Positions 1 to 64,000 of a DNA stretch of 64,000 bases are shown one piece after another. The stretch's first letter is position 1. Each line of letters begins with the position of its first letter. Location: assembly GCA_030696045.1 (NCBI GenBank), contig JAUYNO010000004.1, positions 1-64,000 of the forward strand, given 5' to 3'. The notes under the pieces are model-generated. The model had not been told where the DNA came from. It saw only the letters and a list, made by a program, of their open reading frames with translations, and did no database searches. Source of the stretch: Stagnimonas sp. Lineage in GTDB: Bacteria > Pseudomonadota > Gammaproteobacteria > Nevskiales > Nevskiaceae. Made by a program: the position numbers and the translations under genes.

Positions 1-89
1 GCCCCAAAACAGCCTTCCGCCGCAGCGACCATTTGTATATCAGCACACCCTAGTATCGTTTCGGTACGGTCCACAACCAATCGGAGAGC

Positions 90-1037
90 GTGGTGCGGCG
101 CAGAAACCACTACGACGTCACCAACCGTGTCGAGATCGCCCGTCCCGATGCGGTAAGCAGCGCCGTTGGTGAACTGCTCACCGCGCTCTATCCCGGCACC
201 GACCTGGCGCCGGTGCAGTCCGCCTTCGAGGTGTTCCGCCAGCTCTACGCCGGCACCCTGCGCGGCTACGCCGGCTGCGACACCTGGTACCACGACGCCC
301 AGCACTCGCTGGACTGCGCGCTCGCCTTCACCCGTCTGCTGCAGGGGCATGAGCGCAGCGCCGGTGCCGACGAGCGCCTGGGCGCGCGCCGTGGCGTGCT
401 GGGCGTGATCGCGGCGCTGTTCCACGACGCCGGCTACATCCGCCGTGACGGCGACAGCGCCCGCAACGGCGCCGAGTTCACCTTTACCCACGTCATGCGC
501 AGCGCCGAATTCCTCGGCGACTTCCTGCCCCAGGCCGGCTTTGACCGCGAGACCGCGATGACTCGCCAGCTGGTGCACTTCACGGGCTACGAGCTGGCGC
601 TGGACGCCATCGACGTGCGCGACGACAAGGACCGCCGGCTCGGCTTCCTGCTCGGCACCGCCGATGTCATGGCGCAGACCGCCGACCGCTGCTATCTGGA
701 GAAATGCCGGGACTACCTGTTCCGTGAATTCACCTATTGCGGCATTGCCGGCCCGACCCGTCCGGGCGAGCCGGCCGCCACCTACCGGACGCCCGAGCAA
801 CTGCTGAAGGGCACGCCCGACTTCAACCGCAAGATGTGGGCGGAACGCCTGGACGGCTACTTCGGCGGCGTGCACCGCTACATGGGTGCGCACTTCCAGG
901 GCCCGGACCTGTACACCGAGAACATCCGCGAGCACCTGGCGCGGGTGCAGACCCTGGTCGAGCAGGACGCGCTCGATCAGCTGCGCCTGAAACCGCGCGC
1001 GATCCGTGCCGCCGAGATGCGCGAACTCGCGCTCTGA
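90..1037 (+). CDS. HD-domain metal-dependent phosphohydrolase-like protein
   Basis: A 315-residue soluble protein with the spaced His/Asp pattern of HD-superfamily phosphohydrolases: YHDAQH (H68, H72), FHDAGY (H112-D113), a further His at 134 and a late Asp at 192. The YHxxxH opening resembles the catalytic fold of cyclic-nucleotide phosphodiesterases more than that of the short HD nucleotidases. The substrate cannot be read from sequence, and no sensor domain is visible. The start is GTG at 90, chosen because GGAG lies just upstream; an in-frame ATG comes only much later. The gene stands alone on the plus strand and converges on the ExbD genes, with 25 bp between the stops. The HD fold is clear; a role in cyclic-nucleotide turnover is inference. 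Confidence 0.75.
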   Translation: MVRRRNHYDVTNRVEIARPDAVSSAVGELLTALYPGTDLAPVQSAFEVFRQLYAGTLRGYAGCDTWYHDAQHSLDCALAFTRLLQGHERSAGADERLGARRGVLGVIAALFHDAGYIRRDGDSARNGAEFTFTHVMRSAEFLGDFLPQAGFDRETAMTRQLVHFTGYELALDAIDVRDDKDRRLGFLLGTADVMAQTADRCYLEKCRDYLFREFTYCGIAGPTRPGEPAATYRTPEQLLKGTPDFNRKMWAERLDGYFGGVHRYMGAHFQGPDLYTENIREHLARVQTLVEQDALDQLRLKPRAIRAAEMRELAL

Positions 1038-1062
1038 GCCAGTGCCCGCTTGCGACGCCGCC

Positions 1063-1470
1063 TCACCCGGCGTCGCGGGCCCTGACCGTCAGCAGCCGCA
1101 ACTCGCCGACGCCGGCCTGGCGCAGCAAGCCCAGCAAGCGCATGACCCGGTCGGCGGCGGCCTCGGCCGGCGCCCGCACATCCACCGCCGCGCCGCGCCA
1201 GGCCAGGGCCTGGACCGCCAGTTCGGCTTCGGCGATCTCACGACCATCGGCCAGCAGCCGGCCGTCGGCGCGCAGCTCCAGCTGGCGCGGCGCCGCCTCG
1301 GCGGCATGGATATCGGCGCGGCTGCGCGGGCCCTGTTCGTCCGCCGGCAGGCCGCCCACGCGGCCGACGAACAGAAAGAAAACCATCAGCAGGAAAACGA
1401 TGTTGATGAGCGGCAACAGGGCATCGTCGAGGCTGCGGAGCCGGCGCCGACGGGCGGAGCTGAGCTTCAT
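1063..1470 (-). CDS. ExbD/TolR-family protein lacking the transmembrane aspartate
   Basis: A 135-residue ExbD/TolR-type protein with a short basic N-terminus, one transmembrane helix (about residues 17-36) and a periplasmic domain. In ExbD and TolR the helix carries an essential proton-coupling Asp in a P-[LF]-[LI]-D motif. Here the motif reads PLINIVF, with Asn at 23. The gene overlaps the preceding exbD by four bases (ATGA), so the two are probably translationally coupled and their products may assemble around one ExbB/TolQ channel. It is the last gene of the minus-strand run. No tonB, tolA or tolB lies nearby, so the energised partner is unknown. The family call is firm; the consequence of the Asn is inference. 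Confidence 0.85.
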   Translation of the reverse strand: MKLSSARRRRLRSLDDALLPLINIVFLLMVFFLFVGRVGGLPADEQGPRSRADIHAAEAAPRQLELRADGRLLADGREIAEAELAVQALAWRGAAVDVRAPAEAAADRVMRLLGLLRQAGVGELRLLTVRARDAG

Positions 1471-1856
1471 GGTGCGCCGGCGGCAAGCTGACTGCGGATG
1501 CCCTCCGCCTGCAGCTGCTCCCAGACCGCGATCAGGACCTGCAGCGAAACCCCGGGCGCGGGCGCCAGGCTCAGCTCGCTACCGGCGGGCAGCGCCTTGA
1601 GCAGCGGCAACAGCTCGGGCAGCGGTCCGGTCTCGCCGCCGTAGCGCAGCAGACCGCCATCGAGCACCTGTGCCTGCACCGACCGCTCGCTGCCGCCCGC
1701 GCCGGCACGCCCGGCCGGCGCCAGCTCCAGCCGGGTGCGCCCGACCTCGACATAGCGGGTGACCAGCATGAAGAAGAACAGCAGCACCAGCATCACGTCG
1801 ATCAGCGGAATCAGCGAGATCCGTGCGCGGGGGCGGCGGGCGGGGCCCAGACGCAT
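1467..1856 (-). CDS. exbD: ExbD/TolR-family biopolymer transport protein
   Basis: A 129-residue protein with basic residues 1-12, one transmembrane helix (about 14-33) beginning SLIPLIDVMLV, and a periplasmic domain. Asp20 matches the conserved proton-coupling Asp of ExbD/TolR. It sits nine bases downstream of the exbB-like gene and overlaps the second exbD by four bases, forming an exbB-exbD-exbD operon. The ATG at 1856 was chosen because it gives the normal short cytoplasmic tail; the frame stays open further upstream, but that stretch overlaps the exbB gene. It is probably an inner-membrane stator component that uses proton-motive force to act on an envelope partner not encoded here. Confidence 0.9.
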   Translation of the reverse strand: MRLGPARRPRARISLIPLIDVMLVLLFFFMLVTRYVEVGRTRLELAPAGRAGAGGSERSVQAQVLDGGLLRYGGETGPLPELLPLLKALPAGSELSLAPAPGVSLQVLIAVWEQLQAEGIRSQLAAGAP

Positions 1857-1864
1857 GGGCGGGC

Positions 1865-2563
1865 CTATTGGCTGCCGCGGCCGAACAGCGTTTCCAGCGG
1901 CGTCGGCTCGGCGGCGCCAGGGATGGCCACCGGCGGCGTGAACAAGCGGGTCAGCGCCGATTCGAGATCGGTCTGCAAGCGCTCCACCACCCGCTCGAAG
2001 CCGTGCAAAGCGGCAATGCAGGGGATCGCGATCACCAGGCCGGCGGCGGTGGTCAGCAGCGCCTCCCAGATGCCGCCGGAGAGCTGCGCCGGCGACACCC
2101 GGTCTCCGGCCAGCGACAGCGCCTGGAACGCCGAGATCATGCCCAGCACGGTGCCGAGCAGGCCGGTCAGCGGCGCCAGCTGGCTGATGACCTCGATCGG
2201 CCGCAGCAGGCCGCGGGCCTCCTCCAGCCGCTCGTTGGCGTAGACGCGGGCGAACTCCTGCGCCTCTTCCCGGGTGAGATTGGTGTCGCCGTAAGCGGCA
2301 ACCGCGACCGTCAGGCTCTGCGCCATCGGCCCGCGATGCTCCTGCAGGATGGTCAGCGCGTCCTCCGGCAGGCCCCGGTGGAACAGCATCAGCGCGCGAC
2401 CGACGTAGGAGCGGTCGCGGATGTCGAGATCCCAGAACTCCCAGGCCTTGACGATGATCAGGGCCACCGCCAGCAGCGACAGCAGCAGCAGCAGGTAGGA
2501 GGCGGGCGCGCCCAGTTGGAGCAGGGCCAGGGCCTGGTCGGGCAGCGAATCTTTGGCGGTCAT
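1865..2563 (-). CDS. exbB: MotA/TolQ/ExbB proton-channel family protein
   Basis: A 232-residue inner-membrane protein with three hydrophobic segments (about 20-42, 120-140 and 155-180) in the TolQ/ExbB arrangement and a long cytoplasmic loop between the first two. The central stretch rich in Gly, Leu and Thr (LAPLTGLLGTVLGMI) is the family signature around the channel-lining helices. Length fits ExbB/TolQ (about 230 residues). It heads a tight operon with two different ExbD-type genes. The closest pathway, TonB energisation or Tol-Pal function, cannot be decided because no TonB, TolA or Pal gene is in view. Confidence 0.92.
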   Translation of the reverse strand: MTAKDSLPDQALALLQLGAPASYLLLLLSLLAVALIIVKAWEFWDLDIRDRSYVGRALMLFHRGLPEDALTILQEHRGPMAQSLTVAVAAYGDTNLTREEAQEFARVYANERLEEARGLLRPIEVISQLAPLTGLLGTVLGMISAFQALSLAGDRVSPAQLSGGIWEALLTTAAGLVIAIPCIAALHGFERVVERLQTDLESALTRLFTPPVAIPGAAEPTPLETLFGRGSQ

Positions 2564-2619
2564 GGCAAACGCGGTCGCGGGCTGATGCCGCGATCATACG
2601 TGCAGAGCCGGCGCGCTCC

Positions 2620-4595
<1,976 letters not shown>

Positions 4596-4605
4596 TTACG
4601 CGCCC

Positions 4606-5130
4606 TCAGCGGCCGCGACGGCGCTTGCGCGGCCCCGCATCCAGGCTGGGCCGCCCGAAACGCTCCAACAGCGGCGCGATCACCGCCGGCGGCACCAGCT
4701 TCTCCACCGGCGCGCCCAGGCCGGCCAGCTCGCGCACCAGGCTCGACGACAGGTGCGCGTACAGCGGGCTGGGGGTGAGCATCACCGTGTCCAGCTTCGG
4801 GTAGAGGTCGCGGTTCATCACCGCCATCTGCTTCTCGTAATCGACATCAACGCCGTTGCGCACGCCGCGTACCAGCACGGTGACGCCGTGCTCGCGGCAG
4901 AAGTCCACCACCAGGCCGCTGAAGCCGATGACCTCGACGTTCTTGAGGTCGGAGGCCGCCTCCCGGATCAGCGCGCAGCGCTCCTCCAGCGTGAACTTGG
5001 GGTTCTTGGCAATGTTGGAGCCGACCGCGACGATCAGCTTCGGAAACATCCGCGCCGCGCGGTGGATGATGTCGTCGTGGCCGAGCGTGACGGGGTCGAA
5101 GGTGCCGGAGTAGGCCGCGACGATGCTCAT
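4606..5130 (-). CDS. coaD: Phosphopantetheine adenylyltransferase
   Basis: A 174-residue enzyme of coenzyme A synthesis that transfers AMP from ATP to 4'-phosphopantetheine. The nucleotidyltransferase motif GTFDPVTLGH is at 9-18, and the C-terminal substrate/ATP motif appears as HLSSSLVRE (about 126-134), equivalent to the usual ISSTxVR. Length is slightly above the usual 160 because of a basic C-terminal tail (RKRRRGR). The ATG at 5130 starts the canonical MSIVAAYSGTFDP; the frame is open upstream but overlaps rsmD. The start overlaps the rsmD stop by four bases, the classic rsmD-coaD pair. Confidence 0.97.
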   Translation of the reverse strand: MSIVAAYSGTFDPVTLGHDDIIHRAARMFPKLIVAVGSNIAKNPKFTLEERCALIREAASDLKNVEVIGFSGLVVDFCREHGVTVLVRGVRNGVDVDYEKQMAVMNRDLYPKLDTVMLTPSPLYAHLSSSLVRELAGLGAPVEKLVPPAVIAPLLERFGRPSLDAGPRKRRRGR

Positions 5131-5693
5131 GGTGAGGGCGCTTCCCAGGTGGCGAGGCCGTAGCTTACCTGACCGGCCTGCTTCTCCTTGAGCCAGCGGA
5201 AACCCGGCGGCAGCGCGGGCGCCGGGCCGCTCCATTCCAGGAATACGCGGTTGGCCGGCTTCAGGTGCGGCGCCATGTGCAACAGCACCGGTGCCAGCAG
5301 GCCGGCACGGAACGGCGGGTCGAGGAAAACCATGTCATAGCGTCCGGCCTTCGGCAGCCAGCGCAGGGCGTCGGCCTGGACCAGCTCGGCGCGCGCGGCG
5401 GCGCCCAGCTTGTCGATGGCGCTGCGCAGGTCGGCGATCTGCTGGCCGCCGTGGTCGACGAAGGTGCAGGACTTCGCACCGCGCGACAGCGCCTCCAGCC
5501 CCAGCCCGCCGGCGCCGGCGAACAGATCCAGGCACTCGGCGCCGGTGATCAGGGGGCTGAGCCAGTCGAACAGGGTCTGACGGACGCGATCCGGTGTCGC
5601 CCGCAGGCCGATGGCGGGATCGGCATCGAACTCGATCCGCCGCGAGCGCCACTCGCCACCGATGATGCGCAGGGTGCCCAGGCCGCGCTTCAT
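5127..5693 (-). CDS. rsmD: 16S rRNA (guanine-N2)-methyltransferase RsmD
   Basis: A 188-residue SAM-dependent methyltransferase that modifies G966 (E. coli numbering) of 16S rRNA. The opening LRIIGGEWRSR and the following RATPDRVRQTLFDWL segment are characteristic. The SAM-binding motif DLFAGAGGLGLEAL and the catalytic DPPF motif follow. The ATG at 5693 was chosen because it gives the standard N-terminus and overlaps the stop of the GFA gene by four bases. It is translationally coupled to coaD downstream. Function rests on well-established family knowledge. Confidence 0.95.
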   Translation of the reverse strand: MKRGLGTLRIIGGEWRSRRIEFDADPAIGLRATPDRVRQTLFDWLSPLITGAECLDLFAGAGGLGLEALSRGAKSCTFVDHGGQQIADLRSAIDKLGAAARAELVQADALRWLPKAGRYDMVFLDPPFRAGLLAPVLLHMAPHLKPANRVFLEWSGPAPALPPGFRWLKEKQAGQVSYGLATWEAPSP

Positions 5694-6088
5694 TCGGCGC
5701 TCAGATGCGCGACGGCGGCCGTGCTCTCGGCGCGGCGAGTGTCGTCGAACAGTTCCAGTTCGATGCCAGTGACCGTGCCGGCATCCAGGCAACGGGCATT
5801 GACGCTGTAGCCATCCGGGTGCGAGCGCGGCACGTAGAAGCTCTTGACGCCGCAGCGCTTGCAGAAGCGGTGTTTCGCGGTGCCCGTATTGAAGGTGTAC
5901 TCGCTCAGGAACTCGGCGCCCTGCGTCAGCCGGAAGCGCGAGGCGGGGACGATCAGGTGCTGGAAGGCCGTCATCCGGCACATCGAGCAGTTGCAGTCGA
6001 GCAGCTTCAGATGCGCCGGCGCATCGACCTCGAAGCGCACGGCACCACAGTGACAGCCGCCGCGGTGGGTTACGAAAGGTTCAGCCAT
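5690..6088 (-). CDS. GFA-family (glutathione-dependent formaldehyde-activating-like) protein
   Basis: A 132-residue zinc-binding GFA/CENP-V-type protein. The Cys ligands are visible: GGCHCGAVRFE, CNCSMCR and the late FCKRCG. The family name comes from Gfa, but most members have no proven formaldehyde activity, so no reaction is assigned. The ATG at 6088 gives the usual short lead before GGCHCG; a longer in-frame start at 6154 would overlap the small membrane-protein gene upstream. The gene sits four bases after that gene's stop and overlaps rsmD by four bases, so it belongs to the same transcript. Confidence 0.88.
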   Translation of the reverse strand: MAEPFVTHRGGCHCGAVRFEVDAPAHLKLLDCNCSMCRMTAFQHLIVPASRFRLTQGAEFLSEYTFNTGTAKHRFCKRCGVKSFYVPRSHPDGYSVNARCLDAGTVTGIELELFDDTRRAESTAAVAHLSAE

Positions 6089-6092
6089 GTTC

Positions 6093-6245
6093 TTATTGTT
6101 TGACCGGTCTCGATTCGCCATCCCGCAGTCGCCGCCAGAAGCTGTCCATGGCAATCAGCAGCAGCAACAGTGCCAGGAACCGCCACGGAGGGGTAAACGC
6201 AAGCGGCGGGCCACCGCCGACCGGCAGGGTGTCGAGTGATGGCAT
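6093..6245 (-). CDS. Small single-span membrane protein (50 aa), hypothetical
   Basis: A 50-residue open frame from an ATG at 6245 to a TAA at 6093. It begins MPSLDTLPVGGGPP and has one strongly hydrophobic helix (WRFLALLLLLIAM, about 21-33) followed by a basic, amphipathic tail (FWRRLRDGESRPVK). It fits exactly between its neighbours: three bases after the stop of the SRPBCC gene and four bases before the GFA start. This fit, the single clean helix and the positive tail (N-out, C-in by the positive-inside rule) support a real gene. No clear Shine-Dalgarno is seen, which suggests coupling to upstream translation. I do not recognise a family. Confidence 0.55.
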   Translation of the reverse strand: MPSLDTLPVGGGPPLAFTPPWRFLALLLLLIAMDSFWRRLRDGESRPVKQ

Positions 6246-6248
6246 GCG

Positions 6249-6707
6249 CTACAGCAGGCCGAAGCGAGCCCGGAGCCGGCGATGCCGGTGGCGGAACAAG
6301 GCGCCGACGATCAGCCGCACCACCGGCGCCATGAAGGGCAGGCGCGGCTGCACCTCCAGCTCGTCGCTCACGCGGGCGCCCCCTTCGACCGCTTCGATGC
6401 GGCGCCGATGGACCCAGAGCTTCTGCAGCCCGGAGGTCGAACGCTCGTCGAAACCGACACCCGGATACAGCCGCTCCAGCCGCAGTGCGTGCCGGTCGAA
6501 GGGCAGCACGCCGAAGGCGCACAACCAGGACCGGAACAGCACCTGGCCGAGCGGAACGGCCTGTCCATCCAGCGCGGCGCGGTCGGCGGGATAGCTCATC
6601 CGCACCCAGGGACCGAGTTCGGCGTTGACGCCGGCCATGGTCGAGGCCTGTGCCCAGATCAGGTCGGGCGCGGCTGCCAGCCGGCTCTCGAAGCGCAGGC
6701 GGATCAT
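6249..6707 (-). CDS. SRPBCC/START-like ligand-binding protein, hypothetical
   Basis: A 152-residue protein that opens like SRPBCC-fold (polyketide-cyclase-like) proteins: MIRLRFESRLAAAPDLIWAQ. It then has alternating hydrophobic strands and a long C-terminal amphipathic helix ending in an Arg/His-rich tail (FRHRHRRLRARF). SRPBCC proteins bind hydrophobic ligands in a helix-grip cavity; neither ligand nor catalysis can be predicted here. It lies 12 bases after tldD and directly precedes the small membrane protein, so the two may work together. The fold assignment rests on the N-terminal pattern and overall length only. Confidence 0.65.
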   Translation of the reverse strand: MIRLRFESRLAAAPDLIWAQASTMAGVNAELGPWVRMSYPADRAALDGQAVPLGQVLFRSWLCAFGVLPFDRHALRLERLYPGVGFDERSTSGLQKLWVHRRRIEAVEGGARVSDELEVQPRLPFMAPVVRLIVGALFRHRHRRLRARFGLL

Positions 6708-6719
6708 GTTGCCGCCAGT

Positions 6720-8162
6720 TCAGCCCTGCACGCCGCCGATGGTCATGCCATCGAGCTTGAGCGTGGGCTGGCCGACGCCGACCGGCACGCTCTGGCCGTC
6801 CTTGCCGCAGACGCCAACGCCACGGTCCAGCGCCAGGTCGGTGCCGACCATGCTGACCTTCTTCAGCGACTCGGGACCGTTGCCGATCAGGGTCGCGCCC
6901 TTCACCGGGCGGGTGATCTTGCCGTCCTCGATCAGGTAGGCCTCGCTGGCGCTGAAGGTGAAGTTACCGCTGGTGATGTCGACCTGGCCGCCGCCGAAGT
7001 TGACCGCGTACAGGCCCTTCTTCACCGAGCGGATGATCTCTTCCGGGTCGTGCGGGCCGGCGCGCATATAGGTGTTGGTCATGCGCGGCATCGGCAGGTG
7101 GGCGAAGGATTCGCGGCGGCCGTTGCCGGTCGGTGCGACACCCATCAGGCGCGCATTCATTCGGTCCTGGATATAGCCGGTGAGCACGCCGTTCTCGATC
7201 AGGGTCGTGCAATGGGTCTGCTCGCCCTCGTCGTCGATGGACAGCGAGCCCCGGCGGTGCGGCAGGGTGCCGTCATCGACCACGGTCACCAGCGGGCTGA
7301 CGATGGTCTGGCCCATGCGGCCGGCGAACAGCGAGGTGCCCTTGCGGTTGAAGTCGCCTTCCAGGGTGTGGCCGACCGCCTCGTGCAACAACACCCCAGG
7401 CCAGCCAGGACCAAGCACCACCGGCAGGGTGCCGGCCGGCGCGGGGATGGCATCGAGCAGCACCAGGGCCTGGCGCACGGCTTCCTGGGCATGCTCTTCC
7501 GGCTGCTGCTCGCCGAAGAAATGTGCGTAGGCACCGCGACCGCCGCCGCCGCTGCCGGCCTGCTCGCGGCGGCCGTCGCGCTCGACCACCACCGAAACGT
7601 TCAGGCGCACCAGGGGACGCACGTCGGCGGCGCGATGGCCGTCGGCGCGCTGCACGAAGATGATTTCGTGCTGGGCGGCGAGCGAGACCATCACCTGGCT
7701 CACCAGCGGGCTGGCGGCGCGCGCGGCGGCGTCGGCGCGGCGCATCAGGTCCAGCTTGCGCACCGAGTCCCAAGCCGCGATCGGGTCGACCGCCGCGTAG
7801 AGCGCGGTCACCGGCTGCTGGCTCAGGCGGCCGACCTGGCCCTCGCCACCGCTGCGGACGATGCCGCGCGCGGCTTCCGCCGCGTCGGCGAGTGCCGCCA
7901 ACGACAGATCGTCGGAATAGGCGAAACCGGTCTTCTCGCCCGCCACGGTGCGCAGGCCGGCGCCGCGTTCGACGTGGTGGCTGCCGCTCTTGACGATGCC
8001 GTCCTCCAGGAACCAGCTCTCGGTGACCGCGTGCTGGAAGTAGATGTCGGCGTCATCGGCGCCGGTCGGCAGCAGGCGGGCGATCAGCCGCGACAGGCCG
8101 GCGTCATCGACGCCGGCGGGCTCCAGCAGAGTGGCGCGGGCGAGATCGAGGGCGTTGGTCAT
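6720..8162 (-). CDS. tldD: Metalloprotease TldD
   Basis: A 480-residue TldD protein, the partner of TldE/PmbA in a heterodimeric zinc protease that degrades unfolded peptides and matures some peptide antibiotics. The active-site helix LLHEAVGHTLEGD carries the HExxxH zinc motif (about residue 260). The C-terminal GVCGKDGQSVPVGVGQPT segment with its Cys is the family's other conserved block. Length matches E. coli TldD (481). It continues the gammaproteobacterial order maf-rng-yhdP-nitrilase-tldD, here interrupted by a VOC gene and a palindromic repeat. No pmbA is present in the window. Confidence 0.97.
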   Translation of the reverse strand: MTNALDLARATLLEPAGVDDAGLSRLIARLLPTGADDADIYFQHAVTESWFLEDGIVKSGSHHVERGAGLRTVAGEKTGFAYSDDLSLAALADAAEAARGIVRSGGEGQVGRLSQQPVTALYAAVDPIAAWDSVRKLDLMRRADAAARAASPLVSQVMVSLAAQHEIIFVQRADGHRAADVRPLVRLNVSVVVERDGRREQAGSGGGGRGAYAHFFGEQQPEEHAQEAVRQALVLLDAIPAPAGTLPVVLGPGWPGVLLHEAVGHTLEGDFNRKGTSLFAGRMGQTIVSPLVTVVDDGTLPHRRGSLSIDDEGEQTHCTTLIENGVLTGYIQDRMNARLMGVAPTGNGRRESFAHLPMPRMTNTYMRAGPHDPEEIIRSVKKGLYAVNFGGGQVDITSGNFTFSASEAYLIEDGKITRPVKGATLIGNGPESLKKVSMVGTDLALDRGVGVCGKDGQSVPVGVGQPTLKLDGMTIGGVQG

Positions 8163-8208
8163 GGTGCAGCCAAGGTGGGGACGCCGCGATTGTCCCGCAA
8201 TACGCGCT

Positions 8209-8574
8209 TCAGCGGACGGCGGCCGGATCGAAGTGCGGGTTCTGGATCAGATGCAGGGCGTTGCCGAAGGGGTCGAGCACCGAGCCGACGCGGATGCCGC
8301 CGCCGACCTCGGTCACCGGCTGGCCGGGTTTTGCGCCCAGGCCGAGCAGGCGCGCGACTTCGGCCTCGATATCGGCCACGCCCCAATACGGCTGGGGGCC
8401 TTGCTGCCCGGGCTCGCCATCCGGAATCAGCCCCAGCTCGAAGCCGCCGATGGCGAAGCCGACATAGAAGGGCTCGTCGAAGTAGGGCGGGGTCTCAAAG
8501 GCTTGCGCGTACCAGGCTTTGCCGGCAGCGAGATCGGGGGTGGGGACGATGGCGGTGCGCAGGCCGAGGATCAT
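8209..8574 (-). CDS. VOC (glyoxalase/bleomycin-resistance-fold) protein
   Basis: A 121-residue single VOC module: an opening beta strand (LRTAIVPTPDLAAGKAWY), a central YWGVADIEAEVARL segment, and the closing VLDPFGNALHLIQNP typical of the last strand. VOC proteins bind a metal and act as glyoxalases, dioxygenases or resistance binding proteins; this one is too generic to assign. It lies between the nitrilase and tldD in an otherwise conserved gene order, so it is probably a local insertion. The 26-bp palindrome at 8,621-8,686 lies directly upstream. Confidence 0.85.
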   Translation of the reverse strand: MILGLRTAIVPTPDLAAGKAWYAQAFETPPYFDEPFYVGFAIGGFELGLIPDGEPGQQGPQPYWGVADIEAEVARLLGLGAKPGQPVTEVGGGIRVGSVLDPFGNALHLIQNPHFDPAAVR

Positions 8575-8620
8575 GGGGCTCTCCCTCTACAGCGAGGTTG
8601 GTTCAAATTTAACGACTACT

Positions 8621-8686
8621 GCCGTAGGGCGCATTTCATGCGCCGGCCCGTTTCAGTAGCCCGGCGCATGAAATGCGCCCTACGGC
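8621..8686. repeat. Perfect 26-bp inverted repeat (REP-like palindrome)
   Basis: Bases 8621-8646 and 8661-8686 are exact reverse complements with a 14-base loop. The arms contain GTAGGGCGCATTTCATGCGC and its complement. It lies in the 117-bp gap between the VOC gene and the nitrilase gene, and its right arm ends five bases before the nitrilase stop (read on the minus strand). The form resembles intergenic REP/BIME palindromes. It has no T tract, so it is not a classical terminator, though it could stabilise the nitrilase mRNA 3' end. Confidence 0.9.
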
Positions 8687-8691
8687 GAGCG

Positions 8692-9498
8692 CTACAGCCG
8701 CCGATGCGCCAGCGCCGGAAATCGCGCACGCACGGCAGCAAGATGTCCGGGATCGATCTCGGCCAGTGCATAGCCGGGCTCGTCGGCGACGACCTCCGCC
8801 AGCGTCTCACCCCAGGGATCGAGGATCAGCGAGTGGCCGTAGGTGCTGCGTCCGCCGGGATGGGTGCCACATTGCCCCGGCGCCAACACATAGCAGAGGT
8901 TCTCGACCGCACGCGCCTTGAGCAGCGTATGCCAATGCACGGCGCCGGTCCTGGCGGTGAAAGCGGCGGGCACGCTCAGCAGGCTGCAGCCATCGCCCGC
9001 CAGCGCTCGATAAAGCTCGGGAAAGCGGACGTCGTAGCAGACCGACAGACCCAGGCGACCCAGCGGCGTATCGACCGCCACCGGCTGCATCGCGCCGGGC
9101 GCGATGCTGTTGGACTCGCGGTAGACCTCACCGTTGCCGACATCGACGTCGAACAGATGGATCTTGTCGTAACGCGCGGCGCGCGCGCCGTCGGCGGCGT
9201 AGACGGAACAGGCGGCGTAGACACGGCCATCCGGAGCAGTGATCGGCAGGGTGCCGGCGACGATCCACAGCTTCAGCCTTGCGGCGGTCGCTGCCAGCCA
9301 GTCCTGGATAGTCCCCGCGCCGTCGGCCTCGGCATGCGCCAGCTTGTCGCGCTCCTTGGCGCCCATGAAGGCGAAGTTCTCCGGCAGCGCCGCCAGCACC
9401 GCGCCGGCGCCCGCCGCACGCTCCAGCAGGCCCCGCGCCTGGGCGAGATTGGCGCTGACATCGGCGCCGCTGTTCATCTGGATCACCGCTGCCTTCAT
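8692..9498 (-). CDS. Carbon-nitrogen hydrolase (Nit/omega-amidase type)
   Basis: A 268-residue nitrilase-superfamily amidase. The catalytic triad is visible: Glu40 (LPENF), Lys112 (YDKIHLFDVDV) and Cys154 (SVCYDVRFPELY). The YDKIHLFDVD and CYDVRFPEL blocks resemble the Nit1/deaminated-glutathione amidase branch, which repairs a side product of glutathione metabolism. This fits a ggt gene in the same region, but activity toward that substrate is inferred. The ATG overlaps the end of yhdP by four bases (ATGA). A nitrilase between yhdP and tldD is common in gammaproteobacteria. Confidence 0.92.
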   Translation of the reverse strand: MKAAVIQMNSGADVSANLAQARGLLERAAGAGAVLAALPENFAFMGAKERDKLAHAEADGAGTIQDWLAATAARLKLWIVAGTLPITAPDGRVYAACSVYAADGARAARYDKIHLFDVDVGNGEVYRESNSIAPGAMQPVAVDTPLGRLGLSVCYDVRFPELYRALAGDGCSLLSVPAAFTARTGAVHWHTLLKARAVENLCYVLAPGQCGTHPGGRSTYGHSLILDPWGETLAEVVADEPGYALAEIDPGHLAAVRARFPALAHRRL

Positions 9499-12400
9499 GG
9501 CCGGCCTCCACTGGCTGGGGCCGGCGCGGCGGCGGCCGGCCGGCTGTTGTCGTCCACCCGCTTGATCTCGGGATTGTCCCAGCTGCCGGTCAGCCGGTAG
9601 TCGAGCTGGGTCACCTCGCCGAGCGGCTTGTCGATCACCTGGTTGGCGATCACCGCCATCAGCGGCAGCAGCGGCCCGGTCGCCAGCGAGGCGCCGCCCA
9701 GCAGCAGCGCGCCCAGGGAAATGCCGGAGACGTCCGGATACACCGTGACGCGCTGGTCGTAGTCGCGCGCCGCCAGGCCGACCCGGCCTTTCAGCTCCAT
9801 CCGCAGCGAGGGGCTGCGGATCACCAGGTCCTCGGTGCGGGCATCGCCGTCGGCGAGCTGGAAATGGCCCTCGACGGCGGAGAAATTCAGGCCCTTGGAG
9901 GTGACATCGCGGAAATCCAGCGTGAGCCTTCGCGGCAGCGCGTAGAAATTGAGCAGGCCCAGCACCCGCGCGGTGCCGCCCGGGTCGACCGCGCGCAGGG
10001 CGCCGTCCTTCACCTTCAGGCGCACCGGCCCGCGCGCCTGGGTCCAGCTCAGGCCGGAGGCGCTGGCGGGCCAGCCGAGATCGGCCTCGAAGTGGCCATC
10101 GCCGGACAGAGTCTGCGCAAAGCCCAGGCCGCGCAGGCTGGCGGCCAGGTCACCACTATCCAGCTCGAACTTGGCGCGCGCCGTCGACTGGCCCTGCTGC
10201 CGTCGCCACTCGCCCTCGCCCCGCAGCTTCAGCCGGCCGCCCTCGGCGCTCAGCCGGCTCAGGCGCTGGCCGCCCGGCAGGCGCTCGCTCAGCATCTGGA
10301 AGCGGCCGAAATCCTCGCCGCCCACTTGCAGGGCGGCCACGTCGAGATCCACCGTCGGCAGTCGCGAAGGATCGCGCGCCGGCTCCACGGCGGCCTCGCC
10401 GCCCGTCTTCGGCGTCGCCGGCAGCGGCTGCAAGCCCAGGCGCTGGAAGCGCCCGCGCAGCAGGCCGCTGCCCCCGGTCTGCCAGTCGAGGCTGCCGCTG
10501 GCGTGAGCCCCGTCGAGCAAGGCACGCCAGTCGCCATTGCCACTGCGGCTGGCCTTGATCGCGACTTCTGGCAGCTCGTAGCCCAGCCCCTGCAGCCGGG
10601 CCAGGCTGAAATCGGCGCCCAGGAACGGCAGGCCGCTCTCGTTGGAAACGCCCATCAGCCCCAGCCAGGCGGCGATATCGAGCTGTTCGGCGCGGCCGTT
10701 GAGGCTGATGCCGTCCTGAGCCGGTGCCTGCGCCTCGCCGCCGCCGCCGAGGCGGATGCCGACACCCCGCGCCTTCATCTCGCCGGCCTCGCGGGCGAAG
10801 CGCAGCGCCAGGCCGATGCGCCCCGGGGCCTCCAGCTGCAGCCGCAGCGGCGTGCTGTCGTCGCTGTACAGGCCCAGCCGCAGCGACAGGCTTTCCTCGG
10901 CGCCCTTGGCCAGCGGCACCGGCAGCCGCGACACCGCGCCCTGCAGGGCGCTCGCCAGGCTCACCTGGCCGGCGTGGGGGCCGCCCAGCGGCAGGCTCAC
11001 GGTCCAGTCGCTGGCACCGTCGAGGCGATCCAGCACCCAGGCCGGCACATAGTGCGCGGCCACGCCCTGGGGCTGGTCGTAGTCGACCCGGTAGCGCGCC
11101 TGCAACTCGTCGCTGCCCTCGCCGTTGACGACGATGTCGGCCTGCACCGGCTGGCCATAGAACTGTGCGCTGAGCTGGCCCGCCGACACCCGGGCGCCGA
11201 ACTGGATGCGGCCGTTGACCGCCTCGATGGGCTCGTCCAGCCCGCTCACCCGCAGACGGTTGTTGGCCAACAGCACGGTGCCGTTCGCCACCTGGTGCTG
11301 GCCGAGATTCGAGTGCAGGGGAATCTCCAGATGCAGCTCGGTGTCGACCGGCCCCTCACCCTGGGTATGGCCGACCAGCCCGGCCAGACGCTGCGCCAGC
11401 GGCGAGCCACGCAGGAAGTCGTAGTAGGCCGCGGCCTCGCCCCGGGTGCGGCCGTCGATCACCAGCGGCGAGCTGGCGAAGTTCTCGATATGGCCGCTGG
11501 CGCCCTGCACGGCGACGCCGGAAATGATGCCCTTCTCGGCCTCGAACCAGAGTCCGTTGCCAGCGAACTTCAGCTGCGCGCGCAGGCGGTCGACGGCGGG
11601 CCAGTCCTGCTGGTAGTCGAGCCGGGCATCGGCGACCTCCAGGTTCAGCGACCAGCGCCCGGTCGGCCGCTGGTGGAACGGGAAGTCGGCCAGCGGCCCG
11701 TCGATCAGCAGCTCCGCCTGCGGCACCCGCACCCGCACCAGGGCACGCTCCAGCCAGGCTCTGAGCGACGGGCCCCAATTGAGCGGCATCAGCGGCTTCA
11801 GGCGGGCGGCGTCGGCCGCCTTGAGCTGGGCCTTGAGCTTCAGCTGTGGCCCGCCCTCGGGCGGCAGCCGCAGGTCCAGCTCGGCATGCGCCTCGCTGCC
11901 CAGCAGGCGCCAGGCCAGATCTGGGCTGCGCAGCCGCCAGCCGCTCTCCTCGCGGTTCCAGCGCAGGCTGGCGCTCAACTGGTCGAAACCGATCGGTGCC
12001 GCGAACGCGGCCGGCAGCAGCAGGCGGGCCTGGTTGCCGCGCAGCGCCCACTGCCCGCCCGACTCGTCGGCCGACAGCCGGCCGCTCAGGCCGGCCAGCC
12101 CCGGCCCGCCGGCAAGGCCATAGCCCACACCGTCGAGTTCGGCGGCCAGGGCGTAGTGCGGGCTCGCCTGCGGCAGCGCCTGGTAGCGGCCTTCCAGTTC
12201 GCGCAGATCGCCACGCAGACTGGCCAGCTGCGCCGGCTTCAGCGCCGCGTCCGGGCCGGCCAGCAGGGCCAGCCAGGGCGCCAGATCATCCAGCCGCAGG
12301 AAATCGGTGCCGCCCTCCAGGCGCGGTGCACCCTCGGCACCACTGCGCTGCCAGGCGATGCGGCCGCCGGCGCTGGCCGGCCAGGCACCGCGCACGCCGG

Positions 12401-13358
12401 TCAGCACCGGCCCCTGCCAGCGCAGCTCGCCGCCGCCCGGCTTGGGCTGGTAGTCGAGTTGCAGGTCCAGCGCCTGCCAGCGCAGGGGCTGGGCGCCGCC
12501 CAGGCGCAGTTCCTCGGCCTGCAGCCGCAACCGGCTGTCGCCGAGCGCCGAGGGCTGCCAGTCGCCGCTGGCGCTCAGCCGCGCCTGGCCCAACCGCAGC
12601 GGCAGCGGCCGCGGCAGGCGCGCCAGCAGGCCGGGTGCCGGCGCCAGACCGTCGGCGTCCAGGGTCCAGCGGCCGCTCCACTGCTCGGGCTGGTCGTAGG
12701 CGCCGCTCATGCCGACCCGCAGCTTCAGGTGTTCGGCCAGCACCCCCGGCGCCTCGGCGTCCAGCCGCAGCTCGAAACCCTCCTCCGCCCCCTGGTTCAG
12801 GCGCAGGTCGGCCCGGCTCAGCTGTGCCCGCCAGACCGCCCCCGGCTTGCGCAGATCGTGGATCCGCAAGCTCACCCGCTCGGCGCGCAGGCGTTCGAAG
12901 CGACGCAACTGCCGCAGCAGGGGGCGCAGCTCCGGCGGCTTCTGCTGCTCGTCGAAGCCGCGCAGCCGCAGCTGCCCCTCGGCGTCGAGGTCCAGTTCCA
13001 GATCGAGTCCACTGAGGTCGATGCGGGCCGGGACCAACTCGCCACGCAGCAGGTCGGCGGCGGCGAAGCCCAGGCGCAGGCGCTCCACCCGCAGCAAGGC
13101 GGTCTGGCCGTCGTCGGCCAGCAGGTCAACCTGGCCCAGCTGCAGCTGCGGCCACAGCCAGCGCCAGGCCAGCTGCATGCTGCCGATCCGCACCGGCCGG
13201 CCGAATTCGGCCGAGACCCGCACCGACAGCTCCTGGCCATAACCGGGCGCCACCAGCACCGCCAGCTGGAACAGGCCCGAGATCGCCGCCGCCAGCACCA
13301 CCAGGGCAGAAAGCCAGGTGATGCCGCGCGTCCACCAGCGGCGCTTGCGGCGGTCCAT
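9495..13358 (-). CDS. yhdP: YhdP-family AsmA-like phospholipid-transport protein
   Basis: A 1,287-residue protein with an N-terminal transmembrane anchor (about residues 9-35) and a very long, repetitive, beta-rich periplasmic region ending in the conserved VYPDVSGISLGALLLGG and LDYRLTGSWDNPEI segments of YhdP. In E. coli, YhdP with TamB and YdbH bridges the periplasm to move phospholipids to the outer membrane. Length fits (E. coli about 1,266). The ATG at 13358 starts MDRRKRRWW, the usual basic lead. A longer start at 13388 would read through a GC-rich hairpin and is less likely. It follows rng and overlaps the nitrilase gene. Confidence 0.93.
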   Translation of the reverse strand: MDRRKRRWWTRGITWLSALVVLAAAISGLFQLAVLVAPGYGQELSVRVSAEFGRPVRIGSMQLAWRWLWPQLQLGQVDLLADDGQTALLRVERLRLGFAAADLLRGELVPARIDLSGLDLELDLDAEGQLRLRGFDEQQKPPELRPLLRQLRRFERLRAERVSLRIHDLRKPGAVWRAQLSRADLRLNQGAEEGFELRLDAEAPGVLAEHLKLRVGMSGAYDQPEQWSGRWTLDADGLAPAPGLLARLPRPLPLRLGQARLSASGDWQPSALGDSRLRLQAEELRLGGAQPLRWQALDLQLDYQPKPGGGELRWQGPVLTGVRGAWPASAGGRIAWQRSGAEGAPRLEGGTDFLRLDDLAPWLALLAGPDAALKPAQLASLRGDLRELEGRYQALPQASPHYALAAELDGVGYGLAGGPGLAGLSGRLSADESGGQWALRGNQARLLLPAAFAAPIGFDQLSASLRWNREESGWRLRSPDLAWRLLGSEAHAELDLRLPPEGGPQLKLKAQLKAADAARLKPLMPLNWGPSLRAWLERALVRVRVPQAELLIDGPLADFPFHQRPTGRWSLNLEVADARLDYQQDWPAVDRLRAQLKFAGNGLWFEAEKGIISGVAVQGASGHIENFASSPLVIDGRTRGEAAAYYDFLRGSPLAQRLAGLVGHTQGEGPVDTELHLEIPLHSNLGQHQVANGTVLLANNRLRVSGLDEPIEAVNGRIQFGARVSAGQLSAQFYGQPVQADIVVNGEGSDELQARYRVDYDQPQGVAAHYVPAWVLDRLDGASDWTVSLPLGGPHAGQVSLASALQGAVSRLPVPLAKGAEESLSLRLGLYSDDSTPLRLQLEAPGRIGLALRFAREAGEMKARGVGIRLGGGGEAQAPAQDGISLNGRAEQLDIAAWLGLMGVSNESGLPFLGADFSLARLQGLGYELPEVAIKASRSGNGDWRALLDGAHASGSLDWQTGGSGLLRGRFQRLGLQPLPATPKTGGEAAVEPARDPSRLPTVDLDVAALQVGGEDFGRFQMLSERLPGGQRLSRLSAEGGRLKLRGEGEWRRQQGQSTARAKFELDSGDLAASLRGLGFAQTLSGDGHFEADLGWPASASGLSWTQARGPVRLKVKDGALRAVDPGGTARVLGLLNFYALPRRLTLDFRDVTSKGLNFSAVEGHFQLADGDARTEDLVIRSPSLRMELKGRVGLAARDYDQRVTVYPDVSGISLGALLLGGASLATGPLLPLMAVIANQVIDKPLGEVTQLDYRLTGSWDNPEIKRVDDNSRPAAAAPAPASGGRP

Positions 13359-13391
13359 TAATACTGTCGCCGCCGAAGGCGGCACCAATGT

Positions 13392-13440
13392 CCCTCTACC
13401 GCGCAGCGGGAGAGGGGGGGACCGCCCGCGGATGCGGGTG
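13392..13440. repeat. Pair of intergenic hairpins between rng and yhdP
   Basis: Two dyads lie in the gap. The first (13392-13416) pairs CCCTCT with AGAGGG and CCGC with GCGG around a three-base loop. The second (13422-13440) pairs CCGCCCGC with a near-complement GCGGGTGG. Neither has a T tract. Dyads of this CCCTCTnCCGC type are frequent intergenic repeats in GC-rich gammaproteobacteria, and here they could uncouple yhdP expression from rng. Confidence 0.6.
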
Positions 13441-13475
13441 GTGGGGTGAGGGCCTCGGCTTCAGCCACGGGAACC

Positions 13476-14936
13476 CTAAACCGGCACCACGTCAAAGTTC
13501 TCCTGCCCGTAATGGGCCTCCGGCTGCAGCCGGATCGGCCGCTTGAACTGCGCCTCCAGCTCGGCCAGGCCGCCCGACTGTTCCTGCAGCTTCTCCACCA
13601 CCGCCGGGCAGGCCAGCACCAGGAAGCTCTTGGAGTCGTACTGGCGCGCGGCCCGCTGCACCTCGCGGGCGATGTCGTGGCAGACCGTCTCGACGGTCTT
13701 GATGTGGCCGCGACCGCCGCAGCCCGGGCAGGTCTCGGTGAGGATGTGGCCCAGCGATTCCCGCGTGCGCTTGCGGGTCATCTCGATCAGGCCCAGCGGC
13801 GAGAACGGATGCACATGGGTGCGCGCCTTGTCGCGCAGCAGCTCGCGCTCCAGCGCCCGCAGCACCTGGGCGCGGTGATCGCCATTGGGCATGTCGATGA
13901 AGTCGAGGATGATGATGCCGCCCAGGTTGCGCAGCCGCAGCTGACGGGCAATCGCCTGGGTCGCTTCGAGATTGGTCTTCAGCACCGTCTCTTCGAGATT
14001 GCGGTGGCCGGTGAAGGCGCCAGTGTTGACGTCGATGGTGGTCATCGCCTCGGTCTGGTCGATCACCAGATGGCCGCCGGACTTGAGATCGACCTTGCGC
14101 TCCAGCGCCCGCTGAATCTCGTCCTCGACGCCGTAGAGATCGAAGATCGGCGCCTGGCCTTCGTAGCACTCGATACGGGTCGAGGCCTCCGGCACGAACA
14201 CCTTGGCGAATTCCTGCACGCGCAGGCATTCGACCCCGCTGTCGATGCGGATGCGCTCGACGCCGGCGTCCATCAGGTCGCGCAGGATGCGCATCGACAG
14301 CGGCAGGTCGCCGTGCACCAGGGTGCCGGGGCCGCTCTCCTTGGCCTGGCGCTCGATGTCGGCCCAGAGCCGCACCAGGAAGCGCATATCGTGGGCGATG
14401 GCCTCCTCGGTCGCGCTCTCGGCGGCGGTGCGGGCGATCACGCCCCAGTAGGGCGCCAGCTGCGGCGCCAGGCGTTCCATCAGCTCCTTCAGGCGCGTGC
14501 GCTCGCCCTCGTCCTCGATCTTGGCGGAGACGCCGACGTGCTTCTCGAACGGCAGCATCACCAGGTAGCGGCCGGGCAGCGAGATCAGGGTGCTGAGCCG
14601 GGCGCCCTTGGTGCCGAGCGGGTCCTTGACGATCTGCACCAGCAAGTGCTGGCCCTCGTGCAGCAGGCTTTCAACCGGCGGCGGCGGCGCGTCCGGGTTG
14701 GAGCCTTCCGGCCGCAGCATGTCGTTGACGTGCAGGAAGGCGGTGCGCTCCAGGCCGATCTCGATGAAGGCCGCCTGCATGCCGGGCAGCACGCGCTTCA
14801 CCGTGCCCTGGTAGATGTTGCCGACCAGACCGTAGCGGTGGGCGCGCTGGATGTGGATCTCCTGCGCGGCGCCGCCCTCCACCAGCGCGACACGGGTTTC
14901 CTGCGGGCTGATGTTGACGAGGATTTCGGTGGTCAT
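13476..14936 (-). CDS. rng: Ribonuclease G
   Basis: A 486-residue RNase G, the endoribonuclease that matures the 5' end of 16S rRNA and helps mRNA decay. It starts MTTEILVNISPQETRVAL, as in E. coli RNase G. It has an S1-like domain (about 35-125), the magnesium-binding catalytic segment with TTIDVNTGAFTG, the DFIDM motif, and the zinc-link CPGCGGRG. The long RNase E scaffold is absent, which separates it from RNE. Upstream maf and downstream yhdP reproduce the conserved order. The ATG at 14936 is the family start, although the frame is open further upstream. Confidence 0.97.
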   Translation of the reverse strand: MTTEILVNISPQETRVALVEGGAAQEIHIQRAHRYGLVGNIYQGTVKRVLPGMQAAFIEIGLERTAFLHVNDMLRPEGSNPDAPPPPVESLLHEGQHLLVQIVKDPLGTKGARLSTLISLPGRYLVMLPFEKHVGVSAKIEDEGERTRLKELMERLAPQLAPYWGVIARTAAESATEEAIAHDMRFLVRLWADIERQAKESGPGTLVHGDLPLSMRILRDLMDAGVERIRIDSGVECLRVQEFAKVFVPEASTRIECYEGQAPIFDLYGVEDEIQRALERKVDLKSGGHLVIDQTEAMTTIDVNTGAFTGHRNLEETVLKTNLEATQAIARQLRLRNLGGIIILDFIDMPNGDHRAQVLRALERELLRDKARTHVHPFSPLGLIEMTRKRTRESLGHILTETCPGCGGRGHIKTVETVCHDIAREVQRAARQYDSKSFLVLACPAVVEKLQEQSGGLAELEAQFKRPIRLQPEAHYGQENFDVVPV

Positions 14937-14997
14937 GGACGACAATCGTAGAGAGTCATTGGCGGATAGTCGCTGAATCGCGAGACAGCAGTAACTG

Positions 14998-15603
14998 CTA
15001 TCTAAAGACTTCCGCGTCGCTGGCCGGATAGATACCGAAGCCTGCGAGAAGTTCGCAGCTCTCGGCCAGCGGCAGCCCAATGACGCCGCTGACACTGCCG
15101 CGCACGGCGCGCACGAAGCGTGCCGCCAGGCCCTGGATGGCATAGGCACCGGCCTTGTCGGCCGGCTCCCCCGTCGCCCAGTAGGCCAGCGCCTGGGCGC
15201 GGTCCAGCGCCACGAACTCGACTTCGGTGACGGTCGCCAGCACCTCGGCGCGCGCACCATCCACCAGAGCCACGGCGCTGATGACCTGATGCCTGCGGCC
15301 GGACAGCGCCAGCAGCATGGTGATCGCGTCCTCGGCATCGCGCGGCTTGCCGAGGATGCGGCCGTCGAGGCTGACATCGGTGTCCGCACCCAGCGTCGGC
15401 CCGGCGCCGGTGGCGGCGGCCCGGGCCTTGGCCAGCGCCAGCCGCCGGGCATAGTCCAGCGGCGACTCGCCGGCGGCCGGGACCTCCACCACATCCGCTG
15501 GCGCGGTCTCGAACCGATAGCCCGCCTCGCGCAGCAACTGCACCCGCCGTGGCGAGCGGGAGGCGAGCACGAACTGGGGGCGGTTAGGCACGGCGTTCAG
15601 CAC
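14998..15603 (-). CDS. maf: Maf-family nucleotide pyrophosphatase
   Basis: About 200 residues with the Maf signature FVLASRSPRRVQLL near the N-terminus, GADTDVSLDGRILGKP (catalytic Asp region) and KAGAYAIQG. Maf/YhdE proteins hydrolyse non-canonical or pyrimidine nucleoside triphosphates and influence septation. It is first in the maf-rng-yhdP order. No ATG precedes the signature: a TTG (15604-15606), a GTG (15601-15603) and a GTG five codons later are all possible. I took the GTG at 15603; the true start is uncertain by a few codons. Confidence 0.92.
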   Translation of the reverse strand: MLNAVPNRPQFVLASRSPRRVQLLREAGYRFETAPADVVEVPAAGESPLDYARRLALAKARAAATGAGPTLGADTDVSLDGRILGKPRDAEDAITMLLALSGRRHQVISAVALVDGARAEVLATVTEVEFVALDRAQALAYWATGEPADKAGAYAIQGLAARFVRAVRGSVSGVIGLPLAESCELLAGFGIYPASDAEVFR

Positions 15604-15704
15604 CAAGAAGGATCGCGCGCGAAGCTTGTGAAGAAACCGTAGCGAGCATGGCCTGATGCAAGGAATAGGAGCGCAGCAACCGCAGCGTACTCAAGTACGT
15701 GAGG

Positions 15705-15758
15705 GCGTTTGGCTTACTAGGGAGTGACTTAATGTCACTCCCTAGCCCGGCCAAACGC
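15705..15758. repeat. Extended imperfect palindrome with a 12-bp perfect core
   Basis: The core CTAGGGAGTGAC (15717-15728) and its exact complement (15734-15745) flank a five-base loop. Outside them, GCGTTTGGC (15705-15713) pairs exactly with GCCAAACGC (15750-15758), giving a 21-bp interrupted stem. It sits in the 205-bp gap between maf and the DUF4124 gene. It has no T tract on either side. The preceding stretch (15,640-15,704) has no coding signal that I can see. Confidence 0.75.
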
Positions 15759-15808
15759 AGCACCGCATGACGCCGCAGCAGGACAGCGCAGTAGGTTTAT
15801 TCACAAGC

Positions 15809-16444
15809 TCAGTCGCCGGGCTTGATCTTGCCTGCACGCAGCAGCTTGAAGCGCTCGATGTCCTCGGCGTAGGTCTGCTCGGTCTTGCCGCGCTCGACCT
15901 GCAGGCGCTGGATCAGCTGCAGGTTGTCGACCAGCCCGTTCTCGAAGCTCTCGATCTGCTTGGCCAGCTTCTCGTCCGGCGCCTTGCCGCCCGCCCGGCC
16001 GCGCAATTCCTCCAGGGTCGCTTCGTTCTCCACCGCCGCCTTCTGGGCCAGGGTGATGCGGCCGTCGAGCGCGGTCAGGCGGTCCTCGCGCGCCGCCTGC
16101 AGGTCGGCGACGCTGCCGAAGGACTGCAACAGGTAGCGGTCGTGATCGCGGCGCTGCACCAGCTTCGCCGCCAATTCCGCCTGTTCGCGCTGGCGCGCGA
16201 GATCCTCGGCGGTGGGCTCGTGCGGCACCGTCTTGGTGACCAAGCCCTGCTGGTTCAACTCCTCGCGCCCCTGCTTGGCGTACTGCGGCGGGATGCGGTC
16301 CCCGAAGTGCACCTGGCCCTTTTCGTCCACCCAGCGGTAGAGGTTCTGCTTCTGCTGGGCCGCCGCCGGGCCGGCGGCCAGCAGCAGGCAGCCGGCGACC
16401 AGCAGGCCAGGCAGTCGCAGGGAACGGCGGGGTGCTTCGGACAT
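15809..16444 (-). CDS. DUF4124-domain secreted coiled-coil protein
   Basis: A 211-residue exported protein: signal peptide about 1-29 ending AAA, then a DUF4124 module with the LYRWVDEKGQVHFGDRIPP pattern (about 35-53). The remainder is a long charged helical region likely to form coiled coil. DUF4124 proteins are periplasmic or envelope-associated with no agreed function. The gene lies 26 bp downstream of pyrE on the same strand, so it is probably cotranscribed. No enzymatic motif is visible. Confidence 0.85.
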   Translation of the reverse strand: MSEAPRRSLRLPGLLVAGCLLLAAGPAAAQQKQNLYRWVDEKGQVHFGDRIPPQYAKQGREELNQQGLVTKTVPHEPTAEDLARQREQAELAAKLVQRRDHDRYLLQSFGSVADLQAAREDRLTALDGRITLAQKAAVENEATLEELRGRAGGKAPDEKLAKQIESFENGLVDNLQLIQRLQVERGKTEQTYAEDIERFKLLRAGKIKPGD

Positions 16445-16470
16445 CAGGCGGACCCTCGTTGGAATCGTAG

Positions 16471-17118
16471 TCAGTTTACGCCGTAGCGGGCCTGGTAGGC
16501 CTCGATGGCGGCGATCACCCCGGCATCGGCCGCGGCGCCCTGGCCGCGCAGGTAGGCCAGGATCTCGCGCACCGTCACCAGCGGGATCACCCGGACGCCG
16601 GTGTCGGCCTCCATCTCCGCCACCGCCGAGCGCTCGGTCTTGCCCTTTTCCATGCGGTCGAGCGCGATCACCGCCGCCACCGGCTCGGCCCCGGCGGCGC
16701 GGATCATCGCCACCGCCTCGCGCAGGGCGGTGCCGGCGGTCAGCACGTCATCGACGATCACCACCCGGCCCTGCACCGGCGCGCCGACCAGGGTGCCGCC
16801 CTCGCCGTGGTCCTTGGCTTCCTTGCGGTTGTAGGCATAGGGCACATCGCGCCCCTGCCCGGCCAGCGCCACAGCGACAGCGGTCGCCAGCGGGATGCCC
16901 TTGTAGGCCGGCCCGAACAGCATGTCGAACTCGACGCCGGCCAGTTGCAAGGCCTGCGCATAGGCGCCCGCCAGCCGCCCCATCGCCGCCCCCGAGCTGA
17001 TCCGGCCCAGGTTGAAGAAATAGGGGCTGCCGCGCCCGGACTTGAGGGTGAACTGGCCGAACTTCAGCACCTCGTGCTGCAGGGCGAGTTCGAGGAAGGC
17101 GGTCTGGTGGGGGAGCAT
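16471..17118 (-). CDS. pyrE: Orotate phosphoribosyltransferase
   Basis: A 215-residue enzyme converting orotate and PRPP to orotidine 5'-phosphate in pyrimidine synthesis. The PRPP-binding motif VVIVDDVLTAGTALREA is at about 120-136; the flexible catalytic loop YNRKEAKDHGEGG precedes it. Length matches E. coli PyrE (213). The ATG at 17118 gives MLPHQTAFLELAL, the family start; an open frame further upstream reaches into the divergent promoter region and was not used. The divergent ExoIII/Crc-like gene begins 59 bp away, an arrangement known from Pseudomonas. Confidence 0.97.
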   Translation of the reverse strand: MLPHQTAFLELALQHEVLKFGQFTLKSGRGSPYFFNLGRISSGAAMGRLAGAYAQALQLAGVEFDMLFGPAYKGIPLATAVAVALAGQGRDVPYAYNRKEAKDHGEGGTLVGAPVQGRVVIVDDVLTAGTALREAVAMIRAAGAEPVAAVIALDRMEKGKTERSAVAEMEADTGVRVIPLVTVREILAYLRGQGAAADAGVIAAIEAYQARYGVN

Positions 17119-17177
17119 GGCTTTCGTGCGAGACTTTCCGGGCCGCCTTTGTCCCAAAAAACTCCCTCGGACCTCGC

Positions 17178-17951
17178 ATGCGCATCATCTCCCTCAACTG
17201 CAACGGCCTGCGCTCGGCGGCCAAGAAGGGCTTCTTCCCCTGGCTGGAACAGAGTGGCGCCGACGTCATCTGCCTGCAGGAAACCAAGGCGCAGCCGGAA
17301 GACCTGGCCGACGCGCTGTTCCATCCGGCGGGCTGGGCACGGCGTTTTCACAGCGCGGAGAAGAAGGGCTATGCCGGGGTGGCGATCTACAGCCGCAAAC
17401 CGCCGGACAGCTGGATCGACCGCTGCGGCGCGCCGGAATTCGACGCCGAGGGGCGCTATCTGGAGGCGCAGTTCGGCAATCTCTCGGTGGTGTCGCTGTA
17501 CCTGCCCTCGGGCTCCGCCGGCCCCGAGCGGCAGGCCAGCAAGGACCGTTTCCTGGAATTCTTCCCCGGCCATCTCGATGCCCTGCGCAAGAGCCAGCGG
17601 GACGTGGTGATCTGCGGCGACTGGAACATCGCCCACACCAACAAGGACCTGAAGAACTGGAAGAGCAACCAGAAGAACTCCGGCTTCCTGCCGCACGAAC
17701 GCGCCTGGAAGGACAAGCTTTACGGTGACTGGGGCTGGGTCGACGCCTACCGCACGCTCTACCCGGAGCACGAAGGCGAGGCCTACACCTGGTGGAGCAA
17801 TCGCGGCAACGCCTGGGCCAACAATGTCGGCTGGCGCATCGACTACCAGGTGATCTCGCCCTCGCTCAAGGCGCGGCTGCTGTCGGCCAGCGTCTACAAG
17901 GCCCAGCGCTTCTCCGACCACGCGCCGCTGATCGTTGACTATGCCGACTAG
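17178..17951 (+). CDS. Exodeoxyribonuclease III / Crc-type endonuclease-exonuclease-phosphatase protein
   Basis: A 257-residue EEP-fold protein with the motifs of ExoIII: CLQETKA (catalytic Glu), GDWNIAHTNKDLKNW and the terminal SDHAPLIVDYA (Asp-His). This would make it an AP endonuclease and 3'-5' exonuclease in base-excision repair. Placement divergent from pyrE is the same as that of crc in Pseudomonas, where a related protein became a catabolite-repression co-regulator with degraded catalytic residues. Here the Asp, Asn and His residues appear intact, so nuclease activity is more likely. Its stop overlaps that of the convergent AmpG gene by four bases. Confidence 0.92.
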   Translation: MRIISLNCNGLRSAAKKGFFPWLEQSGADVICLQETKAQPEDLADALFHPAGWARRFHSAEKKGYAGVAIYSRKPPDSWIDRCGAPEFDAEGRYLEAQFGNLSVVSLYLPSGSAGPERQASKDRFLEFFPGHLDALRKSQRDVVICGDWNIAHTNKDLKNWKSNQKNSGFLPHERAWKDKLYGDWGWVDAYRTLYPEHEGEAYTWWSNRGNAWANNVGWRIDYQVISPSLKARLLSASVYKAQRFSDHAPLIVDYAD

Positions 17952-19264
17952 ACCTCGCGACGGACATCGGCCTCGGTGATCGACTGCTCGATCAGGCCGC
18001 TTTTCCACAGCCATGCGTAAAGCAGCACGCCGGGCAGCGCCACCAGGGTGGTGAACAGGTAGAACTCGACATAGCCGAGCGATTCGATCAGCGCGCCCGC
18101 CGTGGTGCCGGTGAGGAAGCGTCCGACCACCGAGGCCGCCGCCGACAGCAGGGCGAACTGGGTGGCGGTGAAGGCGAGATTGCACAGTGCCGAGAGATAG
18201 GCCACCACCACCACGCCGCCGATGCCGCTGGCGATGTTCTCGAAACCGATGGTGAAGGCGAGGAACTCGTTGCTGTGGCCGATCGCGGCAAGTGCCGCGA
18301 ACGACAGGTTCGACACCGCCATCAGCACCAGGCTGAGCAGCACCGAGCGCTTCATGCCCAGGCGGGCGTAGAGGATGCCGCCGATGAAGATGCCGACCAG
18401 GTAGGCGATGAAGCCGAAGCCGACGTCGTAGGTGGCGATCTCCTCGTTGCTGAAGCCGAGGTCGTCGAGCAGCAGCCGCAGGGTGAGGTTGGCCAGGGTG
18501 TCGCCGATCTTGTGCAGCAGCACGAACAGCAGCACCAGCCAGGCGCCACGACGACGGAAGAACTCGAACAGCGGCGTGACGACGGCATCCAGCGCCTGCG
18601 ACAGGCCACGGCGCGTGGTCGGTTCGCGGTGGCGCGCCGGTTCGCCCATCAGCAGGCCGGTGAGCGCCGCCGGCAGCACGAACAGCGCGCAGAGGCCGTA
18701 AGCCGTGGCCCAGCCACTGCTGCCGGCGACGACCAGCGCCAGGGCACCGGCGGTAGCCGAGCCGATGCGCCAGCCGTACTGCGACATGCCGGAACCCACG
18801 CCCAACTGGTGCGGCTGCAGCAGCTCGATGCGGTAAGCGTCGATGACAATGTCGAAGGTGGCGCCGGCGGCCCCGACCAGCACGGCGGCGACCGCGACCC
18901 GGCCGAGGCTGGCGGTGGGATCGGCAATGCCGAGATAGATCACCGCAACAGCTACCAGGGCGCTCGACAGCCAGAGCCAGGAACGGCGCTGGCCGTAGCG
19001 GCCGAGCAGCGGCAGGTGGAAGCGATCCACCGCCGGCGCCCACAGGAACTTGAGGTTGTAGACCAGGAAGGCCAGCGAGAAGGTGGTGACGCTCTTCTTG
19101 CTGATGCCGTCCTGCGCCAATCGCGTGGTCAGCGTCGCGCCGATCATCGCGTAGGGAAAGCCGGAGGAGATGCCGAGCAGCAGCGCCGCCAGCGGCGCCG
19201 ACTCGAAATAGGGACGCAGCGAGGGCGGCAGCCGCTGGCGCAGGCTTTGGAGTGCGAGGGTCAT
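17948..19264 (-). CDS. ampG: AmpG-like major-facilitator permease
   Basis: A 438-residue MFS protein with about 12-14 hydrophobic segments. The opening LLLGISSGFPYAMIGATLTT and KFLWAPAVDRF are AmpG signatures. AmpG imports GlcNAc-anhydromuramyl peptides from the periplasm for cell-wall recycling and, in some species, beta-lactamase induction. Length is between E. coli AmpG (491) and shorter homologues. It stands alone, convergent with the ExoIII gene, with no ampD or nagZ in view. The ROK kinase at 44,312 is too far away to be linked. Confidence 0.9.
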   Translation of the reverse strand: MTLALQSLRQRLPPSLRPYFESAPLAALLLGISSGFPYAMIGATLTTRLAQDGISKKSVTTFSLAFLVYNLKFLWAPAVDRFHLPLLGRYGQRRSWLWLSSALVAVAVIYLGIADPTASLGRVAVAAVLVGAAGATFDIVIDAYRIELLQPHQLGVGSGMSQYGWRIGSATAGALALVVAGSSGWATAYGLCALFVLPAALTGLLMGEPARHREPTTRRGLSQALDAVVTPLFEFFRRRGAWLVLLFVLLHKIGDTLANLTLRLLLDDLGFSNEEIATYDVGFGFIAYLVGIFIGGILYARLGMKRSVLLSLVLMAVSNLSFAALAAIGHSNEFLAFTIGFENIASGIGGVVVVAYLSALCNLAFTATQFALLSAAASVVGRFLTGTTAGALIESLGYVEFYLFTTLVALPGVLLYAWLWKSGLIEQSITEADVRREV

Positions 19265-19393
19265 CGCCCATGCTAGCGCAGCACCTCGGCATCAGGCCCC
19301 GGGCGGTGGTTACAAAGCGCTACATGCAGTAACCGCACTCGCCCGGGCGGCTGCGGATACTGGCCGCACGCACCGCCACCCCGGAGTCCCGCC

Positions 19394-20428
19394 ATGACAC
19401 GCCATTCCCTCGCTGCGCCCCTGGTGCTGGTCCTGAGTTCGCTCGCGGCTTGCGGCGGCGGCGCGGAGGACAGCAGCGGCGACGTCGACAGCAAGGCCGC
19501 CGAGGCCTCGCTGCTGCTGAACCTGACCGAACTGGGCACGGCGCAGGCCGCCATGGCCCCGAGCAGTTCCTCCGCCTCGGCCAAGGCCAGCGAGACCCAG
19601 CCCTGCGAATCCGGCGAGCTGGTATCGACCACCGGCGTCGAGTCCAACGCCGGCTCGCCGTATACCGAGCAGGCCTTCGCCGTCGTCAGCCTGCAGGCCA
19701 ACCAGTGCAGCTACCACTACAACTACGCCGACGCCCACGTGCAGAGTTCTGGCGAGCTGAGTCTCGACGGCGACAGCGTCGTCGGCACCGCCAGTGATGA
19801 CGGCAGCGACTACGCCTTTGCCCAGATTGGGGCCAGCGCCGAGGCGCCACTGTCGCTGCACGCCCTGGCCCAGACCTTGATCAGCGGCGCCGAACGCTCG
19901 GCCAGCCTGAGCGTGGATGTGCTGGAGACCGCCTACCTGCGCTTCGACCGTCGGGCCGGCGCGGCGGACAGCGACCAGCAGTGGCAGGGCAGCCAGGCGG
20001 GCCGCTACACATTGACCAGCCAGCAGGGCTCGTACAGCGGTTCCTACTCGTACTACATGGGCAGCGCCACCGAGCCGTTCACCCTGCACCAGGACGCGGC
20101 CGGCCTCAGCCTCGACGGCAGCTTGGGCTACGAGATCGCCCAGGCCCGCCTGCCGCCCGAATGCCGGAGCGGCGCCTTGCAGGTGGAAACGCCGGTCCCG
20201 CTGACCACCACCGGCGACACCGACCGCCCCTATGTTGCCGGTCAGCTGCGGCTCACCAACGCGTCGGCGGTGGTGACCACCCTCAGCTTCAACGGCGACG
20301 GCAGCGTCACCGTCAGTTCCAACGGGCAGAGCCAGACCTACAGCTACCGGGTGCTGCGCGCCCTGGCCGGAGACTGCGTCGACGCCCTGCGCACGGCGGT
20401 CGAGGCGCGGCTGGCACCGGCGGCTTGA
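19394..20428 (+). CDS. Hypothetical lipoprotein
   Basis: A 344-residue lipoprotein: signal peptide with lipobox LAAC (Cys20) followed by GGG, predicting outer-membrane or surface retention. The mature part is rich in Ser, Ala, Gly and Gln, with strand-like repeats (SGSYSYYMGSATEPF) and few Lys residues. Four Cys outside the lipobox could form disulfides. No domain is recognised. It is alone on the plus strand after 129 bp with no visible gene. The start ATG has no strong ribosome site, although TCCCGCC lies close upstream. Confidence 0.8.
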   Translation: MTRHSLAAPLVLVLSSLAACGGGAEDSSGDVDSKAAEASLLLNLTELGTAQAAMAPSSSSASAKASETQPCESGELVSTTGVESNAGSPYTEQAFAVVSLQANQCSYHYNYADAHVQSSGELSLDGDSVVGTASDDGSDYAFAQIGASAEAPLSLHALAQTLISGAERSASLSVDVLETAYLRFDRRAGAADSDQQWQGSQAGRYTLTSQQGSYSGSYSYYMGSATEPFTLHQDAAGLSLDGSLGYEIAQARLPPECRSGALQVETPVPLTTTGDTDRPYVAGQLRLTNASAVVTTLSFNGDGSVTVSSNGQSQTYSYRVLRALAGDCVDALRTAVEARLAPAA

Positions 20429-20437
20429 GGGCGACTC

Positions 20438-21073
20438 TCAGCTCAGCGGTCGCGCCGGCTCCGCCGCCGCCACCGCGTCCAGCAGCCGGCGCAGGCGCAG
20501 CGCCGGAGCGGTGCGGGCGCTGACCGCGTCGCCGCGCCCGAGGACCGGCAGCATCAGGCGCACCACATCGCGGTCGCGCGACACCTGGCGCGCGCCCAGC
20601 GCCAGCAAGTGGCGGATGAAACGCTCGTTTTCGGCGGCGACGTCGTAGAGGAACTGCTGGAGCCCGACCGCATAGGCTGCGCGGTGCAGGGTCGCGTGCA
20701 GCAACAGGCCGACGCCACGGCCCTGGTAGTCGTCGAGGATGGTCAGCGCCACCTCGGCGATCCGGGAGTCGCGATCCAGGCGGATGCAGCGGCCGACACC
20801 GATGCCCGGCTCTTGCGGCGCGCCCACATCCAGCGCCGCGTAGGCGATGTGCAGCCGGCCATCCGGGCGGGTGAGGAATTCCAGCTGCCGCGACGACAGG
20901 TTGCTGACCTGCCCGAAGAAGCGCATCCGCCGCGATTGCTCGGACAGCCGCTGGTAGCCCGCCTCGAAGCGCGGCGCGTGCGCCGGCGTCACCGGCGCGA
21001 CCTGCACCTGCAGGCCGTCGGCGAAGCTGTGATTGAAGGTGCCCGGAGGCTTGGCGAACCAGCGCTGGAACAT
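20438..21073 (-). CDS. GNAT-family N-acetyltransferase
   Basis: A 211-residue protein with a GNAT fold. It has the acetyl-CoA pyrophosphate-binding motif DYQGRGVGLLLHATL (about 114-128), preceded by the AEVALTILDD strand. The N-terminal RLSEQSRRMRFFG segment is typical of the GNATs related to the acetyltransferase domain of protein acetyltransferase Pat. The substrate is unknown. It converges on the lipoprotein gene with nine bases between the stops, and its 5' end faces the ars promoter region. Confidence 0.85.
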   Translation of the reverse strand: MFQRWFAKPPGTFNHSFADGLQVQVAPVTPAHAPRFEAGYQRLSEQSRRMRFFGQVSNLSSRQLEFLTRPDGRLHIAYAALDVGAPQEPGIGVGRCIRLDRDSRIAEVALTILDDYQGRGVGLLLHATLHRAAYAVGLQQFLYDVAAENERFIRHLLALGARQVSRDRDVVRLMLPVLGRGDAVSARTAPALRLRRLLDAVAAAEPARPLS

Positions 21074-21153
21074 GCCGGGACCGTAGCAAGATGAGAGCCT
21101 ACAGACCCCGGTCGCCCGGATCGGTTGCAGGTAGGGGCCGGCGAGCGGTGGTC

Positions 21154-21190
21154 TTGCATGGTTTCGATATTTTGACCATTATCAAAATAT
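21154..21190 (+). promoter_or_regulatory. ars promoter and ArsR operator overlapping the arsR start
   Basis: A perfect inverted repeat, ATATTTTGA (21167-21175) and TCAAAATAT (21182-21190), is separated by six bases and runs into the arsR ATG (21189-21191). A candidate sigma-70 promoter, TTGCAT (21154-21159), 17 bases, CATTAT (21177-21182), places the -10 inside the palindrome and transcription start at about 21189. ArsR bound here would block RNA polymerase. The AT-rich palindrome stands out from the GC-rich background. A start at 21189 would make the mRNA leaderless, consistent with the lack of any Shine-Dalgarno. Confidence 0.75.
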
Positions 21191-21575
21191 GGAACTCAAG
21201 ACCGCCGTCGCCGCCCTGGCCGCCCTGGCCCAGGAAACCCGGCTGGCCGCCTACCGCCTGCTGGTGCAGGCCGGCCCGGCCGGGCTCGCCGCCGGCCGCA
21301 TCGCCGAGGCCCTGGCGGTGTCGCCGGCCACCCTGTCCTTCCACCTGAAGGAAATGGCCTACGCCGGCCTGATTCAGTCGCGCCAGGAGGGCCGCTGGGT
21401 GATCTACAGCGCCCACTACGCGCAGATGACGGCCCTGCTCGCCTACCTGAGCGAGAACTGCTGCGCCGACGCCACCGAGGCCCCGGCCTGCTGCGCGCCG
21501 GTCCAGGCCGCCACGGAGGCCGCTGTCATGGCCCCGCCAAGCGAGGCGCGGAAGATCCATCCCGCCGCCCACTGA
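21189..21575 (+). CDS. arsR: ArsR-family arsenite-responsive repressor
   Basis: A 128-residue ArsR/SmtB winged-helix repressor: the HTH segment AGRIAEALAVSPATLSFHLKE lies at about 35-55 and the wing QSRQEGRWVIYSA at 63-75. The classical ELCVC As(III) site in the DNA-binding helix is missing. Instead two C-terminal Cys pairs (C91-C92 and C101-C102) form a likely thiol site, as in the Acidithiobacillus-type ArsR. It heads the arsR-arsC-acr3 cluster and probably represses it from the palindrome overlapping its own start. Confidence 0.92.
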   Translation: MELKTAVAALAALAQETRLAAYRLLVQAGPAGLAAGRIAEALAVSPATLSFHLKEMAYAGLIQSRQEGRWVIYSAHYAQMTALLAYLSENCCADATEAPACCAPVQAATEAAVMAPPSEARKIHPAAH

Positions 21576-21614
21576 TCTGTCCGCGACCCGCAACGCCCAT
21601 CTTTCGGAGGACTC

Positions 21615-22118
21615 ATGGAACACCGCAAGCTCAATGTGCTGTTCATCTGCACCGGCAACTCGGCGCGCTCGATCATGGCCGAGTCGCTTACCAACAACCT
21701 CGCAGTCGGCGGCGGCAAGTTTGTCGGCTACTCGGCCGGCAGCCAGCCCAAGGGCCAGCCGCACCCGCTGGCGTTGGAAACCCTGGCCAGCCACGGCTGC
21801 TCCATCGAGGGCCTGCGCAGCAAGAGCTGGGACGAGTTCGCCGCACCCGGCGCCCCGCACCTGGACTTCGTGTTCACCGTCTGCGACAGCGCGGCTGGCG
21901 AGACCTGTCCGTACTGGCCGGGGCAGCCGGTGACCGCGCACTGGGGCGTGCCCGACCCGCCGGCCGCCGGCGACGAGGCGGCGCAGCGCAAGGCCTTCCG
22001 CGAGGCCTTCTTCACTCTCAAGCGTCGCATCGAGCTGTTCGCGGCCCTGCCGTTCGACAAGCTCGATCACCTGATGCTGTCCGAGCAGGCCCGCGATATC
22101 GGCCGCCAAGCCGCCTGA
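21615..22118 (+). CDS. arsC: Arsenate reductase, low-molecular-weight phosphatase (thioredoxin) type
   Basis: A 167-residue LMW-phosphatase-fold arsenate reductase, reducing arsenate to arsenite. The P-loop CTGNSARS has nucleophile Cys12 and Ser17-Arg18. Two further cysteines, Cys90 and Cys98 (VCDSAAGETC), match the relay pair of thioredoxin-coupled ArsC. The loop ends in a WGVPDPP motif with the general-acid Asp. A strong ribosome site GGAGG precedes the ATG. It is ten bases upstream of acr3, so the two are cotranscribed. The glutaredoxin-type ArsC fold is excluded by the P-loop. Confidence 0.93.
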   Translation: MEHRKLNVLFICTGNSARSIMAESLTNNLAVGGGKFVGYSAGSQPKGQPHPLALETLASHGCSIEGLRSKSWDEFAAPGAPHLDFVFTVCDSAAGETCPYWPGQPVTAHWGVPDPPAAGDEAAQRKAFREAFFTLKRRIELFAALPFDKLDHLMLSEQARDIGRQAA

Positions 22119-22128
22119 GGCCGCCGCG

Positions 22129-23160
22129 ATGAATCTGTTCGAGCGCGGCCTGACGCTGTGGGTGGCCCTGTGCATGCTGGCTGGCACCGCGCTCGGGCAT
22201 TTCCTGCCCGGCCTGTTCGCCGCCGTCGGCGGCCTGGAAGTGGCCCAGGTCAACCTGCCGGTCGGCGCCCTGATCTGGCTGATGATCGTGCCGATGCTGG
22301 TGCGGGTGGACTTCGCCGCGCTCGCCAGCGTGCGCCGGCACTGGCGCGGCTTCGGCGTCACCGTCGCCATCAACTGGCTGCTGAAGCCGCTGCTGATGGC
22401 CGCGCTCGCCGCCCTGTTCGTGCGCCACTGGTTCGCCGGCTGGCTGCCGGCGGAGCAGCTCGACAGCTATGTCGCCGGCCTGATCCTGCTCGCCGCCGCG
22501 CCTTGCACGGCGATGGTGTTCGTCTGGAGCCGGCTGGTCGACGGCGATGCCAATTACACCCTGACCCAGGTCGCGCTCAATGACAGCATCATGCTGTTCG
22601 CCTTCGCGCCCCTGGTCGGCCTGCTGCTGGGGGTGGCCGAGGTGCCGGTGCCCTGGGACACCCTGCTGCTGAGCGTGCTGCTCTACATCGTGCTGCCGCT
22701 GCTGCTCGCCCAGGGGCTGCGCCGGGTCTGGCTGGCCGGCGGCGCGGCCCGGCTGGAGCAGCGCCTGGGCCAGCTCGGCCCGGTATCGATGGCGGCCCTG
22801 CTGGCGACCCTGGTGCTGCTGTTCGGCTTCCAGGGCGGGCAGCTGATCGCCCAGCCGCTGATCGTGCTGTTGCTGGCGGTGCCCATCGCCCTGCAGGTGG
22901 CGATCTCCTCGGCCCTGGCCTACCTCGGCAACCGCGCGCTCGGCGAGCCGCACGCGGTCGCCGGGCCCAGCTGCCTGATCGGCGCCAGCAATTTCTTCGA
23001 ACTGGCGGTCGCCGCCGCCATCGCTCTGTTCGGCCTGCACTCGGGCGCGGCGCTCGCCACGGTGGTCGGGGTGCTGGTGGAAGTACCGGCGATGCTGGCG
23101 GTGGTTGCGGTGGTGCGTCGCAGCCGAGGCTGGTACGAGCGGGCGGCGGCCGTTAATTGA
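22129..23160 (+). CDS. acr3: Arsenite efflux permease, ACR3 family
   Basis: A 343-residue membrane protein with about ten transmembrane helices of the bile/arsenite/riboflavin transporter superfamily. The helix-4 motif AAPCTAMVFVWS contains the Cys (Cys126) conserved in Acr3 and needed for As(III) transport. It exports arsenite produced by the upstream ArsC. The length and opening differ from the unrelated 12-helix ArsB family. Transcribed with arsR and arsC. Confidence 0.95.
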   Translation: MNLFERGLTLWVALCMLAGTALGHFLPGLFAAVGGLEVAQVNLPVGALIWLMIVPMLVRVDFAALASVRRHWRGFGVTVAINWLLKPLLMAALAALFVRHWFAGWLPAEQLDSYVAGLILLAAAPCTAMVFVWSRLVDGDANYTLTQVALNDSIMLFAFAPLVGLLLGVAEVPVPWDTLLLSVLLYIVLPLLLAQGLRRVWLAGGAARLEQRLGQLGPVSMAALLATLVLLFGFQGGQLIAQPLIVLLLAVPIALQVAISSALAYLGNRALGEPHAVAGPSCLIGASNFFELAVAAAIALFGLHSGAALATVVGVLVEVPAMLAVVAVVRRSRGWYERAAAVN

Positions 23161-23237
23161 ACGACCGGTCCGAGCACTATTTTGGGGCGGCGTAGAATCC
23201 GCGCCCTTGAGCCGCCGCACAGGCCCCATCAGATCCG

Positions 23238-23756
23238 ATGAGCACCCCACACAGTCAGGCACCGAAGTCCGGCAAACCCGCCCCACTGGCTAGCCGGCCG
23301 GTACGGCGCCGCGCGCCGACCCTGGAAATCCGTCCGGCCCGGCGCGAGGACTATCCGACGGTGATCGCCCTGCTCGATGCCGCCCATCTGCCGCACTGCG
23401 ACCTGACGCCCGAGCATCTCGACGAATTCCTGCTGGCCGAACGCGGCGAGCGGCTGGAGGGCGTGGTCGGCCTCGAAGGCCAGGGCGAGGCGCGGCTGCT
23501 GCGCTCGCTGGCGGTCGCCGAGCGGGCCCAGGGTGCTGGCCTCGGGCATCTCCTGATGGAGGCCGCCGAAGCGCGCGCCCGGGCGCAGGGCGCCAGCCGC
23601 CTGTGGCTGCTGACCACCACCGCCGAGCCCTTCTTCGCGCGCGCCGGCTACCTGCGCGCGGAACGCGACACCGCGCCCAAGGCGCTGCGCCTGCTCACCG
23701 AGTTCGCCAGCGTCTGCCCGTCCACCGCAGCCTGCATGACCAAGATGCTGGACTGA
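23238..23756 (+). CDS. arsN2: ArsN2-type GNAT acetyltransferase
   Basis: A 172-residue GNAT protein with an extended basic, Pro-rich N-terminus (about 1-30). The core has LLRSLAVAERAQGAGLGHLLM (acetyl-CoA site) and the block LLTTTAEPFFARAGY, followed by EFASVCPSTAACM. These are typical of ArsN2 proteins found in arsenic operons; a related protein, ArsN1, acetylates an organoarsenical antibiotic. The substrate here is unproven. It lies 77 bp after acr3, so it may be read from the ars promoter or from its own. Confidence 0.82.
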   Translation: MSTPHSQAPKSGKPAPLASRPVRRRAPTLEIRPARREDYPTVIALLDAAHLPHCDLTPEHLDEFLLAERGERLEGVVGLEGQGEARLLRSLAVAERAQGAGLGHLLMEAAEARARAQGASRLWLLTTTAEPFFARAGYLRAERDTAPKALRLLTEFASVCPSTAACMTKMLD

Positions 23757-23763
23757 GCCGCCC

Positions 23764-24705
23764 TCAGGGGTGGCCGTTGAACCAGTTGAGGATCTCGACT
23801 GGCGCCGCCTGGATCCACTGGTGGCCGACCTTGCAGTTGGCCTGGCTGCCGGCGTCGCACCGGGTATCGCCGAGCAGCTTGCTGCCCTTGGTGTAGTCGA
23901 TGACGGTATAGGCCTTGCTGGCGAGCAGGGCCGGGTACGGCAGCATGGTCGCCAGCGGCACGATGTCGTCGCCGGCGCCGTGCAGGAACAGGGTCGGCGG
24001 ATGGTCGGTGGGCAGCGCCGGCACCACGCAGCCCGGCCCCGAACAATTGGCGTAGGACGCCGACTGGATCGCCAGCGCCCGGAAGCGGGCGGTGTAGTTG
24101 ATCGCCATGCGGCTGCTGTTGTAGCCGCCGCTGGAAATGCCCGCGGCGTACATCCGGCTGCTGTCGAGCTTGGCGCCAAGGCCACTGGCCGGCTGTTGCT
24201 CGGTCGCGGCACGGCTGTCGGCGATGACGGCGAACAGGGCCTGGAAGAACAGGTCGTCGGCCGTCCCCGGGTACTGGCTCGCGGTCGGCCCCTTGTTCTC
24301 GGTGCAGCCACCGCTGGGGCAGGCGCTCATGTTGTTGGTCTGCCAGCCGGTGGTGACATTGCTCGCCGGCGGTGCCAGCACCGCGTAGCCCTGGTCGAGC
24401 AGGTCGCGCAGGGTCTGCATCTGGTAGTAGCTGCCGAAGGTCCCCGCCCCGGTGGAGGTCGGCGCACTGGACCAGACGATCAGGCCGCCGGTGCCGTGAA
24501 ACAGCAGGGCCACCGGCCAGCCATTGGTCGGGGTCGGGCCACTGGGCAGCTGGTAGCGCAGCTCGCGTGCGGGGCTGCCGACCGAGAGTGTCAGGTAGTC
24601 ACACTCGAGTCGCCCGAGCAGGTTCTGGCGGCAGGCAGAGGACGCATCCGCCCAGGCGGTGGCGGCGGACAGGGCGAGCAGCAGCGCGACGACAAGCTGT
24701 TTCAT
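23764..24705 (-). CDS. Secreted PHB-depolymerase-like alpha/beta hydrolase
   Basis: A 313-residue secreted hydrolase: signal peptide about 1-20 (ending AWA), an N-terminal HGTGG oxyanion segment, the nucleophile elbow GISSGGY, an Asp in HGAGDDIVPL and a His in KVGHQW. The four paired cysteines suggest disulfides and periplasmic or extracellular location. The family includes polyhydroxyalkanoate depolymerases and related feruloyl esterases; the substrate is not certain. The ATG at 24705 was chosen because AGGAAGG lies just upstream. It converges on arsN2, with seven bases between the stops. Confidence 0.85.
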   Translation of the reverse strand: MKQLVVALLLALSAATAWADASSACRQNLLGRLECDYLTLSVGSPARELRYQLPSGPTPTNGWPVALLFHGTGGLIVWSSAPTSTGAGTFGSYYQMQTLRDLLDQGYAVLAPPASNVTTGWQTNNMSACPSGGCTENKGPTASQYPGTADDLFFQALFAVIADSRAATEQQPASGLGAKLDSSRMYAAGISSGGYNSSRMAINYTARFRALAIQSASYANCSGPGCVVPALPTDHPPTLFLHGAGDDIVPLATMLPYPALLASKAYTVIDYTKGSKLLGDTRCDAGSQANCKVGHQWIQAAPVEILNWFNGHP

Positions 24706-24818
24706 GGGCCTTCCTGGCAGGGTGACGGTGTGCATCGGCACATCGCGGCGGTGGGAACGGAACTGGCTAAAATCATGCCAGAACCCCGGCGCGCCACCCG
24801 GGGAAAAATGCCTCTAGC

Positions 24819-26657
24819 TCAACGTGTCTCGGCGTTGCGCGAGCAATCGGTGCTGTGGCTGCCGCAGTGGCCGGCGTAGAGCCGCTCGATCTCGGCGGCA
24901 TGCAGCTTGGTGATGGCCACACGCCGCGGCTTGTGGGTGCTGGTGAGCAGGCCATTGCCGAGGCTGAACGGCGGCACCCAGGCCAGGCGCTTGATCTGGT
25001 GGCTGGCGGGCAACTCGGCCAAGCGCTCGCGACAGAGGCTCAGCAGGGCCTTTTCCAGCGCCGCCCGGCTGGCTTCGTCGTCGTAGCCGGCAGGCAGTTG
25101 CAGGGCCTGGCGCAGCGCGGCGAAACGGGCTGCCTCCGGCACCACCAGGGCAATCAGGTAGGGCCGTGCCTCACCGACCACCACCAGCTGCTCGAACAGG
25201 GGTTCGGCCGACAGCCGCGACTCGATCTCGCAGGGCGCGGCCTTGACGCCGGTGCTCATCACGATCAGGTCCTTGATACGGCCGGTGAGGTAGAGCTTGT
25301 CGGCGCACAGGCGGCTGACCTTGTCGCCGGTGTGCAGCCAGCCGGCCTCGTCGAGCGCGGCGCGGGTCGAGACCTCGTCCTGCCAGTAACCGGACATCAG
25401 CGAGGGGCTGCGCACCAGCAGCTCGCCATCGGGACCGATGCGGGTCTCGACATTGTCGAGTACCTGGCCGGCGGATTCCGGATCAGCATCGCCCGGACGG
25501 TTGACGCTGACCACCGGGCCAGCCTCGGTCAGGCCATAGCCTTGCAGCACCGGCAGGCCCAGCGCCGCGAAGGTGCGGGCGATATGGGCCGACAGCGGCG
25601 CGCCGCCGGAAATCGCCAGCCGCAGGCGGCCGCCGAGCGCGGCCCGCACGGCCTCAACCACGCCGCCCGTGAGCCGCCGCGAGAAGCGCTGGCGCGCCCC
25701 CTCCGGCTGGCTCGCCGACTGCACGGCCAGATGGAACAGGGCGCGCTTGTGCAGCGGGCCGTCGTCGAGCCGGCGCAGCAGCTTGGCGTACAGGCGCTCG
25801 TAGACCCTCGGCACCGCCAGCAGGCCGGTGGGATGCACCTCGCGCAGGTCGTCACCGAGATAGTCGGGGCCGCGCGAATAGGCGGTCTCGGCGCCGGCCA
25901 GTACCGCGCCATGCCAGCCGGCCACCCGCTCGAAGGAATGCGACAGCGGCAGCAGGGACAGCAGCAGGTCGTCGGCCCGCACTTGCAGGGCGCGGCTGCA
26001 GGCGAAGACATTGCTGAGCAGGGCGCCGTGGCTGAGCATCGCGCCGCGCGGCCTGCCGGTGGTGCCGGAGGTATAGACCAGGCTGGCCAGGGCCTCACGC
26101 GAATAGTTCGGCGGCTGCGGCTCGACGCCGGCAGCCAGGAACTCGGCCAGCGGGAGCACGCGCGCATCGGCGCTGCTGCCGCGCAGCAGGATCACCCGTT
26201 GCAGCGCCGGCATCGGCGCGACGGTCGCCAGCGCCTGCCAACCGGCCTCGTCGCGCAGGAAGGCGGCACTGGCGCCGCAGTGTTCGAGCACGTAGGCGGC
26301 GCTGCCGGCAGTGTCCTGCACGTAGATGCCGACCGCCACCAGGCCCAGGCGGTGGATCGCCTGCTCGGCGGCGACCCAGTCCGGGCCGTTGTCGAGCTGG
26401 ATGGCGACCCGGGCGCCGGGCGGCAGATCAAGGGCCGCCAGCCCCCGGGCGTAGGCCTGCACCCGCTGGTCGAGGCCGGCCCAGCTCAGGCGCTTCCAGC
26501 CGTGCGCTTCGGCATCGAACCAACGGCAGGCTGGCGCCTCGGGGCTGAGCCGCACCCGGGCCGAGAACAGCTCCGCGAGGCTGGCCAGGCTGTCCTCCGC
26601 GATGCCCGACCGGGGCGCTTCCAGATGGGGATACAGACTTTCGCGGGCGACGGCCAT
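24819..26657 (-). CDS. Long-chain acyl-CoA synthetase (AMP-forming, FAA1 type)
   Basis: A 612-residue AMP-binding enzyme with the P-loop LVYTSGTTGRPRGAMLSH (about 192-209), the GYGLTEAGPVVSVN motif, the TGDKV segment and the catalytic-loop region GRIKDLIVMSTG. Its length (about 600) and the last motif place it in the FAA1/long-chain branch rather than E. coli FadD. It activates fatty acids to CoA thioesters for degradation or lipid synthesis. Its start is three bases from the end of the M61 peptidase gene, so the two are cotranscribed. Confidence 0.92.
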   Translation of the reverse strand: MAVARESLYPHLEAPRSGIAEDSLASLAELFSARVRLSPEAPACRWFDAEAHGWKRLSWAGLDQRVQAYARGLAALDLPPGARVAIQLDNGPDWVAAEQAIHRLGLVAVGIYVQDTAGSAAYVLEHCGASAAFLRDEAGWQALATVAPMPALQRVILLRGSSADARVLPLAEFLAAGVEPQPPNYSREALASLVYTSGTTGRPRGAMLSHGALLSNVFACSRALQVRADDLLLSLLPLSHSFERVAGWHGAVLAGAETAYSRGPDYLGDDLREVHPTGLLAVPRVYERLYAKLLRRLDDGPLHKRALFHLAVQSASQPEGARQRFSRRLTGGVVEAVRAALGGRLRLAISGGAPLSAHIARTFAALGLPVLQGYGLTEAGPVVSVNRPGDADPESAGQVLDNVETRIGPDGELLVRSPSLMSGYWQDEVSTRAALDEAGWLHTGDKVSRLCADKLYLTGRIKDLIVMSTGVKAAPCEIESRLSAEPLFEQLVVVGEARPYLIALVVPEAARFAALRQALQLPAGYDDEASRAALEKALLSLCRERLAELPASHQIKRLAWVPPFSLGNGLLTSTHKPRRVAITKLHAAEIERLYAGHCGSHSTDCSRNAETR

Positions 26658-26659
26658 GT

Positions 26660-28462
26660 TCAGACTCCCAGCCAGGTTTTACGTCGGGCTGCGACGGCCG
26701 GGTTCAGCTCGGCACCAGCAACTTCCATCAGCGTCAGCGTCCAGGTGTCGGCGGCGGCCGGCTCCGGAATGATCGCGGCGCGCATCAACTCATCGCCGCG
26801 GAACCACAACAATTCGGCGGATAGCTTGGGCCGCAGCGCGTCGACGCGAGCGGAAAGCTGACCGGCGGCCAGCTTCAGGCCGTCGAGCGCCAGCAGCTGA
26901 TCGCCAGCGGCCAGCCCGGCCCGCTGAGCGGCGGAGCCGGCGAGCACATGCGCCACCTTGCCGTCGCTGTTCAGCTTCAATCCGAGCGTCTGTTTTTGCG
27001 GCGTACCGCTGCGGCGCCCACCCTGGTCGCCATCGCCCACCGCCGGGCGCCGCTCGGCGATCACGCCGAATTCGGCCAGGGCCTCGGCCAGTGGCAGTTC
27101 GCCAGTACCGCGCAGGGCCTGGTCGAAGAAATCACGCAGGTCCAGGCCGGACTGCTCGATGGCCACCGCCTCCAGCGCGCCCTCGGGGGCCGGTCGCTCC
27201 TCGCGGCCGTAGCGGCACCAGAGGGTACGAAGCACGTCGTCCAGGCTGATCTCCGAATCGCGGCGCAGGCGGAGATCCAAGCATAGGGCGACCAGGGCGC
27301 CTTTCACGTAGTAATTCGTGCTGGCATTCGGACTGTTGTCGTCCGGCTGGTAGTACTTGATCCAGGCCTCGAAGCTGGCATCGGCGAGGCTGTGCACCTG
27401 GCGGGCCGGCGTGCGCTCCAGGCGGGTGGCGGCCTCGGCGACGAGATCGAGATAGGACGGCGCGTCGATCAGCCCGGCGCGCAGCAGGAAGAGGTCGTCG
27501 TAGTAGCTGGTGACACCCTCGTAGTGCCAGAGGTCGCGGGTGTAGGCCGGGCCGGACAGATCGCTGTCGGCGAAGGCGGCCGGGGTGATGCGCTTGACGT
27601 TCCAGAGATGGAAGTACTCGTGGCTGGCCAGCCCGAGGAAGGTCCGGTATTCCTTGCTCAGGCTGCTGTCGCCCGGGCGCGGCAGGTCGTTGCGGGCGCA
27701 GACCAAGGCGGTGGACTCGCGGTGCTCCAGGCCGCCGTAGCCGGCGCCGGTGACATTGGTCAGGAACCAGTAGCGCGGCAGCGCCGGCTGGTGGCCGAAC
27801 ATCTCGCGCTGCACCGTGCAGACCTTGGCGAGATCGGCGGCCAGCCGCGCCGCGTCCGGCTCGCAGCGGCCGGACAGGGTCAGGGTATGCGGCACGCCGT
27901 CGGCGACGAAGTCGATACGGCGGAACGCCGCCATCTCCACCGGACTGTCGATCAGGGTTTCGTAGTCGGGCGCGGCGTAGCGACCGAAGCCGGCGGCATC
28001 GACCTGCAGCGGCTGCAGCGCGGTGGCGAGCTGCCAGTCGGCGCAGTCCGGGTCCTCGGGGCGGACGAGTTCCAGCTCGAACCCGGCCTGCTCGTGGCCG
28101 ACCGGGCAATAGACCAGGGACGAGCTGTTGAAGAAGCCGCGCCGGCTGTCCAGCCAGGCCTTGCGCACCGATTCGTCCAGCGCGTGGACGCTGTACTCCA
28201 GCACCACCTCGCCGGCGCCGGGCGGCAGCCGGAACCGGGACTTGTCCAGGCGCTCGATGGCGACCGGCACGCCAGCCCGCGAGGCCGTCAGTCCGCTCAC
28301 ATGCTTGGCGAAGTCCCGCACCAGATAGCTGCCGCGGATCCAGACCGGCAGCCGGAACTCCGGCGCGCCGGCTGCGGCCGCCACCGACAGTCGGATCTGG
28401 AACTGATGGGCGCGCGGATCGGCTCTGACGGCGACCTGCACGGCCGGAAGGGATACGGCCAA
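26660..28462 (-). CDS. M61-family glycyl aminopeptidase-like metalloprotease with PDZ domain
   Basis: About 600 residues: an N-terminal M61 domain, a catalytic thermolysin-like region with the zinc motif HEYFH (H281, E282, H285; LASHEYFHLWNVKR), and a C-terminal PDZ domain (about 490-570, GLKLNSDGKVAHVLAGSAAQ). The prototype has broad aminopeptidase activity for N-terminal Gly and Ala. No signal peptide is visible, so it appears cytoplasmic. The 5' end is unclear: the frame can begin at a TTG (28462) or a GTG (28441), and neither has a good ribosome site. Confidence 0.9.
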   Translation of the reverse strand: MAVSLPAVQVAVRADPRAHQFQIRLSVAAAAGAPEFRLPVWIRGSYLVRDFAKHVSGLTASRAGVPVAIERLDKSRFRLPPGAGEVVLEYSVHALDESVRKAWLDSRRGFFNSSSLVYCPVGHEQAGFELELVRPEDPDCADWQLATALQPLQVDAAGFGRYAAPDYETLIDSPVEMAAFRRIDFVADGVPHTLTLSGRCEPDAARLAADLAKVCTVQREMFGHQPALPRYWFLTNVTGAGYGGLEHRESTALVCARNDLPRPGDSSLSKEYRTFLGLASHEYFHLWNVKRITPAAFADSDLSGPAYTRDLWHYEGVTSYYDDLFLLRAGLIDAPSYLDLVAEAATRLERTPARQVHSLADASFEAWIKYYQPDDNSPNASTNYYVKGALVALCLDLRLRRDSEISLDDVLRTLWCRYGREERPAPEGALEAVAIEQSGLDLRDFFDQALRGTGELPLAEALAEFGVIAERRPAVGDGDQGGRRSGTPQKQTLGLKLNSDGKVAHVLAGSAAQRAGLAAGDQLLALDGLKLAAGQLSARVDALRPKLSAELLWFRGDELMRAAIIPEPAAADTWTLTLMEVAGAELNPAVAARRKTWLGV

Positions 28463-28665
28463 GGAGGGAGGGGGGTGGCGAAATTGCGCGCAAGTCTACT
28501 CCCGCCCCTCCGGGGGGAACAGACGCCCGGCCTCAGGTTGATGACCGGCCTGTAACCAAACCTTCGCCGGCCTTTCACACGCGATTCCTAGAGTCCGCCT
28601 GCTGCGCATTTCCCAGCCCAGAACCCCGTCCCGGCCGCCGGCCAGCGACCCAGCAAGGAACCCCC

Positions 28666-30732
28666 ATGTCCCTCGATAAGCACGACGACACCGAGAATGT
28701 CGACCACGGCGATGTCCTGAATTCCCCCAACTACTTCGGCAATGTCCTGTCGGCCACCATGAACCGGCGCGAAGTCATGCGCGGCGGCCTGTCGGCGGCG
28801 GTCACGGCCGGCTTCGGCGGCAGCCTGCTCAGCGCCTGCGCCAGCGATGGCCCCGGCAGCGGCCCGACGGTAAACGTCAAGAGCATTGCCCGCAGCAAGG
28901 ACGACCGCGTGGTGATCCCGAGCGACTACTCGGCCTATGTGCTGTTCGCCACCGGCGACCTGCTCAACGGCGCCGGCGGCGACAAGACGCTGCAGACGAT
29001 CACCGGCGACGAGATGGCCAGCCGCGCCGGCGATCACCACGACGGCATGTACTTCTACGGCCTGAACGCCGCCGGCGCCCTGGACCGCTCGGCGAATGAC
29101 CGTGGCGTCATCGCCATCAACTTCGAGAACATCAACCAGCAATTCCTGCACGCCGCCGGCCCCACCGCCGACGCCACCACCAAGGCCCGCACCGTGGCCG
29201 ACGAGGTGGTGAAGGAAATCAACGCCCACGGCGTTGGCCTGGTGGAAGTGAAGAAGAACGCCAGCGGCAAGTTCGAGGTGGTCAGCGGCTCCACCATCTC
29301 CCGCCGCGTCACCCCGGAAACCCCGATGCGCCTCGCCGGCCCGGTCGCCGGCAGCCAGTGGGTGAAGACCAAGTTCTCCACCGACGGCAGCCAGAGCCGC
29401 GGCACGCTCAACAACTGCGCCTACGGCTACACGCCCTGGGGCACCTACCTGACCTGCGAAGAGAACTGGGCCGGCTACTTCGACAACGCCAGCACCGCCA
29501 CGCCCGGCATCGAGTACTCACGCTACGGCATCGCCAAGAGCCAGGGCGGCAGCTACCGCTGGGCCACCGCCGGTGCGGACGACCGCTTCGCCCGCTGGCA
29601 GCTCAACACGGTCGGGGCCGACGCCAGCGCCGACTACCGCAACGAGGCCAATACCTTTGGCTGGGTGGTCGAGATCGACCCCGTCAGCGGCGTCGCCGCG
29701 CCGGTCAAGCGCACCACCTTCGGCCGCATGGCCCACGAATGCGCCTACCCCTCGATCATCACCGCCGGCAAGAAGTTCGCGTTCTACCAGGGCGATGACG
29801 CCCGGTTCGAGTACGTCTACAAGTTCGTGCCGAACAAGGTCTGGGATGCGGCCGATGCGGGCGGCGGTTACAGCGCCGGCGACAAGTACCTGAACGACGG
29901 CGTGCTCTATGTCGCCAAGTACAACGCCGACGGCAGCGGCAGCTGGATTCCGCTGGTCGCCGGCACCGGCGCGCTGACCGCCGCCAACGGCTTTGCCGAT
30001 CAGGCCGAGGTGCTGGTGAAGACCCGCGCCGCCGCCGACGCGGTAGGAGCGACCAAGATGGACCGGCCGGAATGGTGCTCGGTAGATCACGGCAGCGGCG
30101 ACGTTTTCATCACCCTGACCAACAACACCAGCCGCACCGCCGCCCAGGTGGACGCCGCCAATCCACGCGCCAGCAACGCCGCCGGCCACATCCTGCGCAT
30201 GCGGGAAGCCGGCAGCGATCCGGCCGCCACGACGTTCAGCTGGACCATCTTCGTGTTCGGCTCGGCGGCCACCAATGCCAGCAGCAATCTGTCGGAGCTG
30301 ACTGCCGAAAACGACTTCGCGTCGCCGGACGGCATCTACAACGATGCCCGCGGCCTGCTGTGGATCCAGACCGACAACGGCCACACCAACGAGATGGGAC
30401 TGCTCTGCAACAACCAGATGCTGGTCACCATTCCGCCGTCCGATTTCAACACCCGGCCGGTGATCCGGCGCTTCCTGGTCGGCCCCGCGCAGTGCGAGAT
30501 CACCGGCATCGACATGACGCCGGACGGCAAGACCATGTTCGTCAACATCCAGCACCCGGGCGAGGAAACCGCCGTTGCCGACGTCAACGGTACCGACGGC
30601 AATGTCAGCAAGTACGCCAGCGCCTGGCCCTACGACCGCGCCGATGCCACCAAGGCCGGGACCAAGGCCGGCCGGCCGCGTTCGGCGACCCTGGTCATCA
30701 GCAAGAAGGACGGTGGTCAGATCGGCGTCTGA
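28666..30732 (+). CDS. phoX: PhoX-type phosphatase (DUF839), Tat-exported lipoprotein
   Basis: A 688-residue PhoX/DUF839 protein. Residues 33-41 contain the twin-arginine motif NRREVMRGG and are followed by a lipobox LSAC (Cys58), so it is Tat-exported and lipid-anchored. PhoX family enzymes are calcium/iron-dependent phosphomonoesterases. Typical segments here are NNCAYGYTPWGTYLTCEENW and FGRMAHECAYPS. The ATG follows AAGGAACCCCC. A strong terminator follows at 30,751. The last 23 codons and this terminator are duplicated 6.74 kb downstream. The substrate and phosphate regulation are inferred; no clear Pho box was found. Confidence 0.92.
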   Translation: MSLDKHDDTENVDHGDVLNSPNYFGNVLSATMNRREVMRGGLSAAVTAGFGGSLLSACASDGPGSGPTVNVKSIARSKDDRVVIPSDYSAYVLFATGDLLNGAGGDKTLQTITGDEMASRAGDHHDGMYFYGLNAAGALDRSANDRGVIAINFENINQQFLHAAGPTADATTKARTVADEVVKEINAHGVGLVEVKKNASGKFEVVSGSTISRRVTPETPMRLAGPVAGSQWVKTKFSTDGSQSRGTLNNCAYGYTPWGTYLTCEENWAGYFDNASTATPGIEYSRYGIAKSQGGSYRWATAGADDRFARWQLNTVGADASADYRNEANTFGWVVEIDPVSGVAAPVKRTTFGRMAHECAYPSIITAGKKFAFYQGDDARFEYVYKFVPNKVWDAADAGGGYSAGDKYLNDGVLYVAKYNADGSGSWIPLVAGTGALTAANGFADQAEVLVKTRAAADAVGATKMDRPEWCSVDHGSGDVFITLTNNTSRTAAQVDAANPRASNAAGHILRMREAGSDPAATTFSWTIFVFGSAATNASSNLSELTAENDFASPDGIYNDARGLLWIQTDNGHTNEMGLLCNNQMLVTIPPSDFNTRPVIRRFLVGPAQCEITGIDMTPDGKTMFVNIQHPGEETAVADVNGTDGNVSKYASAWPYDRADATKAGTKAGRPRSATLVISKKDGGQIGV

Positions 30733-30800
30733 ATCCGCCCGCTGTGAACGGAGCCCGCCTAGTGCGGGCTCTTTTTTTTGGCCGGCGCGGAGGCGCCAGC
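30662..30800 (+). repeat. Direct repeat, copy 1 (phoX 3' end plus terminator)
   Basis: This 139-bp segment holds the last codons of phoX, its stop, its terminator and about 20 further bases. It matches 37402-37539 at an offset of 6,740. Differences are one substitution (30701 G versus 37441 C), one T in the terminator run (8 versus 9) and a three-base indel near the end. It marks the left boundary of the low-GC island. Bases immediately outside each copy do not match. Confidence 0.95.
30751..30779 (+). terminator. Rho-independent terminator of phoX
   Basis: GAGCCCGC (30751-30758), loop CTAGT, GCGGGCTC (30764-30771), then eight T. It has the canonical strong stem with a T run and ends phoX transcription before the island. 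Confidence 0.95.
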
Positions 30801-30802
30801 CC

Positions 30803-30835
30803 ATGAAAAAGAACTACATCGTTAAGTTCGAGTGA
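30803..30835 (+). pseudogene. Possible vestige of an IS630-type transposase start
   Basis: Directly after repeat copy 1 an ATG opens a ten-codon frame, MKKNYIVKFE, ended by TGA. The run KxYIVK resembles the first residues of some IS630-family transposases (MxKxYIVxLT). It has no ribosome site and no downstream continuation could be traced in any frame, so this is only a hint of a destroyed element at the left boundary. Confidence 0.25.
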
Positions 30836-30992
30836 TGTGCCGAAGTTGGCCCTCACAGATCGGAAGAATTCCGACCCCACCTTGCGTGGCTGGATTGGTC
30901 GTCATCTCGTCGTTTGTTTGGAGCGAAGGGGTGGTAGTTCCTTGTCTCTGCGGCAAGAGCGATAGGAAGCGGGTGGCACCAATGTGGACGAC

Positions 30993-32486
30993 TCATTCTG
31001 ATGTGCGCTTGGGGCGCGGGGCTGTCGACCTCGCCGTTTGAGTGAATTCAAGGATCTGGAATCCGGCAGTGTTTCCGGCGATCCAGATATGGCCAAGTTC
31101 GGGGCGATAGCGGACATAAGTTGGGACCGAGTCCCAAAGTAAGCCGTTGGATGTGATGCCTTGGGTGCCGGGCGCCAACAGCCTCGTGGCCGCGATAGGC
31201 TTGGGGTGCCAGTAAGCAATTTCTCTGGGGTTCGTGGGATCTCGTATATCCCAGACGCGCAAACCTGCGCCGAAGCTGGAAATGAAAAGTGTCGTGGCAT
31301 TCTTCGGATCGTCCACCCCGGAGTAGTGGGTGGAATAAGGCACTAAGTCCAACTGTGTCAGCGAACAGTTCTCGGATTTCTGAACCTCCAAGGTGATATC
31401 GCTAACCTTGACCGGGTGGAGCTCATCGGTGATATCGATGATGCGACCATGTGCCCACGGGCAAGCGTAGAAGGGTACTACCTCGTCACTTGAGTAGATG
31501 TACTTGCGTTTTCCTTGACGGAACATGCGCGTGGTGTGAGACGCACCATCTGATGCTTCGTACTCCCCCTCGCTCATCTTTGTCCACAGCAGAGAGCTGA
31601 CTTCTCTCATCTGCGGATCTTGCTTACGTCGCTGGAAGTCCGAGACGTCAAAGATCACAAGGCCGGTCGGATCACCCTGCTTCTCTTGACGGTGCGCGAC
31701 GAAGAGTCTGTTGCCGTCGTCGCTCACACCGCAATCATGATTCGCCGGATTGAATGTGTGCAAAATCTTGGGATTCTCCAGATCGCTCAGATCTACCACT
31801 GCGTCTCCGACGCCGCCAGATTTTCCCGAGGTGGCATATGCCGTCATCCCGTCGTCGCTTATGCATAGCGCATGTCCGGCGTAGCCCGGCAACGTAACTG
31901 ACGCCTTCAATATTGGAAGTCGGCAGTCAGAAGCGTCATAGACGTCCATAACTCCGCCGGTGACCAACGTTGCGACGATGATTTTTCGTGCTTCGTTGCC
32001 CTGGATCGACTCATGCGGCGCCAGCATCGCCGGACTTTGGAGAATGCTGACGAGTTCCGGCGCTTCTGGGTTCGAAGCATCGATCACGGCCATCCCGTTC
32101 AGTGGTTGCCTGACGGGAAGCCCGGAAGGATCGCTGGAGATTCCGGTGACCTGCGCCGCGGAGGTCGTTGTGACATATGCGCAATCCCCTACCCAGGCAA
32201 GAGCGAAGTTTGCGCCCCGTTGCTGGATGCTGTTCTCGCCCACAAGGCGCAGCCCTTTGCGGTGCCCTTCGCGCGACTCTCCGCTCAGCTGATCTGCAAG
32301 CGGTATTTGCCCTTGCAGGCCGGTTTCCAGAAGGTCATCAGGTAACGGCAAGGGTGGAATGACGTTAGTGCCCACCTCGGCGGGAGATTGCGAGTTGCCA
32401 CAGCCCAGGATTGCCAGGGAAAGCGAAACGACAACCAATGGCCGGAGAACCTGCGCGAACATGACCAATACGACGTTGCAGGACAT
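30993..32486 (-). CDS. LVIVD-repeat beta-propeller lipoprotein
   Basis: A 497-residue lipoprotein: signal peptide with lipobox LAILGC (Cys29), then beta-propeller blades of the LVIVD type, seen as repeated hydrophobic-strand units such as GMAVIDASNPEAPELVSIL, AVVDLSDLENPKILHTF and RVWDIRDPTNPREIAYW. Such propellers bind partners or surfaces and usually lack catalysis. The ATG at 32486 was chosen because AGGA lies ten bases upstream; another ATG at 32462 would also give a plausible signal peptide. It follows the esterase gene by ten bases and is last of the three-lipoprotein operon. Confidence 0.85.
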   Translation of the reverse strand: MSCNVVLVMFAQVLRPLVVVSLSLAILGCGNSQSPAEVGTNVIPPLPLPDDLLETGLQGQIPLADQLSGESREGHRKGLRLVGENSIQQRGANFALAWVGDCAYVTTTSAAQVTGISSDPSGLPVRQPLNGMAVIDASNPEAPELVSILQSPAMLAPHESIQGNEARKIIVATLVTGGVMDVYDASDCRLPILKASVTLPGYAGHALCISDDGMTAYATSGKSGGVGDAVVDLSDLENPKILHTFNPANHDCGVSDDGNRLFVAHRQEKQGDPTGLVIFDVSDFQRRKQDPQMREVSSLLWTKMSEGEYEASDGASHTTRMFRQGKRKYIYSSDEVVPFYACPWAHGRIIDITDELHPVKVSDITLEVQKSENCSLTQLDLVPYSTHYSGVDDPKNATTLFISSFGAGLRVWDIRDPTNPREIAYWHPKPIAATRLLAPGTQGITSNGLLWDSVPTYVRYRPELGHIWIAGNTAGFQILEFTQTARSTAPRPKRTSE

Positions 32487-32496
32487 GTCGTCAGTC

Positions 32497-33663
32497 CTAT
32501 TCAAAAGCCGCAGAGCGGCAGGGGATCGCCGCGCCTGATTTCTTCGTATAGTTCTTGAAGAAATCCCAGGACATGCGAGTGCCCATGGGTAGAGGGTCAA
32601 CAACAGGAGCACCGAGGGAATCCTCAGTGCGTCCTGGCCAACCATGCTCCTGCCCATGAATGCGTACGTGCCGGGCGATGAGGCAACCATCCGCGCTGCG
32701 AAAGTCCTGACGTTCGAACGACGCACCTCCGGCATCGAGTCCTGACTCTACCGTGGTGGGTGTCAATGGAAACGGGCCACTCGCCGCACCGGTTACAACG
32801 AGATTGTTGGTCATCAACCACTGCTGGATGGCATTGACGCCGTTCTGGGGATACACCGTGGTGTCCTGGTCGCCGTGCATCGCCAGGACTGGAACCACCC
32901 GGGAATTTTCACCCATCGCCGCGTGGGCAAGCTCCGCGCGATTAGCGACTGGGACCAGCTGCGGCCCGACGGGCTGCAGGGCATCGAGCAACGTCGATGC
33001 ATAAGGGCCACCAGCTATGATCGCAATGGCGGCAAACAGCTCGGGATGGGTAGCACCTAAAATGCTGGTCATGAATCCTCCGGAGGAAGAGCCGACCAGA
33101 TACACCCGGCTTGGATCCACGGACCACCTGTCCATCACCGCACGCGTGAGTCCGGCAACCCCATCCGGGTCGCCGCCGGTCCTCTGCCAATCCAGCGGTT
33201 CATAGAAGCGCCAGCAGCTGAGAGGATGCGTAGTGTTTGCGGCTCCATCGTAATCGGCGTAAATCACGATGAATTCCTCGCGATCGGCCATGACGTTGTA
33301 CTGGGTAATCGAAAGCTGTTCCTCCGCCGTCCTGTTACAGCCGTGCAAATTGACGACGAGCGGCATCGGCGTCTCCCGGCGGTAGGACTTTGGAACGTGC
33401 ACCAAGGCCCGGTAACTTCCGAAATTATTGACGTAGGTGACCGAGGTATCTTCTGCTTCACCGCTACCGCCCGGAAGCGATGAGGATGAGTCACCACACC
33501 CAGCAGGTAGCACTGCTGCAACAGCAGACAGCACGGCATAGCCGCAGAAACGAGCGAAGCGCAAAAAGAGCCGTAGCTTCTTCTCGCCAAGCATTGAACG
33601 TCTATGCGTAAGCGCGGCTTCTGCGGTGCGGATCTTTGTACCAAACTCGCAATAGATGCTCAC
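32497..33663 (-). CDS. PHB-depolymerase/LpqC-type esterase lipoprotein
   Basis: A 388-residue alpha/beta hydrolase: oxyanion motif NLHGCNRTAEE, nucleophile elbow VGSSSGGF, Asp in HGDQDTTVYP and His in HGQEHGWPG. The lipobox LPAGC is preceded by a hydrophobic stretch. GTG at 33663 has AGAAGG upstream within the preceding gene, but it places about 40 residues before the hydrophobic core. ATG at 33594 gives a normal 32-residue lipoprotein signal and may be the true start. The family cleaves polyesters or feruloyl-type esters; the substrate is unknown. It is the middle gene of three, two bases after the propeller gene. Confidence 0.83.
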   Translation of the reverse strand: MSIYCEFGTKIRTAEAALTHRRSMLGEKKLRLFLRFARFCGYAVLSAVAAVLPAGCGDSSSSLPGGSGEAEDTSVTYVNNFGSYRALVHVPKSYRRETPMPLVVNLHGCNRTAEEQLSITQYNVMADREEFIVIYADYDGAANTTHPLSCWRFYEPLDWQRTGGDPDGVAGLTRAVMDRWSVDPSRVYLVGSSSGGFMTSILGATHPELFAAIAIIAGGPYASTLLDALQPVGPQLVPVANRAELAHAAMGENSRVVPVLAMHGDQDTTVYPQNGVNAIQQWLMTNNLVVTGAASGPFPLTPTTVESGLDAGGASFERQDFRSADGCLIARHVRIHGQEHGWPGRTEDSLGAPVVDPLPMGTRMSWDFFKNYTKKSGAAIPCRSAAFE

Positions 33664-33665
33664 GG

Positions 33666-35312
33666 TTAACAGCCTTCTGGACCGATCTGAAGGCTTTCAC
33701 TCCGTTCACCCAGCTGCGACTGCACGTGGCCACAACTTTCCTGTCTGTTCCAATCAATTGATATCAGCAGGGATCCGGCCTGCTCTCCGGAGACGGTGAT
33801 GTCCGCTGTCTGGCTCGAGCGCTGAACGGAACCGGCGAATCCACCAGCCAACTGCTCGGACCCGTTCAGGATCAGCCCCTCGTCCGTCTGATAGTTCAGG
33901 TAGTCGACGCGAAAGGAGCCAAGCAGCACATTGCCCAAGAAGGTCAGTATGGCTTGCCCGCCAGCAGGGCCGCTGACAATGTGAACGCCGGTGTTCAACG
34001 GTGGCACGTACGTCGCAAGCTTTGGCGCCCAAGCGAGATCGGGTGCTTGGCACGAGACTGTTTCAGGGTCGGTGCAAGCAGGTGTACTTGGTGCAATGCC
34101 CTTCAACTTCACGACGACGAGTCGAGTAGTCGCACCGCCGTCGGGTTTGAAGCGCTCGTAGTAGGCGATTCGTGAGCCACTGGGGTCCAGCGCTGCAGGT
34201 TGACGCGCATCCCAGTCGCCAAGGTCATTGTTGACCTGGATGCCATCGCGGCCGGCTAACTCGTCCTCATCGCTGCTGATCCAGACCTCCATCAGGGTAT
34301 TGCGCTGCTCCTCGGAGCCCAGCTTCCACCCGACAAAAGCCAGCGCTTGCGCAAATCCGTAGTAGGGAGCCGTCGGAATCAGTGCGGTGGCTCTAAGTAC
34401 ATTGTGCCGTCCGCGCGCGCTGCCAACGATGAAGCGGGTCGAGTTCGGAAAGTACTGCAGGTCCTCCTCGTACTCGAGGTTGTAGGTGACTTGGCGAACC
34501 TTGCCTGTCTGCAGATCCAGTTCGAAGTCATCAAGCCCAAGGCCGGCCGCGCGATTCGCAGAAAATATTAGATGGTTGGCGTCACGAAACGACTTTGCCT
34601 CACAGAAAGCGCCAGCGAAGCGGAAGTCTTCATCCGTCATTGGGATCAGCGGAACCGGGTTGAGTACCCTGCCGTTTTGCACTTCGTACCCCGTTCCGGT
34701 ACGGGCCAGCTCTCCCATGATCATCCAGAATCCGAACGGGTGAACTTTGGTCCATGCAATGTGCTTGTTGTCCGGAGAAAGTCGCGGCTCACGATCCTGC
34801 AGTCCCGTTGGCGTCTCCACGCCGTCGAGCTTGAAGAAACCTGCATCAGTACATTGAGCAAGTGAAGGCGAGCATTCGCCGATGTAGAACGCGCGTGTGG
34901 ACTGGTCTCGCTCCGCTGTCTCGCCGGAGGTGATGGACTCCGAGAGAAAACGTTTGCCGTCGGCAAAGGGGAAGACTTTTTCAGGACTGAATTCGGCGTG
35001 CCCGGGCTTGTCGCAGGTCACGCAGACAACGTCCTTGCCATCCGGACGCAAAAGGACCACCTGGCGTCCTGCCTGACCTTCAACCTTGGCCGAACAAAGA
35101 AGCTGCTGGCCGGCGGCAGTCCAGCGGCAGGTTGTGGTGTCGCTTATGGCGGCAGGAAACGGCACCACAGAGCGCTCAAAAGAGACGTCCGACAAATCGG
35201 CCTCCCCAGTGACCACGGGCGGCGCAGAATCACCCCAGCAGCCTGACAGCAAAGCGAGTAGCGCGCATGCCGAATAGCGCGGCAACAGCCGGCGACCAAT
35301 GCAAACGAACAT
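33666..35312 (-). CDS. PD40/TolB-like beta-propeller lipoprotein
   Basis: A 548-residue lipoprotein: signal peptide with lipobox LLSGC (Cys25), then repeated WD40-like beta-propeller (PD40) motifs such as REPRLSPDNKHIAWT and QPAALDPSGSRIAYYE, as in TolB and dipeptidyl-peptidase propellers. No hydrolase domain follows. Several cysteine pairs suggest an oxidising location. The ATG has a strong ribosome site GGAGG. It is first of three lipoprotein genes on the minus strand, with its promoter in the 103-bp divergent region shared with the QsdR-type gene. Confidence 0.8.
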   Translation of the reverse strand: MFVCIGRRLLPRYSACALLALLSGCWGDSAPPVVTGEADLSDVSFERSVVPFPAAISDTTTCRWTAAGQQLLCSAKVEGQAGRQVVLLRPDGKDVVCVTCDKPGHAEFSPEKVFPFADGKRFLSESITSGETAERDQSTRAFYIGECSPSLAQCTDAGFFKLDGVETPTGLQDREPRLSPDNKHIAWTKVHPFGFWMIMGELARTGTGYEVQNGRVLNPVPLIPMTDEDFRFAGAFCEAKSFRDANHLIFSANRAAGLGLDDFELDLQTGKVRQVTYNLEYEEDLQYFPNSTRFIVGSARGRHNVLRATALIPTAPYYGFAQALAFVGWKLGSEEQRNTLMEVWISSDEDELAGRDGIQVNNDLGDWDARQPAALDPSGSRIAYYERFKPDGGATTRLVVVKLKGIAPSTPACTDPETVSCQAPDLAWAPKLATYVPPLNTGVHIVSGPAGGQAILTFLGNVLLGSFRVDYLNYQTDEGLILNGSEQLAGGFAGSVQRSSQTADITVSGEQAGSLLISIDWNRQESCGHVQSQLGERSESLQIGPEGC

Positions 35313-35338
35313 GCATCCTCCAGATATCGGTTTTAGTT

Positions 35339-35394
35339 ATGAGTCACATTTTCATAGTAACTCATGATAGAGTTGCATTCAATAAATGACTCAT
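35339..35394. promoter_or_regulatory. Candidate operator with two TGASTCA palindromes
   Basis: TGAGTCA (35340-35346) and TGACTCA (35387-35393) are the same near-palindrome on opposite strands, with centres 47 bp apart. A further ACTCAT (35360-35365) lies between them and forms an inverted pair with ATGAGT (35339-35344). All are in the AT-rich 103-bp gap between the divergent lipoprotein operon and the QsdR-type gene, where an autoregulating TetR-type repressor would bind. The assignment rests on position and symmetry only. Confidence 0.5.
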
Positions 35395-35415
35395 CACGGC
35401 CGAGGTGATCGCTAA

Positions 35416-36102
35416 GTGGCTGACTCGACAATAAAAAAAACCCTTCTGTCCCAGGAACTGGCGCGTCTGCGCAAGGATTTCAGCGACGCGCCGGGAAAAG
35501 GGAGGGCTACCCCGCTGGACGCCTTCAACGTAGCCGCCCGCGACTGGATCGACGGGAAGAGGATTGATGTTGGCCGCATTGCGGATGAGCTTGGCGTGGG
35601 CCGTGCAACGGTCTTCCGTTGGGTGGGCAGTCGTGAGCAACTGATTGGAGAAGTGATCTGGTCGCTGTGCATCGTGCTCTGGAGGGATTCGGTCAAGCAC
35701 GCGAAAGGCACTGGCGCCGACTACGTCGCTGATCTGAGCCATCGCGTCATGGACGGCATCCTGGCAGCAGATCCGCTTCGGAGGTTCCTAGAGCAAGACC
35801 CTGAATTTGCGCTGCGGATCCTCACTTCAAAATCCAGCATCGTTCAGGCGCGGATTGTTGAAGAGACAGCAAAGGTTCTGCGTGAACTTGAAGCAGCTGG
35901 CCACATAAAACCAGCCGTGGATGTCGATAGCTTGGCGTATTTGCTGGTCCGCGTCGTCGAGTCGTTTACGTACAGCGATCAGATCACTGGTCGCCAGCCG
36001 AACATTGAGATCGCGCGTGAAGCCATTCGAATTCTCGTCGCCGCAGAACCTCGCTCGGGAGCGGAAAAGAAAATCCAAGCGCTCGATGGAAACTTCACCT
36101 GA
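35416..36102 (+). CDS. QsdR/TetR-type transcriptional regulator
   Basis: A 228-residue regulator with an N-terminal HTH (IDVGRIADELGVGRATVFRWV, about 49-69), which resembles TetR-type helices, and an all-alpha C-terminal ligand domain with the REQLIGEVIW and ILTSKSSIVQARIVEE segments seen in QsdR-family proteins. QsdR of Rhodococcus represses a lactone-degradation operon and responds to lactone products. The ligand here is unknown. Start GTG at 35416 follows GAGGTGA at a spacing of seven. It is divergent from the lipoprotein operon and upstream of the desaturase. Confidence 0.8.
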   Translation: MADSTIKKTLLSQELARLRKDFSDAPGKGRATPLDAFNVAARDWIDGKRIDVGRIADELGVGRATVFRWVGSREQLIGEVIWSLCIVLWRDSVKHAKGTGADYVADLSHRVMDGILAADPLRRFLEQDPEFALRILTSKSSIVQARIVEETAKVLRELEAAGHIKPAVDVDSLAYLLVRVVESFTYSDQITGRQPNIEIAREAIRILVAAEPRSGAEKKIQALDGNFT

Positions 36103-36249
36103 GCGAAGCTTCGACCTCCGATATTCCGGGTGTCCGCAGCATCTTTACGCTCCCGACTATCGTCAGCATAGCCGGCTATCTGTCACCTGCAATTAGGTCT
36201 GGCCCATCGCGATCTAAAAGTTGATTGCGTCGCATCGAAGGATGCGGCA

Positions 36250-37362
36250 GTGCTTTTTACAAATCACAGAACAATGGCGGACACAATGTCAAATATCTAT
36301 TTTCAAAAGGTCGTCGCCACGATGACCGACGAAGAGAAAATCAACCACGTCAGAACCAACATGCAACTGGCAGGTGATTCTCTGCGAAGCCGTCACCCTT
36401 GGCTGCGGCATCAGGACGCAATCGGCGCATCGATCATGACTCTCTCCGTTATCGGAATGATCGCCAGCGCCGTGCTGTTTTACGTCGGGTGGATTCCATG
36501 GTGGGTATGCACCCCGGCAATTGCTCTGTTCGCTTCGTTTGTTCATGAGTTGGAGCACGACCTGATCCACTTCATGTACTTCCGAAAGACTCCGCGCATC
36601 AATTCAGCAATGCTTCTAATCGGCTGGCTCGTTCGCCCAAGTACTCTGAATCCTTTGGTCCGACGTCGGTTGCACATGCATCATCACAAACACTCTGGAA
36701 CAGAGACCGACCTGGAAGAACGCGGCATCACCAACGGTGTTCCGTGGGGTATAAGTCGCCTCTTGATGACCGGGGACAATCTGCTTTCGGTGTATATGCG
36801 TCCATGGACAACGCTTCGAATCACTGCGGACTTCGTCCGAAGTCAGAAAGCCAGCTCACCAGCAGAATATCGCGCCATTGGGCGCGAGGTTCGGATGGGA
36901 TACTTTCCAATAGCTGTTATCTACTATACGGCTTGGCATGGCTGGATCGCCTTCCATTTGGTTGACGTAGTTGCTGCGGCTATTGGCCATCCACTTCAAA
37001 TCTCATCCTCAGTACAGGGCATAGTTCGCGCGCTCGATTTCGCCGCAGTCGTGCTGATGTTGCCAAGTTTTTTGAGGACATTTTGCCTGCATTTCATTAG
37101 TTCGAACATGCACTACTACGGGGACGTTGAAGACGAAAACCCCCTACAGCAATGCCAGGTTCTAAATGCCTGGTGGACCCTGCCATTCCAGTTGTTCTGC
37201 TTTAACTTTGGGGGCACCCATGCCATCCATCATTTCCTGGTAAAGGAGCCGTTCTACGTTAGGCAATGGACAGCGCCAACCGCCCACAAGGTGCTTCGTG
37301 AGGTTGGCGTCAGGTTCAACGACGTAGGTACGTTCCGGCGGGCAAATCGGTACGCCATCTAA
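36250..37362 (+). CDS. Membrane fatty-acid desaturase-like protein
   Basis: A 370-residue membrane di-iron protein with the three His boxes of the desaturase/hydroxylase superfamily: HELEH (99-103), HMHHH (142-146) and HAIHH (about 329-333), plus four or more transmembrane segments. It may desaturate or hydroxylate a lipid acyl chain or related hydrophobic compound. The GTG at 36250 was chosen because GAAGGA lies seven bases upstream; ATG codons at 36274 and 36286 are alternatives. It is the last gene of the island, 147 bp after the regulator. Confidence 0.87.
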   Translation: MLFTNHRTMADTMSNIYFQKVVATMTDEEKINHVRTNMQLAGDSLRSRHPWLRHQDAIGASIMTLSVIGMIASAVLFYVGWIPWWVCTPAIALFASFVHELEHDLIHFMYFRKTPRINSAMLLIGWLVRPSTLNPLVRRRLHMHHHKHSGTETDLEERGITNGVPWGISRLLMTGDNLLSVYMRPWTTLRITADFVRSQKASSPAEYRAIGREVRMGYFPIAVIYYTAWHGWIAFHLVDVVAAAIGHPLQISSSVQGIVRALDFAAVVLMLPSFLRTFCLHFISSNMHYYGDVEDENPLQQCQVLNAWWTLPFQLFCFNFGGTHAIHHFLVKEPFYVRQWTAPTAHKVLREVGVRFNDVGTFRRANRYAI

Positions 37363-37401
37363 ACGCCTTTGTATGAGCCGGAGTATTCGGCGTGGTAACC
37401 G

Positions 37402-37539
37402 CCAAGGCCGGCCGGCCGCGTTCGGCGACCCTGGTCATCACCAAGAAGGACGGTGGTCAGATCGGCGTCTGAATCCGCCCGCTGTGAACGGAGCCCGCCT
37501 AGTGCGGGCTCTTTTTTTTTGGCCGGCGCGGCGCCAGCG
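37402..37539 (+). repeat. Direct repeat, copy 2 (phoX 3'-end remnant plus terminator)
   Basis: A 138-bp copy of 30662-30800. It encodes a start-less tail of PhoX (KAGRPRSATLVITKKDGG, then QIGV and a stop at 37470-37472), with Ser changed to Thr, followed by the same terminator with nine T instead of eight (37491-37520). It marks the right boundary of the island and lies next to the convergent TonB receptor gene. It is not a functional gene by itself. Confidence 0.95.
37491..37520 (+). terminator. Duplicated phoX-type terminator
   Basis: GAGCCCGC, loop CTAGT, GCGGGCTC and nine T, identical in stem to the terminator at 30751. It would stop plus-strand transcription from the desaturase gene. 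Confidence 0.93.
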
Positions 37540-37545
37540 CAGTCC

Positions 37546-37577
37546 AAAAAAAGGGCCGCGACTACCGGTCGCGGCCC
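37546..37577 (-). terminator. Rho-independent terminator of the TonB receptor gene
   Basis: On the minus strand a GGGCCGCGAC stem with a five-base loop (37553-37577) is followed by seven T (37546-37552 read as A on the plus strand). It lies 23 bp after the receptor stop codon. Confidence 0.93.
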
Positions 37578-37600
37578 GAGTTTTACTTCCCAAGGAAGTC

Positions 37601-39736
37601 CTAGAACGCGGCCTCCAGCGTCAGGCTGACACCGCGGCCCCGCGCGTCGATGCCGGAGGCGTGCTCGCGATAGCTCTTGTCGAGCAGGTTCTCGCCCATC
37701 AGCTGCAGGCGGAGGTTCTCGCCGACGCTCCAGCGCCCGGCAAGATTCAGCACGGCGAAGCCGGCAGTGCCACCCTCGGCAATGCGGTTGTCAGCCCGGT
37801 CGGCGCTGTCCAGGCGGTGCTGGCTGTCGTTGAACCAGAGGCTGGGCTCAAGCTCGACCTTGGCCAGCGGCTGCCAGGCGAGGGCCAGCAGGCCGTTCAG
37901 CGGCGGCACCCGGTTGCCCGGCTCGGTGAGACCGCCGTTCTTCTGCTCGGCCCAGGTGTAGTTGAGCGTGGCGCGGGCCAGCAGCTTCGGCAGCAGGCGG
38001 TAGCGCAGCGCGCCCTCGAAGCCGTAGTAAGTCGCCTCGGCGATGTTCTGGTTCTGGGCGCAACCGTCGGCCTCGGTGCAGCCCTGCTCGCCGTTCGGCA
38101 CGGCGGGGTTGATGAGGGTGATGCGGTCCTCGTACCTGGCATAGAACAGCGTGGCCTCGCCGGCCAGCGAGCCGCCGCGGAACTTCAGTCCGGTATCGGC
38201 CGACAGCAGGCTCTCGGGCTTGAGGCCGGTGTTGGCAACCACCACCCGGCCGCCGGCACGATCCCCGACCTGGGCGAGGTCGTTGATGTTGGGCGCGCGG
38301 TAGCCGCGGCCGAGATTGCTGGCCCAGGCGAGATTCGGGGTGATGGCGTAGCGCAGGCCCAGCTGGGCGCTGTAGTCGGTGTTGTCGATCTTGCCGGCGA
38401 CGGCGCGGTCGGACTCCGGCGCAGCCGGCAGCTCGGTCGAGGTCTGGTTGACGCGACCACCGACATCCAGCAGCCAGTCCGGCGCGAACCGCCAGGCATC
38501 CGACAGGTAGACGCCGAAGTTGTCGGAGCGAGCGCCGTTCGGGAAGCGGCTCTTGAAGCCGGTGCTCGGCGAGTTCGGGTTGAACGGCCCGCCGGCATCG
38601 CTGCGGTACTTGGCGCTCTTCACCGCGTCGCGGTACAGCTCGATGCCATAACTCAGCTGCTGCGCGCCGCCTAGGGCGCTGCGGGCGGCAAGGGTGAAGC
38701 CGTCCAGCGTCGAGCGGTTCTTCTCGCGCTCCTGGCGGGTGAGATTGCGCAGCAGGTCGTAGCGATCATCGTCGATCACCTGGCGACCCAGGTGCGCCTC
38801 CAGACTGTCGATGAAGCCCAGCGGGGCGGTGTGGCGCCAGCGCAGGTGATAGAACTCGCGGCTGTTGAAATACACCGACTGGGCGCGCGCCGGGTTGGAG
38901 CCGGTGATGGGCTTGGAACCCGGCACCATCTCGTTGTAGCGGAAGAAGCCGTCGGGCACATCGAAGTACTGCAGCGACAGCATCAGCTCGTCGCTGGCGG
39001 TCGGCGCCCACAGGCTCTTCAGATCATAGGCGCGGGAGGTGTACTCACCAGGGCCCACCGTGTCACCGAAGCGGATATTGCCCTGCCCGTCCGCCGACTG
39101 ACCCTGGTCGCCGCCGATCTGGCGGTTGCCGTAGCTCGCCGTGGTGTAGCCGCCGCTGACCGAGAGCCGGTCGTTGCCGACCGCGTGGCTGACCCGGCCG
39201 ATCTTGGCGAGATCGGCACTGCCGTAGTGCAGCTTCGCCTCGGTGCGGTAGCCGACCTCGCTGCCCTCGAAGCGCGCCTCCGGCGTGCGGATCTGGATCA
39301 CGCCGCCCATGGCGTCCGGGCCGTACAGGGTGGCGTAGGGGCCGCGCAGCACTTCCAGCTGCTCGATGTTCCAGGGATCGACCAGGGCGATGTACTGGCT
39401 GGGCGCGGTGCGGAAGAAGGCGTTGTTGAGGCGGAAGCCATCGACCAGGTGCAGCACCTCGGCACCCTTCAGGCCGCGAACGATGGCCATGCCCTGGCCG
39501 GGGCCGGTCTGCTGGAAGTAGACGCCGGCCTCGCCGCGCAGCAGCTCGGCCATCACCTGCGGGCTCTTCTTGTCGATGGCCTCGGCGTCGAGCACGGTGA
39601 GCGGCTGCGGCAGCTCGAAGCCGGGCTCGGGCAGACGGCCAGCGGTGACCTGGACCGGTTCCAGGATCACCGGATCGGCGAACGCAGGGCTGGCGAGCAT
39701 CGCGGCGGCGATGGCCAGGAGACTGGGCTTGAACAT
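37601..39736 (-). CDS. TonB-dependent outer-membrane receptor
   Basis: A 711-residue receptor: signal peptide about 1-20 (ending AFA), a TonB-box-like segment VILEPVQVTAG, a plug domain (about 40-160: LPQPLTVLDAEAIDKKSP, MAIVRGLKGAEV, VLRGPYATLYGPDAMGGV), a 22-strand barrel and a C-terminal aromatic residue (SLTLEAAF). Length fits a single-substrate receptor; the substrate is not deducible. ATG at 39736 starts the signal peptide and follows CAGGGA. It is 74 bp downstream of the PHP lipoprotein gene on the same strand. No Fur box was seen. Confidence 0.93.
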   Translation of the reverse strand: MFKPSLLAIAAAMLASPAFADPVILEPVQVTAGRLPEPGFELPQPLTVLDAEAIDKKSPQVMAELLRGEAGVYFQQTGPGQGMAIVRGLKGAEVLHLVDGFRLNNAFFRTAPSQYIALVDPWNIEQLEVLRGPYATLYGPDAMGGVIQIRTPEARFEGSEVGYRTEAKLHYGSADLAKIGRVSHAVGNDRLSVSGGYTTASYGNRQIGGDQGQSADGQGNIRFGDTVGPGEYTSRAYDLKSLWAPTASDELMLSLQYFDVPDGFFRYNEMVPGSKPITGSNPARAQSVYFNSREFYHLRWRHTAPLGFIDSLEAHLGRQVIDDDRYDLLRNLTRQEREKNRSTLDGFTLAARSALGGAQQLSYGIELYRDAVKSAKYRSDAGGPFNPNSPSTGFKSRFPNGARSDNFGVYLSDAWRFAPDWLLDVGGRVNQTSTELPAAPESDRAVAGKIDNTDYSAQLGLRYAITPNLAWASNLGRGYRAPNINDLAQVGDRAGGRVVVANTGLKPESLLSADTGLKFRGGSLAGEATLFYARYEDRITLINPAVPNGEQGCTEADGCAQNQNIAEATYYGFEGALRYRLLPKLLARATLNYTWAEQKNGGLTEPGNRVPPLNGLLALAWQPLAKVELEPSLWFNDSQHRLDSADRADNRIAEGGTAGFAVLNLAGRWSVGENLRLQLMGENLLDKSYREHASGIDARGRGVSLTLEAAF

Positions 39737-39810
39737 GGGAATCCCTGAATGAGTTGATGACGGCTTCAGGTCGGACGTTAGCGAGTCCGATGTAAAGACT
39801 TGGTCAATTC

Positions 39811-41466
39811 TTAGGAACCTGCCGACGCCGGCTTCAGGAAAATCGGATTGCCAATCACGGTGCGGGTCTGGGCGTCGCGCAGCTCGATCCGCCAGAACGT
39901 GCCGAGCGGGCCTTCGCTGACCGGCAGCCGGGCGGCCGCCTGGGTGTGCACATAGGGATCGGTCGGCACCGGCAGGCTCAGCACCGGCAGGCCGTTGGCG
40001 TAGTAGCTCAGCAACTGGCCGACGCCGCCGCTGACCGTGGTGGTCAGCGTCGCGGTCTCGCCCTCGGCCAGCACCAGGCTGTCGCCATAGATGCCCTGCT
40101 GCCCGCCCGGCCCGCTGGCTTCGAACAACACCTGCGGCGAGTTGGCGATGCCGCGCGCACGGATATAGGCATGGCCGGCCCGGATCGCCGCGCTCAGCGC
40201 CGGCCGCGACAGGTTCTGCGCGTGCACGGCGGTGGCGCTGGAGCCATAGCCCTTGCGGCTGCGCTGGTCCTCGGCGTCGACGCCCTTGCTGTCGGAACCG
40301 CTGACGGCGGTGATCTTGTAGCCCTGGGCCAGCAGGCCCTCCCATTTCTGGATGGCGGTGGCGACGAAGGGGTTCTCGATCGAACCGGCCGGCAGCGGAA
40401 TGCCGAGGTCGTCGGCAGTGGCGATCATCGGCCCGTTCACCAGCTCGATGGTGTCGACCTGGGACCAGTCCACGGCGTCGTCGAGCTCGAAGTAGCAACC
40501 CCGGCAGAAATTGCTGAACAGCGGCGGCGGAAAGGTGGTCGGGTGGTTGACGCCGAACAGCGCGCCGTCGGCCTTGCTCAGGCGCTGGATCTCGGCGGCG
40601 CTGACGTCCTCGAAACCGTGCCGGTATTCGAGCACCGAGGGCGTTTCGCCGAAGGCCATCATGTGACCGTGGTAGGTGATGATCTCGCGCCCCGGCCAGA
40701 TCAGCAGGTCCGGGTGCTGGCGCTGCACCGCGCCGAGCGTGTGCCAGTGCTGGCCGGTGACGTACTCGGTGACCATCAGGAAATCCAGCTGCGCGGCGCG
40801 CGCCTGGGCGATGAAGTCGGGCCAGTCCGGCGCGTTCGGGTTGGAATGGTAGGCGTGCATGTGGAAGTCGCCGTGATACCAGCCGGCGCCGAAGCGCGCG
40901 ACATGGCCGCGATCCACCGGGTCCTCGGCCGGCGGCGCGCCGGCTGCCGCCGCCTTGCACTCGACCCGGACGCGATAGTCCGCGCCATTGGGCGCGACGG
41001 CGGCGATGCCGAGGTCGGCGAACCAGAGGCCGGGCTCGATGCGGCCGGGCACGAAGCCGCGATCCGCGCCATCGGCCTGCACGAAGATCGGCGCCTGCTC
41101 GTTGTCGCTGCGACCCTGGCGCGAACCGCCCCAGCCGCGGAAGCCGGCGGCACTGCGGTAGCCGCGCTGGTCCCAGAGCCCGAGGTCGAAGGTGGTGCTG
41201 GTCAGCGGTGTGCTGGGCGGGTTGCCCGGCTTGTCACTCCAGTCATAGCTCAGCTCGACCCGGCCGGTACCCGGCGCCACCGCGAACGGCAGCATGCGGT
41301 AGCTCTTGGCGTCGCCGCCGCCGGCGCTGCCGGTAAACTCCAGCGGCGCGGCGCCGGGTGCGCAGGCCGGCGCCGACGGCAGGCCGCCACCGGTCGGTGG
41401 CGTGCTGGAATCGCCGCAGGCGCTCAACAGCGACAGCAGCAGGATCGGCAGCAAGGAGGCTTTCAT
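39811..41466 (-). CDS. PHP-domain (CehA/McbA-like) metallo-phosphoesterase lipoprotein
   Basis: A 551-residue lipoprotein: lipobox LLSAC (Cys17), then an N-terminal beta domain (about 30-180), a PHP-type catalytic domain beginning WYHGDFHMHAYHS (about 205-217) and continuing with ITYHGHMMAFG and GVNHPTTFPP, and a C-terminal beta region. The clustered His residues are typical trinuclear-metal ligands. Family members hydrolyse phosphoesters or, in CehA, carbamates, so the substrate is uncertain. It precedes the TonB receptor gene on the same strand and is likely coexpressed. Confidence 0.85.
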   Translation of the reverse strand: MKASLLPILLLSLLSACGDSSTPPTGGGLPSAPACAPGAAPLEFTGSAGGGDAKSYRMLPFAVAPGTGRVELSYDWSDKPGNPPSTPLTSTTFDLGLWDQRGYRSAAGFRGWGGSRQGRSDNEQAPIFVQADGADRGFVPGRIEPGLWFADLGIAAVAPNGADYRVRVECKAAAAGAPPAEDPVDRGHVARFGAGWYHGDFHMHAYHSNPNAPDWPDFIAQARAAQLDFLMVTEYVTGQHWHTLGAVQRQHPDLLIWPGREIITYHGHMMAFGETPSVLEYRHGFEDVSAAEIQRLSKADGALFGVNHPTTFPPPLFSNFCRGCYFELDDAVDWSQVDTIELVNGPMIATADDLGIPLPAGSIENPFVATAIQKWEGLLAQGYKITAVSGSDSKGVDAEDQRSRKGYGSSATAVHAQNLSRPALSAAIRAGHAYIRARGIANSPQVLFEASGPGGQQGIYGDSLVLAEGETATLTTTVSGGVGQLLSYYANGLPVLSLPVPTDPYVHTQAAARLPVSEGPLGTFWRIELRDAQTRTVIGNPIFLKPASAGS

Positions 41467-41541
41467 GCCGCCAGTGTAGGACGCCCGGGCGACCGGGCGA
41501 TGACGCCAATCCCACGCCAAAACCGGCTAGGCTTGCGATCC

Positions 41542-42468
41542 ATGAGCAATCCCCTCGAAGCCCCCCTGTCCCTGCGCGCCTACTTCATGAAACTGGGCGC
41601 GCGCCTGCTGATCCGGCCGGCCCTGCACGAGCCCGACATGGCGCGGCGCCGGCAGCGGGTGGATGCCCTGAGCCGTTTTACCTGGCCGGCCGGCGGCGCC
41701 ACCTACACCCACGGCAACCTCGGCGGCGTGCCGGTGGAATGGGTGGCGCACCCGGCCAGCGGCGCGCGCGGCTTCGTGCTCTACCTGCACGGCGGCGCCT
41801 ACGTGGTGGGCTCGCCGCGCAGTCACCGGGCCCTGACCTCGCGGCTGGCCCAGGCGGCGCGGATCTGCGTCGCGGCGCTGGACTACCGGCTGGCGCCCGA
41901 GCACCCCTTCCCGGCGGCGCTCGACGACGCCGTCGCCGCCTACCGGGCGCTGCTGGCGCAGGACATCTCCGCCAGCAAGATCATCATCGCCGGCGACTCC
42001 GCCGGCGGTGGCCTGGCACTGGCACTGGCGCTGCGCCTGAAGAGCGAGCCGCTGCCGCAACCGGCCGGCATCGTCTGCCTGTCGCCCTGGACCGACCTGA
42101 GCATGTCCGGCGAATCGGTGAAGAGCCGCGCCGCGCTGGAGGTGATGCTGTCGGAGCAGCTCGGCCGCGATAGCGCCCGCCACTACCTGCAGACGCAGGA
42201 CCCGACCCTGCCCCTGGCCTCACCGCTGTTCGCCGACCTTGCCGGGCTGGCGCCGGTGTTCATCCAGGTCGGCGGCCAGGAGATCCTGCACGACGACGCC
42301 ACCCGCTTCGCCCAGCGCGCCAGCGCCCAGGGCGTGCCGGTGACCCTGCAGACCTGGCCCAATCTCTGGCACGTCTGGCAGCTACACGCCGGCCTGATGC
42401 CGGAGGCCAACGCCGCGATCACCGCCATCGCCAGCTTCATCCACGCCCGGCTGACCGGCAAGCTCTAG
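41542..42468 (+). CDS. HSL-type alpha/beta-hydrolase (esterase/lipase)
   Basis: A 308-residue cytoplasmic esterase of the hormone-sensitive-lipase group: HGGAYVVGSPRSHR oxyanion motif (about 84-97), nucleophile elbow GDSAGGGLA, catalytic Asp and His near the C-terminus (GGQEILHDDA and LWHVWQ). It hydrolyses short- to medium-chain esters in the family; the natural substrate is unknown. It is divergent from the PHP lipoprotein gene by 75 bp. The start at 41542 is an ATG; the longer open frame upstream is antisense shadow. Confidence 0.9.
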   Translation: MSNPLEAPLSLRAYFMKLGARLLIRPALHEPDMARRRQRVDALSRFTWPAGGATYTHGNLGGVPVEWVAHPASGARGFVLYLHGGAYVVGSPRSHRALTSRLAQAARICVAALDYRLAPEHPFPAALDDAVAAYRALLAQDISASKIIIAGDSAGGGLALALALRLKSEPLPQPAGIVCLSPWTDLSMSGESVKSRAALEVMLSEQLGRDSARHYLQTQDPTLPLASPLFADLAGLAPVFIQVGGQEILHDDATRFAQRASAQGVPVTLQTWPNLWHVWQLHAGLMPEANAAITAIASFIHARLTGKL

Positions 42469-42544
42469 ACTGTCCGCCGCCGAGCCCTTACCGCGTTGTC
42501 CGTTCCACCTATGCCGCAGTCCTCCCCCCGGTCGTTCCCTGTTC

Positions 42545-42574
42545 CCGCCAGCCGCGCGCTGCCCGGGCTGGCGG
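42545..42574 (+). other. Hairpin in the leader of the kinase gene
   Basis: CCGCCAGCC (42545-42553) and GGCTGGCGG (42566-42574) pair perfectly with a 12-base loop. It ends 19 bases before the kinase ATG and could modulate its translation or end transcription of the esterase gene; there is no T run. Confidence 0.5.
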
Positions 42575-42593
42575 CGGCGACCGCGCGCCAGGC

Positions 42594-43958
42594 ATGAGCG
42601 AAGACACCGTCACGCCACCCGGCACCCCCGGTGCCGCCAGGCTGGGTTCCCTGCCCGCCGGCGCCCCCGGCCGGATCGGCAAATACGAAATCCGCGGCGT
42701 GCTCGGCAAGGGCGCCAGCGGCCTGGTCTACAAGGGCTTCGATCCCTTCGTGCAGCGCGAGGTGGCGGTCAAGATCGCCCTGCACATGACTGAGGACCGG
42801 CAAGCCGGCAACTTCGAGGCACAGGCCAAGAACTTCTTCATCGAAGCCCGCGCCGCCGGCATGCTCAACCATCCGAACATCATCGGCCTGTTCGATGCCG
42901 GCATGGAGGAAGACCTCTGCTACATCGTCATGGAGTACGTCGACGGCGACACCCTGCTGCCCTGGTGCCGGCGCGCCGGCCCGCGACTGCCGGTCGAGAA
43001 GGTGGTGGACATCGGCCTGCGCTGCGCGCGCGGCCTCGACTACTCGCATTCCAAGGGCGTGCTGCACCGGGACATCAAGCCCAGCAACATCATGATCACG
43101 CTCGACGGCACGCCGAAGATCATGGATTTCTCCATCGCCGAACTGAACGAGCCGCGCGAGGGCGAGGCCAGCGTGGCGGTCGGCTCGCCGCTGTACATGT
43201 CGCCCGAGCAGGTGATGCGCCAGAGCATTGGGCCGACCTCCGATCTCTATTCGCTGGGCGCGGTGCTGTACCAGCTGTTCACCGGCGAGCCGCCGTTCTT
43301 CTCGCCGCACCTGCCCGGCCTGTTCGCGGCGATCCGCAACCAGCCGGCGCCCAATCTGGCGCTGAAGCGCGGCGATGTCTCGCGCGACCTCTGCAACATC
43401 CTGGCCAAGCTGCTGGCCAAGAAGCCCGCCGACCGTTACCAGAACGGGTTGGATCTGGCCACCGATCTGATGCGCGAGCACGAGCGCCTGCGCGCCAGCG
43501 ACGCGCAATCGACCCGCCGCGAAAATCGCGATTCCCTGCGCGGCCTGGCCTTCTTCAACGCCTTCACCGAGACCGAGATCGACGAGATCCTGTCCGCCAG
43601 CCAGCTCAAGACCTTCCCGGCCGGCGCCACCATGGTGCAGGAAGGGGATGTTGAGAGCGCCTTCTACATCCTGGCGATGGGACAGGCCCTGGTGCGCAAG
43701 GGTGGCAAGCCCCTGCATGTGCTCGGCAAGGGCGACTGCTTCGGCGAGATCAGCCTCCTGTCCGGCGTGCGCCGTACCGCTTCGGTGGAAGCGGTGAGCA
43801 CGGTGCTGGCGCTGCGCATCAACGCCACCCTGCTCGACAACCTCGCCACCGACAGCCAGCTGCGTTTCTACAAGACCTTCACGCAGACGCTGATCTACCG
43901 CCTGACCATGACCAGCTCGCGGCTGTCCGCCGCCACTCCGTCGCCGCCGGTCACCTGA
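42594..43958 (+). CDS. Ser/Thr protein kinase fused to a cyclic-nucleotide-binding domain
   Basis: A 454-residue fusion. Residues 30-295 form a Hanks-type kinase: Gly loop GKGASG (38-43), Lys60 (VAVKI), HRDIKPSN (158-165) and SPEQ. The magnesium-binding DFG motif reads DFS (178-180). Residues about 330-440 are a cyclic-nucleotide-binding fold with the phosphate-binding cassette FGEISLLSGVRRTASV. No transmembrane segment is visible. It suggests cAMP- or cGMP-gated phosphorylation, possibly with the kinase domain as the output. The gene lies 125 bp after the esterase, with a hairpin before its start. Whether DFS weakens catalysis is unknown. Confidence 0.93.
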   Translation: MSEDTVTPPGTPGAARLGSLPAGAPGRIGKYEIRGVLGKGASGLVYKGFDPFVQREVAVKIALHMTEDRQAGNFEAQAKNFFIEARAAGMLNHPNIIGLFDAGMEEDLCYIVMEYVDGDTLLPWCRRAGPRLPVEKVVDIGLRCARGLDYSHSKGVLHRDIKPSNIMITLDGTPKIMDFSIAELNEPREGEASVAVGSPLYMSPEQVMRQSIGPTSDLYSLGAVLYQLFTGEPPFFSPHLPGLFAAIRNQPAPNLALKRGDVSRDLCNILAKLLAKKPADRYQNGLDLATDLMREHERLRASDAQSTRRENRDSLRGLAFFNAFTETEIDEILSASQLKTFPAGATMVQEGDVESAFYILAMGQALVRKGGKPLHVLGKGDCFGEISLLSGVRRTASVEAVSTVLALRINATLLDNLATDSQLRFYKTFTQTLIYRLTMTSSRLSAATPSPPVT

Positions 43959-44076
43959 ATTCGCGCGCCAGTCGCGCCAAGCCACCGCGCGCAGCGGAAG
44001 GCGCTTTACTGCCCGCATGGCGTGCAGGACGAACTCAAGTATCTGCCGCCGTTGACCGCAGACCGGAGCCGGCGCA

Positions 44077-44310
44077 ATGACCGAATGGAGCCTACAAGCA
44101 GTGGCAGCCGCGATGCTCGTGGCGTTCGCCGCCTATGTGCTATTCAACCTGGCACTTTCCTCCCGCGACCAGCGTCGCCGGCAATACTCGAACGAGCTGC
44201 ACCGTCGTTTCGAGCGCCGCGAAGCGGCGCGCCGGGAACGCCGCATGCAACAGATGGGGCCACCCGCCGGCCTGTCCGAGCGACGCCAGGGGCCGCGCCG
44301 ACTCGCCTGA
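44077..44310 (+). CDS. Small single-span membrane protein, hypothetical
   Basis: A 77-residue protein: one transmembrane helix near the N-terminus (about 6-28, LQAVAAAMLVAFAAYVLFNL) and a highly basic, Arg-rich cytoplasmic tail (RRFERREAARRERRMQQMG). GGAG lies at a suitable distance before the ATG. It sits between the kinase and the convergent ROK gene, one base from the latter's stop. No family is recognised; the basic tail could bind nucleic acid, phospholipid head groups or an acidic protein. Confidence 0.6.
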   Translation: MTEWSLQAVAAAMLVAFAAYVLFNLALSSRDQRRRQYSNELHRRFERREAARRERRMQQMGPPAGLSERRQGPRRLA

Positions 44311-44311
44311 C

Positions 44312-45220
44312 TCAGGCCGGTGGCCAGAGCCAGGCCGCGCCGCGCACCCCGCTGGAGTCACCGTGTGCTGGCGGCCGCAGCCGGGTATCGACCCGATCAC
44401 TGAAAACCCAGTCGCCCCAGAGGCGCGGCAGATTGCGGTACAGCCGCGCCAGCCGCGACAGCCCGCCGCCGAGCACGATCACTTCCGGGTCCAGCAGATT
44501 GATGACGCTGGCCAGCGCCCGCGCCAGCCGGTCCTCGTAGCGCCTCAGCGACTCCAGGCAGCCCGGGTCGCCGGCCTCGCCGCGTTCGGCGATCTCCTCC
44601 GCCTTCAGGGCCCCGCCGTGGCGACTGGCGTGGTCGCGCGCCAGCGCAGGGCCGGACAGCCAGGCCTCGATGGACCCGCGATGGCCATCCCAGTGCGCCG
44701 GGCCCGGCACCTCGTCCCAATCCAGCCTCGGCCAGGGCAGCGGGTTGTGCCCCCATTCGCCGGCGATGGCATTGGGGCCCGACAGCAGCTTGCCGTCGAT
44801 GACGATGCCGCCGCCAACCCCGGTGCCGAGAATCGCCGCGAACACGCTGCGGGCCCCGGCGGCGGCGCCGTCGGTGGCCTCGGACACCGCCAGGCAGTCG
44901 GCGTCGTTGGCCATGCGCACCGTCCGCCCGAGTGCCGCTTCCAGGTCCTGCTTGAGCGGCCGGCCGTTGAGGCAGACAGAATTGGCGTTCTTCACCAGGC
45001 CGCTGGCCGGCGAGATCGCCCCCGGATGGCCGATGCCGACCGGCAGGCCACTGCGGCCGGCAGCGGCTTCCATGCGGCGCACCAGTGCATGGATGGTGGC
45101 GATCTGCCCGTCGTAGTCCTGGTTCGGCGTCGGCAGGCGCTCGCGCGCCAGGATCTCCGAGCCCTGCCCCATCAGGATGGCTTCGGTCTTGGTGCCGCCG
45201 AGGTCGACGCCGATGCGCAT
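44312..45220 (-). CDS. ROK-family sugar kinase without the usual zinc cysteines
   Basis: A 302-residue ROK kinase (fructokinase Mak-like): N-terminal ATP-binding DLGGTKTEAI (6-15), catalytic Asp107 in NDADC, and the GEWGHNPLPWP motif with His158. In Mak-type relatives a zinc site follows as PCYCGxxGCIE. Here the equivalent stretch is PAHWDGHRGSIE, so all three Cys are gone, while the Gly and Ile-Glu frame remains. Activity without zinc, or another metal use, is inference. The substrate is probably a hexose or N-acetylhexosamine. It is divergent from a diguanylate cyclase gene. Confidence 0.9.
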   Translation of the reverse strand: MRIGVDLGGTKTEAILMGQGSEILARERLPTPNQDYDGQIATIHALVRRMEAAAGRSGLPVGIGHPGAISPASGLVKNANSVCLNGRPLKQDLEAALGRTVRMANDADCLAVSEATDGAAAGARSVFAAILGTGVGGGIVIDGKLLSGPNAIAGEWGHNPLPWPRLDWDEVPGPAHWDGHRGSIEAWLSGPALARDHASRHGGALKAEEIAERGEAGDPGCLESLRRYEDRLARALASVINLLDPEVIVLGGGLSRLARLYRNLPRLWGDWVFSDRVDTRLRPPAHGDSSGVRGAAWLWPPA

Positions 45221-45353
45221 GCCGCAGGCTCGCTAGTAAGTAAGCAGGATCACGACCGCCTACCAAGGGCGGCCGCTAGACTGCGGGCCACCATGATGCG
45301 GGTCCGTTCGCCGGCCTGCCAGGTCGCGGATCCGCTGGAGGAGATGCAAAGCC

Positions 45354-46508
45354 ATGCCCCGTTTCCCGGCTGAACTCAGCGCCCGGCTGGGACTGCGGTT
45401 CGCGGCGGAGCTGGAGGCTTTGTATCGGGCCGACCGGGAAGTGCGGGCCAACCCGACCCGGATCGCGCTGGGCCTGCTGGCGGTGGCGATGGTGGCCCTG
45501 ACCCCGGCCTACGACCTCCTGACCCGGCCACCTGCCGAGTTCAATGCCCTGGCCCGGATACTGCAGTTCGGGCTGGAGCTGCCGGTCACGATCCTGGCGC
45601 TGCTGAGCGCCGGCTGGCGCCCACTCCGGCCCTGGTCCGGCCTCGCCGTGCTGTTGGCGGCCAGCGTGGTGGCCGCTGGCGTCATCGCCCAGCGTGCCAT
45701 CGGCCATGCCCTGGGGTTCGATGTGCCGTACGCGCTCAGCGCGGTAGTGGTGGCGGCAGTGGCGGTGATGGGCGGCTTCCGGTTTTGGCTGCTACTGGGC
45801 TGGAGCAGCCTGGTGGTGGGCGCCGCCTGCGCGGTGGAGCTGTCGCTCGCCGGTAGCTCGGGCGCAGCGATCTACAACAGCTTCGCGATGCTCATGCTGT
45901 TGTCGATGCTGATGACCGGCGCCTACGCGCTGGAGCGGGCCGAGCGCAGCAACTGGCTGGATCGCCGGCAACTGCGGGACCTGGCCTGCCGCGACGGGCT
46001 GACCGGCCTTGCCAACCGGCGCCACTTCGACGCCAGCCTGGAGCGGCTGGCGCGCGAGGCGGCGCGCGAACACAAGACCCTGGCGCTGTTGCTGATCGAT
46101 ATCGACCATTTCAAGGCCTACAACGATTGCTACGGCCATCCGACCGGCGACAACTGCCTGCGCGCCATCGCTGCCCGGCTGGAGCTGGGCATGCGCCGCC
46201 CGGGCGATTTCTGCGCCCGCATCGGCGGCGAGGAATTCGCTGCCGTCTGGTTCGATGCCCTGCCCGCCAGCGCGCCGGGACTGGCCGAAGAGCTGCGCGC
46301 CGGCATCGCCGGGCTCGCCATCCCCCATGCCGGCGGCGCGCCCAGCGGGGTGGTGACCGCCTCCGCCGGCCTGGTGCGGATCAGCGCACCCGCAGCGGGA
46401 CAGTCGGCGCCCGAACTGGCCGCCGAAATGATGCGCCGCGCCGACCAGGCCCTGTACGCCGCCAAGGCGGCGGGCCGCGACCGCCTGGTGGTGGCCGAGG
46501 CCGGTTGA
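45354..46508 (+). CDS. Membrane diguanylate cyclase (GGDEF)
   Basis: A 384-residue protein: about five transmembrane helices (35-200) with no recognised sensor motif, then a GGDEF domain (about 215-380). The active-site motif is RIGGEEF, and an RxxD inhibitory c-di-GMP site (RPGD) lies five residues before it. It should synthesise c-di-GMP and be product-inhibited. The ATG is 13 bases after GGAGG, so translation may be weak or a nearer site is used. It is divergent from the ROK gene. Confidence 0.93.
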   Translation: MPRFPAELSARLGLRFAAELEALYRADREVRANPTRIALGLLAVAMVALTPAYDLLTRPPAEFNALARILQFGLELPVTILALLSAGWRPLRPWSGLAVLLAASVVAAGVIAQRAIGHALGFDVPYALSAVVVAAVAVMGGFRFWLLLGWSSLVVGAACAVELSLAGSSGAAIYNSFAMLMLLSMLMTGAYALERAERSNWLDRRQLRDLACRDGLTGLANRRHFDASLERLAREAAREHKTLALLLIDIDHFKAYNDCYGHPTGDNCLRAIAARLELGMRRPGDFCARIGGEEFAAVWFDALPASAPGLAEELRAGIAGLAIPHAGGAPSGVVTASAGLVRISAPAAGQSAPELAAEMMRRADQALYAAKAAGRDRLVVAEAG

Positions 46509-46687
46509 CCCACGGCCCGGTTCAGCGCTTCGCCGCGCCGATGCCGCCCAGGCCGGCTTCGACGATCAGGGCCTTGTGGTGTTCCAGGGTCATGCCGGAT
46601 CGCTCATTCGCCTGGTCCCGGCAGTGGGCGGCGGAGGTGCTCGACAAGAACATTGCGCGCCGCCAAGGAAAGCCTGATCGTGCCGGC

Positions 46688-46957
46688 ATGAACACGCGAG
46701 TGCTGAACATCCTGGCCCTGTCGCTACCGCTGGGCGCCTGCACGCCGGTTGCGCCGCCGGCAAGACCCGAGATGCCCCCGCCTGCCGCCATGACCGGTGC
46801 CGACCGCGACGCCCACGGCTGCATCGGCTCGGCCGGCTACTCCTGGTGCGAACGCAGCCAGCGCTGCGAGCGGCCCTGGGAGCTGGCGGCGCAACAGGGC
46901 TTCACGCTGAGCCCGCAGGCCGTCGACGAGTTCTGCCGCCGGCCCGCAGCCCCGTAG
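46688..46957 (+). CDS. Small cysteine-rich lipoprotein
   Basis: An 89-residue lipoprotein: signal peptide with lipobox LPLGAC (Cys18), a Pro-rich linker (about 20-36) and a compact C-terminal motif DAHGCIGSAGYSWCERSQRC followed by RPWELA. The cysteines may form two disulfides. A CxxSAGYxWC...RPWE motif occurs as a tail in other bacterial lipoproteins, but I know of no proven function. The ATG at 46688 gives the correct signal peptide. The 179-bp gap before it (46,509-46,687) has no feature I could support. Confidence 0.7.
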   Translation: MNTRVLNILALSLPLGACTPVAPPARPEMPPPAAMTGADRDAHGCIGSAGYSWCERSQRCERPWELAAQQGFTLSPQAVDEFCRRPAAP

Positions 46958-46968
46958 CGTCAACACAC

Positions 46969-49900
46969 CTAGTGGCCACTGCGGTCCTTCACGATCTCCG
47001 CCGCCTGCTGGAAAGTCGGCCGGTTGATCCAGTGGATTGCCGGCACCGGCTGAAACGCGAAGGAGGTGTGCTCGACCGCATCGCAGTCCTCTACCGCGCC
47101 GCAGTCCGCCGCCTTCGGATACACAAGTTGGCTGCCGTCCCAGGCCCCCTGGTTGGCCAGGCCGCCGAGATCGGCCAGGGCCTGATCGAGTGCCGCCAGC
47201 ACCGCCGCGCGGCACAGCGCCCGGTCATCGGAGTTGGCACATTTGAGCGCGCGATAGCTCGCGTGCCCGGGCGTGTCGAGCGCGGTCTGCAGCAATCGCC
47301 GCATGTGCTGGAACCAGCCTTCCTGGAAGGCCGAGCCCTGGGCGCGCGGGGCGTCCAGGCGCGCGACGAGCACCGAGGCGCCCTGCGAGATCGTCGACAG
47401 CTGCGGCGTCACGGTCTCCATCAGGCGCAGATACCAGGCGTCCATGAACACCACGGCGGCGCGGTGGTCGTAGCTGCCGCTGGCATCGCGATCACGGCGC
47501 AGGGCGCCGAGGCCGTTCTGCTGGTCGATCCAGTGCCGAGAGCCGTCGGCGATCCAGTCCTGCAGCAGGCCGACCACGGCCTGCTGGTCGGCGCTCAGCG
47601 CGCCCTGCTGCATGAGCTGGATCAGCAGCGGCACCAGGTCGAGCCCGCGCAGGTCGCTGTAGGCGGCGTCCGCCATCACCTCCACCATGGTCCCCAGCGT
47701 GTGCTTGCGACCACTGGCCTTGAAGGCGGCGAGCCGGTCGGACAGCAGCTTCACCCGGTGCGTCGGCCCGTAGGTGCCATTGGCATCGGCCGCCCACCAG
47801 CCGGCGGCGCCGGAGTTGTTCCAGTTGGCCATGTAGCCCAGCGGCGGGTTGCTGTCCTGGATATGCGCTGCCAGCGGCAGGAAGCCCGGCCACTCGTAGT
47901 AGCCCTGCGCGTCGACCTGAGTCGGGTAGGCGCGGCTGGGATAGGGCACCGCGCCACCGTAGTCGGTGAAGAAATCCGCTGGCAGGTTCTGGTCCACCAC
48001 CCAATCGAAATTGCCATCGCCCCAGACCGGCAGCTCCGGATGCACGCCGTTGGCGCGCTGGGGATAGAGGCCGGACTGGATGTAGGCAATGTCCTTGCTG
48101 TCGGCATAGAGCCAGTTGAAGGTCGCGGTCATGCTGTTGAACAGCTTCTTGAACCGCGTGTGGTCCATCTGGATGCCGGTGGTGGTCAGCAGCGCGAACG
48201 GCGCGGCGGTGTCGACATCGGCGAGGAAGGTGCTGCGCTGGGTGGAGATCACCACCGGCTCGCCCTGGACCGTGGCGGTGCCGATCACCGGGCCGTAGTG
48301 GGTGCGCAGCACGTAGCGCTCGACCGTCTCCGGGTATTGCGGGCCGCCGAGCGCGAGGCTGGCGGCGGTGAGGTTGGCGGTCCAGGTGTCGAGCCGGCGG
48401 TACAGGCGCACGCACTGGCCCTTGTACTGATAGCCGTCGCTGTCGATGAAGCCGTCACCGTCGGCATCGGCGCGCGAGGGCGGCGTGCCGTTGGTGTTGC
48501 AGAGCTTCGAGACCCGCACGTCGGTGAAGTCGGAGCCGGCCGAGGTCGGGCTCCAGGCGAAGTCGAGGCCGCGACCGATGACGATGTAGGGCAGGTTGAC
48601 GGTGGAGATGCCGCGCGCGGCGAACTCGAAGGGCGTACCGCCGCGCGAGACCACGGCCGCCTCCCACAAGAGCTGCGGCATGAAGTAGCTGGTCTGCGGG
48701 CCGGCGACGATGATCGGATGGCCGCTCTCGGTCTCGCTGCCGGCGGCGGCGATCCAGTTGGAACTGGTCATCGGGAAGCCATAGCGGTTGAGCAGGGCAT
48801 GCAGGCTGGCGCCCGGGTCCTCGCTGCTGCGCTGGGTGCGGCGCGGACTCCGACCGTGCCGCAGCGGCGGCCGGGTCGCCGCCACCACCGCATCGACGGG
48901 CGCTGCCTGCGACAGGCGCAGCTGGCCCAGCGCCCGCAGTCCGTCCCGGCCGTTGGCGGCGGCCGGCGCGGCGATGGGCAGGGGCAGGGTCGGCAGGCCC
49001 GGGCCGTGACTCTGCAGGGCGTGGCCGACATAGCTGCCGACATCCCAGATCGCCGTGCCCGGCGGCAGGGTCTGCGGACAGGACTCGTCCACCGCCGGCG
49101 GCGACTGGGTGGCGAAGCGGCCGCTGGCGGTGTGGGGCGTGTCCGGCGCATTGGCGTGGCGCAGGTCGCGCCAGAGCTTGCAGGCGGCCGCCGGCAGGGT
49201 GGTAGTGCCGCCGGTGATGCCGGGGTCGAGCCGCTGCAGCAGGTTGAGGTTCCGGGCCTCGCCGCCGCCGCCCAGGCCCAGCGCGGACTGGATCAGCACG
49301 GCATTGGCGACAATGTCCTCGACCGTGAACGGCCGGGGCGGGAACAGCGGCTCGCCGCCCAGACGGACCCCGAGGCTGGTGTATTCCAGCGGAACTTTCG
49401 CCACACCCGCCGGCGTCTGCAGGAAGGCGATGTAGGCATTCATGCCGGCCACGAACATCTGGGTGTCGTTGAGGAACATCGGGCCCAGCGCGCCCAGCTT
49501 GGCGACGGCGTTGTCGACGATGCCGGTGATCTCCGCCTCGCTGTAGGCCGAGGCCGAGCCGAATTCGAGATCCAGCTCGTAGGTGGTCGGCGAGGGCCCG
49601 AGCTTTTCCGAGGCGCGGCCGCGGCCGGCATCACGCAGCACGTCGAACAGCCAGAGCCGGTCGGCGGCGGCGGCATAGCCCAGGCCGTACTCGGCGCTGG
49701 CGCGGTCCTGGCCATCGACATAGGGCACGCCCCAGCCATCGCGCTTGATCACCACGGTCTTGCCGTTGGGCGCGGTCAGAGTGGTGGTCGATACCGCTTC
49801 GGCAGCGCTCAGTTCCAGGCCGGCCTGCTTGAAGTAATTGCAGGCCTGGTCCGAGGCCTTCACATGGGCGCCGAGGTTGGCGGGCGGCGTGCACTGGTCG

Positions 49901-50208
49901 GACTTCAGCGGCGACTTGGCGTAGGCCAGATTGCCGTAGAGGTCGAGCTGGTCGCGGTAGTTGTCGGGATAGACCTGCTGCGGCTGCCCCGGCAGCGGGC
50001 CACCGACGGCGCCGGCGGAATTGCCATTGGAGCCGGGTGGGACGATGGCCAGGAAGATGTTTTCGCTGCCTTCCGGCGGCGGTGGCGGATTGCCGCCGCC
50101 AGCGGAGCCGGCCGGAGGCTGGCTGCTGCCGCAGGCGACGAGCACCAGCGCGGTCAGCAGGGAAGCCAGCGGCAGGGCAGCGCGCACGCGCCGGTTCGGG
50201 TGGTTCAT
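46969..50208 (-). CDS. Penicillin-acylase-family Ntn-hydrolase lipoprotein, oversized
   Basis: A 1,079-residue lipoprotein: lipobox LVAC (Cys26), then the alpha region (RDGWGVPYV, GLGYAAAADRLWLFDVLR, about 130-170), and the nucleophile at the beta-subunit start TSSNWIAAAGS (Ser near 480). The family acts on N-acyl amides, including penicillins and acyl-homoserine lactones. It is about 300 residues longer than usual, mainly through a 120-residue insertion before the catalytic Ser. A calcium-loop-like DADGDGFIDSDG lies at about 580-591. Start ATG 50208 was chosen because GGAGG is five bases upstream; ATG 50211 would be too close. Substrate unknown. Confidence 0.9.
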   Translation of the reverse strand: MNHPNRRVRAALPLASLLTALVLVACGSSQPPAGSAGGGNPPPPPEGSENIFLAIVPPGSNGNSAGAVGGPLPGQPQQVYPDNYRDQLDLYGNLAYAKSPLKSDQCTPPANLGAHVKASDQACNYFKQAGLELSAAEAVSTTTLTAPNGKTVVIKRDGWGVPYVDGQDRASAEYGLGYAAAADRLWLFDVLRDAGRGRASEKLGPSPTTYELDLEFGSASAYSEAEITGIVDNAVAKLGALGPMFLNDTQMFVAGMNAYIAFLQTPAGVAKVPLEYTSLGVRLGGEPLFPPRPFTVEDIVANAVLIQSALGLGGGGEARNLNLLQRLDPGITGGTTTLPAAACKLWRDLRHANAPDTPHTASGRFATQSPPAVDESCPQTLPPGTAIWDVGSYVGHALQSHGPGLPTLPLPIAAPAAANGRDGLRALGQLRLSQAAPVDAVVAATRPPLRHGRSPRRTQRSSEDPGASLHALLNRYGFPMTSSNWIAAAGSETESGHPIIVAGPQTSYFMPQLLWEAAVVSRGGTPFEFAARGISTVNLPYIVIGRGLDFAWSPTSAGSDFTDVRVSKLCNTNGTPPSRADADGDGFIDSDGYQYKGQCVRLYRRLDTWTANLTAASLALGGPQYPETVERYVLRTHYGPVIGTATVQGEPVVISTQRSTFLADVDTAAPFALLTTTGIQMDHTRFKKLFNSMTATFNWLYADSKDIAYIQSGLYPQRANGVHPELPVWGDGNFDWVVDQNLPADFFTDYGGAVPYPSRAYPTQVDAQGYYEWPGFLPLAAHIQDSNPPLGYMANWNNSGAAGWWAADANGTYGPTHRVKLLSDRLAAFKASGRKHTLGTMVEVMADAAYSDLRGLDLVPLLIQLMQQGALSADQQAVVGLLQDWIADGSRHWIDQQNGLGALRRDRDASGSYDHRAAVVFMDAWYLRLMETVTPQLSTISQGASVLVARLDAPRAQGSAFQEGWFQHMRRLLQTALDTPGHASYRALKCANSDDRALCRAAVLAALDQALADLGGLANQGAWDGSQLVYPKAADCGAVEDCDAVEHTSFAFQPVPAIHWINRPTFQQAAEIVKDRSGH

Positions 50209-50266
50209 CATCTCCTCCGTGCGCGGTGCATTGCCGCGCTTCAATTGCTTGCAGGCTTGTGACGGG

Positions 50267-50782
50267 ATGGTAATGGAAGCGGATGTCAGTCCGGGAGGGA
50301 AGGCGCCCTCCCCCACCACGGTGCTACCGGTCGCGGCGCTGCCGGACGGGGCCATCGCCGCCCTGCTGGAGCCGCTGGGTCTGGACTGGCAGGCGGTGCC
50401 GGACGGTGCTGAGATTCCCGGCAGCTACTGGGGCGATTCCGAGGCCGGGTTGATCGGAAACCGCCTGCACCTGCGCGCCGACACCCCGGTGCACTCGGCC
50501 CTGCACGAGGCCTGCCACTGGCTGCTGGCCGATGCCGAGCGCCGCGCCGTACTGCACACCGATGCCGGTGGCACCGACACCGAGGAGAACGCGGTCTGCT
50601 ACCTGCAATGCCTGCTGGCCGATCAACTGGACGGCTATTCACGGGCGCGCTGCTTCGCCGACATGGATGCCTGGGGCTATACCTTCATCCTCGGCAGCGC
50701 CGCCGCCTGGTTCGAGCGTGACAGCGAGGACGCGCAGGCCCTGCTGCGCGAGCGCGGCTGGCTGCCGCACCCGACTCAGTAG
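50267..50782 (+). CDS. Putative HExxH zinc-metalloprotease-like protein
   Basis: A 171-residue protein with a single HExxH motif, LHEACHWLLAD (H80, E81, H84), and a downstream Glu pair (TEENAVCYLQ) about 20 residues later, as in gluzincin-type proteases. It has no signal peptide. Two Met codons (50267 and 50273) could start it; the first has only a weak AGG 12 bases before. It is divergent from the acylase gene and overlaps the outer-membrane-like protein gene at its 3' end by seven bases. Function is unproven. Confidence 0.65.
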   Translation: MVMEADVSPGGKAPSPTTVLPVAALPDGAIAALLEPLGLDWQAVPDGAEIPGSYWGDSEAGLIGNRLHLRADTPVHSALHEACHWLLADAERRAVLHTDAGGTDTEENAVCYLQCLLADQLDGYSRARCFADMDAWGYTFILGSAAAWFERDSEDAQALLRERGWLPHPTQ

Positions 50783-51348
50783 AGCTTGCCCAGCTGCAAG
50801 CCGACGCCGAACAGGAAGCTGCTGTCGGCGCTGTTGATATTGGCTTCGGCGCGCAACTCGACACCGAAGTGGCGCCAGTGCGGCGCGAACACCAGTTCGA
50901 TCGGCACCCCGATCGCCTCGTGGAACTCGGGCGCGCTGCCGCTGCTGTCGCTGCGCCGCTCCAGCTCGAACTGCGACACCCCCAGCGCCGCCCAGGCGCG
51001 ACCACGCGACAGCAGCGGCACACCCGCCAGCACGCCCAGTTCGCGGCCGTGCCGCAGGCTGTGGAAGCCCTCGGAATAGCGGGCGCGAACGCCGATCAGG
51101 CCCCGCTGGCCGCGCAGGTAGCCACCGAAGCCCTGCACACCCAGGGTCGAGTGATCGACGTCGGCATAGCCAACCATCGCGGACAGCCAGGCGCCGCCCT
51201 GATCGCTCACCACCGGCTTCGAACTCGATGCCGCCGCAGCCGGCTTGCCAGCCGGCAGCTTCTGCACCGGCACGGTCTTCAGCTCCGCCGCCCATAACGG
51301 CCCCGCCAGTAGCCCGGTTACCAGGGCCGCCACGATCCACTTTTGCAT
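50776..51348 (-). CDS. Putative outer-membrane beta-barrel protein
   Basis: A 190-residue exported protein: signal peptide about 1-20 (ending LWA), a short Ala/Pro/Lys linker, and then alternating hydrophobic strands (GYADVDHSTLGVQGFGGYL, LGVLAGVPLL, WAALGVSQFELE, FGVELRAEAN, FLFGVGLQLG) with a C-terminal Tyr. This fits an 8-stranded barrel. A ribosome site AAGGGA precedes the ATG. No family name is assigned. Confidence 0.65.
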   Translation of the reverse strand: MQKWIVAALVTGLLAGPLWAAELKTVPVQKLPAGKPAAAASSSKPVVSDQGGAWLSAMVGYADVDHSTLGVQGFGGYLRGQRGLIGVRARYSEGFHSLRHGRELGVLAGVPLLSRGRAWAALGVSQFELERRSDSSGSAPEFHEAIGVPIELVFAPHWRHFGVELRAEANINSADSSFLFGVGLQLGKLY

Positions 51349-51445
51349 GCTGTTCCCTTCTTGTTGGCGCCGGCGGCATCCCCGTCGCCGGCTGTCTGAA
51401 ACCTTCTGTCGGCGCAGGACAACGCGGCAATGGCGCGCAGGAGGA

Positions 51446-52318
51446 CTACAGCTCGGTGATGGTGACCTCGACTGTCATGCCCAGCGCGTCATCGGGTTGG
51501 CCGACGAAACTGCCCGCCAGCGGCACTGCCTGCTCCGGGTCGCGGGTCACCGCGACCTCGATCAGGTTGTTGCCGGCGACCAGGGCATTGGTCGGGTCGT
51601 AGGCGACCCAGCCCTCGCCCGGCAGGTAGACCTGCAACCAGGCGTGGGTCTCGCCGGCGCCCAGCAGCTTGCCGCTGCCGCCACCCTGGCTGCCGTCGTA
51701 GAGATAGCCGGAGACGAAACGCGCCGCCAACCCCAGGCTGCGCACCGCCTCCATCATCAGCAGCGCGAAGTCGCGGCAGCTGCCGGCCCGGGCGCTGAGC
51801 GTGGCGCTCGGCGCCCAGGTGCCGGTCTCGTCGCGGCGCTGGTACTGGAAGTCGTCGCGGATGGCGGTGTTGATCGCCGCCAGCGTCGCCAGGGTGTCGG
51901 CGCCGTGGTCGCGGACGAAACGCCGGGCCCAGATCGCCAGCGCGTTTTCCGGATCCTCGTAATGGCGGTGCAGATAGGGCGCCAGGTCGACCCGCTCGGA
52001 CTCGGTGTAGACCAGCGGCAGCGTCGTCGCCTGCGGCTCCAGCACCAGCTGCTCCGGGTCGCCCGGGTAGTGCTCGACCTCCAGCCGCGACTCCACCACC
52101 AGCTCGCTCGTCGGCTCGCTGAAATGCAGCCAGAGCACGGAGTTGCCGAACACATCGCCGGTCCAGCGGGTCTCGGCCTGCGGCGACACCGTCAGCTGGG
52201 CATCGAGCACGCGCAGCTCGTGGGTGTCACGCGGGCGACAGACGAAGCGGTGCGGGTCCAGCTGCACCGGATGGGCGTAGCGGTAGGTGGTGCGGTGCCG
52301 GACTTGCAGGCGGATCAT
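51446..52318 (-). CDS. Transglutaminase-like cysteine peptidase
   Basis: A 290-residue protein with a bacterial transglutaminase N-terminal beta domain (about 1-85) and a transglutaminase core: Cys181 (RAGSCRDFALLMM), His225 (ETHAWLQVY) and Asp241 (AYDPTN). Most bacterial members are amidases or peptidases rather than crosslinking enzymes. No signal peptide is visible. It is divergent from the DUF2237 gene by 44 bp. The triad is complete, so activity is expected. Confidence 0.92.
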   Translation of the reverse strand: MIRLQVRHRTTYRYAHPVQLDPHRFVCRPRDTHELRVLDAQLTVSPQAETRWTGDVFGNSVLWLHFSEPTSELVVESRLEVEHYPGDPEQLVLEPQATTLPLVYTESERVDLAPYLHRHYEDPENALAIWARRFVRDHGADTLATLAAINTAIRDDFQYQRRDETGTWAPSATLSARAGSCRDFALLMMEAVRSLGLAARFVSGYLYDGSQGGGSGKLLGAGETHAWLQVYLPGEGWVAYDPTNALVAGNNLIEVAVTRDPEQAVPLAGSFVGQPDDALGMTVEVTITEL

Positions 52319-52362
52319 GGCGGTACTCGTGACGACGGAAGCCGTCGTACAGTGTGCCTACC

Positions 52363-52761
52363 ATGAATGAACCGCCGCTGGCCGCCGCACCGACGAACAT
52401 CCTGGGCGGCCCGCTGCTGCCCTGCTCCTATGCGCCGCTGACGGGCTATTTCCGCGACGGCTGTTGCAAGACCGACGACAGCGACCAGGGCCGCCACTTG
52501 GTCTGCACCCGGATGACTGCGGAGTTCCTCGCCTTCAGCGTCCAGCGCGGCAACGACCTGGTCAGCCCGCGCGCCGAGTACCTGTTCCCGGGCCTGAAGC
52601 CGGGCGACTGGTGGTGCCTGTGCGCGCTGCGCTGGAGCGAGGCGCTGGAGGCCGGCGTGGCGCCGCCGGTGCGGCTCGCCGCCACCCATGCTGCGGTCAC
52701 CCGCTACGTCTCCCGGGCGGCGCTGCTGCGCCACGCGGTGGACCCGCCGGAAATAGCCTGA
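52363..52761 (+). CDS. DUF2237-family protein
   Basis: A 132-residue protein with the DUF2237 signature: NILGGPLLPCSYAPLTGYFRDGCC near the start (in segments), then VCTRMTAEFLAFSVQRGNDL, PGLKPGDWWCLCALRW and a closing His-rich helix. The conserved Cys suggest metal or redox chemistry, but no function is known. ATG at 52363 was preferred to a GTG at 52354. The stop overlaps the start of the next small gene by one base (TGATG). Confidence 0.88.
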   Translation: MNEPPLAAAPTNILGGPLLPCSYAPLTGYFRDGCCKTDDSDQGRHLVCTRMTAEFLAFSVQRGNDLVSPRAEYLFPGLKPGDWWCLCALRWSEALEAGVAPPVRLAATHAAVTRYVSRAALLRHAVDPPEIA

Positions 52762-52949
52762 TGGGGCTCACCGAGGCCATCCGCCGTGCCGCTGAACGCG
52801 GCTGCGAGTTGGTGCCGATCTCCGGCCAAAGGCGCTACCTGATCCGTGCCATCGGCTACGACGCCGATCCCTACGAAATCGACGAGGAGCGGTTGCTGGG
52901 CCTGAGCAGCGAGGAATTCCTCAACGAGTGGATTCCGCCGCACGCCTAG
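52761..52949 (+). CDS. Small hypothetical protein, coupled to DUF2237
   Basis: A 62-residue acidic protein (MGLTEAIRRAAERGCELVPI...) with alternating strand and helix pattern. Its ATG overlaps the DUF2237 stop by one base, so it is likely translationally coupled. It ends with DEERLLGLSSEEFLNEWI. No signal peptide, transmembrane segment or family is recognised. It overlaps the convergent GGDEF gene by four bases. Confidence 0.6.
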   Translation: MGLTEAIRRAAERGCELVPISGQRRYLIRAIGYDADPYEIDEERLLGLSSEEFLNEWIPPHA

Positions 52950-54523
52950 GCTAATTGCGGCGCCACGCTGACCCGGGCTCGACCCTCGTGCTTGCTCTGG
53001 TAGAGCGCCGAATCAGCCGCCTGTACCAGGGCCTCGACCGCGCCGCCCTCGGACGGGCGCCCGCTGCTGATACCGACGCTACAGGTGACCACCCCGAACG
53101 GCGAATCCTGATGCGGCACCGCGAGCTGCCGCAGGGTCCGCTCGATGGTCTCGGCGACGCCACGAGCGCCCGCGCTGTCGGTATCCGGCAGCAGCACGAA
53201 GAACTCCTCGCCACCGACCCGCGCCGCGAGATCGGCCGGCCGGCGCAGACACTGGCTGAAGCAGGCAGCCGCCAGGCGCAGGTATTCGTCGCCCGCCGGG
53301 TGACCGTAGCGGTCGTTGTAGGCCTTGAACCAGTCGAGATCGATGGCCAGCAGGGACAAGGATTGGCCGACCCGACGGGCCCGGTCCCACTCACGCCGCA
53401 GTTGCTCTTCGAAGGCGCGGCGGTTGGGCAGGCCGGTGAGCGCGTCGCGGTAGGCCAGCTTGGCGAGTTCGGCCTGGGCTTCCAGCAGGCTCTCCTCGGC
53501 CACCCGCTGCTCGTGGATGTCCTCGATGGCACCGGTGATGCGCGAGAAACGCCGCTGCGCGTCGAATTCGGCCTTGGCGGAAATGTTGAACCAGCGCCAG
53601 CCGCGCTCCCGGGTCAGCAGCCGGGTATCGACGGCGGCGATGCCGTTGCGCTCGCGCAGCTGGGCGTACAGCGCCGAACGCACCAGCAGATAGCTCTCGC
53701 CGAACAGCTGCTGCGCGCCCGCCTCGCTGGGCGGCAGTTGTTCGGGGCGATAGCCCAGCAGCTCGTAATAGCGCGGCGACCACCAGTGCTCCACCAGTTC
53801 ACCGGCTTCAAAGCGCTGATCCCAGACACCGACCTGCAGGCTGTCGACCACCAGATTGAAGCGGCGCTCGCTGGTACTGATCTGCTCGCTGAGGCGCGCC
53901 CGCTCGCGCAGGTCGGAGACCTCCCGGGCGGAATGGTGCAGCGCGTCCTCCATCGCCGGCAGCGCGTGCAGGGCGCAGAGGAACAAGGGGTTGCCCAGCA
54001 GCAGCCACTGCAGGGTCTCGGGCAGGCCGGTGCGATCCCAGCCCCAGTCGTTGATGAACACCGCGCCCAGGGTCACCACCAGCAGCAATCCGCCCAGCAA
54101 CCAGGACAGCCACAGGGCGCGCCGTGCCGGCAGCAGCAGGAAGCCGCAGATATAGAGCACCGGCATGAAGGCATAGGCCGGCCGGAAGATGCTGAGCGCC
54201 GGATCGGCGACCGCAGCGACGAACAGCACCAGGACCAGGCGCACCAGGATCAGCAACAGCGACAGCCAGAGCGCGAACATCGCGATCCGCTCCTGCCGCA
54301 AGGCATCCTCGGCCTTGATGGCCGCGTGCGCCGGCACGATCAGCAGCCAGAATATCGCGGCGCCGCCGAGGTAGAGGCCCGCCTCCCACTCCGGGGCGCG
54401 CGGGCTGAAGCCGACGATCAGGCCGCCGGCCGCCCAGACCGCGCCCAGCAGCGGCAGCCCGGCCAGCAAAGCCCGTGAGCGCGCTCGCCGTAGCCGCTCG
54501 GGACCGTCGAGTGTGGCGCTCAC
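52946..54523 (-). CDS. Membrane PAS-GGDEF diguanylate cyclase
   Basis: A 525-residue protein: about six transmembrane helices (20-200), a PAS-like region (about 225-345, ERRFNLVVDSLQVGVWDQ and FSRITGAIEDIHEQRVAEE) and a GGDEF domain (about 360-520). The active site is RVGGEEF and the inhibitory RxxD site is RPAD five residues before. It should make c-di-GMP in response to a membrane or PAS-bound signal. The GTG at 54523 lies 14 bp after the gpmA stop. Upstream frame is open but is antisense-like reading through gpmA. Confidence 0.92.
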   Translation of the reverse strand: MSATLDGPERLRRARSRALLAGLPLLGAVWAAGGLIVGFSPRAPEWEAGLYLGGAAIFWLLIVPAHAAIKAEDALRQERIAMFALWLSLLLILVRLVLVLFVAAVADPALSIFRPAYAFMPVLYICGFLLLPARRALWLSWLLGGLLLVVTLGAVFINDWGWDRTGLPETLQWLLLGNPLFLCALHALPAMEDALHHSAREVSDLRERARLSEQISTSERRFNLVVDSLQVGVWDQRFEAGELVEHWWSPRYYELLGYRPEQLPPSEAGAQQLFGESYLLVRSALYAQLRERNGIAAVDTRLLTRERGWRWFNISAKAEFDAQRRFSRITGAIEDIHEQRVAEESLLEAQAELAKLAYRDALTGLPNRRAFEEQLRREWDRARRVGQSLSLLAIDLDWFKAYNDRYGHPAGDEYLRLAAACFSQCLRRPADLAARVGGEEFFVLLPDTDSAGARGVAETIERTLRQLAVPHQDSPFGVVTCSVGISSGRPSEGGAVEALVQAADSALYQSKHEGRARVSVAPQLA

Positions 54524-54537
54524 GGTCCCGGCGCGGA

Positions 54538-55284
54538 TCAGCGCGCCTTGGCCTGGTTGGCCACCGCTTCGGCGGCGCGCTTGGCGGCCTCGGGGTCGCC
54601 CAGGTAGCGGTAGCTCCGCACCTTCAAGGCCGGGTCGAGTTCGAACAGCAGCGGGATGGCGGTGGGAATATTGAGTTCGAGAATCTCGGACTCGCCGATG
54701 TTGTTGAGGTACTTGTAGAGCGCCCTCAGCGAGTTGCCGTGGGCGGTGACCAGCACGGTCTGGCCGGCCTTGAGCTGGGGCGCGATGTGGTCGTGCCAGT
54801 AGGGCAGCACCCGCACCAGGGTGGTCGCCAGCGATTCGGTGCCCGGCAGCGCCTTGGCGTCGAGCCCGGCGTAGCGCGGATCGTTGGCCGGGTGGCCGGG
54901 ATCGGTCGGCGCCATCGCCGGCGGCGGCACGTCGTAGCTGCGGCGCCAGATCTTCACCTGGGCCTCGCCGTGCTGGGCGGTGGTCTCGGCCTTGTCCAGG
55001 CCCTGCAGGGCGCCGTAGTGGCGCTCGTTCAGGCGCCAGCTCTTGTGCACCGGAATCCACATCTGGTCCATCACGTCCAGCGCTGTGTAGTTGGTGCGGA
55101 TGGCGCGCTTGAGCACGCTGGTGTGGGCGCAGTCGAACTTCAGGCCCTCGGCCTGCATGAGTGCGCCGGCCTTGAGCGCCTCCTGGCGGCCGGCCTCGGT
55201 GATGTCCACGTCCACCCAGCCGGTGAAGCGGTTGTCGAGATTCCACTGGGACTGGCCGTGGCGCAGCAGGACGAGTTTGCTCAT
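54538..55284 (-). CDS. gpmA: 2,3-Bisphosphoglycerate-dependent phosphoglycerate mutase
   Basis: A 248-residue glycolytic enzyme interconverting 3- and 2-phosphoglycerate. The phosphohistidine motif [10 protein letters not shown] has the catalytic His near residue 9, followed by [24 protein letters not shown] and [10 protein letters not shown]. Length matches E. coli GpmA (250). A tandem heptamer array lies directly upstream. The next gene upstream on the strand is scoB, 45 bp away. Confidence 0.97.
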
Positions 55285-55297
55285 GGGACTTTTCGGG

Positions 55298-55325
55298 GTG
55301 CGGAGTGCGGAGTGCGGAGTGCGGG
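55298..55325. repeat. Tandem heptamer repeat, four copies
   Basis: GTGCGGA occurs three times in perfect succession (55298-55318), followed by GTGCGGG (55319-55325). It fills most of the 45-bp gap between scoB and gpmA. Such arrays may vary in copy number by slippage and could alter gpmA expression. Confidence 0.9.
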
Positions 55326-55329
55326 GAAC

Positions 55330-55956
55330 TTAATCGAGAACGGGGCAGGCAGTCTTGGCGCGGACTTCCTCGGCGCTGACGCCGGGCGCGAGCTCGACCA
55401 GCTTCAGGCCGGCCTCGGTCACGTCGAGCACGCAAAGCTCGGTGATGATGCGGTCGACCACCCTGACGCCGGTCAGCGGCAGCTGGCAGGCGGGCAGGAT
55501 CTTGGCCTCGCCCTTGGCGGTGTGTTCCATCAGCACCACCACGCGCTGCACGCCGGCCACCAGGTCCATGGCACCACCCATGCCCTTGACCATCTTGCCC
55601 GGGATCATCCAGTTGGCGAGATCGCCCTGCTGACTGACCTGCATGGCGCCGAGGATGGAGAGGTTGATGTGCCCGCCCCGGATCATGGCGAAGCTGTCGG
55701 CGCTGCTGAAGAAAGCACTGCCCGGCAGGGTGGTGATGGTCTGCTTGCCGGCGTTGATGAGGTCGGCATCGACCTCGGCCTCGGTCGGGAAGGGGCCGAT
55801 ACCGAGCAGGCCGTTCTCGCTCTGCAGCCAGACATCCATGCCGGGCGGGATGTAGTTCGCCACCAGGGTCGGCAGGCCGATGCCCAGGTTCACGTAATAG
55901 CCGTCCTGCAACTCGGCGGCGGCGCGCTGCGCCATCTGTTCCTTGGTCCAGGCCAT
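55330..55956 (-). CDS. scoB: 3-Oxoacid CoA-transferase subunit B
   Basis: A 208-residue subunit B: the catalytic Glu lies in the SENG motif of [13 protein letters not shown] (about 43-55). Other family segments are [17 protein letters not shown] and [13 protein letters not shown]. With subunit A it transfers CoA between succinate and acetoacetate (or a related oxoacid). ATG at 55956 is the family start. One base separates it from scoA, which is typical for the pair. Confidence 0.95.
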
Positions 55957-55957
55957 C

Positions 55958-56656
55958 TCAGTTGCTCCGCAGCGTGCGCTGCTCGATGCGCTTTTCCGGC
56001 GTGGCATTGACCACGATGCGGTCGACGTAGATGCCGGGGGTGTGGATCTGGTCCGGATCGAGTGCGCCGGTCTCAACCAGTTGCTCGACCTCGGCGACGC
56101 AGACCTTGCCGGCCGCCGCGATCATGGGATTGAAGTTGCGCGCGGTCTTGCGGAACACCAAGTTACCGGACCGGTCGGCCCTCCAGGCCTTCACCAGCGA
56201 GACATCGGCCTTCAGCGCCCGCTCCATCACATAGGTCTCGCCGTCGAACTCGCGCAGTTCCTTACCTTCGGCGACCACGGTGCCGACGCCGGTCTTGGTG
56301 AAGAAGGCGGGAATGCCGGAGCCGCCAGCGCGCAGCTTCTCGGCCAGCGTGCCCTGCGGGGTGAATTCCAGCGCCAGCTCACCGGCCAGGAACTGCCGCT
56401 CGAACTCCTTGTTCTCGCCGACGTAGGAAGAAATCATCTTGCTGATCTGCCGGGTCGTCAGCAGCTGGCCGAGGCCGAAACCATCGACGCCGGCGTTGTT
56501 GCTGATCACGGTCAACTGCTTCGCGCCGCTGTCGCGCAGGGCGGCGATCAGGGCTTCCGGTATGCCGCAGAGGCCAAAGCCGCCGACCGCGAGCGTCTGG
56601 CCATCGGCGACCAGGCCGTCCAGCGCGGCTTGGGCGCTGGGATAAAGCTTGTTCAT
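55958..56656 (-). CDS. scoA: 3-Oxoacid CoA-transferase subunit A
   Basis: A 232-residue subunit A with the glycine-rich CoA-binding motif [15 protein letters not shown] (about 23-37) and the [10 protein letters not shown] block. ATG at 56656 was chosen because GAGGGGA precedes it; the frame is open upstream but that stretch belongs to HMG-CoA lyase in another frame. It is 32 bp after hmgL on the same strand, which fits ketone-body or leucine catabolism. Confidence 0.95.
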
Positions 56657-56688
56657 GGAGTCCCCTCGGTTCGCGAAGATTTTACCGC

Positions 56689-57588
56689 TCAGCCCGGATC
56701 CGGGCGGGGAATGCGCGCCAGCCGGCTGGCCGGGGGGCGGCCCAGTTCGGCGCTGATCCAGCGCGCGGTTTCGCACAGGGCGTCGAGATCGACGCCGGTC
56801 TCGAAGCCGAGTCCGTGCAGCAGGTAGACCAGGTCTTCGGTCGCGACATTGCCGGTCGCGCCCTTGGCGTAAGGACAGCCGCCAAGGCCGCCGACACTGG
56901 CGTCGACCACCCGCACGCCGGCTTCCAGGCAGGCATAGACATTGGCCAGCGCGGTGCCGCGGGTGTCGTGGAAGTGCACGGCCAGCCGCGCCATCGGCAC
57001 TTCGGCCGCGACCGCCCTGAGCATCTCGACCGCCTTCCTCGGCGTGCCGACGCCGATGGTGTCGCCCAGCGAGACCTCGTAGCAGCCCATGGCTGCGACC
57101 GCTTTCGCGACTCGCACCACTTCCGATATGGCCACCTCGCCCTGGTAGGGACAGCCGAGCACGGTGGAGACATAGGCGCGCACTTTCAGCCCCGCCGCCA
57201 GCGCCTGCTCGGCCACCGGCGCCAGCCGGGTGAGCGACTCGTCGATGCCGGCATTGATGTTCTTGCGGTTGAAGGCTTCCGAGGCCGCCGTGAACAGTGC
57301 GATCTCCTGCACGCCGGCCGCCATCGCCCGCTCCAGACCTTGCAGGTTCGGCACCAGCACCGGATAGCTCACCTCCGGCTGGCGGCGCAGCCCGGCCAGC
57401 ACCTCGCCGGCGTCGGCCATCTGCGGCACCCATTTCGGGCTGACGAAGCTGGTGGCTTCCACCACCGGCAGGCCGCAGGCGGCGAGCCGCCCGATCAGGG
57501 CGATCTTGGTCGCCGCCGGCACCAATTGCTTCTCGTTCTGCAGGCCGTCGCGGGGACCGACCTCAACGATCTTGACGCGCTCGCTCAT
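56689..57588 (-). CDS. mvaB: Hydroxymethylglutaryl-CoA lyase
   Basis: A 299-residue HMGL-like enzyme splitting HMG-CoA into acetoacetate and acetyl-CoA. Motifs: VEVGPRDGLQNEK (5-20), HFHDTRGTALANV (about 200-212) and the signature loop GGLGGCPYAKGATGNVATED with the catalytic Cys. The acetoacetate produced would be activated by the CoA-transferase downstream, linking the genes into one pathway. The upstream leucine-degradation genes are not in the window. Confidence 0.95.
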   Translation of the reverse strand: MSERVKIVEVGPRDGLQNEKQLVPAATKIALIGRLAACGLPVVEATSFVSPKWVPQMADAGEVLAGLRRQPEVSYPVLVPNLQGLERAMAAGVQEIALFTAASEAFNRKNINAGIDESLTRLAPVAEQALAAGLKVRAYVSTVLGCPYQGEVAISEVVRVAKAVAAMGCYEVSLGDTIGVGTPRKAVEMLRAVAAEVPMARLAVHFHDTRGTALANVYACLEAGVRVVDASVGGLGGCPYAKGATGNVATEDLVYLLHGLGFETGVDLDALCETARWISAELGRPPASRLARIPRPDPG

Positions 57589-57595
57589 GCGCCGT

Positions 57596-57865
57596 TTAGC
57601 GGACGGGGTAGATGCCGCGCTTGGCCGGCAGCCACCAGGTGAACCCGAACAGAACCGTGCCGAGGATCACCCGCAGCGGCGAGGGCTTGCGGTCCTTCAG
57701 CAGCTTGAATGCGACCGGGATCTCCAGCACGTGGGCGACCAGTACCACGGTGGCGAGCAAGACGATGAAGTGCTCGGAGCGTCCGGTCGTGCACAGCACC
57801 GAAGCCGCGCCATACAGCACCAGCAGGGCGATGTTCTGCGCGATCCAGAAGGGTTTGCTGTTCAT
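57596..57865 (-). CDS. Small three-span membrane protein, hypothetical
   Basis: An 89-residue protein with about three transmembrane segments (8-25, 34-52 and 66-78) and a conserved-looking VAHVLEIPVAFKLL and FGFTWWLPAK. The arrangement resembles small DUF4499/TMEM254-like membrane proteins, a weak similarity. It lies seven bases before hmgL and 36 bases after the dioxygenase gene on the same strand. Function unknown. Confidence 0.65.
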   Translation of the reverse strand: MNSKPFWIAQNIALLVLYGAASVLCTTGRSEHFIVLLATVVLVAHVLEIPVAFKLLKDRKPSPLRVILGTVLFGFTWWLPAKRGIYPVR

Positions 57866-57901
57866 GCTTGGTCTCGTTTTGGAAGGGTGTAGCGGGGGAT
57901 C

Positions 57902-58954
57902 TCAGGTGCCGGTCCAGGCCACCAGCACCTCGCGCGGACCACTGTAAGGCATGCGTCCGTGCGCGGTGGAGCGGTTGTCGATGGCCAGTACGTCGCCGGC
58001 CTGCCAGGGCTCGATCACCAGCTGCTGCCAGATGGTCTCGACCAGATGTTGGAGCTGCGCCCGGCTGATCTCGCCGCCGTCGCCAAAGCAGGCGTGCATG
58101 CCTTGCTGCTCGGGCGCCTGCAGTCGACTCTTGAGTGCCGTGAGCGTAGCGGTCAGCGCAGTGAAGAAGGCAGCGCGCAGGCCGCGCTGGCGGCGGCGGA
58201 TGTGGCGGTATTCGATGGCGGCCGCCGCGACATGGAAGACCTGGGTGTGGTTGAACCAGACGGTCTCGCCGGTGACCGGATGCACCCGGCTGGCCGCCTG
58301 CTCGTTGACCAGCCGCAGCCGGCCCTGCGGCAGCCACTGGCAGCGCAGACCCTGCTCGGTCGCCTTGCGCTCGGCCAGCGCGCGGTCGGTGGTCTGGAAC
58401 AGCTCGTCCCAGCGCTTGAGCTTCCACAGATCAAAACCCTTGGGGCTGGCGGGACCGTCGTAGTTGCGGATGTTGCGCACGCCGCGCAGGGCGAAGGCCG
58501 CGCGCACCTCGGGATCGAGCGCGCGCCAGACCGCGCGCATGTCCACCGTCGGGGTCTCGCCATCGCGGGCGGGCGCCACCGTGCAATGGAAGAACAGCTT
58601 GCGCGGCGCGCTGGGCAGGAAGCTCATCTCGATGTGCTGCGGGATCGGATAGGCCGGCGGCAGCTCCGAGGCCGAGAAGACGTAGCGGCTTCTCGCCGCG
58701 CGCGGCGAGGTACCGAGATAGTCGTTCTTCAGATCCGGCTCCAGCGCCAGCGCGACCTGCTCGAAGGCCTCGGCGCCGAGCACGCCGAAGCCGCGCAGCC
58801 GCAGGCTGCCGTGCCGTAGCCAGACCTGCTCGATGGACTCGCGTTGTTCAGTGATCCATTCACGCAGCGCCGACAGGTTGGCGCCGCCGCCCTCGACCAG
58901 GGCCATCGGCCGGCCATTGGCCGACAGGCTCTGGCGCAGCGCGAACTCAGCCAC
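57902..58954 (-). CDS. TauD/TfdA-family Fe(II)/2-oxoglutarate dioxygenase
   Basis: A 350-residue TauD-type dioxygenase. The iron-binding triad is probably HxE (His107, Glu109 in QHIEMSF) and the distal His332 (STAHGRMPYSG) with Arg341 binding 2-oxoglutarate. Many family members use HxD; HxE is a known variant. The opening differs from taurine dioxygenase and is closer to SyrP-like enzymes, so the substrate cannot be read. GTG at 58954 starts the gene and overlaps the alkylsulfatase-like gene by eight bases. Confidence 0.87.
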   Translation of the reverse strand: MAEFALRQSLSANGRPMALVEGGGANLSALREWITEQRESIEQVWLRHGSLRLRGFGVLGAEAFEQVALALEPDLKNDYLGTSPRAARSRYVFSASELPPAYPIPQHIEMSFLPSAPRKLFFHCTVAPARDGETPTVDMRAVWRALDPEVRAAFALRGVRNIRNYDGPASPKGFDLWKLKRWDELFQTTDRALAERKATEQGLRCQWLPQGRLRLVNEQAASRVHPVTGETVWFNHTQVFHVAAAAIEYRHIRRRQRGLRAAFFTALTATLTALKSRLQAPEQQGMHACFGDGGEISRAQLQHLVETIWQQLVIEPWQAGDVLAIDNRSTAHGRMPYSGPREVLVAWTGT

Positions 58955-60680
58955 CTTCGACCTCCACTGGCACGAACAGCCGCATGAAGCCGATGAATTC
59001 GAGCTTGCTGCCCTGCCCCATCTCGAACTCGCGGGCGATGGTCAGGCCGGGGTTGCGCAGCTTGGCCAGCATTTCCTTGAACACCTGGGCCGGCACCTTT
59101 ACCACCAGGTCTGGCGCCGGGGCGACGGCACCGGGTGCGATCACCTCGCTGGCGCCGCGCCGGACGATGTAGGTCCAGCTCTCGCCGATATCGGTGAACT
59201 CGAAACGCACCGTGGTCCGGCGATCACCGGCTGCCTCGGCATCGAGGTTCACCGCCAGGCCATCGAAGAAGGTCGACAGCGGCATGGCCGTGAGCATGGC
59301 CGGCGTCGCTTGCACGGCGCGATCCGGCAGCTTCAGGTCGCCGCGCAGTTCGTGCCAGGCCACCAGATACCAATGGCGCGCATTGGGGTTGCTCTCGGCC
59401 TCGCCGAGCGCCTTGAGCGCGGACAGGCGCGCCTCCTTGGCTCCGGCCGCGTCCGGCCGCAGGCGCAGAACGGCACCGCTCAGCTCCAGCACCCATTGCC
59501 AATCGCTTTTCGCCGCCGTCGCGACGATGGCCGCGTCCATTGCCTCCGCCCCGCCGGCCAGCTCGACCAGGTGCTGGGCCTGCTCCGTGGGCGGCAGCGG
59601 ATGCAGCTGCTCGGGGCGCCCGTCGAACCAGCCAAGCTGGCCCGCGAACAGGCTCTTCGCGCTCCAGCCGGGCTTGCCGTAGAACTCCTTGAGGAAGGGC
59701 GAGGCGGCGAGGTGCGCCGGCAGCTTCAGGCGCTCGGCGATCTCGTCCGGCAGCAGGCCGGCGTTGATCATCCGCAGGGTCTGGTCGTGGACGTAGCGGA
59801 TGGCGTCGCGGTAGTCGGTGAGCGTGTTGTGGATCAGCTCGGCGCCGACCAGGGGCCGGGTGTGACTGGGCACCAGCACCTCCACCGGCAGCGCACGCAT
59901 GGCATCCAGGCTGGCGGCCCAGCGCTTGGGGTCGCGGAAGCTGGTGCCGCGGATGGTGTAGAGGTTGGGGAAAGCCCGGTAGAGATTGTCGCCGGGCAGC
60001 AGGATATTGCGCTCCGGCAACCAGACGAAGATCTGGTCGTCGGTCTCGCCCGGGGCGTGCACCAGCTGGAAGTGGATGCCGGCGACGGTGTCGTCAAGCC
60101 GGTCGCTGAAAGTCCTGGTCGGTCGCAGCATGCCGACCGTGCTGCCCTCGTGGATGTCGAGCTCGCCGCCGATGCCGACGTTGAGGCGTTCTTCCGGCGT
60201 CAGCCCATAGCCGTACATGCGCAGCGAGCGGCGGGTGAGCACGGGCTGCAGTTCGGCGCTGATCTTGTCCATGTTGCGCGCCACATCCTGGTGGCCATAG
60301 ATCGGCACTTCCGTGCCGGCGGTGATGAAGGCCGATGCGCCGCTAACGTGATCGGGATGCGAATGGGTGTAGATGATCGCTTTCACCGGCTTGCTGGAGA
60401 TCTTGGCGAACTCGGCCGCCACCGCCTGCGCCGATTCCAGGGATTCCATGGTGTCGACCACGATGGCGCCATCCTCGCCTTCGATCAGGATGGAGTTGGC
60501 GATGCCGAAGCCGACCGCGACCCAGACGCCGGGCGCGGCCTGGATCACCGAGCGCCGGAATTCGCCGCTGTGCGCCTGCAAGTCGGCGGGCGTCGCCACC
60601 GGTGGCGCCGGCGGCGGGGTGGTCTTGCCGCAGGCGGCGAGCAATCCGGCCAGCAGCAGGCCCGGGATACGTAGGGACAT
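58947..60680 (-). CDS. Alkylsulfatase-like metallo-beta-lactamase-fold lipoprotein
   Basis: A 577-residue lipoprotein: lipobox LAAC (Cys17), then a metallo-beta-lactamase domain with THSHPDH (H106, H108, D110, H111), VHAPGETDDQIFVWLP and SHTRPL, a dimerisation domain (about 330-440) and a C-terminal SCP2-like domain (about 450-570). This is the architecture of SdsA-type secondary alkyl/aryl sulfatases. A lipid anchor is unusual for the group. ATG at 60680 follows AGAGGA. It heads the minus-strand run with the dioxygenase, lyase and CoA-transferase genes. Confidence 0.88.
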   Translation of the reverse strand: MSLRIPGLLLAGLLAACGKTTPPPAPPVATPADLQAHSGEFRRSVIQAAPGVWVAVGFGIANSILIEGEDGAIVVDTMESLESAQAVAAEFAKISSKPVKAIIYTHSHPDHVSGASAFITAGTEVPIYGHQDVARNMDKISAELQPVLTRRSLRMYGYGLTPEERLNVGIGGELDIHEGSTVGMLRPTRTFSDRLDDTVAGIHFQLVHAPGETDDQIFVWLPERNILLPGDNLYRAFPNLYTIRGTSFRDPKRWAASLDAMRALPVEVLVPSHTRPLVGAELIHNTLTDYRDAIRYVHDQTLRMINAGLLPDEIAERLKLPAHLAASPFLKEFYGKPGWSAKSLFAGQLGWFDGRPEQLHPLPPTEQAQHLVELAGGAEAMDAAIVATAAKSDWQWVLELSGAVLRLRPDAAGAKEARLSALKALGEAESNPNARHWYLVAWHELRGDLKLPDRAVQATPAMLTAMPLSTFFDGLAVNLDAEAAGDRRTTVRFEFTDIGESWTYIVRRGASEVIAPGAVAPAPDLVVKVPAQVFKEMLAKLRNPGLTIAREFEMGQGSKLEFIGFMRLFVPVEVEGG

Positions 60681-60770
60681 CGTTCCTCTCCTCGTCGGCT
60701 GTCGTTCGCAGCCCTGGTTCATTGGCTTGACGGCCGACTTCCCGCCAGCCGTCAGACGGATGCTAGCCCT

Positions 60771-62147
60771 TCAGCCGCGGGCCTTGGGAATGGCATCCGG
60801 ATTCACCGGGCAGCCAAGCGCCTCGAAAGCAGCTCTCGAAAAATGCCTGCCCTCGGGGTAATAGTCGCCCATCACCTCGCGCTCGTGCGCGCCCGAGGGG
60901 CCGGGCACCTGCTGGATCGCCTGCGCGAAATCAGGGCGCGGCAGCATGTGGCGGTAGATCAGCAGGCTGTTGCTGAACGGCCCCCAGTTGAGCCAGTTCA
61001 CGCCGCAGGCGGCAATCGCGTTGGCAGGCCGGTCCTGGTCGCGGCTGACCACGATGATGGCCCGATCCCCCTGCACCCGCTGCACCTGCTCGTCGTACAG
61101 GCAGTCGACGTAGCGTTGGCTGTTGACCTCGTTGCTGCACAGGCTCCAGTAGCGCAGTTGGCCATCCCCCATCACGGCATCGCCGTCACGGGTCCGCGGC
61201 GCGCTCGGGAAGCGGCCTTCGATCACGCCGACTTCGCCCAGGGTCTGGCTGAGACTGGCGGTCATGTAGCTGTTGTGCACATTGCTGGCAAAGCCGCCCG
61301 AGTTGGCGGTGCTCTGGCCCAGAGCGCCGCTCAGCAGCGGCCCCAGTACCGGCACGGCGTCGAGACGGTGGGACTGGGAGCTGGCCAGGTCGAAGAACTT
61401 GAGCCAGCGCAGCTCGGCGGCGGCGGCCAGATTGGGCTGGGTCTCGACGGCGGGATCGAGGCCATTGAGTGCCTCGGCGGCCGGCACCGGTGGCAGCTGC
61501 TCCAGCGCGGAGCAGGCGGCGCTGCCGCGCAGCACCACCCCGCCGGGCAGCGCCACCGCCAACTGCGGCAGGCCGACGCCGCCGCTGATGTCGTAGCCGG
61601 CGTCCTCGACATAGACCCGGTAGATGGCCACGGCCAGCGGCGAGGGCAGGCGCTGCTCGCCGACCGCGGCGTAGCTGTAGAGGGTGTTGGGCGCGCGCTC
61701 GGCAGGGTCGGCCGGCGGCACGGCGGAGATCACCCGGACGCGGTAGTCGCGCGGATCGGCGTCGCGCCGTGCGCCGACGGCGAAGGGCTGGGCGGACCCC
61801 GGCTCGGGCGCGAGCTCGACATCGGCGAGCGCATCGATCGGCTCCAGGCGCGGGTTGTAGAGATTGAAGGAGGCATAGCGCGCATGCGGGTAGCGCCCCT
61901 CCAGCCAGAGTTCGCCGCCGGCCGGAATCGGCAGCAGGGCCACCCAGTAGGTGGCGGCGCGATCGGGGTAAAGGATATTGAGCAGGTTGGGATCGCTGCG
62001 CAGCAGCCAGCCACAGTCGCGCGACAACCCGGATGCGGCGGGGGGCATCGGTGTGTCGCCACCGCCGTGGTCACCAGCGCTGCCGCCACCGCAGGCGGCC
62101 AGCATGGCCATCGGCAGCACCGTGGCCAGCCAGGTCCAGCTCCGCAT
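60771..62147 (-). CDS. Hypothetical lipoprotein
   Basis: A 458-residue lipoprotein: lipobox LAAC (Cys19), then a Gly/Pro-rich linker and a large soluble domain containing NILYPDRAATYWVALLPIP, GRYPHARYASFNLYN and a C-terminal MGDYYPEGRHFS. Several Cys suggest a periplasmic fold. The domain is not one that I recognise; no active-site motif is evident. ATG at 62147 follows GGAGGAGAG. It precedes the alkylsulfatase-like gene by 90 bp on the same strand. Confidence 0.78.
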   Translation of the reverse strand: MRSWTWLATVLPMAMLAACGGGSAGDHGGGDTPMPPAASGLSRDCGWLLRSDPNLLNILYPDRAATYWVALLPIPAGGELWLEGRYPHARYASFNLYNPRLEPIDALADVELAPEPGSAQPFAVGARRDADPRDYRVRVISAVPPADPAERAPNTLYSYAAVGEQRLPSPLAVAIYRVYVEDAGYDISGGVGLPQLAVALPGGVVLRGSAACSALEQLPPVPAAEALNGLDPAVETQPNLAAAAELRWLKFFDLASSQSHRLDAVPVLGPLLSGALGQSTANSGGFASNVHNSYMTASLSQTLGEVGVIEGRFPSAPRTRDGDAVMGDGQLRYWSLCSNEVNSQRYVDCLYDEQVQRVQGDRAIIVVSRDQDRPANAIAACGVNWLNWGPFSNSLLIYRHMLPRPDFAQAIQQVPGPSGAHEREVMGDYYPEGRHFSRAAFEALGCPVNPDAIPKARG

Positions 62148-62227
62148 GGTGCTCTCCTCCCGTTCGGACGCGCAGCCTAGCGAATCCTGACCGGGCTGTC
62201 GGTAGTAACCGCGCCGAGGCGGCCGGC

Positions 62228-62755
62228 TCAGCCAGCGGCGTGACGATCCTTGACCCGCACATAGTGCTCGGCCGAATACTTCAGCGAGGCCCGCTCGGCT
62301 TCGCTCAGGGGGCGCACCTTGGCCAGCGGATTGCCACGGTACAGATGCCCGGACTCCAGGCGCTTGCCTGGCGGCACCAGCGAACCGGCGCCGAGCAAGA
62401 CCTCGTCCTCGATCACCGCCTGGTCCATGACGATGCAGCCCATGCCGATCAGCACCCGATGGCCGATGGTGCAGGCGTGCAGGATGACACCGTGCCCGAC
62501 CGTGACCTCGTCGCCGATCTCCAGGCCGCCCCCGCCCGGCGAATAGGGGCCGTCGTGGGTGACGTGCAGGCAGGCGTTGTCCTGGATATTGCTGCGGGCG
62601 CCGATGCGGATGCGATGGACGTCGCCACGCACCGTCGCCAGCGGCCAGATGCTGCTGTCCTCGCCCAGCACGACGTCGCCGATCACCTGGGCGGATTCGT
62701 CGACCCAGGCGCCGCGCCCCAGGCTGGGCAGGGTGTCTTCGAACCGGCGGATCAC
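62228..62755 (-). CDS. Gamma-carbonic-anhydrase-like hexapeptide-repeat protein
   Basis: A 175-residue left-handed beta-helix protein with hexapeptide repeats and the gamma-carbonic anhydrase signature: VRGDVHRIRIGARSNIQDNACLH, then GHGVILHACTIGHRVLIGMG. The three zinc-ligand His residues are in place (about 76, 93 and 98). Homologues (YrdA/CaiE-like) are often inactive as anhydrases. The GTG at 62755 overlaps the preceding hydrolase stop by four bases. Confidence 0.92.
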   Translation of the reverse strand: MIRRFEDTLPSLGRGAWVDESAQVIGDVVLGEDSSIWPLATVRGDVHRIRIGARSNIQDNACLHVTHDGPYSPGGGGLEIGDEVTVGHGVILHACTIGHRVLIGMGCIVMDQAVIEDEVLLGAGSLVPPGKRLESGHLYRGNPLAKVRPLSEAERASLKYSAEHYVRVKDRHAAG

Positions 62756-63666
62756 GGCAACGCCTCGCCCAACACCGGCGCAACCAAGGGCGCCGGGTCT
62801 GCCTTCAGGCCGCTCTTGCGCAGCACGAAGTCGGCGACATAGCTCATCACGTCGGACTGGTCCTGCAGAGCCTGGCTGAGGGTGGCGACGATCCAGGCGT
62901 GACTCATCTTGGGATAGAACACGGTCTCCACCGACCCGCCGGCGGCGCGCACCTTGGCCGCCCAGTTGCGGGTGTTCTTGGGCCATACCGAGCTGTCGTT
63001 CTCGCCGTGCAGCAGCAGCAGGGGCGGGTTGCGGCCGTCGACGTGGTTGATCGGCTGGGTCGAGGCGTAGCGCTCCGGTGGGCCGAAGATGTCCTGGATG
63101 TCGGCATCGGTGAAGGGCATGAAATCGTAGGGTCCGGCCAGGCCGATCATGCCGCTCAGCCAATCGCGGGAGCCGCCCACCGCCGCCAGATAGGTTTCGT
63201 CCGCGGCCAGCATGGCGGCGTTGTAGGCGCCGGCGGAATGCCCCATCACGAACAGCCGCTGGGGGTCGCCGCCAAAGCGCGTGGCCTGCTCGCGCGCCCA
63301 GCGCACGGCCTTGGCGGAGTCCTGCACGAAGGCCGGGAACTTCACCTGCGGATACTGGCGGTAGTCCGGCAGCACGGCGACAAAGCCCTGCCGGGCCAGC
63401 GCACCACCGACGAATTCGTAGAGATCGCGGCTGCCCTCGCTCCAGCGCCCGCCGTAGAAGAACACCACCACCGGCGCGTTGCGGGTGCCGGTGGGCGCGT
63501 AAACGTCCAGCTTGAGCCCGGTTTCGGCATCGAACAGCAGGCCGGCGGAGCGGCTGTAGCCGCGTTCGCTGGTCAAGCCATTCAGCAGCCGCTGGCCCGA
63601 GCAGCCGGCCAGCACACCGCCCAGGATCGCGAGCATCCCCCACTGCATCCAGAACTTCCCCCGCAT
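62752..63666 (-). CDS. Alpha/beta-hydrolase lipoprotein (BD-FAE-like)
   Basis: A 304-residue lipoprotein: signal peptide with lipobox LAGC, then an alpha/beta hydrolase with FFYGGRW oxyanion region, nucleophile elbow MGHSAGAYNA, an Asp in HGENDSSVWP and a His in KMSHAWI. The family includes BD-FAE and kynurenine-formamidase-like esterases; the substrate is unknown. ATG at 63666 gives the correct signal and follows GGAG; an ATG at 63684 is the alternative. It precedes the gamma-carbonic-anhydrase-like gene. Confidence 0.85.
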   Translation of the reverse strand: MRGKFWMQWGMLAILGGVLAGCSGQRLLNGLTSERGYSRSAGLLFDAETGLKLDVYAPTGTRNAPVVVFFYGGRWSEGSRDLYEFVGGALARQGFVAVLPDYRQYPQVKFPAFVQDSAKAVRWAREQATRFGGDPQRLFVMGHSAGAYNAAMLAADETYLAAVGGSRDWLSGMIGLAGPYDFMPFTDADIQDIFGPPERYASTQPINHVDGRNPPLLLLHGENDSSVWPKNTRNWAAKVRAAGGSVETVFYPKMSHAWIVATLSQALQDQSDVMSYVADFVLRKSGLKADPAPLVAPVLGEALP

Positions 63667-63757
63667 GTTCGATCTCCAGCCCACGAAGTTGAAGGCGCAA
63701 AGCCCGTGCCGCGCACTGACTACGTCCAGTGGATCGCCACGGATGCCACAAAAAAGA

Positions 63758-63781
63758 AGGCCCTCCTTGAAGGGAGGGCCT
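63758..63781 (-). terminator. Minus-strand rho-independent terminator
   Basis: AGGCCCTCC (63758-63766) pairs with GGAGGGCCT (63773-63781) around a six-base loop. On the minus strand it is followed by TTCTTTTTT. It stops a transcript arriving from the right, beyond or within 63,782-64,000, ahead of the hydrolase gene. Confidence 0.9.
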
Positions 63782-64000
63782 AAGCGGAACGGTCAAACCG
63801 TCTGGGAAGGACGGAGGGATGAATTGCCTTGGGGAGGGCGTCTAGACCGTTCCGAAGGGAACGATTCCGGGTGCAGCTTGCAGCAATAAGGATGAGAACG
63901 AGTTTTGGATGCCTCTTAGGATGGGATCGTCGCAGAAAAGTTCAAGGCCTGACAAATGGATTGTCGCAATCGTCGCTAGCCCGACGCCTATCAACCCTCG
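63782..64000. other. Region without a supported protein gene; possible minus-strand RNA
   Basis: No convincing coding frame is present. It contains a small perfect hairpin (CGTTCC, GAAG, GGAACG at 63848-63863) and, just left of it, the strong minus-strand terminator at 63758. A short structured RNA ending at that terminator is possible, as is the 3' untranslated end of a gene past the window. A plus-strand frame opens at ATG 63892 and runs off the edge without a stop after 36 codons; this is too short to claim. Confidence 0.35.

Follow-up and report, generated by a model that had tools for sequence, protein, structure and literature searches.

A foreign five-gene island between direct repeats of the phoX tail in Stagnimonas sp.

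We identified in a Stagnimonas genome a 6.6-kb island of five intact genes, inserted between two copies of the 3′ end of the alkaline phosphatase gene phoX, with both flanking genes unbroken. The DNA between the repeats is foreign in composition and its site is empty in close relatives; these two features of a genomic island support its horizontal acquisition. For the manner of its arrival, we lean towards an insertion behind phoX that encoded no recombinase of its own, either by duplicative capture or by a single crossover of a circle carrying a conspecific phoX tail. The locus cleanly illustrates how foreign genes can join a chromosome where no recombinase is visible. Since a gene tail of the same species forms the repeats, the locus also separates two ideas that are usually merged: an attachment tail borne by the element, and an insertion that duplicates the host's own tail. 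The species is represented in our analysis by a single draft genome of 104 contigs. The window is the whole 64,000-nucleotide stretch that we analyzed, taken from the start of contig JAUYNO010000004.1.

Gene content and composition of the island

The locus comprises the following features:

28666-30732, + strand: phoX alkaline phosphatase, intact, 688 amino acids (PF05787, E 2.7e-133)
30662-30803, + strand: left direct repeat, with the last 23 codons of phoX, the stop and the terminator (stem 30750-30772)
30993-32735, - strand: LVIVD-repeat/choice-of-anchor-B-like lipoprotein (profile matches below cut-off, plus lipobox)
32497-33663, - strand: extracellular short-chain polyhydroxyalkanoate (PHA) depolymerase-like esterase, lipoprotein (NF050058, PF10503)
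33666-35312, - strand: probable TolB-like beta-propeller lipoprotein (motifs plus lipobox)
35416-36102, + strand: TetR-family regulator (PF18598 TetR_C_36, E 2.1e-34)
36250-37362, + strand: fatty acid desaturase (PF00487, E 1.1e-17)
37402-37541, + strand: right direct repeat, with a partial phoX tail and terminator (stem 37490-37512)
37553-37577, - strand: terminator-like hairpin of the TonB receptor gene, which scores on the + strand too
37601-39766, - strand: TonB-dependent receptor, the native convergent neighbor of phoX

The esterase assignment is based on matches to NF050058 (219 bits; cut-off 150) and PF10503 (E 9.4e-21), and the true start of this gene is probably near 33594. The LVIVD-type lipoprotein scores 19.4 bits against PF08309, where the cut-off is 20.2, and 22.6 bits against TIGR04312, where it is 100, below the threshold in both cases, and carries a lipobox, LAILGCGN; its true start is probably near 32486. 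The TolB-like protein has no match in Pfam, NCBIfam or PDB sequences, and its probable identity is suggested by propeller-type motifs and a lipobox, LLSGCWGD; a single-sequence structure model reached a mean pLDDT of 34, and we drew no fold from it. Taken together, the genes probably serve lipid or polyester breakdown and remodeling, and we infer that the cargo hydrolyzes lipids or polyesters and desaturates fatty acids under control of the TetR regulator. A defense island was considered and rejected, as PADLOC returned zero matches for the five island proteins.

Composition sets the island apart by every measure we applied. Its GC content is 0.566, versus 0.696 for the remainder of the window, with 1-kb values dropping to 0.52-0.61 across it. 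Third-position GC is 0.598-0.663 in the five island genes versus 0.905-0.936 in four neighbors, and by 3-mer composition the 13 island windows rank 1-7, 9-13 and 18 among 198. An earlier note on this DNA, made from its letters alone, had described five genes of lower G+C and deviant codon use between the repeats, and both the gene count and the composition agree with that description.

Searches for relatives of the island genes found scattered similarity. The TolB-like protein has no match in any of 60 relatives (E 0.001), in 368 further genomes sampled from the class (E 1e-30) or in 397 sampled from the phylum (E 1e-20). It has a paralogue at 37% identity on contig C38 of the source genome, relatives at 27-28% on two plasmids, and weak relatives at 22-24% in three Bacteroidota MAGs, to which two poor peptide patterns lend little weight. 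Relatives of the desaturase occur at 61-62% in two genomes and at 52% on four Acinetobacter records, and LVIVD-like relatives at 26-32% on plasmids; for the TetR gene, a search of 184 further genomes of the class at E 1e-25 gives no match. Compared with plasmids and phages, the island DNA matches over 230 bp of the desaturase gene only, and the neighbors in four annotated plasmid regions do not reproduce the island cluster. Single-gene searches of the genome samples with the TolB-like, desaturase, esterase and TetR genes, and searches of plasmids and phages, found no donor, circular form or second genome with the island. Two contigs with paralogues, C38 (whole) and C51 (15,000 of 19,525 bases), show no flanking direct repeats of at least 40 bp at 85% identity; one C38 protein has no Pfam match.

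The phoX-tail repeats and the empty site

The last 23 codons of phoX, which fall inside the left repeat, are present with the terminator a second time 6,740 bp downstream. We place the copies at 30662-30803 (142 bp) and 37402-37541 (140 bp), slightly extending the bounds of the earlier note (30662-30800 and 37402-37539). The copies align with 137/143 identities and four gap positions (96% identical; blastn E 1e-62). Their first 118 bp contain no gaps and a single mismatch, at position 40 (AGC/ACC), and beyond these bases the copies differ by two indels, T8/T9 and AGG (3 bp), so the one substitution and two small indels previously reported are all present. At position 40 the left copy reads AGC (Ser), and all four congeners examined read ACC (Thr). 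The right copy sits 3′ of the desaturase gene and runs on into native sequence.

Across the whole 4.28-Mb assembly, the 142-bp repeat matches at both of its sites and, over 26 bp of the terminator part, at one further place. In a survey of ~699 kb (ten contigs, ~16% of the genome) for direct repeats on one contig, with minima of 40 bp and 90% identity, the phoX-tail pair is the sole one with a spacing of 1-20 kb; the other four pairs are spaced 56, 105, 130 and 29,247 bp apart.

All four congeners have phoX and the TonB receptor gene as convergent neighbors, a single copy of the phoX coding tail, and no island between the two genes. The site is empty in three of them, with stop-to-stop gaps of 125 bp (G004), 118 bp (G001) and 107 bp (G002); removing the insert from the source genome leaves 128 bp between the stops, resembling these empty sites. 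The fourth, G003, carries an unrelated GC-rich methyltransferase gene in the gap, with no repeat, which indicates that the gap accepts DNA. The comparison with relatives that the earlier note proposed therefore bears out its claim of an acquired module; the outcome it named as pointing to an ancestral island, the same genes and both repeats in all relatives with normal composition, did not occur.

In each repeat copy the coding tail differs from the nearest congeners at 9/72 nucleotides (G003) and 13/72 nucleotides (G004). Since the copies differ from each other at only 1 in 118 bp, both are clearly the source species' own phoX tail.

Routes of insertion

We find no recombinase family and no transposase among the five island proteins, and no integrase gene in 30804-37401. 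Non-coding DNA between or beside the island genes runs for at most 189 bp, which leaves no space for a recombinase gene. These profile searches uphold the earlier note's remark that no integrase or IS gene is visible. Insertion as an IS or transposon was rejected: there is no transposase, the island's first and last 100 bp share no exact inverted match of at least 8 bp, and the repeats are 140 bp, not short. A tRNA or other RNA target was also set aside: neither the window nor four additional stretches contain a tRNA, and 28000-40000 has no Rfam match.

We consider it somewhat probable that the segment entered without an encoded recombinase, a reading favored because both repeats are the species' own tail. 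A 6.6-kb foreign segment lacking its own recombinase would have entered the short, permissive gap between phoX and the TonB receptor gene in the source lineage. Near-identical tails of the species' own type imply that the tail was either conspecific or duplicated at insertion, and two routes may be envisaged, both inferred. A fragment may have been captured with duplication of ~140 bp of target, if an illegitimate join or a template switch was made 140 bp back; alternatively, a small circle already carrying a conspecific phoX tail may have integrated by one crossover. With the insert in place, phoX is whole, the TonB receptor gene retains its native terminator, and a copy of the phoX terminator lies 3′ of the desaturase gene. 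The earlier note had proposed a module acquired with its own phoX 3′ end, by site-specific integration or by a single crossover of a circular molecule. Acquisition stands, whereas site-specific integration of a module with its own phoX end has less support, given the missing recombinase gene and two nearly identical tails of the species' own type.

Possible, yet rather unlikely in our judgment, is integration by a tyrosine recombinase for which the 3′ end of phoX, with its terminator, served as the attachment site, the element bringing a replacement tail and its integrase being lost since or acting in trans. The repeats coincide exactly with the 3′-terminal codons of phoX, its stop and its terminator, and the gene is rebuilt whole; the repeat ends just past the terminator would equally fit a gene-restoring attachment site. 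The source genome also has five tyrosine-recombinase matches (PF00589), one of them, on contig C95, beside a tRNA-Ser gene, but none is on the phoX contig and the island leaves no space for an integrase between its genes. A broad-host element with an old phoX tail is disfavored because both repeats are the species' own, although any older divergence could have been lost if one copy had converted the other. Also against the site-specific route, coding-tail matches in relatives fall at phoX genes, with the remainder covering the terminator part alone; two weak, short matches away from known phoX genes (G019, 28 bp; G025, 46 bp, E 2.7e-4) speak for it, while a 26-base degenerate pattern of the tail, which has no exact match in the viral_contigs set, speaks against it.

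We regard as improbable, taken as a whole, the reading of the island as a live mobile unit lacking a recombinase, whose 142-bp tail would let it circularize and reinsert at a conspecific phoX terminator through the host's own recombination, possibly independently of RecA. Were it true, any cargo gaining a copy of a host-gene tail would become a species-specific mobile element without an integrase; if the repeats still recombine, the locus would make a simple model of how islands move without an integrase.

An origin of the island in the ancestor of the genus, with later loss in relatives, seems very improbable: recombination between the repeats would delete it to give a clean site as in G004, but its composition is far from native, its TolB-like gene is unmatched in the relatives and both genome samples, and its repeats are too similar for an insertion predating the genus, unless gene conversion evened them. 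Equally hard to credit is a foreign contig misjoined at the phoX end, for although the assembly is a draft, the two copies differ and each is joined to distinct unique sequence.

Relation to known systems

Element e14 and phage 21 integrate at the 3′ end of a protein-coding gene, icd, restore that gene and encode an integrase. The Stagnimonas island resembles them in its duplicated gene tail and whole target, and differs in having no integrase within it. As outlined in PMC3240628, homology-facilitated illegitimate recombination imports foreign DNA through one homologous and one illegitimate join, and generally costs the host roughly as much DNA as it gains; in Stagnimonas, by contrast, no host loss is visible and 140 bp are duplicated. 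Transformation merodiploids were set aside, with duplications put at ~100-900 kb in the account of Johnston et al. (PMC3784515). In one strain of Nitrosococcus oceani, PhoX-family phosphatase genes are described as interrupted by a three-gene cluster (PMC7285500). Our literature search found no paper joining phoX, attachment site, integrase and alkaline phosphatase.

Unconventional circularizable structures are described as segments bounded by long direct repeats (PMC7843796), and related mobile elements as lacking a recombinase gene, with repeats of several hundred bp in other such elements (PMC5426353). The Stagnimonas island is likewise bounded by long direct repeats, but these are shorter, and it carries no resistance gene.

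Among known kinds, it comes closest to islands that lack a recombinase and lie between long direct repeats, as exemplified by the E. coli microcin H47 island. The accounts of that island (PMC3191183; PMC5426353) describe a small element without a recombinase gene, imperfect direct repeats of 146/148 bp, empty sites in other strains, and excision detected by PCR. The Stagnimonas island shares the small size, the lack of a recombinase gene, imperfect direct repeats of similar length (142/140 bp) and the empty sites. The H47 repeats are given as 77% identical with a perfect run of at most 20 bp; those of Stagnimonas reach 96% identity, have a single mismatch in 118 bp and form the tail of a functional gene.

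Two copies of the phoX tail around a compositionally foreign insert

The phoX tail is present as two near-identical copies spaced 6,740 bp apart, each taking in the gene's last 23 codons and its stop together with a terminator-like hairpin. Aligned with one another, the copies show 137 identities over 143 columns, with a single difference in the first 118 bp. A whole-assembly search with the repeat recovered this pair and, besides it, a single 26-bp match to the terminator part. Across ~699 kb on ten contigs of the same genome, we found just this one direct repeat of ≥40 bp and ≥90% identity whose copies share a contig at a spacing of 1-20 kb; four other pairs there are spaced 56, 105, 130 and 29,247 bp apart. 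The DNA between the copies (30804-37401, 6,598 bp) carries five genes, and its longest stretch free of them is 189 bp.

Features of the island and its repeats
30750-30772: terminator-like hairpin stem, left copy
37490-37512: terminator-like hairpin stem, right copy
minus strand: LVIVD/choice-of-anchor-B-like lipoprotein (both family matches below curated cut-offs)
minus strand: type-1 short-chain PHA-depolymerase-like esterase (219 bits, cut-off 150)
33666-35312, minus strand: propeller-type lipoprotein (no family match; propeller-type motifs read from sequence)
plus strand: TetR_C_36 regulator
plus strand: fatty acid desaturase

The island has a GC content of 0.566, compared with 0.696 elsewhere in the window, and its five genes have GC3 values of 0.598-0.663, compared with 0.905-0.936 in phoX, in the TonB-dependent receptor gene and in the two genes that follow. 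When the 198 1-kb windows of the contig are ranked by how far their 3-mer composition deviates, the island supplies 12 of the top 13.

The native phoX-TonB gap and the origin of the repeats

In all four congeners compared (G001-G004), phoX faces the TonB-receptor gene as its convergent neighbor. The spacing between their stop codons is 125 bp in G004, 118 bp in G001 and 107 bp in G002; since phoX protein identity is just 47-48% in G001 and G002 (tblastn segment), orthology there rests mainly on the common neighbor gene. The distance is 1,777 bp in G003 because the gap holds a GC-rich (0.75) methyltransferase gene unrelated to the island (PF13649; contig C1, L037:11686-13302, minus strand), and no duplicated phoX tail was found in that stretch. 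With an unrelated gene lying there without repeats, the gap seems permissive for insertions in this genus. With the island, the two stop codons are 6,868 bp apart, and the partial stop of the right copy lies 128 bp from the TonB stop, about the size of the gap in the empty congeners. The right copy thus runs on into native DNA, and it is the left copy that makes phoX complete.

The 72-nt coding tail shows two differences between the copies, one of them just outside the repeat, and each copy departs from G003 at 9 positions and from G004 at 13. This near-identity, set against 9-13 differences from the congeners, shows that both tails originate from the source species itself. A tail carried through other species by an element should be more divergent, unless gene conversion has since homogenized the copies. 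One codon reads AGC (Ser) in the left copy and ACC in the right, and ACC (Thr) in all four congeners. When 61 genomes were searched with the right copy, matches including the coding tail sat at phoX genes, except for two short, weak ones away from any phoX gene found (G019:C32:35618-35646, 28 bp; G025:C24:12294-12339, 46 bp, E 2.7e-4), which may be chance matches or remnant tails.

Cargo and its distribution

None of the five proteins matched integrase, transposase or defense families, and their sole PHROG match was to an esterase/lipase family. We read the lipoboxes, probable start codons and propeller-type motifs from the sequence itself. The cargo would combine lipid or polyester hydrolysis with desaturation, controlled by the divergent regulator.

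The propeller-type gene had no match in any of 60 relatives (E 0.001), of 368 further genomes sampled from the class (E 1e-30) or of 397 sampled from the phylum (two-row profile, E 1e-20); these samples overlap, and each is part of its group. Its 37% paralog lies within the source genome on contig C38, adjoining a PF00756 esterase-family gene with a TetR gene nearby. This second cluster (L038:3643-9294) comprises the propeller-type lipoprotein, the esterase and a 708-aa protein that matched no Pfam family; the TetR gene (PF00440) lies on the opposite strand. The cluster's GC is near the host's, and it lacks flanking repeats. Together, the two loci suggest a recurring propeller-esterase-regulator module.

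Matched as individual genes, the esterase has relatives in 8 of 99 other genomes (E 1e-30) and the desaturase in 4 of 273 (E 1e-60). Esterase identity reaches 54% within the family, in genus g8; two copies separated by 2.5-2.7 kb are present in three of the four g8 genomes searched. Paired PHA-depolymerase-like genes with this spacing lie on G011 C8, G022 C12 and G034 C33 (L075, L074, L073), in one genus of the family. The five-gene cluster occurred in none of the genome stretches retrieved and examined.

Elsewhere in the source genome, contig C95 encodes a 402-aa tyrosine integrase with a PF13356 arm-binding domain (L046:877-2085), 168 bp past a tRNA-Ser gene and followed by low-GC DNA, likely a conventional tRNA-borne island. 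Contig C7, possibly a large mobile element, has a lower mean GC (0.63) and numerous low-GC windows; it encodes a 566-aa tyrosine recombinase (PF12482, PF00589), and two copies of an 86-bp direct repeat lie on it 29 kb apart.

Route of insertion and comparison with known systems

The island is a real, lineage-specific, recombinase-less insert at a permissive convergent gap, notable chiefly because a gene tail of the host itself forms the flanking repeats. phoX with its terminator and the TonB-side hairpin (37553-37577) are whole after insertion, and the desaturase gene is now followed by a terminator copy. Selection against damage can account for where the island ends lie. The end product fits Campbell-type insertion or duplicative capture. 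An encoded integrase is ruled out for the present-day island, but its ancestor may have had one. We modestly favor insertion independent of an integrase; integrase-mediated insertion with later loss of the integrase seems rather unlikely. Protein-coding genes are frequent sites of integrase-borne islands, with the target rebuilt in many cases (PMC12884075). Homology-facilitated illegitimate recombination could have brought the DNA in, but host DNA is generally deleted by it (PMC3240628).

The closest precedent is the E. coli H47 island. There, repeats of 146/148 bp with 77% identity surround 12.6 kb with no recombinase gene, and excision was detected by PCR without RecA; its authors were unable to recover clones lacking the island or to rule out PCR artifacts fully (PMC3191183; PMC5426353). 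The broader class around such islands is that of unconventional circularizable structures (PMC7843796).
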